A stretch of DNA of 36,168 nt from Gemmatimonadota bacterium (GTDB taxonomy: Bacteria; Gemmatimonadota; Gemmatimonadetes; Longimicrobiales; Gaopeijiaceae): the NCBI GenBank assembly GCA_022560615.1, contig JADFSR010000036.1, positions 1-36,168 on the forward strand, given 5' to 3'. The notes under the pieces are model-generated. The model did not search any database. It saw only the letters and a list, made by a program, of their open reading frames with translations, and was not told the DNA's origin. Shown here one piece after another: positions 1 through 36,168 of this stretch. Position 1 is the first letter of the stretch; every line of letters begins with the position of its first letter. Made by a program: the position numbers and the translations under genes.

Positions 1-2
1 TG

Positions 3-86
3 CTGTGGAGTGAGGACGGGCGGAAGAACCTCATCGTGTGGAACCTGGCGGAGGAGAGGACGGCCAGGGAGATCACCGACGCCTAG
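3..86 (+). CDS. C-terminal end of an unidentified protein (partial)
   Basis: An open frame enters from the left edge and stops at TAG 84-86, giving a 27-residue tail that contains GRKNLIVWNL and ends REITDA. The W-S-E-D-G-R-x-N-L pattern resembles a WD40/TolB-type beta-propeller blade, but so short a piece cannot be assigned. A good hairpin terminator follows 50 bases downstream, which supports this being the real 3' end of a gene. It may be cargo of an element left of the tRNA-Ser relic. Confidence 0.4.
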   Translation: MWSEDGRKNLIVWNLAEERTAREITDA

Positions 87-138
87 GACGCCCTGAGGGC
101 CGCGAGAGGCCGACTGGGACCGTGGCTGCCCCGTACCT

Positions 139-168
139 CTCCCCGGCGAGAACGCCGAGGGGCTTTTT
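139..168 (+). terminator. Rho-independent terminator after the left-edge gene
   Basis: A stem of about 10 bp with one mismatch (CTCCCCGGCG / CGCCGAGGGG, loop AGAA) is followed by CTTTTT. It sits just downstream of the partial gene that stops at 86. Confidence 0.75.
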
Positions 169-315
169 CACGCCTGGTAGAGACGTAAGGAGATAGAGAG
201 ATGAGACGATCTAAGAAGTTGCCTAAGTCCTGAGCCAGGGCGAGCAGCGGCGATTCTTCTCCGAGTTCAACATGCGCTACACCAGCCCCTTGAGGAATCT
301 CTGTATGGTTCGCCT

Positions 316-510
316 GATGCTGGAGGCGGGCCTGCTGTCCGAAACATGGAACGTGCCCCTGTGTCGCGGTCCGTGGCAATGAAGATCACTGGTCATAAGA
401 CAGAGAGTATCTATCGGCGGTACGCAATCGCCGATGTCGCCTCTATCGAGGAAGGAATGTCGAAGCTGGCCACCCTGGATTCGAGGCACGAAACGGCACA
501 AATCTCCTAG
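316..510 (+). pseudogene. Tyrosine recombinase (phage integrase), C-terminal relic
   Basis: The frame ending at TAG 508-510 reads AVRNM...SVAMKITGHK...IYRRYAI, which is the end of the catalytic domain of tyrosine recombinases. The GHK box and the nucleophile Tyr in RRYAI are both present. The upstream part of the catalytic domain (Arg I, the Lys strand, HxxR) is absent: the frame runs open from about 205 but that stretch does not resemble an integrase, and the HDLRR region just before AVRNM looks scrambled. The relic points toward the tRNA-Ser 3'-half copy at 709-745, as an integrase beside its attachment site often does. It probably marks a third element whose body lies left of the window. 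Confidence 0.75.
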
Positions 511-543
511 GCCACGGCACAATCGTGGCACAATCCCGGCACA
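495..543 (+). repeat. GGCACAAT direct repeats at the integrase 3' end
   Basis: GGCACAAA at 495 is followed by GGCACAAT at 516 and 527 and GGCACA at 538; the last three are spaced exactly 11 bp. Such helically phased repeats beside an integrase stop codon and an att site look like arm-type binding sites for the recombinase. Binding is inferred. Confidence 0.5.
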
Positions 544-617
544 CGAAGGGCTCCAAGCTATCTCCCGCAGAGACGGCTAGGAGCCCTATGTTATTGCTAC
601 GTCAGTCTTTATATCCA

Positions 618-716
618 ACGGAGGGGGTGGGATGGGCGGCGCTTTGCGCCGCCGCGTCGCGGGTTGCCGCCTTGGGCGCTGGCGCGATAGCAGCTTGGGC
701 CGCTCGCGTCGAACCC
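618..716. repeat. tRNA-Ser 3' end interrupted by a hairpin module, copy 1
   Basis: The segment begins ACGGAGGGGGTGGGAT, the complement of the acceptor and T arm of the tRNA-Ser at 5515. It then carries about 75 extra bases and resumes with TCGAACCC exactly where the T-loop should continue. The inserted part starts with a perfect hairpin (GGCGGCGC, loop TTT, GCGCCGCC) and ends AGCTTGGGCCGCTCG. A second copy at 5323-5422 has the same order: T-arm start, the same hairpin, GCGTCGCGGGT, a variable middle, the same end and TCGAACCC. Confidence 0.7.
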
Positions 717-745
717 ACGAGTCCTTTCGGACGCCGGTTTTCAAG
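709..745 (-). other. tRNA-Ser 3'-half relic, left attachment site
   Basis: All 37 bases match 5530-5566 of the intact tRNA-Ser, running from the T-loop to the anticodon loop, and identity stops immediately after TTTTCAAG. The 5' half of the tRNA is missing here. This is what integration into the anticodon loop leaves at the far end of an element that restores the tRNA 3' half. It is the probable original chromosomal 3' half displaced by element A, since degraded by the hairpin insertion next to it. Confidence 0.75.
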
Positions 746-758
746 TTCGCCATGATTT

Positions 759-847
759 GTTGCGTGTCGTTGCGTTTGGTAGCAATCGCCCTGCGTGACG
801 CGCGTTCTATCGCACCCGTGTTTGCACCTGGTTGCGTTTGGTTGCGT
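759..847 (+). repeat. GTTGCGT repeat pairs next to the left attachment site
   Basis: GTTGCGT occurs at 759, 769, 831 and 841, as two pairs each with 10-bp spacing. The first pair is 14 bases inside the end of the shared tRNA sequence. The arrangement resembles arm-type sites of a tyrosine recombinase element; the function is inferred. Confidence 0.5.
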
Positions 848-971
848 CTAGTTCAGGGCGTCCGTTGGCAAAAGTACGGCTCGATTGGGTCACATGGCCC
901 ACCCCACGACCAACGATCACCACGCCTTCCACGAAGACGCGAAGCCAGTGGATCTCGCGGGTGGCGGTCAT
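807..971 (-). pseudogene. 5' fragment of a small membrane-protein gene
   Basis: ATG at 969-971 opens a 54-codon frame starting MTATREIHWLRVFVEGVVIV and then losing any hydrophobic continuation. The same N-terminus, as RQIPWLHVFVEGVVI, recurs in the copy at 1673-1712. The start resembles a small single-pass protein family I associate with Gemmatimonadota, in which this motif leads straight into a transmembrane helix. That family link is from memory and unverified. The helix is lost in both copies, so these look like truncated 5' ends. Confidence 0.35.
916..955 (-). repeat. 40-bp direct repeat, copy 1
   Basis: ATCACCACGCCTTCCACGAA and the following 20 bases match 1673-1712 with only a few changes, several of them silent in the shared minus-strand reading frame (WLxVFVEGVVI). 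It lies downstream of the gene at 1039-1539. Confidence 0.65.
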
Positions 972-1038
972 GGGATGAACATGGGGCTCAAGCCAAGGAC
1001 CAGCTACGGCGCGAGGTCGTACTCAGCCCCCAGACGAA

Positions 1039-1539
1039 CTACCGAGGCGTCCAGAGGAAGACCTCCCAGTCACGGAGAGGGTCAGGCCCACCCACCGCCC
1101 TGTCCATGGGCATGCCGGTCTTGCCCGACCACAGCTCGAGCATCGGCAGGCGCGCGTCACCTAGGATCTCTGTGGCCCGCATCGCATACGTCGCGTCACC
1201 GATACGTAGCCACCCGTCGGTGTGACCGTCTCTCACACGCTGCGCCCAGTATCCCCCGTCCGGGCGGGTGGCGGTGATCACACCCTCGGGAGTCCCCACA
1301 TACGAAAGATAGATCACGAACGGCGGGAAGCCGCCCTGCTTCATCAGCAGAGTGGCCCCCACGTCATTGACGGTGCTGAAGTCGTTCGGGGCGGGAGTAT
1401 CCGTCCCTCCGATTATCACACCGGGCGTACGCTGAAGTCCCTCGTTGCCTGCGTAAGGAGCGGTGTACACCCAGCTGGTCACGCCGATCAGGAGTACCAC
1501 TCCCGTAGCGATCCCTGCGATCTTCAGCTTGCCGTTCAT
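1039..1539 (-). CDS. Single-pass membrane or exported protein, function unknown
   Basis: The 166-residue product begins MNGKLKIAGIATGVVLLIGV, a short basic stretch followed by one hydrophobic helix (about residues 7-26), so it is either membrane-anchored or exported. The rest is soluble with no motif I recognise. The start is supported by GGAGG nine bases before ATG in GGAGGATCTAGGATG. It lies within island A, downstream of the TonB-like gene in the same direction but separated from it by nearly 200 bases of decayed sequence. Confidence 0.65.
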   Translation of the reverse strand: MNGKLKIAGIATGVVLLIGVTSWVYTAPYAGNEGLQRTPGVIIGGTDTPAPNDFSTVNDVGATLLMKQGGFPPFVIYLSYVGTPEGVITATRPDGGYWAQRVRDGHTDGWLRIGDATYAMRATEILGDARLPMLELWSGKTGMPMDRAVGGPDPLRDWEVFLWTPR

Positions 1540-1672
1540 CCTAGATCCTCCGCGTTGGTCTCAGCGCGGACGGGTTACCAGGCCACGCGGCAGGAGCGTA
1601 ACCCCGAACCGGAGCGTTGTCAGTATGGGAGCCCGAACGCCGGAAGATCCCCACGATTCGCACTCCGGCGCT

Positions 1673-1712
1673 ATCACCACGCCTTCCACGAAGACGTGTA
1701 GCCAGGGGATCT
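1673..1712 (-). repeat. 40-bp direct repeat, copy 2
   Basis: This is the partner of 916-955. It lies just beyond the TAG at 1733-1735 that ends the TonB-type domain. In the frame encoding RQIPWLHVFVEGVVI the position matching the copy-1 start codon is GTC, so this copy has no ordinary start. Confidence 0.65.
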
Positions 1713-1732
1713 GACGGGGGCGCTCGGTGACG

Positions 1733-2567
1733 CTACCGCACCTGGAACGTGACCGGGAAGCTGACCCAGACGGGACGGCGTTGGTCTCGGTTCAAGGCGG
1801 GCGAGAACCTGAACACGTCGGCGACAGCCAGCGCTGCATCGTCCAAAGCCCGGTGTCCCGAAGACCGGTTGGCGCGGGATGTCCAGACTGATCGGCTCTG
1901 GGGCCTCGTGCTTCAGCTCAATCTTAATCACACCAACGGAAGCTTCTCCACCGTACCACGCGACTGCCTCATCCCCCTTGATGACCTCGACGCGCTCGAT
2001 GTCCATCGGGTTCATGCCCTCGAACTCTTCTCGCGTAATCCGCGCGCCGTCAACGTAGAGGAGCGGCTCGTTCTGGACGGCTGTCGAGCGAACGCCGCGC
2101 AGCAAGGTCTGGCTGCCGGCGCCTATGAGGGTGACGACCAAGCCCCGGACCGGGACCGCGGTCTCGAAGAGCCGGATGTCGAGGGCGGCCGTCTCGCCTG
2201 CGACGAACGTGACCGTCTGCGTGACCGACCGGTAGCCGATCAGCTGCGCGACGACCGTGTGCTCACCGGGCGGCACCCCGAGAATCATCATCCGGCCCTC
2301 GTTGTTGCTCAGGCCGCCACGACCGGTGCCCTCCACTGAAATCTGCACCTTGGAGAGCCCCTGGTTGCTGCCTTCCGTCCTCACGATTCCAGCGAGCGTA
2401 CCGGCCTGCGCCGCGATCGGCGACGCCGCGAGCGTGGCCGAGACCACGTCGACAGGCACAGAGTCGGGGCCCAACGAGAGAAAGAGGGTGCCGGAGGCAA
2501 CCACGCCGACGGCCCCCCCGCCAATGATGGCCAGCACTGGGAGTAGGTCCGTGCCAGAGAGCCTCAT
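1733..2567 (-). pseudogene. Carboxypeptidase-regulatory / plug / TonB C-terminal protein, frameshifted
   Basis: The start ATG at 2567 has AGGAGG six bases upstream. The product has an N-terminal hydrophobic helix (residues about 8-30), a carboxypeptidase-regulatory-like beta-sandwich (GTLAGIVRTEG...GYRSVTQTV), and a plug-like segment (EPLLYVDGARI...DIERVEVIKG...YGGEASVGVI) as found at the N-termini of TonB-dependent receptors. At about 1850 the frame is lost. The next frame reads ALDDAALAVADVFRFSPALN and then PVWVSFPVTFQVR before TAG at 1733, which is a textbook TonB C-terminal domain. One small indel therefore separates two halves of one protein. It is a recent pseudogene or a sequence error; without the indel the protein would have about 277 residues. 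Confidence 0.7.
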
Positions 2568-2781
2568 GGTCGCCTCCTTGAATCCAACGTTGGGTCTATC
2601 TGGATACTCGCGTGCGAGCACAAGAGATCCTCACGTAGCCGTCGCCCCGCGGCGCTGTCATCCCAACGTGTCGTCGGTCGGCGCTCGGCCTAGAGCGCTT
2701 CTGCCGGCGCTCACTGGCGTCGCCCACGGATGCTTGTAGACTCGTGATGTCGAGGCCCACGGGATTCCGGAGGAAGAGAAG

Positions 2782-3762
2782 ATGCCCAGGAAGCTGATCA
2801 CGCTATTGGGTCTCGTCGCGCTGTCCGCGTGCAGTGGTAGCGCCCCAGCCGCCGAGGTCGCTGAAGAGACCCCGGTCGTCGACCTCGCCACAGCGGATCT
2901 AAAGAGCCAATTCGCCGGCGCGTGGAGGCTGGTCAGGATCGAGCGATTTGCTGCTGGTGGTGAGCTGCTGGAGCCCCCTATTGAGGACCGCCTCGGCTAC
3001 ATCATCTACGACCCGGCCGGCTACATGGGTGTCACGATCATGCAGCCTGACCGGCGGCCGTATGCCGGCAACCAGCGGACGCCCGAAGAGGCGCTCGCTT
3101 CCTATTCGAGCTACAGCTCGTACTTCGGCACGTTCACCGTCAACGAGGCCGAGGGGTTTCTGACGCACCACCTGGAGGGCAGTCTCAACACCCGCGGCGC
3201 CGGCTCCGACTACAAGCGTTTCTATACGTTGTCGGGGAACCGGCTGACGCTACAGCCACCCGCGGGTGGAAGCGGTAACAAGACGCAGCTCACCTGGGAA
3301 AAGCTCCCGGACTTGCCCGAGTCCGAGCTCACGGAGACGCACAAGCGGCTGTTCGGCTTCTACCGGATCGAGTCGGTTTCGCGGCGGATCGTGGACGGCG
3401 AGTCGCTCCCGGCCAACCAGTACGAAACCGCGTTCATCATCTACGCTCCCTCCGGGCACATGGCGGTGCATCTGATGCGACCGGGCCGCGAACCGTACGC
3501 CGGCACGCGGCCGACGCCCGAGGAGGCGCTGACGGCCGTACAGACGTACGGCAGCTACTTCGGTCCGTTCTCGGTGCATGAGGACGAGGGCTATCTGGTT
3601 CATCACCGGATCGGCAACCTGAGGCCGAGGCAGACCTACACCGATGCCCAACGTTTCTACGAGCTGACCGATACGCATCTCACCCTGCGACCGCCCGTCG
3701 GGACCGACAGCGAGGGCCGTCAGTTTCAAAACACGCTGAGGTGGGCACGGATCCGCGACTAG
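2782..3762 (+). CDS. Lipoprotein with two lipocalin-like domains
   Basis: A strong ribosome site (GGAGGAAGAGAAG) precedes ATG. The 326-residue product has a lipoprotein signal with lipobox LSAC (Cys17). The mature part is an internal duplication: residues about 45-175 and 185-325 each contain an IIYxPxGxM segment, an RRPYAG or REPYAG motif, TPEEAL, a YFGxFxV strand and an RFY...LTLxPP end. This matches the Lipocalin_5-type domain seen in small secreted proteins. Ligand and role are unknown. It diverges from the TonB-like gene and converges on the gene at 3788. Confidence 0.75.
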   Translation: MPRKLITLLGLVALSACSGSAPAAEVAEETPVVDLATADLKSQFAGAWRLVRIERFAAGGELLEPPIEDRLGYIIYDPAGYMGVTIMQPDRRPYAGNQRTPEEALASYSSYSSYFGTFTVNEAEGFLTHHLEGSLNTRGAGSDYKRFYTLSGNRLTLQPPAGGSGNKTQLTWEKLPDLPESELTETHKRLFGFYRIESVSRRIVDGESLPANQYETAFIIYAPSGHMAVHLMRPGREPYAGTRPTPEEALTAVQTYGSYFGPFSVHEDEGYLVHHRIGNLRPRQTYTDAQRFYELTDTHLTLRPPVGTDSEGRQFQNTLRWARIRD

Positions 3763-3787
3763 CCCCGATTGACGCGGCCGATCGTGC

Positions 3788-4828
3788 TCAGTTTCGCCCA
3801 GTCTGCCTTTCCTGATAACGGGCACCGCTGAGTACGTTGGCAAGAGCGTAGTTCCCCTCGTGGCAGGCGTACTCGTAGAGGTTGGCGTGAAACTTGTTGA
3901 TCGGGATCTCTCCGCCCCAAGGCTCCGTGAACATCGTCGGATCGTCGACGGTGAACTCATAGACGATCGTTTCTTCGTCGACCCGAGTGAAGCGTTCGAT
4001 CACAACAGCTTCCTCCGAAAGGGGGACCCCGCGGATACGCTGTTGTGGGCTGATGTCCGTGGTCTCGACCACGAGTGCGTCACCTTCCCACCGACCCCAG
4101 GAGTTGCCGAAGTACGGCCGGACGCTCTTGGCTATCGGACCAGGCTCGCCAATCCGGATGATCCGCGTGTCGTGGACCATCTCCGACATGATCATCACAT
4201 AATCGGCCGTCTGTACGATGGTGTAGTTGGAGTTGTACGCACCGACGGGCTGCATGGGGGGGCCCAAGGGGGATCCGAAAAGGATGCAGCGCTCGGCGAA
4301 TGGTCTCAACTCCGGGTGGTCGTATTGGCCAAATTGGCTTCTGAAGTCCCGGCGCTCCTGGCCCAGCCGCTGGGCCTCCGGTGTGCGGGCCGGAACGCGG
4401 CCGTTCGCAGGATGGGTGACTAGAGAGGTTCTGGGCTCGCCGTTGATGATGGCTATCCGCGTGCCCCGCTCCCAATAGACCTCGTTGTACTCATTGCCCG
4501 ACAGTCGAGCCTCATTACTGGCCCCTTCCCGGGAGGCCCTCCCGCACTCAACTGTCCCGGGGTTCGGGGGGCACACGCCATCCCCCCGCTCCAGCTCCGC
4601 GACCTCCTCCCATGTGAACACCGGTCCCCTACCCTCTTGGCGCTCAAACGGAGTCAGCGTCGAGTTGGTCCAGTTCCCCTGAAGGTCCGGATGGCCTTCG
4701 GGTGTGCGCGGCACGACCCACTGCTCGCCGTCTGGGGCCGGGGCCTGAGCTGCCGCCGGGGAGAGAAGCGCCGCCCCAGCGATCGCTATGCACAGCCCAA
4801 GAAGCCAACTCGAATGTCGCATGTTCAT
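3788..4828 (-). CDS. Secreted protein of an uncharacterised family (PEGHPDLQGNW type)
   Basis: The 346-residue product has a cleavable signal peptide (MNMRHSSWLLGLCIAIAG...AAAQA). The mature start reads RTPEGHPDLQGNWTNSTLTP, a signature I know from periplasmic proteins of Acidobacteria and Gemmatimonadota with no defined function. Later motifs include FGNSWGRWEGDALVVET and a C-terminal NLYEYACHEGNY. The repeated Trp/Asp-rich strands suggest a beta-rich secreted fold. GGGAG precedes the ATG, and the ATG overlaps the stop of a short upstream reading frame (ATGA). Confidence 0.7.
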   Translation of the reverse strand: MNMRHSSWLLGLCIAIAGAALLSPAAAQAPAPDGEQWVVPRTPEGHPDLQGNWTNSTLTPFERQEGRGPVFTWEEVAELERGDGVCPPNPGTVECGRASREGASNEARLSGNEYNEVYWERGTRIAIINGEPRTSLVTHPANGRVPARTPEAQRLGQERRDFRSQFGQYDHPELRPFAERCILFGSPLGPPMQPVGAYNSNYTIVQTADYVMIMSEMVHDTRIIRIGEPGPIAKSVRPYFGNSWGRWEGDALVVETTDISPQQRIRGVPLSEEAVVIERFTRVDEETIVYEFTVDDPTMFTEPWGGEIPINKFHANLYEYACHEGNYALANVLSGARYQERQTGRN

Positions 4829-4995
4829 CTCCCGTCCTCCAAGCCGATGGGATTGTTACGCAAAAACCCGAACAGTGGCTCTTCCACAATAGCCCGTGGT
4901 ACGGGGTTTCGCTCCTCTGGTTCACGGGCCGCACGGTTTCTGGAAGGGACCACTGCCAGGAACCCGAGTGTCTCCCGCATGGCCTTGCCCGACAT
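4825..4995 (-). CDS. Short upstream gene coupled to the secreted protein
   Basis: A 56-codon frame starts at ATG 4993-4995, seven bases after AGGAGG in AGGAGGGCACCTATG, and ends at a TGA that overlaps the next start codon (ATGA). The product is charged and soluble (MSGKAMRETLGFLAVVPSRN...) with no recognised motif. The good ribosome site and stop/start overlap argue for real translation, perhaps as a leader that controls the next gene. Coding is not proven. Confidence 0.45.
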   Translation of the reverse strand: MSGKAMRETLGFLAVVPSRNRAAREPEERNPVPRAIVEEPLFGFLRNNPIGLEDGR

Positions 4996-5101
4996 AGGTG
5001 CCCTCCTGAGTGGATGCTACAGGAGGCTGCGCTGGGGGAGGCGGGTAGGCAATGAGGACGAGGGCACATCGTCACAGCCGCGAATGGCCCACGACCGCCC
5101 T

Positions 5102-5317
5102 TCAGTGGAGGCTACCCTCGATGAGCGTCAGGACAGAGTCGGCGAGCGTCTGAAGCTGGATCAGTTCCCTCAAGTAGATTTCCTGCGTGTACACCTTGTT
5201 CCGCACTCTTCCCATTGCTGCGTCGTCACCATGTATGCGGGCCAGCGCACACGCAAAAGGCCCGGAGGCCACTTCTGTGACCACCGGGCCGATCGACTGT
5301 AACTCCCTACACTGCAA
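5102..5317 (-). CDS. Possible small protein near the tRNA-Ser end of island A
   Basis: This is a 71-codon frame whose last 45 residues (RVRNKVYTQEIYLRELIQLQ...) look helical and protein-like. No ribosome site clearly supports the upstream start, and GTG codons further in are alternatives. I do not recognise it. It may be a decayed 3' end. Confidence 0.25.
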   Translation of the reverse strand: MQCRELQSIGPVVTEVASGPFACALARIHGDDAAMGRVRNKVYTQEIYLRELIQLQTLADSVLTLIEGSLH

Positions 5318-5322
5318 CGACT

Positions 5323-5422
5323 ACGGAGGGGGTGGGATGAGCGGCGCTTTGCGCCGCTGCGTCGCGGGTCGCCGCGTTTGGTGCTAAACGCGTCACGAGC
5401 TTGGGCCGCTCGGCTCGAACCC
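5323..5422. repeat. tRNA-Ser 3' end interrupted by a hairpin module, copy 2
   Basis: It starts ACGGAGGGGGTGGGAT, then has AGCGGCGC, loop TTT, GCGCCGCT. Two of the stem changes relative to copy 1 are compensatory (G-C to A-T at the base of the stem), so the hairpin is preserved while the sequence drifts. It ends AGCTTGGGCCGCTCGGCTCGAACCC in two overlapping parts: AGCTTGGGCCGCTCG and CTCGAACCC. It lies about 90 bases from the intact tRNA-Ser, in the same orientation. Confidence 0.7.
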
Positions 5423-5460
5423 TCCTAGCGAGTTTCCGCGGAAACTCGCCGTGGGTTCGA
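5415..5460. repeat. Nested perfect palindrome framed by T-arm sequence
   Basis: A 22-base perfect palindrome at 5428-5449 (GCGAGTTTCCG and its exact complement) is framed by TCGAACCC at 5415-5422 and its complement GGGTTCGA at 5453-5460. The framing sequence is the T-loop/T-stem motif of the neighbouring tRNA-Ser. Confidence 0.7.
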
Positions 5461-5514
5461 ACGGGAGGGTTTGAGGACCGCTCGTGGACTAGATGGCGCG
5501 AAGACTATTGGAAG

Positions 5515-5601
<87 letters not shown>

Positions 5602-5613
5602 TCGTTCAAACGT

Positions 5614-5631
5614 AAGGGCTAATGCCCTTTT
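5614..5631 (+). terminator. Hairpin between tRNA-Ser and the integrase
   Basis: AAGGGC, loop TAAT, GCCCTT, then TTTT reads as a short intrinsic terminator on the plus strand. On the minus strand the same hairpin separates the integrase stop from the tRNA 5' end but has no T-run. Confidence 0.35.
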
Positions 5632-5632
5632 C

Positions 5633-6690
5633 CTACACCTGCCACATCACCCTCAAGCAGGGGGTGTCCCCGAAACTGTCCCCTGACGATTCCTTCACGT
5701 CATCGCCCACGGTGCTGCTGCACAGCCCCAACATCCTCCCCATCCGCTCGAAGTGCGGGGCCACGTCGGCGTAGTCAGGATGAAAAGTCGCGTACTTCAT
5801 TGTCATCTCAATGTGCTTGTGACCGAGCTGCCTCTGCAAGATTTGTAGCGGTATTCCAGCCCGCGCGAGCGCCACAGCCGCTGTGTGACGATGATCGTGG
5901 ATCGTGTACTCGTAAATGCCCACGAGGCCGCACGCCCTGTCATGCTCTGCCTGCACTGTACGTCGCTTGACGTTGAATAGCCGATCTGTGCCTGACAGCC
6001 CATCTCCCTCGATATGGGAGCGCAGCGCCTCCGCGACCCATGGCGGGACGAACACGGACCGGACACCTGCCTCGGTCTTCGAGTCCCGAATCGAGAGCCG
6101 CATCTCGCTGTAGCCGTCTCGCACGTCGCACACGCGCAGGACCTCCCACCCCCCGAGGCGCATACCAGTGCTCAGGAGCAGCAGTTGCTGGCAGCGGAAT
6201 GGACGACGGATAGCCGCCATGTACGCCGCAACGTCTGCCTTCTCCAGGTACTTGATTCGAGTGGTGTACCTATAGCGCTTTATCCTGGGCCGTTCTGCAA
6301 TCAAGCCTTTCATTTCAGCGTAGCTGGCCAGAACGCTGACGGCACCGAGGTCGTTGTTCACAGTGTTCTTGGACACCTCCTTGAGCCGTGCCGCCTTGAA
6401 CGATTGCAGCCTGTCCACGAGTAGCGCGTCGGCCACGTCGACCTTCTGCCCCCACATGAGCCTTGAAGTGCTCCACGCCAGTTGTGTAGCGCTCGTGGGT
6501 CGATTCCGCGACATCGCGTTCCTTCCAGGCGAGGGCCGCGTCTACCGCCCCGCCAAGAGTCATCGAATCAGTGCGAAGGTCCTGGGCAAGGCTACCGCTT
6601 CTTCCTCTTTCCGGTACTCATCCGCAAGCTCGGGGTGCGGTCAAGTGAAACCGGGGTGGGATCGGTAGTAATACACCCCGTACGGGTCCC
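5633..6690 (-). pseudogene. Tyrosine recombinase (phage integrase) of island B, multiply frameshifted
   Basis: The C-terminal 240 residues hold a full catalytic set: Arg in TGMRLGG, Lys in DSKTEAG, HDHRHT (HxxR), LGHK, and Tyr in MKYATF. The core-binding domain is intact in sequence but split. A run of five G at 6449-6453, where four would keep the frame, separates VEHFKAHVG from QKVDVADALL. A missing base near 6590 separates EEEAVAL from AQDLRTDSM. Further upstream a readable stretch (DPYGVYYYRSHPGFT) ends in TGA at 6641-6643. The gene reads toward the tRNA and stops 34 bases before its 5' end. It is an inactivated integrase, or the homopolymer difference is partly a sequencing artefact. Confidence 0.8.
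5665..5683 (-). repeat. GGGGACA direct repeat at the integrase 3' end
   Basis: GGGGACA occurs twice on the minus strand, 12 bases apart, within the last codons of the integrase. The position matches the GGCACAAT array at the end of the left integrase relic, and it is a candidate arm-type site. Confidence 0.4.
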
Positions 6691-6927
6691 ACAGGTTGGG
6701 CTCCGGGATCGGGCTCGCGCGCCTGCGGCCCTTGGGAAGGTGGGTGGCTCGCACCCCGCACTGACGGCAGAATACGCATCTTATACGCGCTCTCTATGAC
6801 GGACGCGATACCGTCAGGCAGAAGAGGCGATCCTCACATCCCGAGACCGAGAGCGAACATTGTGGAAGAAGTCCAGCGCCGAAGCCCTTTCGCCGCGAGC
6901 GTAGGCTCGACTCCCAGGACCACCGAC

Positions 6928-7737
6928 TTACTGGCTTCTTTGATCTATCATCACCTCTTTCAGCGCGCGCCCTATGACCAGGCTAATGCCTTCGCTGCTG
7001 ACACTCCCGTCTTGAGCGTAGAGTTGAGAGGAAGCCAGGTGAAAGTGTTTTGTAATCTTGTCTTTTCCCAGGATGGCTTTGAAATAATCCACAATCGACT
7101 TTTCCTGGAGGTTGAATATCATGTCTCCCTCCACACTTCCATCTTCGGCGTGAGACATCTCGAAAGCCAGGTAGTCGAGTTCGGACTTGAGCATTTCTGG
7201 AGGCAGCAGACGAAAGTAGGTTCTCGAGGAGTCGGGGTTCCAGCGCCTCGATTTTTTTCTTTCCTGAAATCTCAGGTTCTCTTCACACACCTCGATGATG
7301 GCAAGGAACTCCTCCGCCGGCTGAACTTCCAGCACGACCCCTTCCGTCGGATCTATCGCGCTGGGGATGTCCATAGTAACAACCAGGCGCCACCCGGTAT
7401 GTGCGGTTGATATCCGGCAGTTCTCGGGGAGGCCGACTTCAAAGGAAAATCTGTGCTGGCTTCCAGGTTCAAAGTCGATGGTCCCCTGTAGAACGACTTC
7501 GACATGCGTTTTGTGAACGGTAACCGTGGTCGTAGTCCTTCCAGTTGACATTGTCTCAGTCCAGAATTCTTTCAGTTCCAGATTGATTGCATTGCCAGTC
7601 AGTTTGTATTCGGGCGCCGTGACGACTACCTCCCCTCTGATCAAGTCGAACTGGGAATATATCTCGTCCTCCAGCACAACTGCGATCTTCGATCCAGCGA
7701 TGTTGAACGTCTGTTTCAGCCCTTCGAGAACGCCCAT
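6928..7737 (-). CDS. Spo0M-like arrestin-fold protein
   Basis: The 269-residue product starts at the ATG preceded by AGGAGG (seven bases). Its first half (residues about 10-145) looks like the Spo0M/arrestin-like beta-sandwich: DLIRGEVVVTAPEYKLTGNAINLELKEF, split as DLIRGEVVVTAP and NAINLELKEFW, then FEPGSQHRFSFEVGLPENC and HTGWRLVVTMDIP. In Bacillus, Spo0M influences sporulation and cell-surface behaviour; elsewhere the family role is unknown. It lies in island B, just downstream of a truncated kinase 5' end. Its base composition is visibly lower in GC than its neighbours, suggesting separate acquisition. Confidence 0.75.
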   Translation of the reverse strand: MGVLEGLKQTFNIAGSKIAVVLEDEIYSQFDLIRGEVVVTAPEYKLTGNAINLELKEFWTETMSTGRTTTTVTVHKTHVEVVLQGTIDFEPGSQHRFSFEVGLPENCRISTAHTGWRLVVTMDIPSAIDPTEGVVLEVQPAEEFLAIIEVCEENLRFQERKKSRRWNPDSSRTYFRLLPPEMLKSELDYLAFEMSHAEDGSVEGDMIFNLQEKSIVDYFKAILGKDKITKHFHLASSQLYAQDGSVSSEGISLVIGRALKEVMIDQRSQ

Positions 7738-7788
7738 GAGTGATCCTCCTAGTTGATTTCTTGGGTTGTTGCACCCTACTCCGAGCAC

Positions 7789-7935
7789 TCACCTTGAGCG
7801 CGACCTTCCGCTCGTGCTTGATGTCCTTTGGCCAGGTAGACCGTCGCCATTCCGCCCTCACCTAGCTCACGCTCGATGCGGTAGCGACCCTCTAGGGCTG
7901 CGTTCACGCGGGGTGATGGGATCGGAGTCGCTCAT
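7789..7935 (-). pseudogene. Ser/Thr protein kinase, N-terminal relic 1
   Basis: ATG at 7935 starts MSDSDPITP. After a one-base slip the sequence continues VNAALEGRYRIERELGEGG and MATVYLA, which is the glycine-rich loop of bacterial Ser/Thr kinases. A second slip leads to KDIKHERKVALKV, the strand with the ATP-binding Lys. Nothing after it is kinase-like. It is a 5' end truncated just upstream of the Spo0M-like gene. Confidence 0.8.
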
Positions 7936-8122
7936 GCGCTCAAGATGCGGCGTGGGTCAGCAGAGCGCGAGATCCTACAACAACACCATCGGCAGCCCCA
8001 GCGCGAACAACGCGCTCACAATGAGCACGCTTCACGAAGCCCATTGAGCGGAAAGGCGTCCCGAACCTGCGCGTCGAGTCTCGAAGCAGATGATCGCACT
8101 TGATGCCCACGAAGAGGGCACG

Positions 8123-8605
8123 TCAACCCAGCAGCGCCGGAACCACGCTCCAGAGCAGCGCCCAGCGCCCGTCCTCGTTACGCTGAAGACAGACCATCCC
8201 GGCGTTCGAGAACTCCACGACCCCTCGCTCCGGATCGCTCGCAAGGAGAAGTGAGGTGAGACGGGCCAGGTGGGGCAGATGGCCCACGAGGACCACCCCC
8301 TTATCGGTCTCGCCGAGGCGCTCGGCCCATAGGGCTGGATCATCCAGGGGCGCCAGCCCGTCCGTTTCCTCGACGGTGGCGGCCTCCAATGTACCGGCCA
8401 GAGCCTCGGCCGTCTCACGCGCCCGGATCTTCCCGCTGTGACGGATCGGGATGTTCTCGGACAGGCCGCTGCGGGCGAGAAAGGCCGCGACGCGCTCGAC
8501 TTCGGACCGGCCTTTGTCCGTCAGCGACCGGTCCGGGTCCTCCTCCTTAGACTTGGACTTGCCGTGCTGCATCAGGTAGAGCCTCATGTCCGTTGAGCTA
8601 GTCAC
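8123..8605 (-). CDS. SixA-like phosphohistidine phosphatase
   Basis: Residues 7 onward read MRLYLMQHGKSKSKEEDP followed by SLTDKG, the start of the SixA branch of histidine phosphatases. The catalytic RHG motif appears as QHG, a variant I know from SixA-like proteins. The second histidine is in LVGHLPHL. SixA dephosphorylates histidine on phosphotransfer domains; some relatives act on other phospho-substrates. The GTG start at 8605 overlaps the stop of a kinase 5' relic (GTGA); ATG at 8587 is an alternative. The length of about 160 residues is normal. It lies in island B. Confidence 0.8.
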   Translation of the reverse strand: MTSSTDMRLYLMQHGKSKSKEEDPDRSLTDKGRSEVERVAAFLARSGLSENIPIRHSGKIRARETAEALAGTLEAATVEETDGLAPLDDPALWAERLGETDKGVVLVGHLPHLARLTSLLLASDPERGVVEFSNAGMVCLQRNEDGRWALLWSVVPALLG

Positions 8606-8691
8606 ATCACCATCCCGCCCTCACCTAGCTCACGCTCGACGCGGTAGCGGCCCTCCAGGGCTGCGTTCAGGCGGGTTATGGGGTCAGGCAT
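8602..8691 (-). pseudogene. Ser/Thr protein kinase, N-terminal relic 2 (now a leader for SixA)
   Basis: The 29-codon frame reads MPDPITRLNAALEGRYRVER followed by ELGEGGMVM and TGA. This is the same kinase N-terminus as 7789-7935, cut inside the glycine-rich loop. 61 bases (8615-8675) match 7852-7912 closely. Its stop overlaps the SixA GTG, so ribosomes finishing it could reinitiate on SixA. Confidence 0.75.
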
Positions 8692-8893
8692 CGAGACGTG
8701 CTCAGCATGAGCGGATCAAACCTTGGTCAACATCCTTCGCGCTTTGTGGATGGGCAAGCCGAATGTGGCCGAAATGTTGTCGCGGTCGGTGGGCAGGTGC
8801 GGTTGTGCCTCCTATTTCGCTAGCCCTCAAAAGCCCCTGGCGGCGCGCATCATGGCGTAGGGGTCGGTGGCCTTGGATGTGGTTGTTCGGACT

Positions 8894-9148
8894 ATGGACA
8901 CGCAGGGCCTTGAGGAAGCAGCATGGCTCCAGGGGGCCGCGCGCGTCCGGTGCGAGGAGCTAGGTCTGTCCCAGGAGGCTCTCGGCTACCGGGCCAAGGT
9001 CCATCGCACGTACGTGAGGGATGTCGAGCGGGGTGCTCGGAATCCGACCGTCAGAGTGATCTGGAAGCTGGCCGATGCGCTGGACACTAGCCCGAGCGCC
9101 CTCTTCGAAACGGCAGAGCGCGTGCTAGCGCTAGCTGGGAGGTGCTGA
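8894..9148 (+). CDS. XRE-family transcriptional regulator
   Basis: The 84-residue product is almost entirely one helix-turn-helix domain: LGLSQEALGYRAKVHRTYVR, DVERGARNPTVRVIWKLADA and LDTSPSALF give the five helices of a Cro/C1-type domain. ATG at 8894 is chosen because the domain starts soon after; GTG at 8867 is an upstream alternative. Neither has a strong ribosome site. It is the only plus-strand gene in island B and could control the island or the serine hydrolase facing it. Confidence 0.75.
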   Translation: MDTQGLEEAAWLQGAARVRCEELGLSQEALGYRAKVHRTYVRDVERGARNPTVRVIWKLADALDTSPSALFETAERVLALAGRC

Positions 9149-9251
9149 CATGGGGCACCTCCGCGGTTGAGCTCCTTGCGCACCAGAATGGCGTGGGCTC
9201 GTGAGCGAGCGCGGCGCCATGGGCCGTGGAAGCGTCCAATGCATTCGATGG

Positions 9252-10757
9252 TCAGGCAGAAGCCGATTCCAGCCCAGGCTTCCGAAACGTGAGCGTGATC
9301 CGCAGCACGCCGTAAACGATTTGCGCCGCGCCGAGGATCAGGAAAGCATGCGTCAAGCCAGGCTCGTTCGTCAGCATCCCTCGCAGTCGCACTCCATAGA
9401 TCAATGGCACGACGACGATCACTGCCAGAGGTCCCAACACGGGACCGACGAACATGAAAAAGCGTATTTGCATGATGTAATTCGGGTCCCGTGGGGCCCG
9501 CGTCGGATCCTTGTACTCCTGCCAGAGAGCGTAAGAACCCCAGATCAAGATCAGCATCACCAGCAGAAAGGCGAGATCCACCAAGACGTAGCGCGTTGTG
9601 AACGAGAGGCCTCGTTGCGGCGGCGGCGCTCTGCCGGCGAGTAGGCTCACGACGCCCCGCGCAACCCGTCGGTGTATCGTAGCGGCTAGGACGCTGCGGA
9701 CGTTCATCAGAACCACCACACCCCAGCGTTCCTCCGGGCTGAAGGCCACAAAGGAGCTGTAGTTGTGCACCACGCCTTCATGAAAAATGGCCGGAACACC
9801 GTTCACGGCGCTCTTGCGCCAGCCTCTACCATAGAAGGCACCTTCGCTGGGCGTGTGCATCGCCTGAATCGCCTCCGGCGAGGCCACGGAGCGATCGCCG
9901 AAATACCCACCGTTGAGTTGCGCGACGAGGTAATGGGTCATGTCCTCCGCACTGCTGATGAGAGCACTGCTGGGGAGTTCGTCTTCGCCGTACGAAAGGT
10001 TCGCCGCCACGGGAAATCCGAACCAGATGCGATAGCCCGTGGCCAGATCATCCTCCTGCGCGCGCGCCTGTGAAACGAAGCTGTGTCGCATGTCGAGACG
10101 ATCGAACACATGCTGCTGGATGTAATCGCCGTAAGACTGCCCGGAAACAGTTTCCACGAGCAGCCCCAGCGTGGCGTAGTTGGCGTTGGAATATGCGTAG
10201 CTCGAGCCCACCGCGTGAGTCGGCTCGGCCTCCCGCAGGTCGCGAATACGCTGTTCGAGTGTCCGCTCTTTCCCCTCTCCTATGTAACTGGCCGACCGCG
10301 ACAAACCACTGGTATGACTGAGAAGGTGGCCCACTGTAATCTGAGATGAGGCCGAAGCATCGGCGACGCGAAACCAGGGCAAGTAGCGCTGCACGGGCGT
10401 ATCGAGCTCGAGGCGTCCTGTGTCAATGAGCTGTGTGACCGCAAGAGCCGTGAATGACTTGCTGACGGAACCGAGGATAAAAGGCGTCTGCGGTGTGACC
10501 GGTCGTCCAGTGGGGTCGGCTGTGCCAAACCCTCGAAGGTGGACGATCCGGTCGTTCTGTACGATACCGAGTGCCAGGCCTGGGATGTGTGCCACCGCCA
10601 TTGCCGCCTCCAGATAGGCGTCGATGGCGGCAATATCGATGTCTTGAGCCTGTTGCGGCTCGTCCGACGCGAAGTCTTCGGCGGCGATGGCCATTGCCGC
10701 AAGCTGGGTAGCGAAGGCAAGGACAAGAGCGAGGGCTCTGAAATACCTGGATTCCAT
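9252..10757 (-). CDS. Serine hydrolase (beta-lactamase / PBP-like) with C-terminal membrane helices
   Basis: The 501-residue product has a signal peptide (ALALVLAFATQLAAMAIAA). The class C / esterase-type serine hydrolase fold follows at residues about 40-390: SVSK is the SxxK nucleophile motif, YSN the YxN motif, and HEG near 330 stands where KTG is found in true beta-lactamases. Three hydrophobic segments follow (VDLAFLLVMLILIW, FVGPVLGPLAVIVVVPLIYG, HAFLILGAAQIVYGVL), anchoring it in the membrane with the enzyme outside the cytoplasm. HEG in place of KTG favours a peptidase or esterase over antibiotic hydrolysis. AGGAGAG precedes the ATG. Confidence 0.85.
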   Translation of the reverse strand: MESRYFRALALVLAFATQLAAMAIAAEDFASDEPQQAQDIDIAAIDAYLEAAMAVAHIPGLALGIVQNDRIVHLRGFGTADPTGRPVTPQTPFILGSVSKSFTALAVTQLIDTGRLELDTPVQRYLPWFRVADASASSQITVGHLLSHTSGLSRSASYIGEGKERTLEQRIRDLREAEPTHAVGSSYAYSNANYATLGLLVETVSGQSYGDYIQQHVFDRLDMRHSFVSQARAQEDDLATGYRIWFGFPVAANLSYGEDELPSSALISSAEDMTHYLVAQLNGGYFGDRSVASPEAIQAMHTPSEGAFYGRGWRKSAVNGVPAIFHEGVVHNYSSFVAFSPEERWGVVVLMNVRSVLAATIHRRVARGVVSLLAGRAPPPQRGLSFTTRYVLVDLAFLLVMLILIWGSYALWQEYKDPTRAPRDPNYIMQIRFFMFVGPVLGPLAVIVVVPLIYGVRLRGMLTNEPGLTHAFLILGAAQIVYGVLRITLTFRKPGLESASA

Positions 10758-10839
10758 GAGTAATGGCTCTCCTTCTACAGCAGAGGCTCGCTCAAGCTGC
10801 GGATAGGAGAATCTAAAGCGCGTGGAGCCCCTTCGATAT

Positions 10840-10985
10840 ACTGCTCAGGGATGGCGGTGGGGCGGGTCCTCCCCGCAGGAACTAAGTGGGAGTCGGACAG
10901 GGCCGACGCCACTCCTGAGCGGGAGCAACCCTCGTCGGCGCCTCTAGGTGTTCAAGCTCAAACACCTTCGCGAAGCTGAGTTGAG
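10840..10985. other. Structured intergenic region with nested inverted repeats
   Basis: No gene is visible between the serine hydrolase start and the right attachment site. GCCGACG (10902-10908) pairs with CGTCGGC (10933-10939) around an inner CTCC/GGGAG stem, and AGGTGTT (10946) pairs with AACACCT (10961). It may be a structured RNA or remnants of one. I recognise no known class, and no T-run follows. Confidence 0.3.
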
Positions 10986-11066
10986 AGGCGGACGGTGTCG
11001 GTTGAGTCCTGCAGGGCTAGCTGAGCCGAAAGGGGGTGTGTCCCCCAAAGCGTCCTCTGACTATCC

Positions 11067-11146
11067 GGATTCAGAGGGATTCAGTCGGACTCATCGGGAA
11101 AGCCGAATCCTGAAAGCCCAACGGATACGGACTCTTTCGGACTCAG
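11067..11146 (+). repeat. GGA(T/C)TCAG repeat array near the right attachment site
   Basis: GGATTCAG at 11067 and 11077, GGACTCAT at 11087, GGACTCTT at 11129 and GGACTCAG at 11139 form a set spaced 10 bp within groups of three and two. It ends 28 bases before the 43-bp repeat at 11175. It is a candidate arm-type binding array for the island B integrase. Confidence 0.55.
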
Positions 11147-11174
11147 AGAGAAAGAGCGGGAAAGCCCCGATACA

Positions 11175-11217
11175 TTTTCAAGACCGGTGCATTGAACCGC
11201 TCTGCCACCCCTCCAAG
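11175..11217. repeat. Attachment-site repeat of island B, purH end (tRNA-Ser 5' half)
   Basis: These 43 bases are identical to 5559-5601. They contain the tRNA-Ser 5' half on the minus strand, from the first base to the anticodon loop, with no 3' half. This is the likely original chromosomal 5' half, lying 73 bases after the purH stop. Confidence 0.85.
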
Positions 11218-11289
11218 CGGGTGACCACCCGCAGGCAGAAAGATGCTTCAGCCCCTGCCCTGCTTCAACCGGGACCCGAAGGTGTGTCG

Positions 11290-12882
11290 CTAATGCCGGA
11301 ACAGCCTCCGGCCGGTGAACACCATCGCCATGCCGTGCTCGTTCGCGGCGGCGATGACTTCTTCGTCTCGCTTGGAGCCGCCGGGCTGGATGACGGCCTT
11401 TACGCCGGCTTCGGCTGCTGCGTCGACTCCGTCTCGGAAGGGGAAGAACGCATCTGAGGCGAGGACCGAACCGGTCAGGTCGAGGCCGGCGTCGCCCGCC
11501 TTTCGCACTGCGATCTTGGACGAGTCCACGCGGCTCATCTGACCGGCGCCTATGCCTAGGACAGCTCCGTCCTTCGCGAGCAGGATCGCGTTCGACTTCA
11601 CGCCGAATATCGCGGCCCAGGCGAAGCACAGGTCGTCCATCTCGTCTTCGCTGGGCCGCCTCTCGGTGGCGACGGTCCAGGTCTCGTCGTCGACTCCGTA
11701 GAAGGGGGGCGCCGGCGGGGTCTGGGCGAGCATGCCACCGTAGACGCTGCGCAGCATGCGCGCTTCGGGGATTCGACCCCAGCCTGCGAGGAAGTTGTCG
11801 TCGCCGTTCCCTCCCCCGATCTGGGGGAAGGTCAGCAGGCGGATGTTCTTCTTCTCGGTGAGCTTGCTCATCGCGGCCTGTGAGTAGCCGGGCGCCACGA
11901 TGCACTCGATGAAGAGCTTCGACATGAGCTCAGCGGTCGCCTCGTCGAGGGGGCCGTTCAGTGCGATCACGGAACCGAAAGCGCTGGTGGGATCGGTCGC
12001 GAGCGCTTTCTCATAGGCGTCGGACAGCGAGTCGGAGACGGCGAGGCCGCACGGGGTGGTGTGCTTGGTGATGCAGACGGCGGCCCTTCGTGAATGAGCG
12101 AACGGTGCCAGAGACATGAGGGCTCCGTCGATATCCAGCAGATTGTTGTACGAGAGCTCCTTGCCGTGGTGCTGTTCGAGCGCGGACAGCCCGGCGGGCT
12201 CGTCGGGACCGTAGAACGCTGCGTCTTGATCCGGATTCTCACCGTAGCGGAGCGTCTGCACGCGCCGCAGTGAGCCGATCAGTCGTTCGGGAAGAGGCGT
12301 CCACTCCGCCGATCGCTCCATGTAGGCGGCCACGGCGTCGTCGTATATGCTGACGTGACGGAAGACCTTCGCCGCGAGTCGGCGGCGGAGCTGTGTCTGC
12401 TCGCCCCCCCCGTCGATCCCGGCGATCACGGTCTCGTAGTCGGCCGGGTCGACAACGACCCACACGTCCCGGTGTGACTTGGCGGCCGCACGGATCATGG
12501 TCGACCCGCCAATATCGACCTTCCCCATCGCGCCTTCCATCGGGACATCGCCGGCGGCGATCGTCGCCTGGAACGGGTAGAGGTTCACGGCCACGAGATC
12601 GATGGGCCCGTACCCGTGTTCTTCCAACGCGGCCATGTCTTCGGCGCGGTCCCGGCGAGCGAGCAGTGCGGCGTGAATCGCGGGATGCAGCGTCTTCACG
12701 CTACCATCCATCATCTCGGGGTGCTGGGTGAGGTCAGAGACGCTCGTCACCCCGAGGCCGGCGTCCCGTAGGGTCCGGGCGGTACCACCGGTCGAGACCA
12801 GCTCCCAACCCCGCTCCTGGAGTGCCTTCCCGAGTTCCACGATGCCGGTCTTGTCGGACACGCTGAGTAGCGCCCGCTTCAT
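11290..12882 (-). CDS. purH: Bifunctional AICAR transformylase / IMP cyclohydrolase
   Basis: It carries out the last two steps of IMP synthesis. The MGS-like cyclohydrolase domain (about residues 1-145) starts [20 protein letters not shown], with STGGT and [12 protein letters not shown]. The transformylase domain follows, with [10 protein letters not shown] as the Lys-His catalytic motif and [18 protein letters not shown] with GRRLFRH at the end. At 530 residues it is full length. The start is the ATG overlapping the purN stop (TGATG); an upstream extension in the same frame runs inside purN. It is the last gene of a coupled purine pair, and the native tRNA-Ser 5' half lies just downstream. 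Confidence 0.97.
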
Positions 12883-13538
12883 CAAGGTGCCTCGTCGGAG
12901 AGGCGATAGGCATCTCCTTTGCACGTCAGCGGCCCGGGATCGCGCCCTTCGGCCAACGCACTGCAAACGTGATCCGCCGCGATCGGGTACAGGCGGTGCT
13001 CGGCCCTCAGTACCCTCGCGGCGAGTTCTTCCGGTGTATCGGTCGGCTTCAGCGGCACCGGCCACTGGGCCACGATGGTGCCGTTGTCGTACTCCTTGTC
13101 CACGTAGTGGACCGTGGGCCCCGAGATTCGTGCGCCCGACTCGATCACGGCCCGATGCACGTTGATCCCGTACATGCCCTTGCCCCCGAACGCGGGAAGC
13201 AGCGCTGGATGCACGTTGAGGATGCGGCGAGGGAAGCGCTCGACGACCTGGGTCGGCATCCTCCGGAGATAGCCGGACAGGAAGATGACCTCGATATCGT
13301 GCTGCTCGAGCAGCTCGAGCGTTTCTCTGGCCACTCCCGCTGGGTCACGATCCTTGGTCGGAATCACCGCTGACGCCACCCCTGCGGCCTCAGCGCGCCG
13401 CAAAGCTCCAGCACCCTCGTGGTTGCAGACGAGGAGCGACAGCCTCCAAGGGGTGTTGGCACTCTGGTGGTCGATCAGCGCTTGTAGGTTGGTGCCTTCC
13501 CCGGAGGCGAAGGCGGCGGCCTTCAGCGCTCGGCTCAC
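12882..13538 (-). CDS. purN: Phosphoribosylglycinamide formyltransferase
   Basis: It formylates GAR with 10-formyl-THF, the third step of purine synthesis. ASGEGTNLQALID is the phosphate-binding loop (normally SGxGSN). ILNVHPALLPAF supplies the catalytic Asn and His, and TVHYVDKEYDNGTIVAQ the catalytic Asp. The product has 218 residues, the usual size. The GTG start overlaps the stop of the upstream metallo-hydrolase by four bases (GTGA), and its own stop overlaps purH, so the three genes are translationally coupled. Confidence 0.95.
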   Translation of the reverse strand: MSRALKAAAFASGEGTNLQALIDHQSANTPWRLSLLVCNHEGAGALRRAEAAGVASAVIPTKDRDPAGVARETLELLEQHDIEVIFLSGYLRRMPTQVVERFPRRILNVHPALLPAFGGKGMYGINVHRAVIESGARISGPTVHYVDKEYDNGTIVAQWPVPLKPTDTPEELAARVLRAEHRLYPIAADHVCSALAEGRDPGPLTCKGDAYRLSDEAP

Positions 13539-14188
13539 ACCAGCTCCCCTCCGTAGTGCGGTACCAGGAAGGGGTTTCCGACACGCTCGTGGCCGACGGT
13601 CGTCGGGGGACCATGGCCGCTCAAGAGCACGGTCTCGTCCGGCAGCGTCAGAACCTGATCGCGGATGGACCTCATGAGCGTGGCCAGGTCGCCACCCGGA
13701 AGGTCCGTGCGCCCGATCGAGCCCATGAACACGACATCGCCTGAGATCGCGACGCTCTCGTCTTCGGCCACGAAGATCACGTGACCCGGTGCGTGACCCG
13801 GCGTGAAACGAACGTCGAAGGCGCACGTCCCGAACTCGTAGCGCTGGCCGTGCTCGAGCTCGTGTGTGGGTGTGGGTTGTGCCTCCGCCGTGAGACCGAG
13901 CATCGCCGCCTGTCTCGGCAGCGCCTCGTACATGCCGAAGTCGTCCCGGTGTAGCCAGATGGGCACTTCGGGCGCGACCGCCCGGACGTCGTTGACGCCC
14001 TCGATGTGGTCGAGATGGGCGTGCGTGAGCAGGATCGCCTGCAGCGAGAGCTCGTCTTCGACGATGGCGCGGGCCAGGTCAGCCGCGGCTCCGCCGGGAT
14101 CGATGGCGACGGCGACCTTCGACTCCTCACAGACGACCAGGTATGCGTTTTCCCCGAAACCTCCACCGGTGAAGGTTCGGATGTTCAA
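13535..14188 (-). CDS. MBL-fold metallo-hydrolase, glyoxalase II-like
   Basis: The protein starts NIRTFTGGGFGENAYLVV, like YcbL-type glyoxalase II relatives. Metal ligands are THAHLDH (HxHxDH), the His of FTPGHAPGH, the Asp of ISGDVVF and the His of LSGHGPPT. The family hydrolyses S-lactoylglutathione or other thioesters; the substrate here is unknown. TTG at 14188 gives the usual 217 residues; GTG at 14230 would overlap the upstream gene by 35 bases. Neither has a clear ribosome site. Confidence 0.85.
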   Translation of the reverse strand: MNIRTFTGGGFGENAYLVVCEESKVAVAIDPGGAAADLARAIVEDELSLQAILLTHAHLDHIEGVNDVRAVAPEVPIWLHRDDFGMYEALPRQAAMLGLTAEAQPTPTHELEHGQRYEFGTCAFDVRFTPGHAPGHVIFVAEDESVAISGDVVFMGSIGRTDLPGGDLATLMRSIRDQVLTLPDETVLLSGHGPPTTVGHERVGNPFLVPHYGGELV

Positions 14189-14195
14189 GGGGACA

Positions 14196-14522
14196 TCAAA
14201 CCGTGAACGAACTCCCGCAGCCGCAGCCACCCGAGGCGCTCGGGTTCTTGAACGTGAAGCCCTGACCCATGAAGCTGGTCACGTAGTCGATCTCGACGCC
14301 TTCGAGGTACTGGGCACTGAACGGGTCCAAGAAAACCTTCACACCCTCGATGTCGATCACTTCGTCCTCGTCCTCGGGCGCGTCCTCGATGTTGAGGCCG
14401 TACTGAAAGCCAGAGCACCCGCCGGGCAGTACCGCCACGCGCAGGCCGACGCCACCCTCGACACCGTGCTCCTGGATGAAGTCTTGGACTTTGGCGACTG
14501 CCGTCACCGTCATGGTCATCAT
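14196..14522 (-). CDS. IscA/ErpA-type iron-sulfur cluster carrier
   Basis: This 108-residue A-type carrier has the three conserved cysteines: one in LPGGCSGFQYGL and two in GGCGCGSSF at the C-terminus. These proteins pass Fe-S clusters to apo-enzymes. The middle is unusually acidic (IEDAPEDEDEVIDIEG). ATG codons at 14522, 14519 and 14513 are all possible starts. DinG in this window may be among its clients, but nothing in the sequence shows it. Confidence 0.9.
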   Translation of the reverse strand: MMTMTVTAVAKVQDFIQEHGVEGGVGLRVAVLPGGCSGFQYGLNIEDAPEDEDEVIDIEGVKVFLDPFSAQYLEGVEIDYVTSFMGQGFTFKNPSASGGCGCGSSFTV

Positions 14523-14531
14523 GGCAAAAAG

Positions 14532-15107
14532 CTATTCGAGACGCGAAATGCGGTCAACGGCGGTTTTCTCGACAATCAACTCCGCCGCGGCCGCGAGGTC
14601 ATCAACTATAAGTATCGGCTCCGGTGCCGATGCTTCCAACTCATGCCCATACCCCGTCCGGACCAGAATGCCCCATCCACCGAGCTCGAGCGCGGGCATG
14701 ACGTCGGTGAGTTTGTCTCCGATGTAGTACGAGCGGGCCGGATCCAGACCGAGTTCTTCAGCCGCATCGAGATACATGCCAGTCCCGGGCTTGCGGCACG
14801 GGCACGGACCGGAGCGATCCGGGTGATGCGGGCAGAAGCGCGTCATGTCGACTGCGACGCCCGCCTCTTCGAGCAGCGCGTCCAGCCGTGCTGCCACGGC
14901 ATGGTAGTCCTCGATCGAGTAGTACCCGCGGGCGATCCCCGACTGGTTGGTGACGATCACGAGCGCGAAGCCCGCTTCTCGGAGCGCCGCCAGCGCCTCG
15001 AACGTGCCAGGCAGGATCTCTACGCGGTCCGGGTCGGCGAGATACTCCCGCTCGATCACGATGGTCCCGTCGCGGTCGATGAACACCGCGGGCCGTAGCT
15101 CCCTCAC
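14532..15107 (-). CDS. gmhB: D-glycero-D-manno-heptose 1,7-bisphosphate 7-phosphatase
   Basis: This HAD-superfamily phosphatase removes the 7-phosphate in ADP-heptose synthesis for the LPS core. FIDRDGTIV carries the nucleophile and acid Asp, VTNQSGIARG is motif II, KPGTGMYLDAA supplies the Lys, and GDKLTD is motif IV. The zinc loop CPHHPDRSGPCPCRKP is typical of GmhB. The GTG start at 15107 overlaps the selA stop (GTGA) and has GGGGGGAG seven bases upstream. It implies an LPS-bearing outer membrane. Confidence 0.92.
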   Translation of the reverse strand: MRELRPAVFIDRDGTIVIEREYLADPDRVEILPGTFEALAALREAGFALVIVTNQSGIARGYYSIEDYHAVAARLDALLEEAGVAVDMTRFCPHHPDRSGPCPCRKPGTGMYLDAAEELGLDPARSYYIGDKLTDVMPALELGGWGILVRTGYGHELEASAPEPILIVDDLAAAAELIVEKTAVDRISRLE

Positions 15108-16501
15108 GGCGTCGCTCCCCCCGGCCAAGCCTCGGCGACGCGGCGCACGAGGTCGCCCTCTTCCTCGGCATCGACGGTCCGTGGATCGAGCAGCACCCGC
15201 CCATCAGCGATGCGCGCGATCACCGGGGGACGGCCAGTGCGCAGGCGAGCAGCGAACGCTTCCGCCCCGTCCGGGGGGTCGAGCGCGAGCGCCCAGCCGG
15301 ACAACTCCACTCCGGGGTAGGTGCCGCCACCCACTGCGCCCTTCGCTTCGACCAGCGCGGAGGGAACGCCCGAGTCGGCAAGCTTCTGGGCGAGGGCGGT
15401 CGCGCGCGTTTTCAGCTCCTCCTCGGTGGCCGACAGCATGCGCAGCGTGGGGATCTCGGCGCGTGCCCGTTCCGGGTCCCGATACAGCTGGAGCGTCGCC
15501 TCCAGACCCGCCAGCGTCACCTTGTCGACGCGGAGCGCACGACAGAGCGGATTCACCCGTAGCCGGGCGATGACATCGGCCGCACCGAGCACTAGTCCGG
15601 CCTGGGGACCGCCCAGGAGCTTGTCGCCCGAGACCGTCACGATGTCTGCACCGTTCGAGAGCGACTCGGCGGCCCGGGGCTCCTCGGGCAAAGCGAGCGA
15701 CTCGGCGCGGAGCATGAGCCCCGACCCCAAATCGTGGAGAAGCGGGATGCCGTTGGCTCGAGCCACGCCGGCGAGCGCATGCAACGGCGCCTCCTCCGTG
15801 AAGCCCGTGATACTGAAGTTCGAGCGATGGACCTTCAGGATCGCCGCCACGGAACCATCTGCGCACGCTTCCTCAAAATCGGCGACTCGGGTGCGGTTCG
15901 TACTCCCGACCTCCACCAAGGTCGCGCCGGACCGTTCGAGGATCTCGGCGATGCGAAAACCCCCACCGATCTCGACGAGCTCTCCTCGCGACACCGCCAC
16001 ACCGCGCCCACGTGCCATCGTATTCAGCGCCAAGACCAGCGCGGCCGCGTTGTTGTTCACGACGAGGGCGTCGTCCGCGCCCGTGAGGTCGCACAGAAGC
16101 GACGCGCAGTGGTCGTAGCGTGATCCCCGCCTGCCCTCTTCGAGGTCGTACTCGAGGTTCGAGTAGCCGCGCGCCGCGCGTGCCATCGCGTCGCGGGCAG
16201 CCGCAGCAAGTGGAGCGCGCCCCAAGTTGGTATGCAGCACCACGCCCGTTGCGTTAATCACCGCGCGTAGCGACGGCTCGTCCTTCCGAACGAGGTGGTC
16301 CTCTACTTCACTGACATACAGTTCAGGGCCGTCGATCCCCGCGACCTCCGTACCGCACTTCACTTGCTCGCGCACATCGGCGATGACCGAACGAAGTGCC
16401 TCGAGCACGCGTGCGCGAGGGTACGCGGCCAGCAGCGCAGCGAACGACTCCTCTTCGAGCAGCACGTCGACGGACGGAATGGACCTCCGAGGATCTGTCA
16501 T
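15104..16501 (-). CDS. selA: L-seryl-tRNA(Sec) selenium transferase
   Basis: This PLP enzyme converts Ser-tRNA(Sec) to Sec-tRNA(Sec). The 465-residue product has INATGVVLHTNLGRAPL, EYDLEEGRRGSRYDH, VVNNNAAA, LPLLHDLGSG-like LLHDLGSGLM, and SGDKLLGGPQAG with the PLP Lys at position 294, close to Lys295 of E. coli SelA. Length is normal. The ATG overlaps the upstream lipoprotein stop (ATGA). selB, selD, tRNA-Sec and a selenoprotein are not visible in this window. Confidence 0.96.
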   Translation of the reverse strand: MTDPRRSIPSVDVLLEEESFAALLAAYPRARVLEALRSVIADVREQVKCGTEVAGIDGPELYVSEVEDHLVRKDEPSLRAVINATGVVLHTNLGRAPLAAAARDAMARAARGYSNLEYDLEEGRRGSRYDHCASLLCDLTGADDALVVNNNAAALVLALNTMARGRGVAVSRGELVEIGGGFRIAEILERSGATLVEVGSTNRTRVADFEEACADGSVAAILKVHRSNFSITGFTEEAPLHALAGVARANGIPLLHDLGSGLMLRAESLALPEEPRAAESLSNGADIVTVSGDKLLGGPQAGLVLGAADVIARLRVNPLCRALRVDKVTLAGLEATLQLYRDPERARAEIPTLRMLSATEEELKTRATALAQKLADSGVPSALVEAKGAVGGGTYPGVELSGWALALDPPDGAEAFAARLRTGRPPVIARIADGRVLLDPRTVDAEEEGDLVRRVAEAWPGGATP

Positions 16502-18027
16502 CGTGAGGCCGGGCGACGAGGCGTGGTCCGCGCGGCCGTGTCGGGGACCGCGCTGGTGTCGGGAACCGCGAGCGAGTCCTCCGCGGAAGCGGTGTCGGTG
16601 GGCAGCTCGGCCGGTTGAAGGACGAGCGCGGCGCTCCCGCCGCCGAGCGGTACGGCCGTGATGTTCCTCACGGCACTGACAACGAGCCGGTACGGGCTGT
16701 TCGGCACGAGCGTCGCTCCGAGAATCGTGACGATCTGTCTCGAGGGCAGTCGCTCACCGGCCGGCCCGGTCTGTCCTCTTGCCGGCGTCACACCGGGGCC
16801 GGGAGGTCTTGGACGCGCAGTGGGGCGGCCGTTCAGGCCGGTCGGGGCCATACGCCGGGCCGGAGGCGCCACCACCCGCTCCGCCTCGGCGGGATCCTCC
16901 GGCGCAGGATCCTCCGCCGCGGGGTCGACGATCGTGACGGTGTCGGCTACGCTCGCGCTATCGACTTCCCCAACCGCGGTGCTGTCTTGCGCGACCGTGC
17001 TGTCCTGCGCGGCGGCCTCGGCGGCCTCGGCGTCTCGTACCACCGCCTCGAGGGAGTCGAGGACCGCGAACGAGTCTGCGATCTCCTCGGCGTACGCCAC
17101 GTACTCGTGCTCGTGGAAGACACGCGCCGCCACTACGCCCACGCTGTCTTCATCGAGCACCGTGACGATCACGCCGGCGAGCGGAAAGTCCGGATCCAGG
17201 TAGTCGTCGAACTCGATGAGCGCGGTGATCGAATCCAGCGCCGTGACACTCGTGACCCGGGCAGGCGTCGTGTCCGGCTGGAGCACCGCGATGTCCGTGA
17301 AGAGCGTGTCGGCCTCGTACACCAGCTGCCGCCGCGCACCCTGCACCTCCATCAAATCCACGACGCCGTCGCGATTCCGATCCTCGAACGCCGTGAGCTG
17401 GAAGCGGCCAGCGCGTCGCCCGTCGACCTCGATCGCGGTGGGTACGAAGCGCAGCGCGAACACCCCGTCGGCGTCGGTCATGGCCAGGTGCACGGACGAG
17501 TCGCCCTCAGTCTCCACCGCGCGGACTTCGTAGTCCGCCGCGCCCAGTCCGGTGAGACGGTCCCAGACGATGCCCGCGATCGTCGTGGGCACGGGAGTCG
17601 GGCCGGTCGAGAAAACGAGCTCGAATTGGTCACGCATCTGGTTGCCGAACAGGTCGCGGATCACGGGCAGCAGCGTGACTCGATACACGCGGTCGGGCTC
17701 GAAGCCACCGTCCACGTCGATCACTAGGCTGCGCCGCTCGTGGCGCACGCGCAGATCTCCCAAGCGTGGCGACAGCACCACCGCGTCTTCGAGTGTGCCC
17801 CTAGCGACTTGCTCACTGATGCGCTCGTCGAAGTCGAAGCGAATCGAGCCCGAGAAGTCCGGAACCACAGCAAACGTATCAGGCGTGGTGGACACCACGA
17901 CCGGGGGTCGGCGGTCTTCCGGGCCTCCCCGCGGTGCCCCCTGCTGTGCACACGCGGCGACCAAGGCCACGGCCATCGCGACCGCGGCGACGGTGACCCT
18001 CCGCCGAGCCTGCGCGGGCGTGGGCAC
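16498..18027 (-). CDS. Lipoprotein with N-terminal bacterial Ig-like domain
   Basis: The 509-residue product has a lipoprotein signal (VAAVAMAVALVAAC, Cys26). Residues about 40-150 read RPPVVVSTTPDTFAVVP and SGSIRFDFDERISEQ...FSTGPTP, a Big_5/SbsA-type Ig-like domain. Residues about 150-240 are a second beta-rich segment (GIVWDRLTGLGAADYEVRAV...FRLTAFEDRNRDG-type strands). A low-complexity Ala/Glu/Asp/Pro stretch follows before a C-terminal beta segment. The role is unknown; it is a cell-envelope protein whose stop overlaps the selA start. Confidence 0.8.
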   Translation of the reverse strand: MPTPAQARRRVTVAAVAMAVALVAACAQQGAPRGGPEDRRPPVVVSTTPDTFAVVPDFSGSIRFDFDERISEQVARGTLEDAVVLSPRLGDLRVRHERRSLVIDVDGGFEPDRVYRVTLLPVIRDLFGNQMRDQFELVFSTGPTPVPTTIAGIVWDRLTGLGAADYEVRAVETEGDSSVHLAMTDADGVFALRFVPTAIEVDGRRAGRFQLTAFEDRNRDGVVDLMEVQGARRQLVYEADTLFTDIAVLQPDTTPARVTSVTALDSITALIEFDDYLDPDFPLAGVIVTVLDEDSVGVVAARVFHEHEYVAYAEEIADSFAVLDSLEAVVRDAEAAEAAAQDSTVAQDSTAVGEVDSASVADTVTIVDPAAEDPAPEDPAEAERVVAPPARRMAPTGLNGRPTARPRPPGPGVTPARGQTGPAGERLPSRQIVTILGATLVPNSPYRLVVSAVRNITAVPLGGGSAALVLQPAELPTDTASAEDSLAVPDTSAVPDTAARTTPRRPASR

Positions 18028-18053
18028 GGTCGCGCCGGAACACAGATCGGCGC

Positions 18054-20810
18054 TCAGGAGGCTCCGCCCTCGAGCCCGGTCAGCTTCTCCTGCAGCTTAC
18101 TCGCCTGCTCCTCGTACTGGGCGAGCTTGTCGCGCTCCTTTTGCACGACCTCCTCAGGGGCACGGGAGACGAAGTTCTCATGGTCGAGCTTCTTCCGCGT
18201 GCCCGCCGACAACGCTCGCAGTCGCTCGATCCGCTCGCGCAGCCTGGTCCGCTCACGATCGAGGTCGATGACGCCTTCCAGCGGCACGAACAGTTCGCCG
18301 CCCCCGCCGAGCACCGCATGCGCACCGATGCCCGAGCCCTCGCCTTCGTGCACGCCGCCGATGCGCGCCAGACGCTCGAGCGCGGCAGCCTGGGACCGGA
18401 CCGTGTGCAACAGCCTGGAGTTCCGGCCCGTGAGGTGAATCTGGACGCGCTCGCCCTCGGGGACCCCGTACTCCTTTCGCAGCCGTCGGACCTCGACAAC
18501 CAGCTCTCGCAGCGCCTCGAAGTCCCGTTCCGCATCCTCGTCCCGACGGCCGTCGCTGCCGTCCGGCCACGGCGCCACGATCAGGTCCTCCGGGCGCTCG
18601 TCCCCCTCCGGCCACGGCAGTCGCGACCAGAGCTCGGCAGTCACGAAGGGCACGATGGGGTGCAGGAGCCGATACGAGTGGTCGAGCACGGTCACGAGCG
18701 TCGACCGCGCCGCCTCGCGGCCGGCGGCATCGGCGCCCTCCGTGAGCCGCGCCTTCACGAGCTCGAGGTACCAGTCGCACACGTCGCCCCAGAAGAAGTG
18801 GTAGAGGCTCTCCGCGACGTCGTGCAGCCGGTAGCGCTCGAGCCCACGAGTCGCGTTCTCCGAGGCGCTGCGAAGCCTCGACAGGATCCACCGATCTTCG
18901 AGTGCCAGGTCGCCCGCGACCTCGGCGAGCGGTCTCACCGGGGCGTCGCCCAGACTCAGCAACGCGAAGCGGCCCGCGTTCCAGATCTTGTTCGCGAAGT
19001 TGCGTCCGTTCGCGAAGGCTCCCTCGACGTCCTCATGGTCGAGGCTGATGTCGGTGCCCACCGCGGCCTGGCTCACGAGGGTGTAACGCATGGCGTCCGC
19101 ACCGAAGGTGTTCACGACTTCGAGCGGATCGATGCCGTTGCCCAGCGACTTGGACATCTTGCGACCCTTCATGTCGCGGACGGTGCCGTGCAGGTACACC
19201 TCCGTGAACGGAGGCTCACCGAAGAACTCGTAGCCCATCATGATCATGCGAGCGACCCAGAAGAATAGGATCTCGGGCGCGGTGACCATGGCGTGGCCGG
19301 GGTAGAACGCCTCCAAATCCGGGGTCTTCTCGGGCCAGCCGAACACGGAAAACGGCCACAGCTGCGAGCTGAACCAGGTGTCGAGCACGTCAGGGTCCTG
19401 CTCGAGCTCCGTCGAGCCGCACTTCGGGCACTCGCTCGGGTCCTCGCGGGAGACGATCTCCTCGCCACAGGCGCAGTACCACACTGGAATCCGGTGCCCC
19501 CACCAGAGCTGCCGCGAAATACACCAGTCCCGGATGTTCTCCATCCAGTGCTCGTACACGCGCTGCCAGTGGCTCGGCGTGAACGTGATCGTGCCGTCCT
19601 GGGAGGCGCGCAGAGCGGGCTCCGCGAGCGGTTTCATCTTCACGAACCACTGCAGCGACAGACGCGGCTCCACGACGGTGCCGCAGCGGTAGCAGTGAGG
19701 CACCGAGTGCGTGTGCTCGTCCTCACCGGCAACGAGCCCTTGCTCCGCGAGAGCTGCCACGACCGCCTTGCGCGCGTCGAAGCGATCCATGCTCTGGAAC
19801 GCCTGGGGGGCGTTCTCGTTCATGCTGGCTTCGGGCGTCATGACGTTGAGGATCTCGAGTCCCGTCCTCTGCCCGATGTCGAAGTCGTTCGCGTCGTGCG
19901 CCGGCGTGAGCTTCACCATGCCGGACCCGAATTCCGGATCGACGTGGGCGTCGGCGACGATTGGGATCGTGCGGCCCGTGAGCGGCAGCTCGACATCTGC
20001 GCCGACCAGCGACGTGTAGCGCTCGTCCTCCGGGTTCACGGCGACCCCGGTGTCTCCGAGCATCGTCTCGGGCCGGGTGGTCGAGACCGTGAGGTACCAA
20101 CGACCGTCGTCGAGCTGCCCGACCGCGTCGGCTCCGGCCTCGGATGCCGCCCGCGCGGCTCCGCTGGCCGACTCGCTTAGCGGGTAGCGAAGGTGCCAGA
20201 GGCTGCCCTGCGTCTGGTGGCCCTCCGCCTCTTCGTTGGACAGCGCCGTCAGACAGCGGGGACACCAGTTGATGATGTACTCGCCCCGGTAGACGAGACC
20301 CTTCTCGTAGAGGTGCACGAACACCTCTCGCACCGCCCGGCTGAGTTCGTCATCGAGCGTGAACCGCGTGCGGTCCCAGTCGCACGACGCGCCGATCGCC
20401 TTGAGCTGCTCGAGGATCTCCGAGCCGGTCACCTCCACGTGGTTCCACACCGCCTTCACGAACCGCTCACGGCCCAAGTCGTCTCGATGACGTCCTTCCG
20501 CCGCGAGCTTGCGCTCGACCACGTTCTGCGTCGCGATGCCCGCGTGGTCCGTGCCGGGCACCCACAGGGAGGCGCGCCCCTGCATGCGCCGCCAGCGGAT
20601 GAGCACGTCCTGGATCGTATTGTTGAGTCCGTGACCCATGTGCAGCACCGCGGTCACGTTGGGCGGCGGAATCACGATCACGTAGGGATCGGCGCCGTCC
20701 TCCAGTACCCGACTCGCCGGCACGTGGAAGTATCCGCCTTCCTGCCACTTCGCGTAGCGGGCGGGCTCGATGGCCTGCGGGTCTAGCCGGGGCGCCAACT
20801 CTTGAGACAC
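18054..20810 (-). CDS. valS: Valyl-tRNA synthetase
   Basis: This class I synthetase has HMGH (residues 57-60, the HIGH signature), the editing domain, TTRPETMLGDTGVAV, WCISRQLWWGHRIPVW, a zinc-ribbon-like pair (CACGEE...CPKCGS) and GRKMSKSLGN (KMSKS). The C-terminal coiled coil (LDRERTRLRERIERL) is typical of ValS. GTG at 20810 is chosen because GGAG lies seven bases upstream and the protein then starts at the usual place; TTG at 20825 is the alternative. It has 918 residues. Confidence 0.97.
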   Translation of the reverse strand: MSQELAPRLDPQAIEPARYAKWQEGGYFHVPASRVLEDGADPYVIVIPPPNVTAVLHMGHGLNNTIQDVLIRWRRMQGRASLWVPGTDHAGIATQNVVERKLAAEGRHRDDLGRERFVKAVWNHVEVTGSEILEQLKAIGASCDWDRTRFTLDDELSRAVREVFVHLYEKGLVYRGEYIINWCPRCLTALSNEEAEGHQTQGSLWHLRYPLSESASGAARAASEAGADAVGQLDDGRWYLTVSTTRPETMLGDTGVAVNPEDERYTSLVGADVELPLTGRTIPIVADAHVDPEFGSGMVKLTPAHDANDFDIGQRTGLEILNVMTPEASMNENAPQAFQSMDRFDARKAVVAALAEQGLVAGEDEHTHSVPHCYRCGTVVEPRLSLQWFVKMKPLAEPALRASQDGTITFTPSHWQRVYEHWMENIRDWCISRQLWWGHRIPVWYCACGEEIVSREDPSECPKCGSTELEQDPDVLDTWFSSQLWPFSVFGWPEKTPDLEAFYPGHAMVTAPEILFFWVARMIMMGYEFFGEPPFTEVYLHGTVRDMKGRKMSKSLGNGIDPLEVVNTFGADAMRYTLVSQAAVGTDISLDHEDVEGAFANGRNFANKIWNAGRFALLSLGDAPVRPLAEVAGDLALEDRWILSRLRSASENATRGLERYRLHDVAESLYHFFWGDVCDWYLELVKARLTEGADAAGREAARSTLVTVLDHSYRLLHPIVPFVTAELWSRLPWPEGDERPEDLIVAPWPDGSDGRRDEDAERDFEALRELVVEVRRLRKEYGVPEGERVQIHLTGRNSRLLHTVRSQAAALERLARIGGVHEGEGSGIGAHAVLGGGGELFVPLEGVIDLDRERTRLRERIERLRALSAGTRKKLDHENFVSRAPEEVVQKERDKLAQYEEQASKLQEKLTGLEGGAS

Positions 20811-20914
20811 GTCAGCTCCGATCAATACGGGTGCCGGGAACGGATTCGCTCGAAGCCAGAAAGATGGCGAGCCCTCGATAGCTTCGGAACCGCTATACGG
20901 CCTTGGTGCCCAGG

Positions 20915-21730
20915 CTATCGGCGCGAGCGCGTCGTATCCGCCTGAGCCGCCGCCCGCTCGCGGTCACGCCGCTCGCGAATCGCTTCCTGGCGCACCTTCC
21001 ATACGTCTTCGACGTCGTAGCGCGCGCTTTGGCGCATGATCTCGTCCCACTGCCACTGCCGTTGGGCGACCTCGTCACGCTTGCCGACGGGGACACCGAA
21101 CAGGTGAGTGCCAGGTAGAACCACATCGCCCAAATAGATCTTGCCGTCTGCGACGCCCCAGCGCTTACCGTCACTGTCGGTGAAGGTCCAATCGGTGAGC
21201 CGCGCCTCCGCCGCCTCCGCCGCCGCGAGCGAGTCGGCCCAATCCGCGATTCGGCCACGGAGCGCTAGCTCCTCGCGCTGCTCCAGGCTCAGGTCGGTGA
21301 GCCTTGGATCGATAGGCCTCCACAGACGTTCGTCGGTGAGCCGGGGACGGAGCAATTCGGCCCCAGTGAGAGGCGGAGGCGTGAAATCGAGGCCCGGTTC
21401 CGCCTCGAAGATCAACGGGGTCGGAGCCACCTCGGGCGACTCGATCTCCTCGATCTCGGTCGGGTCGTCCGGTCGCTCGAGGTCCGCCTGGGCCAGCTCG
21501 ATGAGGCGCAGTAGCTCCAGAGCGTCAGAGCTGCCCGTGAAGTCGGGGAACGGGAGGCGCGCATCCTCCTGCTGCAACGTGCCGTAGCTCTGGTACAAAC
21601 CGAGGAGCAAGACGTGGATCGCGACCGAGATGCCGAAGGACGTCCACACGACCCGGCGAGACCCGAGCCCCGACCGCTCTCGACCGGCACCCCGATCGGA
21701 GCGATTCGTGTAACCCCCGTGAGCTTGCAT
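20915..21730 (-). CDS. Single-pass inner-membrane protein, function unknown
   Basis: The 271-residue product has a short basic cytoplasmic N-terminus, one helix (VVWTSFGISVAIHVLLLGLY, about residues 29-48), then a Pro/Glu-rich linker and a charged helical C-terminus. The layout (anchor, Pro-rich periplasmic linker, folded end) resembles TonB-like or scaffold proteins, but the C-terminus has no TonB signature. AGGAAG precedes the ATG. It lies between the aminotransferase and valS. Confidence 0.7.
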   Translation of the reverse strand: MQAHGGYTNRSDRGAGRERSGLGSRRVVWTSFGISVAIHVLLLGLYQSYGTLQQEDARLPFPDFTGSSDALELLRLIELAQADLERPDDPTEIEEIESPEVAPTPLIFEAEPGLDFTPPPLTGAELLRPRLTDERLWRPIDPRLTDLSLEQREELALRGRIADWADSLAAAEAAEARLTDWTFTDSDGKRWGVADGKIYLGDVVLPGTHLFGVPVGKRDEVAQRQWQWDEIMRQSARYDVEDVWKVRQEAIRERRDRERAAAQADTTRSRR

Positions 21731-21763
21731 TTGTCTTCCTAAACCGCCTTCGGAGCCCCGTTC

Positions 21764-22927
21764 CTAGTTACGAAGCCGACCGAGCCTTTGCGTCGCCTCC
21801 AACATACGCTCCTCGGTGACCGTGAGCGCGATACGGAAGAAACCTTCTCCGCCTGCGCCGAGCGCGCGCCCGGGCATGATGATCACGCCCTCCTGCTCGA
21901 GCGCCCTCGTCGCGAAAGCCCGCGACGACCCGCCTCCTGGAACCGGCACCCACACGTACATGGTTGCCTTGGGCACGGTGGCATCGAAATCGGCCTCCCG
22001 CAGACCCCGGACCGCCACGTCCCGACGCCGCTCGAAGGTGGCGACGTTGCCGGGCACCCACTCTTCCCAGCTCTCGAGCGCGGCGACGCCCGCGGCTTGG
22101 ACTGCGAGAAACTGCCCCGTATCCATGAACGACTTCACCTTCGAAAGCGCCGCTATGATATCGCGGTTTCCGGCCACCCACCCCAGCCGCCACCCCGTCA
22201 TGTTGTACGTCTTGGACAGGGAGTGAAATTCGACCGCGACGTCGCGAGCTCCGTCGAACTCGAGGATGCTACGCGGCCGATACCCGTCGAAGGCGATCTC
22301 GGAGTACGCGTTGTCGTGGACGAGGACTGCTTCGCGCTCGGCGCAGAACCGGATCGACTGCTCGAAGTAGTCGTCCGGCGCGGTCGCAGTTGTAGGGTTG
22401 TTGGGATAGTTGAGATACAGAAGTCGCGTGCGGCTCGCGACCGACTCGGAAAGCTCGTCGAGCGGGATCAGGAAGTCGTTCTCGGGGCGTAGCGCGACGA
22501 GGTGGGGCTCACCGCCCGCCAGTGTCACGCCGCCCAGGTAGGCCTGATAGCCTGGATCTGGGATGACCGCCGCGTCACCTTCGTTCAGGAACGCGAACGG
22601 AAGGTGAGAGATCCCGTCCTTGGACCCGATGAGCGGTAGCACCTCGGCCCACGGGTCCACGGAGACCCCGAATCTGCGCCGCATCCAGCTGGCGATCTGC
22701 TCGCGGAAGGCGGGCAGCCCCATCTGGAACGGGTAACGCGAGTGAGCGTTATCGCCCGCGACTTCGCGTAGTCGCTCGACGACCGCAGGCGGTGGATCCA
22801 AGCTCGCGTCTCCAGCGCCCAGATCGATCACGTCGACGCCTTCAGCCTCGAGTCTTGTGCGCGCCGCCCTCATCTCCGCGAGCGGAAAGTCCGGGAGCGC
22901 CTCGAAGCGTGTGCTGCGTCGCGTCAT
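21764..22927 (-). CDS. Class I/II aminotransferase, LL-diaminopimelate aminotransferase-like
   Basis: This is a fold-type I PLP enzyme of 387 residues: IDLGAGDASLDPPPAVVERL, YPFQMGLPAFREQIASW, LYLNYPNNPTTA, VHDNAYSEIAFDG, and SLSKTYNMTGWRLGWVAGN with the PLP Lys. This pattern is closest to the DapL/AspC-like group that makes LL-diaminopimelate for lysine and peptidoglycan. Alanine- or aspartate-specific relatives share most of it, so the substrate is not certain. The start ATG lies two bases after the FAH gene in the reverse sense; GAGGAG is the ribosome site of this unit's neighbour junction. Confidence 0.85.
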   Translation of the reverse strand: MTRRSTRFEALPDFPLAEMRAARTRLEAEGVDVIDLGAGDASLDPPPAVVERLREVAGDNAHSRYPFQMGLPAFREQIASWMRRRFGVSVDPWAEVLPLIGSKDGISHLPFAFLNEGDAAVIPDPGYQAYLGGVTLAGGEPHLVALRPENDFLIPLDELSESVASRTRLLYLNYPNNPTTATAPDDYFEQSIRFCAEREAVLVHDNAYSEIAFDGYRPRSILEFDGARDVAVEFHSLSKTYNMTGWRLGWVAGNRDIIAALSKVKSFMDTGQFLAVQAAGVAALESWEEWVPGNVATFERRRDVAVRGLREADFDATVPKATMYVWVPVPGGGSSRAFATRALEQEGVIIMPGRALGAGGEGFFRIALTVTEERMLEATQRLGRLRN

Positions 22928-22929
22928 GC

Positions 22930-23550
22930 CTACTCCTCGCGGACCCGATTCGCGACCTCGCCGACACCCGCGACGTGCACGACGACTTCGTCCCCGTCGG
23001 CGAGCGGGCCAATCCCGGATGGCGTGCCCGTCGCGATGACATCTCCAGGCTCGAGCGTCATGAAGCGCGTGATGTGTTCAATCAGGACGGGGATCGGGAA
23101 GACCATGTCCTGCACGGGAGAGTCCTGACGCACGTCACCGTTTACGCGTGTCGTGACGCGGAGGCCGTCCAGGTCCACTTCCCCGAGGGGGGTCACCGAG
23201 CCGATGGGGCAGAACGTGTCGAAGCCCTTCGCCCGGCTCCACTGCCCGTCCGCGTTCTGGAGCTCGCGCGCGGTGACGTCATTCACAGGCGCGAATCCGG
23301 CGACGTGCTCCCAAGCAGCATCCGCGGCCACGTTCCGCGCACGGACGCCGATCACCACTCCGATCTCTCCCTCGAAGTCCACTCGCCCCGCCCAGGTCGG
23401 CATGACGATGTCGTCCCCCGTGCGGATGATCGCAGACGGTGGCTTCAGGAAAATCAGTGGCTCACTGGGAACGTCGTGGCCGAGCTCAGCCGCGTGCTTC
23501 GCAAAGTTCTGCCCGACGCAGACGATCTTGGACGGAAAAGGCAGGGACAT
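22930..23550 (-). CDS. Fumarylacetoacetate hydrolase-family protein
   Basis: ATG at 23550 begins MSLPFPSKIVCVGQNFAKHA, the normal start of small FAH enzymes; a longer frame upstream is not needed. The metal-binding set is in VDFEGEIGVVIG (two Glu) and the Asp near VNDVTAREL. KGFDTFCPIG and TGTPSGIGPL are family hallmarks. Members cleave acylpyruvates or decarboxylate oxaloacetate; the substrate here is unknown. Its last codons supply the GAGGAG ribosome site for the aminotransferase two bases downstream. Confidence 0.9.
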   Translation of the reverse strand: MSLPFPSKIVCVGQNFAKHAAELGHDVPSEPLIFLKPPSAIIRTGDDIVMPTWAGRVDFEGEIGVVIGVRARNVAADAAWEHVAGFAPVNDVTARELQNADGQWSRAKGFDTFCPIGSVTPLGEVDLDGLRVTTRVNGDVRQDSPVQDMVFPIPVLIEHITRFMTLEPGDVIATGTPSGIGPLADGDEVVVHVAGVGEVANRVREE

Positions 23551-23567
23551 CTGAAGTCTGGATGGCT

Positions 23568-23768
23568 TCAGGCGTCGCTCGGCCGCGTGTGGATCCAGGT
23601 GCCGATCAGCGCCCCGAGGCCAGCGATGGCCAGAAGGCCCGCGATCACAGTCCACCAGAAGCCGAGGTCCGAGTGACCCGCGTCCCATCCGGCGCTGCCG
23701 TTGCGGAACGCGCCTGAGGCCATGCCCAGCCAGACCACGCCCACGCCCATTCCGAAGATCCGTCTCAT
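23568..23768 (-). CDS. Small two-helix membrane protein
   Basis: This 66-residue frame has a hydrophobic N-terminus (IFGMGVGVVWLGMASGAF) and a strong transmembrane helix (FWWTVIAGLLAIAGLGALIG). It sits in the gap between dinG and the FAH gene, in the same direction, 18 bases before the FAH start. No clear ribosome site and no family recognised. The composition is convincingly protein-like for a membrane peptide. Confidence 0.55.
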   Translation of the reverse strand: MRRIFGMGVGVVWLGMASGAFRNGSAGWDAGHSDLGFWWTVIAGLLAIAGLGALIGTWIHTRPSDA

Positions 23769-23819
23769 GGATGGAATCTAGGCGGCCTCGCTCACCGCAC
23801 CAAGAGCGCCCGCCATGGC

Positions 23820-26441
23820 TCAGCGACCCTCGTAGAACGCCTCGAGCCGTCGGCGGACGTCACTCCACGGGCCCTTGACGAACGGGGCATCCGGAAGCGA
23901 ATCCCGCAGATAGCGTCCATATCGCTTCACCACGATACGATCGTCCAGGAGGAGCACCGCTCCACGGTCTGCTCGCGATCGGATGAGCCGCCCGAAGCCC
24001 TGCTTCAACCGCAGCGCGGCGTGGGGAAGCATGTACTGTTGGAAAGGATCCCCACCAGCGCGCTCCACCGCTTCCATGCGAGCCGCCGTGATCGGCTCGG
24101 TCGGCACGCGAAACGGCAATTTCTGGATGATCAGGCCGCGTAGGGGGTCCCCCGGCACGTCGACACCCTCCCAGAACGACGTCGTGCCCAACAGGATGCC
24201 GCGTCCGTGCTCCGCGAAGCGACGCAAGAGCCGGTGTCGATCGTCCTCCCCTTGAACGAAGAGCGGCCAACGCTCCGCGGAGCCGTGCTCGCGGAGCAGC
24301 TCCGCGACCTGGCGCAACGCGGCGTGCGACGTGAAGAGCACGAAGAGCCCGCCGTCGCTCATCTCTGCGAGCTCGAGAGTCACGTCCGCAGTCGCCACCT
24401 GAAACGCCTTGGCGCCGCCCTCCGCACCCGGCAAGTCTGTGGGCACACAAAGCACCGTCTGAGACTTGAAATCAAACGGCGACACCAGGATACGCTCTAC
24501 TACCTCAGGTGGATTATCAGTACCGTCGAGGTGCTGGGCGTCGAGCCCGAGGCGCGCTCGGAGGAAATCGAAGCTCTTGCGCGTCGAGAGCGTCGCAGAG
24601 GTCAGGATCGTCGTCTCGGCCTTCGTGAAGAGTGCGTCCAGAAGGAGCCCTCCGAGATCGATGGGAGCCGCTGCCATCACGACGTTCGCGCGCTTCCCAC
24701 GTCCACGGGCTTCCAACCAGCGCACGTACGTGTCTGCCTCCTCCCCCGGAGCGAGCACGAGGCGCAGTCCGTGCATCGACGCCGCAAGACGTCGCTCCAC
24801 GGAACGCAGGTCCAGCACACGACCCTCCAGCGCATCCGAAATCTCTTCATCGAGCTCGATGCGGGCCCGCAGCTCGGCGACCTCCCGTTCGAGCGCGCCC
24901 ATCGAGGCCAGCGTCCCTGCCAGTCTCTCCCGAACGTCGTCGCGCTCCGCAGGCTCCCCGATCCCCGAGGGTCCGAGGCGGACACTGCCTCCGCCGGGAG
25001 GGATGAACGACTCGATCGTTTCGACGAAGCCCTCGACCTCGGCGCGTGCGCGAGACATCGCGGGGCGAACGCGGTTCTCCAACCTCTCGCGCAGCTCCTG
25101 GCTATTCGAAGATCCAGACAGGGCCCCGTGAAGCGCCGTGAGAATACCTTTGCCCCGCCGGTCGAGCCTCGAGAACATGCGGTAGAGGCTGCGGCGCGTG
25201 ACCTCGACACCCAGATGAGACGTAGCGGCGTCTTCGATGTTGTGTGCCTCGTCCAATATGACCCTGTTGTACGCGGGAAGGACCGCGGATTGCGTGAAGT
25301 TCAGCGTGGCGTTCCGCACCGCGAGGTCGGTGAACAGGAGGTGATGGTTCACGACCAACAGCTCGGCGGACGCGGCCCGGCGGCGTGATCGCTGATAGAA
25401 GCACTGCTGGAAGTGCGGACACCGGCTGCGCAGACAGATATCCGGATCGCTTCGGACCTCCTCCCAGGTCTCGGGCTCCGGCGTGAACGGGAGGTCCGAG
25501 AGTGACCCGTCGTCCGTGGTGCTGATCCATTCGAGAAGCGCTCTCATCTCGTCGGAGCGATCGTCGTCGAAGAGCGAGGTCTGCGCTTCAGCGGCGAGCA
25601 ACGCGCGGCGGATCGACACGTAGTTGCCCCGACCCTTCACCAATGCCCACCGCACCTCGCCTATCAGAGACTGCACCAGCGGCAGATCCTTACCGGCGAG
25701 CTGTTCCTGGAGATTGATCGTATTGGTCGAAATCACCGTCCGCTCTCCGTTCTCCTGCGCCCAGCGAGCGGCCGGCAGCAGGTACGCCAGAGACTTCCCG
25801 GTGCCGGTTCCCGCCTCGACGATCGCTACACCTCCCTCGTTGAAGCGGTCGACGACGGTTCGCAGCATGTCGCGCTGCCCCGGGCGGTCTTCGTAGCCGT
25901 CGAAACGCTCGGCGAGAGCGCCGTCTGGCGCGAGCAGTGCGTCCAGCTCCTCGATTTTCAGCGGCACCCGGACTCGGGGCTGCGGCGGTTCGACAACCAC
26001 GTACAGCTGCTCAGCCCCGTTGTCGATGATCGCGGTGCCCAGGCCTTCTTCGTACAGCTGCGCCGCGACCCGCATGTCCGCATCCGAGGGCTCGAGCACG
26101 CCTGAAGGGTGATTGTGCAGCATCACCCCGCCCTCGTCGGCATCCCGGGCAGCCACGAGCACTGCGGCGAAGTTGCCGCGGGCGACGGCCCGGGGCTCGC
26201 GCACGACACGATCCTCATCCACGCGCGCGAGAAAGCACACTTCCCGTCCGCCGGCACGCTCGATCTCCGCCTTCAGGCGCGCCGAGCTCTCCCCTGACAG
26301 CGTGAGCGGCGTGGGCGGAGTCGCGGCCGGCCTGGGCGGTGCCGCCTCCGGTTCCAGCCCGTCCACGCCGTCCAGGCCGTCCAAGCCGACCAGAGCCTCC
26401 TTTGGGATCCGCATCGGGAAGCCTTCGGGCACGTCCGTCAT
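23820..26441 (-). CDS. DinG-family helicase fused to an N-terminal JAMM (RadC-like) domain
   Basis: The 873-residue product has two parts. Residues about 45-155 are a JAMM/MPN domain of RadC type: LHNHPSGVLEPSDADMRVA contains H109, H111, S119 and D122 of the HxHP...SxxD metal motif, with Glu67 a candidate for the acidic residue. Residues about 175-870 are an XPD/DinG superfamily 2 helicase: Walker A GTGTGKS (211-217), ILDEAHN (DEAH), and QGFGRLIRSRADRG (motif VI). The iron-sulfur region keeps CLRSRCPHFQQC, but the first cluster cysteine, after KGRGNY, is Ser. DinG unwinds R-loops and damaged DNA. It follows the 'AsnB-like' gene by four bases. Confidence 0.9.
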   Translation of the reverse strand: MTDVPEGFPMRIPKEALVGLDGLDGVDGLEPEAAPPRPAATPPTPLTLSGESSARLKAEIERAGGREVCFLARVDEDRVVREPRAVARGNFAAVLVAARDADEGGVMLHNHPSGVLEPSDADMRVAAQLYEEGLGTAIIDNGAEQLYVVVEPPQPRVRVPLKIEELDALLAPDGALAERFDGYEDRPGQRDMLRTVVDRFNEGGVAIVEAGTGTGKSLAYLLPAARWAQENGERTVISTNTINLQEQLAGKDLPLVQSLIGEVRWALVKGRGNYVSIRRALLAAEAQTSLFDDDRSDEMRALLEWISTTDDGSLSDLPFTPEPETWEEVRSDPDICLRSRCPHFQQCFYQRSRRRAASAELLVVNHHLLFTDLAVRNATLNFTQSAVLPAYNRVILDEAHNIEDAATSHLGVEVTRRSLYRMFSRLDRRGKGILTALHGALSGSSNSQELRERLENRVRPAMSRARAEVEGFVETIESFIPPGGGSVRLGPSGIGEPAERDDVRERLAGTLASMGALEREVAELRARIELDEEISDALEGRVLDLRSVERRLAASMHGLRLVLAPGEEADTYVRWLEARGRGKRANVVMAAAPIDLGGLLLDALFTKAETTILTSATLSTRKSFDFLRARLGLDAQHLDGTDNPPEVVERILVSPFDFKSQTVLCVPTDLPGAEGGAKAFQVATADVTLELAEMSDGGLFVLFTSHAALRQVAELLREHGSAERWPLFVQGEDDRHRLLRRFAEHGRGILLGTTSFWEGVDVPGDPLRGLIIQKLPFRVPTEPITAARMEAVERAGGDPFQQYMLPHAALRLKQGFGRLIRSRADRGAVLLLDDRIVVKRYGRYLRDSLPDAPFVKGPWSDVRRRLEAFYEGR

Positions 26442-26445
26442 TGCA

Positions 26446-27699
26446 CTACGTCTTGAGCTTCTTCTTCCTTGCAGCCGGGAAGAGAACGTTGTTCAGAATC
26501 AGACGGTAACCGGCGGAGTTCGGATGCAGCGCGAGGTCGGTCGGGGGATCGCCGATCTGATGCTCTGGGTCCTCAGGGTCGTGGCCGCCGAAGTAGGTCC
26601 ACGTCCCCTCCCCAAGGTTGCCGTGAACGTACTTGGCCCAGCCCTGTTCCCGCGCGAGCACGATCGTGCCGGACTGAAGGCGATCCTCCCGGAACGAGGT
26701 GGTCAGACCGTAGAAGTCCGGCAACACGGATTGGTGGTTCTGCGTCAGCATCGAGGGCACCGGATCGAACTTGGCGGAGAAGTCGAAGAGCGTGTACACG
26801 CCGAGCTCCTTCCTCCACTGCGTATTCACCTGATGCGCGTCGATGTCCGAGAAGGAATTCACCGCGGGCGCTAGCTGGACCTGCGCGTGCTCGAACGCGA
26901 GGGTACGGCTCCAATCCATCTTGGCGGAAGCGTCCGGGTCCGGCGGCGTCCCGTCCGAGTACGCGGCAGCGATGTCGACCGAGCCCGCCGCGAGCGCGAG
27001 CTCGAGTGTCTCGGTGGCCGAGCACATCGCGAACAGGAAGCCGCCGTTTTCGACAAAGTCCCGGATCTTCATCGCGATGCTCTTCTTGAGCTCCGGCACG
27101 TTCGCGAATCCACCCGCCCTCGCGACCTCCTGGTTGCGCGCGACCTCCTCCTGCAACCAAGGCGCACCGGCGTAGGTGAGGTAGAACTTCGAGTACTGCC
27201 CGGTGAAATCCTCGTGGTGGAGGTGGATCCACTCGTAGTCGTTCAGGTCCTGCTCGAGCACCTCGTAGTCCCAGATGGTCTCGTACGCGATGCCCGCGTA
27301 GTCGAGAACCAGCGTGACGGCGTCGTCCCACGGGGTCGTATTCGGCGGCGTATAGATCGCGACCTTTGGCGCGCGCTCGAGCGGCACTGCCTCCATATTG
27401 GAGTCCGCGATCGTCGCGCGAATGCGCGCCTCGCCCGGCGCGTCCACAGTGACGATCGTGACTCCGCGCAGCGCCGCCTCCCGGCGGACGTCCGCGCGGT
27501 CCGGAAGTAAGAAGGAGCCACCCCGGTAGTTGAGCAGCCACTCCGCCTTCTCTTCCTGCTCCAACGTCCAGTACGTCAGCCCGTACGCACGCAGATGGTT
27601 CCGCTGATCGCTATCCATGGGCACGAGAATCCACTGGGCTGACGCGGGTCGAGCCGCGAACAGCCCCATGACCACGAGGGCCGCCGTGAAGTAGTTCAC
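26446..27699 (-). CDS. Secreted protein of the so-called 'asparagine synthetase B' family
   Basis: The 417-residue product has a signal peptide (ending ARPASAQ) and the sequence IHLHHEDFTGQYSKFY, RGGSFLLP, PWDDAVTLVLDYAGI, FLFAMCSATETLELAL. I know this family from Bacteroidota, where it is labelled asparagine synthetase B although no AsnB catalytic motif is present. The FVENGGFLFAMCSATE segment is typical of a ThuA/GATase-like flavodoxin fold, similar to DUF4159, whose gene lies in the same cluster. GTG at 27699 overlaps the TPR gene stop (GTGA). The function is unknown. Confidence 0.75.
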   Translation of the reverse strand: MNYFTAALVVMGLFAARPASAQWILVPMDSDQRNHLRAYGLTYWTLEQEEKAEWLLNYRGGSFLLPDRADVRREAALRGVTIVTVDAPGEARIRATIADSNMEAVPLERAPKVAIYTPPNTTPWDDAVTLVLDYAGIAYETIWDYEVLEQDLNDYEWIHLHHEDFTGQYSKFYLTYAGAPWLQEEVARNQEVARAGGFANVPELKKSIAMKIRDFVENGGFLFAMCSATETLELALAAGSVDIAAAYSDGTPPDPDASAKMDWSRTLAFEHAQVQLAPAVNSFSDIDAHQVNTQWRKELGVYTLFDFSAKFDPVPSMLTQNHQSVLPDFYGLTTSFREDRLQSGTIVLAREQGWAKYVHGNLGEGTWTYFGGHDPEDPEHQIGDPPTDLALHPNSAGYRLILNNVLFPAARKKKLKT

Positions 27700-29459
27700 C
27701 GCCCCCGCCCCCGCAGCCTTTCGAGTTCGAGCCGCGCATCCGGCACTACCGCCGCGTTCGGACGCGAGGTGATGAGCTCTTCGAGCAGCGCGATCGCGGC
27801 GGCGACCCCGTCGCTCGAGGCGGCCCGGTACCGTGCGAGCGCCAGCGCCGCTTCGCCAACCTCGGGCGCGTCGGGGAACTCGGTGACAATACGTTCCCGG
27901 ATCAGCGCAGCCTCGCTCGGCAGCTCCCCGCGCTGCGCGATGCGCGCGGCCTCGGCGAGCACGGGCGGACGTTCGTCCCGGCGGAGCGATTCCGCACCCT
28001 CCGTCAACGCACGCACGGCCTCCGAGGCCTGTCCCCTATGCGCTCGCACCATGGCCGTGGCGAGCAGCTCCGCCCCCTCCGCTGACAGGCGCCCCATCAG
28101 GCCCACCATCTGGATGACCTCCGTCGCGTCCGACGGCTCCAGGCCGGGCAGCGCGAGCAAGAGCGCCCGCCGGCCTTCCTCGACTTCACGCGCATCGAAC
28201 AGGAGATACGCTCGCTCGACGCCACTGCGTGGTCCTTCGATTCCTTCGAGCACAGCGGCGGCCCCGGCGGCGTCTCCCCGCGCCAGCAGCCCCGCCGCCA
28301 CCGTGGCCGCCAGATCGTCGAGCTCCGGCGCGTTCGGGAACTCATCCCGGAAGTTTTTCAATAGCTCCCCGAGTCGTCCCGGGTCCGCATCGGCGCCCTC
28401 GAAACGGATGACCTGCGCCATCGCCCGACGTCGGTCGACGGAGCCGGCGGAGAACGAAGCCGCGATGCGGCGTTGAGCGTCGAGCGCGGCTGCCGTATCC
28501 GCGGCGGCCAGCGCCACGTCCAGAATCCGCTGGTCGAACCGGCGACGCTCGGCCGGGGTGGACGCATCGCCGCCCAACTCGGACAAGGCCCAGGACGCCG
28601 TCCGCACGAGGTCCTTCTCTCGCGCCCGGCGCGCCACGTCGTTGAGGAACATCTCGCGAGCGCGTCCGTCCAGGTCGCTCGCCACCTCCTTGGACAGATC
28701 GAGCGCCTCTGGCCCCAGACCCAGGTCGAGCGCAATGCGCGCGCCCGCGCGCCGCCTCGGCAGCAGATCGGACCGCGCGAGTGAGCGGACGAGCCGGCGG
28801 CCGGCGGCGTCCCTACCCTGTGTCAGTCCCTGCACTCGGCGCGCGATCGCCGTGGTCTGCGCGCCATCGTCGCCGATCGCGCGAAGCCACTCGTCGACGG
28901 CTCCGTCACGGTCCCCCCTCGCTGCGAGCATGTCCCCGATCTCCATCGCGAGCGCGTCAACGCCCGCGGCCTCGCGGCCCCTGCGAAGAATCTGCAGCGC
29001 CCGATCGGACCCGAAGGCGCGCTCAAACACACGCGCAACCTCTCGGTACGGAACCTCGCTTGCGGGGTCCAGCTCGAACCAGCGCTCGGCTTCGTGCTCG
29101 AGAGCGTCGAGCGAATCGAACTCCATGAGGACGCGCAGCTTCAGGTACCGTACTCCCGACGAAGCCGCGTCGCGCGCGAGAAACGCGTCCACCAAAGGGA
29201 GGATCTCGGCGGTCTCCCCCTTTGCGCGCAGCACGCGCTCCAGCGCGAAGAGCCCACCCGACGATGCAGGGTCGGCCTCGAGCAATCGGCGCAGGACGGA
29301 TTCCGCGCCGTCGAAGTCGCCTTGCGACTCCCGCGCCGCTGCGTCGCGCAGCAGGCGACCCTCATCCGTCCCTCGGCGGATCTGGCCGGTCGCAGGGGTC
29401 GAGCAGAGAAGGAGCAGCGTCAGCACCCCAAAGCCGGACCAGAGTTGGCGCGGGGACAT
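27696..29459 (-). CDS. Secreted TPR-rich protein
   Basis: The product of about 587 residues starts with a signal peptide (LLLLCSTPATGQ). The rest is Ala/Leu/Arg-rich helical repeats (LLRDAAARESQGDFDGAESV and many later), typical of tetratricopeptide-type superhelices that act as protein scaffolds, here outside the cytoplasm. ATG at 29459 overlaps the DUF4175 gene stop (TGATG); GTG one codon upstream is possible. The downstream gene overlaps its stop. Confidence 0.75.
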   Translation of the reverse strand: MSPRQLWSGFGVLTLLLLCSTPATGQIRRGTDEGRLLRDAAARESQGDFDGAESVLRRLLEADPASSGGLFALERVLRAKGETAEILPLVDAFLARDAASSGVRYLKLRVLMEFDSLDALEHEAERWFELDPASEVPYREVARVFERAFGSDRALQILRRGREAAGVDALAMEIGDMLAARGDRDGAVDEWLRAIGDDGAQTTAIARRVQGLTQGRDAAGRRLVRSLARSDLLPRRRAGARIALDLGLGPEALDLSKEVASDLDGRAREMFLNDVARRAREKDLVRTASWALSELGGDASTPAERRRFDQRILDVALAAADTAAALDAQRRIAASFSAGSVDRRRAMAQVIRFEGADADPGRLGELLKNFRDEFPNAPELDDLAATVAAGLLARGDAAGAAAVLEGIEGPRSGVERAYLLFDAREVEEGRRALLLALPGLEPSDATEVIQMVGLMGRLSAEGAELLATAMVRAHRGQASEAVRALTEGAESLRRDERPPVLAEAARIAQRGELPSEAALIRERIVTEFPDAPEVGEAALALARYRAASSDGVAAAIALLEELITSRPNAAVVPDARLELERLRGRGR

Positions 29460-32400
29460 CACGACCCCCCTCCGCCACTGCCACCACTGCCGCCGCCGCC
29501 ACCGCCGCCGCCGCGGTTGAGGCGCTCGAAATACTGAATGACGAGCTGCCGCACGGCAGGGCTCAGGCGTTGGAGCTGCGCCGCGTCCGGCAGTCGGAAG
29601 CGAAGGAGCCCGAGTTGGTCCGCGGTGAGCGCCATGATCTCGCCGCGCTCGAACACACCCGGAGTCTCGGATTCCCGCTCGTCCGAGGACTCCTCGCGCT
29701 CGAGCGAACGTCCGGCGTCGAGAAGCCTGTGGAAGAGTCGCTCCTGCCGCTGCGTGATCTCCGGCGTGAGGCGCCCCTGAGCGAGCTGCTCGGCGAGCGC
29801 TTCTGCTTCGGCCGCAAGTTGCTCGAGGTCTCCGAGCGACTCCTCCGCTCCCGGCTGGTCCGCCAGTTCACCGAGATCGGACGCGACTGACTGCTGCCCT
29901 TGCGACAGCTCTTGCAACTGCCGCTGCATCGCCTGCTCACCGAGCTCGAGCGGCATCAGCTGCCCGGTCTGGTTCATCAAGTCGCCCTGCTCCTGCGCGA
30001 GCTGCTCGAGCTGCTGGGCCACGTCACCGGACTGACCCTCGCCTTGCTGTCCCATCCCCTCCGCGCCGGCGATCGCCGCGAGCGCGAGCTGGTTGAGGTC
30101 TCCTATCGCCTGGCCCGCCTGCGCATGCGGCGAGGGTGTGGAGCCCCGGCGGGTCTGCATCGCCTCGATGGTCTTCTCGATCGACTCCATCGCGCGTCCC
30201 AAGTGCGCGGACAGTTGCTGGTCCGCTTCCATCGCCCCCTGTCCCGCGGCTTGCAGGTTCTCGGCCATGTTCTCGACCCCCTGCAGGAGCGATGCCTCGT
30301 CGCTACGCATTCCGGCCACTTGCTCTTGGCTCGAGCCACGCATGCGCTCGCGCAACTCCGTTTGCCTGCGCGCCAGCGAGAGCGCGTCGTCCGCGGCCTG
30401 GTGAAGCGCAGCTTGGGCAGCCTCCGCCCTCTCCTCCGCCATCTGCTCCTGCGCTTGCTGCAGCTCCTCCGCGACCTGCTGGAGACGCTCCGCGGCCCGG
30501 TCCGCCTGCTCCGCGGCCTGTTGATTCTGGCCCTGGTTCGCTTGCTGCTCCGCTTGCTGCATCTGTTGCTGCGCCTGCCGCATCGACTCCCGCGCTTGCT
30601 GCACGCCCGCAGCCGCTTCCTGTTCGTCGATCTGGCCCAGTCGCTGCTCGAGCCTCTCCATCTGAGATTGCAACTGCTCGGCGCGGGCTTCGAGGTCCTG
30701 TTGCTGTTCGCCGCGCAGCTCGGGATTGTCCTCCTCCTTCATGGCGTCGGCCAACGCCTCCTCCTGACGCGCGAGCTCCTCGGCCTCGCCGGTCGTCGCC
30801 CGGAAGTCTTGCTCCACCGCGGCCCGACGGAATCGTTCCAGAGCCTGCTCGAGTCGCTTGCGAAACTCTTCCTGCTGCTCCGCGAGATCACTCAGAGACT
30901 CGTTGGCCCGGCGCAGATCGTCCTGATCCAACGCCTCGGCCATCTCTTCCATACGCTGCCGCAAGTCGCTCCCGGTCAGTTCCCTGAGTAGCTCCTGAAG
31001 CTCCTCGAGCTCTCTCGAGAGCTCTGGGTCCGCCTGGCCGGCTTCCTCCAGCATGCGCTCGAGCTCTCCGAGTTCGGCGTGCAATGAGTCGGCCGCAGTG
31101 CTCATCTCCTCCTGATTGTCGAGCGCCGCTTGCAGCTCCTCCCGCTGCTCGAACTCCGGCTGACCTTCTTCCCGAGCTCCGCGAGCATCCCCTTGCGCAG
31201 CGTTCTGGAGCGCCTGATCCCGATTCTCTTCGGCGCGACGGGCCGCTTCCTCCGCCAGCTCTGCGAGCCGGTCGGCGACGTCCTCGAGCTGCTGCTCCGC
31301 GGCACGCTGCATCTCGGCGGCGGCCGGCATGCGTAGCACGTACTCGCGCGTCGACGCGACCTGGCCTGAAGGAGCGTTGTCGATGGCCCTGGCGTAGTAC
31401 CGCACGGTGTCGCCGGGCAGAAGGCCCCAGCTCCTAAGGTCGAGAAGCGGACGCGCGAGCGCCGCGCGCGTGCCACCGAGGTCCCATCCCTGCGTGATGG
31501 GCTCGTGGCGCTCACCGAACGCCGTGACTCTGTACGCGACGAGCTCCAGGCGCCGGAGGCCGTAGTCGTCGCTCGCTTCGAGAATGAGCGGCTGGCGAAG
31601 GTTCAACGGCAGGATCGTGTCACGTCCCGGCAGGGGGATCGCCACGTGCGGCGCCGAGTCCGGCACGAGCGTGATCACGAGCGGTCCCGGCTGAATCTCG
31701 GCTGGATCTCCGTCGTCGTCTTGGAAGGACCAGGAGAACACGCCGTCCGCCCGTGGCGTCCACGCCCCCTGAAAGCCGCTTCCCTCAACCTGGAGTTCGA
31801 TCGCGGTCGCGCCAGTCGAATCCTCCAGGGCGGCACGCGAAAGTGGGCGGCTCGCGCGTCCCTCCAGTGTGAGGCGGGACCCGCTGGGCAGACGCAACGG
31901 AGGCGGGTCCCCGCGATACTCATCCGGCAGCAGGCCGGTGTGCGCAGGGTACACCACGCCGAGAACGAAATCGCTCACGAAGAGTGGATCGATCGGGATG
32001 ATCGAGTAAGTCTCGGTCTCGCTGCCGTCGTCGCCTTGGACTCGATACTCGATCGGCGAAGCGATGGCTTCGAAGACATGCGACGCCCGTTCCCGCGTGA
32101 GCTCGAGCCTCTCGTTTCGCGCGATGTCGCCCGCGGCCTGCCACGAAAGGAGCACCGTAGCCCGCCCGGGGGCCTCGATGGTGAGCCCGACGTCCGAGCC
32201 GCGCAGAACCTCCACGTTCCCGGGCGTGACCACAATCGAAGGCAGCACAGGGTCCTTCATGAGTCCGAACGGGGACGAGAGGCCCGCCCACGCCCCGAGC
32301 GATCGACTGGGCGTGGCCACTGCCAGGCCAATCGCGAGGACCGCCAGAACCGAGAAAGCGGTAAGGCCCCGCCGTGTCCAGACATCGAGCGCCGCGCCCA

Positions 32401-32836
32401 ACTCACCGGATAGGACCGCCGGCGAGCGCTCGCTGAGCCCCGCAAGAGCGCGTTCAGCCGCCCGCGCCGCAAGTGAGCGAGAAACGCCCGGCGGGATCTC
32501 ACGCGACAGCTCCAAGGTGCCCCGTACGATGCCCGGACGTAGACCCGCGGCGCGCTCCATCGTCTCCGAGAGCGGAGCTTCCGCCAACCAGCGCATCGCC
32601 CCGGCCCGATGCGCCCACAATGCGGCGAGCGCGAGCGCCAGGACCACCGCGTCCAACTGCGCGGGTACGTCGCTTCCCTGGCGCCAGCCCTCAGGACCCG
32701 CAAGCATCCATGCCGCGATCAGCGCGAGTCCGACGACCGCGGCCAACCAGACGCTCAACGCGATCGCGCCTCGCTTCCTCAGGTGACCACGAACCCCCTG
32801 GACCTCGCCGTGCAGCCGCTTGCCTGCCGGACTCAC
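29459..32836 (-). CDS. DUF4175-type membrane protein with long Gln-rich coiled coil
   Basis: The 1125-residue product has two or three N-terminal transmembrane helices (about residues 25-47, 60-80 and 157-178), a beta-rich periplasmic region, and then about 500 residues of Gln/Glu/Ala/Leu-rich coiled coil (EEMSTAADSLHAELGELERM and on). It ends in an extreme glycine run followed by GGSGGSGGGGS. The layout matches DUF4175 proteins found beside DUF4159. The GTG start overlaps the DUF4159 stop (GTGA). It is probably a membrane scaffold of an envelope complex. Confidence 0.8.
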   Translation of the reverse strand: MSPAGKRLHGEVQGVRGHLRKRGAIALSVWLAAVVGLALIAAWMLAGPEGWRQGSDVPAQLDAVVLALALAALWAHRAGAMRWLAEAPLSETMERAAGLRPGIVRGTLELSREIPPGVSRSLAARAAERALAGLSERSPAVLSGELGAALDVWTRRGLTAFSVLAVLAIGLAVATPSRSLGAWAGLSSPFGLMKDPVLPSIVVTPGNVEVLRGSDVGLTIEAPGRATVLLSWQAAGDIARNERLELTRERASHVFEAIASPIEYRVQGDDGSETETYSIIPIDPLFVSDFVLGVVYPAHTGLLPDEYRGDPPPLRLPSGSRLTLEGRASRPLSRAALEDSTGATAIELQVEGSGFQGAWTPRADGVFSWSFQDDDGDPAEIQPGPLVITLVPDSAPHVAIPLPGRDTILPLNLRQPLILEASDDYGLRRLELVAYRVTAFGERHEPITQGWDLGGTRAALARPLLDLRSWGLLPGDTVRYYARAIDNAPSGQVASTREYVLRMPAAAEMQRAAEQQLEDVADRLAELAEEAARRAEENRDQALQNAAQGDARGAREEGQPEFEQREELQAALDNQEEMSTAADSLHAELGELERMLEEAGQADPELSRELEELQELLRELTGSDLRQRMEEMAEALDQDDLRRANESLSDLAEQQEEFRKRLEQALERFRRAAVEQDFRATTGEAEELARQEEALADAMKEEDNPELRGEQQQDLEARAEQLQSQMERLEQRLGQIDEQEAAAGVQQARESMRQAQQQMQQAEQQANQGQNQQAAEQADRAAERLQQVAEELQQAQEQMAEERAEAAQAALHQAADDALSLARRQTELRERMRGSSQEQVAGMRSDEASLLQGVENMAENLQAAGQGAMEADQQLSAHLGRAMESIEKTIEAMQTRRGSTPSPHAQAGQAIGDLNQLALAAIAGAEGMGQQGEGQSGDVAQQLEQLAQEQGDLMNQTGQLMPLELGEQAMQRQLQELSQGQQSVASDLGELADQPGAEESLGDLEQLAAEAEALAEQLAQGRLTPEITQRQERLFHRLLDAGRSLEREESSDERESETPGVFERGEIMALTADQLGLLRFRLPDAAQLQRLSPAVRQLVIQYFERLNRGGGGGGGGSGGSGGGGS

Positions 32837-33501
32837 GACACCGCCTGACCCAGCACGTACAGGAACAGGTTCACACCCATGCGAAGCGCCGCCTCACGAA
32901 GGTCTTCGGAGTCACCGTGAACGTCTTCGTCTTCCCAACCATCTCCCAGATCCGATTCATACGAGTAGAACACCACCAACCGCCCTTCGTGAAAGACCCC
33001 GAAGGCCTGCGGAGGGTTGCCGTCATGCTCATGAATCTTCGGCAGCCCTTCCGGAAAGTCGTAGAACGTGTGGAAGACCGGGTGATCGGCAGGGATCTCC
33101 GTCAGCTCAGAGTCGGGAAAGATCTGGGCGATCTCCTCCCGGAACGACTCGTCGAGACCGTAGTTGTCGTCGGCGTGGAGAAAGCCCCCCGACGTGAGAT
33201 ACTTCCTCAACTGGACGCGCTCCGCCGCGGAGAAGCGCACGTCACCGTGCCCGGTCATGTAGAGGTAGGGGTGGTCGTACAGCGCGGGATCGAGCGGTCG
33301 GATGTTGATCTCTCGGCGGGCGACCGGAATCCCGGTCCGCTCCCGGATCGCGGCGAGCAGATTCGGCAACGACGACGGGTTCGCGTACCAGTCGCCCCCG
33401 CCCTCGTACTGTAGGCGCGCGATCGTGATCGAGTCGCTCGGGGCGGACTCGAAGCGTGCGTCACTAGACGTCAGAAGCGTCGCCAGGAGGATCCAGGTCA
33501 T
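32833..33501 (-). CDS. DUF4159 domain protein
   Basis: The 222-residue product has a short signal sequence and the DUF4159 pattern: ITIARLQYEGGGDWYANPSS, YLYMTGHGDVRFSAAE, LRKYLTSGGFLHADDNYG and AGGPHP-like DHPVFHTFYDFPEGLPKI. The fold is GATase-like but lacks a usual catalytic Cys-His pair. DUF4159 genes normally accompany MoxR/DUF58/VWA clusters; none of those is in this window. It leads the coupled cluster with DUF4175, TPR and 'AsnB-like' genes. Confidence 0.85.
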   Translation of the reverse strand: MTWILLATLLTSSDARFESAPSDSITIARLQYEGGGDWYANPSSLPNLLAAIRERTGIPVARREINIRPLDPALYDHPYLYMTGHGDVRFSAAERVQLRKYLTSGGFLHADDNYGLDESFREEIAQIFPDSELTEIPADHPVFHTFYDFPEGLPKIHEHDGNPPQAFGVFHEGRLVVFYSYESDLGDGWEDEDVHGDSEDLREAALRMGVNLFLYVLGQAVS

Positions 33502-33511
33502 GCGTGGGCCT

Positions 33512-34357
33512 TCAAAATTCGTCGGAGTCGTGGACGATACGGTACGCGTCGTTACGCGATAGGTCGAGACGGCGAGCGATCTCCTTCGCCGCAGCCGACG
33601 GCTTCATGCCCTCGGCGGCGAGCTCCAGTGCCAATCCCCTCGCTGCGTCCAGCCTCGACGCACGCTCCGCCTCGGATACGCCGGAGTCCCCGGGAGCCAC
33701 GACGACAGTGACCTCGCCCTTGGGCGGATGTTCCCGGTAGTGTGCCGCGACCTCGGCGAGGCTTCCTCGCTGAAACTCCTCGTGCACCTTGGTCAATTCA
33801 CGCGCCACCGCGACCGCCCTCTCCGGGCCGCATTCACCCACGAGATCCTCGAGCAGACGCACGGTACGTCGGGGAGACTCGAACAGCACGACGGTCTCGG
33901 TGCTGGAGGCTACCCTCTCGAGCAGCGCCTGCCTCGACTTCCCTTTTCGGTCGGGAAAACCGAGGAAGAGAAAGGGTCCCATGGACAGCCCGGACGCGAC
34001 CAGAGCGGCGAGCACGGCCGAGGGCCCCGGAATCGGAACGACCGCATACCCGGCCTCGTGTACGGCTGCAACGAGGGTCGCACCGGGATCGCACACCAAC
34101 GGCGTGCCCGCGTCGGATACGAGCGCGAGATCCTCACCCGCACCGAGCCATGCCAGGACGCGCTCGATGCGCCCGCGCTCGTTGTGGGCGTGCAACGACA
34201 CGAGAGGCGCCTTGGCCCCCACGTGGGCGGTGAGCACACGGGAACGCCGCGTGTCCTCCGCGAGGATCCGGTGCACCGCACGGAGCGTCTCCTCCGCTCT
34301 GGGACTCACGTCCGCGAGGTTCCCGATGGGGGTGCTCACGAGGTATAGGGTGGCCAC
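33512..34357 (-). CDS. rsmI: 16S rRNA (cytidine(1402)-2'-O)-methyltransferase
   Basis: The tetrapyrrole-methylase fold starts with LYLVSTPIGNLADVSPRAEE, the RsmI signature, then ILAEDTRRS, SLHAHNE, ALVSDAGTPLVCDPG and IPGPSAVLAAL, and the C-terminal segment EAAKEIARRLDLSRNDAY-like (AAKEIARRLDLSRNDAYRI). It methylates the ribose of C1402 in the ribosomal P site. At 281 residues it is the usual length; the GTG start lies in frame with VATLYLV. Confidence 0.95.
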   Translation of the reverse strand: MATLYLVSTPIGNLADVSPRAEETLRAVHRILAEDTRRSRVLTAHVGAKAPLVSLHAHNERGRIERVLAWLGAGEDLALVSDAGTPLVCDPGATLVAAVHEAGYAVVPIPGPSAVLAALVASGLSMGPFLFLGFPDRKGKSRQALLERVASSTETVVLFESPRRTVRLLEDLVGECGPERAVAVARELTKVHEEFQRGSLAEVAAHYREHPPKGEVTVVVAPGDSGVSEAERASRLDAARGLALELAAEGMKPSAAAKEIARRLDLSRNDAYRIVHDSDEF

Positions 34358-34379
34358 CCGGGAAGTCTACCACCGGCTG

Positions 34380-34715
34380 CTAAAGATGTTCTAGGATTTT
34401 CTCCTCTAGCTGCGGACGCGGAACCGCGCCGATCACCTTGTCGACGAGCTCTCCGTCCTTGAAGAACAGGATGCTCGGAATCGACGTCACTCGAAAACGC
34501 GTCGTCACGCTCGGGTTGGTGTCCACGTCGAGCTTCCCGACCCGCAGTCCCTTCTCCTGGTACTCTCCGGCGAGCTCCTCGACGATCGGTGACACCATCT
34601 TGCACGGGCCACACCAGGTCGCCCAGAAGTCGATCATCTGGAGCCCCTCACCACCCTCGACCTCCTCCGCGAAGTTCGCGTCGGTGATTTCGAGAATCGC
34701 ATCATTCGTTGCCAT
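34380..34715 (-). CDS. trxA: Thioredoxin
   Basis: The 111-residue protein has WATWCGPCKMVSP with the CGPC redox pair, the KLDVDTNPS segment and cis-Pro in VTSIPSILFF. It reduces protein disulfides in the cytoplasm. ATG at 34715 is chosen because AAGGAGAG lies seven bases upstream; an in-frame extension to 34751 would read MKHGSKLIRR and is not needed. It diverges from the epimerase with only 27 bases between start codons. Confidence 0.96.
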   Translation of the reverse strand: MATNDAILEITDANFAEEVEGGEGLQMIDFWATWCGPCKMVSPIVEELAGEYQEKGLRVGKLDVDTNPSVTTRFRVTSIPSILFFKDGELVDKVIGAVPRPQLEEKILEHL

Positions 34716-34742
34716 TTCGGCTCTCCTTATGAGCTTACTTCC

Positions 34743-35153
34743 ATGTTTCAATCACTAGAGGCCAGCCGCCCACTGGACCACGTAGGCGTCGCCGTTCCTT
34801 CCTTGGAAGAGGCGTGCCGCCTCTTCGAGGTCCTGCTCGGGAAGACCAGCTCCCCGCCTGAAGTGCTAGAGGCCCAGGGAGTCCGCATCGCCTTCGTCGG
34901 CGCTGTCGAGCTCCTCGAGCCACTGGGCCCGGAAACGACCATCGGTCGCTTCCTCGAACGTCGGGGTCCGGGACTCCACCACTTCGCGTACCGCACCGAC
35001 GACATCGAATCCGAACTTACGCGCCTCGAAGCGCAAGGCCTCGAGCTCGTCGATCGGGTCTCGCGCCCGGGTGCCAGAGGACATCTGGTCGCTTTTCTGC
35101 ACCCCTCCAGCACCCAGGGCGTGCTCGTCGAGCTGGTCCAGCACTGCTTCTAG
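34743..35153 (+). CDS. mce: Methylmalonyl-CoA epimerase
   Basis: This VOC-fold enzyme interconverts the two methylmalonyl-CoA epimers in propionate metabolism. Metal ligands are His in LDHVGVAV, Glu in VELLEPLG, His in GLHHFAYRTDD and Glu in GVLVELVQ. The product has 136 residues, a normal length. The stop codon TAG at 35151 is also the first three bases of a 23-bp terminal inverted repeat. A divergent promoter for this gene and trxA must lie in or next to their coding ends. Confidence 0.93.
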   Translation: MFQSLEASRPLDHVGVAVPSLEEACRLFEVLLGKTSSPPEVLEAQGVRIAFVGAVELLEPLGPETTIGRFLERRGPGLHHFAYRTDDIESELTRLEAQGLELVDRVSRPGARGHLVAFLHPSSTQGVLVELVQHCF

Positions 35154-35370
35154 AAGGGTGATCGGAAAGGGGGACGGGCCGCCACCCGTGCTGTCGCACG
35201 GGTCCCCGGGTGCCACGGCCGTATATCCTAGGCGGAGCGACGACGCCATAGCCGTCGCTACGTCGAGGAGCTCCAACGACGGAGATGGGGCCGTGCCACC
35301 GCAACCCACACACTCGTCTGTTCATTTCAACCCGGTGCTGGGCACACCCCCCTTTCCGATCACCCTTCTA
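35151..35370. mobile_element. 220-bp element with 23-bp perfect terminal inverted repeats
   Basis: TAGAAGGGTGATCGGAAAGG plus GGG at 35151-35173 is repeated exactly inverted at 35348-35370. The 174-base interior has no reading frame of interest but holds hairpins: ACCCGTGC / GCACGGGT at 35184-35203 and AGCGACG / CGTCGCT near 35238-35261. No target-site duplication is obvious. It resembles a MITE-type non-autonomous transposon; a long-range transcription terminator or RNA hairpin is the alternative. Confidence 0.65.
35176..35203. repeat. Intergenic hairpin repeat, copy 1
   Basis: GGGCCGCCACCCG followed by the hairpin ACCCGTGC-TGTC-GCACGGGT and then CCCCGGG. The same 13-base start leads into a different hairpin at 36049. 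Confidence 0.5.
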
Positions 35371-35430
35371 AGCCCTCGCGGGGCCCCGTACCTAACAAAC
35401 CCTTGGGGGTTCCCACGCCATGCCGAAAGC

Positions 35431-35952
35431 CTACCGTCCGGTCATCACGCGCTGCAGATCGACCTCCTGCACGAGCCACCGTCCCCCGCTCGCCTGGACG
35501 ACCAAGAACGGCACGTTGTCGACCGACTGACCACCGATCGTGAGATTGACCACGACGCGCGTGGTTGGTGTGTCGCGGCCCGCGACCATCTCCTGGCGCA
35601 CGATTCGGTAGTCCTCGTGCTGCAGTATGGAGGAGATGGCGTTCATGCGGATCTCGACATCCTGCCGGGTCACACATGACTGACCTCCGAACCACGACCC
35701 GATCTTCTTGAACATGCAGCCGAATGTGCTGCCGGTGTCCATCATCGGCCCGCCCGCCGTCCCGAAGAGGCGACCCATCCCATGCAGGTCTCGCGAGTTC
35801 GCCGCCTGAAGGAAGCGCTCCACCGCAAGCGGGGCCGCGACCGCCGCGACCGCCGGGGGCTGCATCACCTGGGTGGTGCACGCCGCCGGCACAATGGCGA
35901 CAGCTAGCAACGCCAGACGCCCAAGTCCGAACACGCGGGTTGATCCACTCAT
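35431..35952 (-). CDS. Lipoprotein, function unknown
   Basis: ATG at 35952 with GGAGTG just upstream gives 173 residues with a lipoprotein signal (LGRLALLAVAIVPAAC). The mature part has two Cys about 17 residues apart (STFGCMFKK and GGQSCVTRQ), possibly a disulfide, and strands such as TRVVVNLTIGGQSVDNVPF and RWLVQEVDL, resembling the SnoaL/NTF2-like layout. I do not recognise the family. A longer in-frame extension to 36093 lacks a ribosome site. Confidence 0.7.
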   Translation of the reverse strand: MSGSTRVFGLGRLALLAVAIVPAACTTQVMQPPAVAAVAAPLAVERFLQAANSRDLHGMGRLFGTAGGPMMDTGSTFGCMFKKIGSWFGGQSCVTRQDVEIRMNAISSILQHEDYRIVRQEMVAGRDTPTTRVVVNLTIGGQSVDNVPFLVVQASGGRWLVQEVDLQRVMTGR

Positions 35953-36048
35953 CGCCACTCCGAGAAGGCTGTTGAAGAAGGCCCCCGCAATTTCGACAAA
36001 ACCGTTGTGGACAGGAAGCCCTACGGCAGCCCGTGGTAGAGGTACAGT

Positions 36049-36148
36049 GGGCCGCCACCCGCAAGCGGGTACCCGGGGGTCTCGCGAGTTCAAGAGTAGG
36101 AAGGACGACGAGTCGTAGCCGTAGCGGGCACCGCCGCCGAAGGCGGTG
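36049..36148. repeat. Intergenic hairpin repeat, copy 2
   Basis: GGGCCGCCACCCG again, then ACCCGC-AA-GCGGGT, then CCCGGG, then GACGACG...TAGCCGT in the same order as the interior of the 35151-35370 element, and CACCGCC/GGCGGTG at 36129-36148. No gene is visible from 35953 to the end of the window. Confidence 0.5.
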
Positions 36149-36168
36149 GTCCGAGGAGGAGAGACGAC

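Follow-up and report, generated by a model that had tools for sequence, protein, structure and literature searches.

A protein encoded on the minus strand of the window, the stretch of 36,168 nucleotides analyzed here, is almost certainly a RadC-like DinG, a helicase of the DinG/YoaA type that carries an N-terminal RadC-like JAMM domain. The gene lies on contig C36 of a Gemmatimonadota genome of 4.5 Mb and is a further member of a published kind. New here are the conservation of the fusion across the phylum, the joint loss of the metal-site residues in a few members, and an SCCC variant of the FeS-cluster site. Comparison of homologous genes shows, as far as sequences can speak, that the JAMM and helicase halves have long been conserved within one chain. 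The reading that we favor as a whole, in which the helicase of this RadC-like DinG loads onto DNA and the JAMM domain, as a peptidase working in cis, clips protein bound or crosslinked to DNA, is given a probability of roughly 0.4. The features of the gene are collected in Table 1.

Table 1. Features of the RadC-like DinG gene, with positions in the window
Feature	Position	Strand	Basis
RadC-like DinG, entire gene, 873 aa, ATG start	23820..26441	-	ORF, Pfam, NCBIfam
RadC-like JAMM domain, N-terminal, residues 45-155	25977..26309	-	Pfam PF04002, AlphaFold2, structure search, profile A1
E67, presumed JAMM catalytic glutamate	26241..26243	-	E kept in 152/155 distinct homologous domains
HNHPSG, residues 109-114; H109 and H111 presumed zinc ligands	26100..26117	-	alignment, conservation
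SxxD, residues 119-122; includes S119 and D122, the latter a presumed zinc ligand	26076..26087	-	alignment, conservation
YoaA/DinG-type helicase body, residues ~175-871	23829..25919	-	Pfam, NCBIfam
Walker A GTGTGKS, residues 211-217	25791..25811	-	alignment
S276, in place of first E. coli DinG FeS-cluster cysteine	25614..25616	-	alignment to 6fwr
C336, C341, C347, remaining three FeS-cluster cysteines	25401..25436	-	in 76/76 aligned rows
DEAH box, residues 397-400	25242..25253	-	alignment

Domain architecture, relatives, and genomic setting

The N-terminal region of the protein matches the RadC family of Pfam (PF04002) at residues 67–131, with a score of 24.9 bits (cut-off 22.1, E 2.1e-5). The JAMM/MPN+ motif, E-x(n)-HxHP-x(n)-S-x2-D, is complete and comprises E67, which sits in the segment GREVCF, H109, H111, P112, S119, and D122. 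An earlier note on this DNA had listed H109, H111, S119, and D122 as intact, and its numbering is correct, with HNHPSG beginning at H109 and the rest in place; the presumed JAMM glutamate, E67, was absent from that list. The full-length RadC model of NCBIfam, NF000642, reaches 23.3 bits over residues 106–132 only, against a cut-off of 180 bits. The fused domain thus falls within the RadC clade of JAB domains but outside the RadC family of full-length proteins.

The AlphaFold2 model of residues 29–178, built with seven sequences, has a mean pLDDT of 86.6 and is composed of elements in the order helix-strand-strand-helix-strand-helix-strand-strand-helix. The predicted fold is that of a JAMM domain with five strands, as expected for the RadC-like N terminus of a RadC-like DinG, and it agrees with the fold that the earlier note had proposed for residues 45–155. 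Structural comparisons point the same way. The best solved Foldseek matches are chains of RadC (2qlc, E 7.7e-6), followed by the bacterial protein BubCD, CSN5, the Pyrococcus JAMM1 protein PfJAMM1, and Rpn11. VIA-align returns Z scores of 8.4–10.6 across 94–115 residues, with JAB/MPN-fold chains in the 50 matches listed; the highest Z score, 10.6, corresponds to an rmsd of 2.7 over 113 residues, and since scores that differ by 1 or less are treated as tied, no order among JAMM families is claimed. The model of the full-length protein has a pLDDT of 63.4, too poor to show how the JAMM and helicase domains face each other.

Pfam matches to DEAD, DEAD_2, and Helicase_C_2 cover the rest of the protein, and the top NCBIfam family is the YoaA helicase, at 545.9 bits, under the equivalog cut-off of 680. 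The motifs of this DinG/YoaA-type core are intact. As an XPD/Rad3-family DNA helicase of the YoaA/DinG type, the protein would work in the 5'-3' direction. The putative FeS cluster would be held by three cysteines and a serine in the first position, within the four, or at least three, cysteines that mark a RadC-like DinG. Of 76 aligned rows, 47 have Ser at the first position and 29 have Cys. By family, Ser is found in f1–f3 (rows L009–L043) and Cys in f4–f6 (rows L044–L074), two sets that constitute natural SCCC and CCCC lineages in which the other three cysteines are invariant. Three-Cys variants were counted as FeS domains in the review of Cheng (2025), in which variants that differ at one residue, CCHC and CCCS among them, are described as perhaps retaining the capacity to bind a cluster (PMC11981726).

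Fusions of RadC to DinG/Rad3-like helicases were noted by Iyer et al. (2017), who proposed a nuclease from positional equivalence, and are cited there as already noted by Iyer et al. in 2011 (PMC5512222). In the Cheng review, "RadC-like DinG" is one of ten DinG subgroups, for which the E/H/H/D site was identified and zinc was modelled there; according to the review no research on these proteins existed, and its main text does not mention Gemmatimonadota (PMC11981726). A host without a HolC (chi) homologue is a further mark of the subgroup. A full-text literature search found the name "RadC-like DinG" in no other paper. The fusion itself and both functional guesses, nuclease and peptidase, are already in the literature, and the nuclease argument of the earlier note is the positional-equivalence argument of Iyer et al.

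The example of the subgroup from Desulfuromonas soudanensis (PMC11981726) has the same RadC-like N terminus followed by an FeS-type DinG/YoaA helicase. The E, the two H, and the D of the site (E67, H109, H111, and D122 here) are shared, and JAMM metalloproteases are fold relatives in both; the main difference is that the lineage described here has SCCC, with S276, rather than CCCC. Stand-alone RadC (PF04002; Chlorobium RadC, 2qlc), the best Foldseek match, shares the HNHPSG...PSxxD signature, whereas the domain described here is fused to a helicase and has, as judged by eye, a nearly invariant Asn (N141) in place of the canonical LDH motif. ExoDinG, the Firmicute DinG composed of a DnaQ-type exonuclease and a helicase, likewise has an N-terminal enzymatic domain on the same kind of helicase. 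Here, however, the N-terminal fold is JAMM rather than DnaQ, and a Pfam scan of the protein found no DnaQ-type exonuclease domain. E. coli YoaA, which represents the closest helicase family by NCBIfam score, differs in lacking a JAMM domain at its N terminus and has HolC (chi) as its partner.

A second RadC, an ordinary stand-alone protein of 240 aa (L001), is encoded on a different contig of the host genome, so the fused domain is not a displaced housekeeping gene. In a profile comparison of the fused domains with this stand-alone RadC, the HNHPSG–PSxxD region is aligned with 96.2% probability over 35 columns.

The ATG of the RadC-like DinG gene is located 4 nt past the stop codon of the preceding gene on the minus strand. 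The latter gene (26446–27699, minus strand), directly upstream, encodes a strongly conserved protein (58–93% identity) without a Pfam match. At loci in other genomes, the scan covered homologues of the genes in the window. The upstream gene has a homologue near the helicase in 37 of the 46 loci examined, and many of these loci also keep the FAA-hydrolase and aminotransferase genes, contig ends allowing. Because gene order is so widely kept, the RadC-like DinG gene looks like an ordinary chromosomal gene that is vertically inherited. A further gene (29459–32836, minus strand) encodes a protein of 1125 aa that contains a long coiled-coil-like region rich in Gln, Glu, and Ala as well as a Gly-rich tail, and its Pfam match to DUF4175 is weak and below the cut-off. 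Among the eight window genes scanned with Pfam, no ubiquitin-like or E1-like genes and no CRISPR or defence genes were found. A role as a defence system is set aside on the basis of these eight genes and of the best PADLOC matches, which take the helicase part for a type IV DinG, as is expected for any DinG-like helicase.

Distribution, site conservation, and domain loss in Gemmatimonadota

A profile of the JAMM domain (A1), built from 30 fused domains, was run on 200 Gemmatimonadota genomes. By hand count from the result table, 154 genomes have a strong match (E < 1e-10), 37 have a weak match only, of a size as for ordinary RadC, and 9 have none. The reading of the open frame as a JAMM-like domain fused to a DinG helicase, made in the earlier note, is borne out by this spread and by a Pfam RadC score above the cut-off; as a discovery, the fusion had been published before. 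The fused domain is absent from the f10 genomes, which lie outside the class, and from families f7 and f9, in which the helicase search likewise gave little or nothing.

A mobile origin of the domain was considered and rejected on the basis of searches of phage records, plasmids, and viral contigs. When the domain alone was used as the query, no match was found in 50,697 phage records, and the plasmid search gave just three weak, short JAB matches. Plasmid helicase matches, among those listed, begin past the JAMM domain. Viral contigs contain weak RadC-like matches only (best E 3e-8, 26–60% identity).

All fetched copies of the domain amount to 155 distinct sequences, which come from related species and do not count as independent events, and E67, H109, H111, S119, and D122 are all kept in 152 of them. 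The remaining three copies have KHRLE (L020), RLQSE (L075), and SIHSE (L076) at the five places, such that each has lost three or four of the five residues; loss of one or two is seen in 0 of the 155. On the helicase tree, L075 and L076 are sisters and L020 is separate. Retention of HxHP and SxxD in close homologues, on which the earlier note had made its proposal depend, holds for the 152 copies but not for L020, a fairly close homologue with about 64% overall identity. The residues of the metal site appear to be retained or lost together, and joint loss without intermediates is what is expected if the whole site is under selection and decays fast once released.

The broken domains are located at L020:3634–3981, L075:6175–6525, and L076:6193–6540. 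The homologues that contain them sit in small genomes of about 1.8–2.0 Mb (G130, G109, and G120), and site loss may be connected with genome reduction.

Seven of the fetched helicases have no JAMM domain at all; in an eighth, L074, the sequence is truncated where its contig ends. In a maximum-likelihood tree of the helicase part, the seven fall at three places within domain-bearing clades, namely L067, L068, and a clade of five, with L067 and L068 on long branches that make their placement unsure. Given this nesting, the simplest reading of the sequences is that the domain was wholly lost about three times while the helicase was retained intact. A tblastn search of the regions surrounding the domain-less helicases for a stand-alone copy of the domain gave chance matches only, and the single short frame that contains the domain (G048:C85) runs into the edge of its contig. 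The broken-site and domain-less members shown have intact helicase motifs. From the nested losses and these intact motifs, the JAMM domain is therefore old in this group, useful, and dispensable for the helicase.

The branches of L067 and L068 and the stem of L075/L076 are long, at 0.87–1.16 changes per column, as if the helicase too had sped up after loss or breakage of the JAMM domain. The f5 clade of five domain-less members does not show such branches.

Possible activity of the JAMM domain

The intact site in nearly all copies, the joint losses, and the loss of the domain with the helicase intact argue for a hydrolase, joined to the helicase, that is under selection and yet can be dispensed with, as judged from sequence comparison. 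We consider it probable that the domain is an active metal hydrolase. The site would bind zinc and be catalytic, the helicase would load at stalled or damaged sites onto single-stranded DNA, and whatever the motor brings to the JAMM domain would be cut there in cis. The most likely substrate would be a protein bound or crosslinked to DNA, which the domain would clip as a cis-acting peptidase.

If the hydrolase is active, we lean toward a peptidase rather than a nuclease. The peptidase is the first choice because the classical JAMM metalloprotease site is complete and because, among the close fold relatives, those whose activity is known cleave peptide or isopeptide bonds. Next to RadC, the closest solved folds among the matches listed belong to (iso)peptidases or to inactive JAB/MPN relatives, and metalloproteases were also the fold relatives reported by Cheng for another RadC-like DinG member (PMC11981726). 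Fold likeness, of course, does not show chemistry. A possible functional parallel is the animal pair of the FANCJ helicase and the SPRTN protease, whose logic on DNA-bound protein would be comparable. FANCJ, which belongs to the same helicase superfamily, unfolds crosslinked proteins for cutting by the SPRTN metalloprotease, so a Rad3-family motor can prepare a protein for a metalloprotease (PMC12279946). FANCJ and SPRTN are, however, two proteins, and the protease family is unrelated. That RadC-like DinG would be their bacterial counterpart in one polypeptide, clearing or repairing proteins trapped on DNA, with the Rad3-family motor pulling on a protein bound or crosslinked to DNA while the JAMM domain clips it, is a reading that we regard as unlikely.

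The main rival, ranked close behind the peptidase and itself a tentative possibility, takes the JAMM domain for a metal-dependent nuclease, or for an enzyme that processes nucleotides or nucleic acids. The domain would then cleave the strand that the helicase exposes and would replace the DnaQ-type exonuclease of Firmicute DinG. The case for this nuclease, which is also the case against a peptidase, was made by Iyer et al.: RadC-family fusions occupy the position of the nuclease domains in other DinG/Rad3 helicases, RadC is also fused to HhH and ArdC-N, and RadC-family JAB domains were argued to have no groove for the ubiquitin tail (PMC5512222). B. subtilis DinG is described as bearing a DEDD 3'-5' exo(ribo)nuclease domain together with the helicase (PMC12525004). 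On the other side, the structure search gives peptidase-type JAMM domains and no nuclease among the matches listed, although such a list, drawn from one fold, cannot exclude a chemistry. We know of no JAMM/JAB nuclease. The earlier note's suggestion that the helicase works together with a metal-dependent enzyme, either a nuclease or a peptidase, is reasonable but not new (PMC5512222, PMC11981726), and the sequence does not choose between its two forms.

A non-enzymatic role, in which the domain would have become a binding module for regulation or targeting of the helicase, is less likely still. Many MPN domains elsewhere are inactive scaffolds, and the domain is kept with a broken metal site in L020, L075, and L076. 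Retention of all five residues in 152 of 155 copies, with losses that are joint rather than piecemeal, is nevertheless difficult to account for unless the site is under selection. That the fusion is an artefact of assembly or gene calling, or that the RadC-like motif arose by chance, might be suspected from a Pfam score barely above the cut-off and is refuted by the same fusion, in a single open frame, in most of the 200 genomes (154/200) and by the confident JAMM model.

To our knowledge, the function of RadC has been unsettled for decades. The fusion places a RadC-type site beside a helicase of a well-studied family, and the phylum provides natural controls, with intact, broken, and missing JAMM domains on the same helicase, which makes the question of RadC function testable. 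If the peptidase reading is true, a single-chain helicase-metalloprotease would give the first substrate class assigned to a RadC-type JAB domain.
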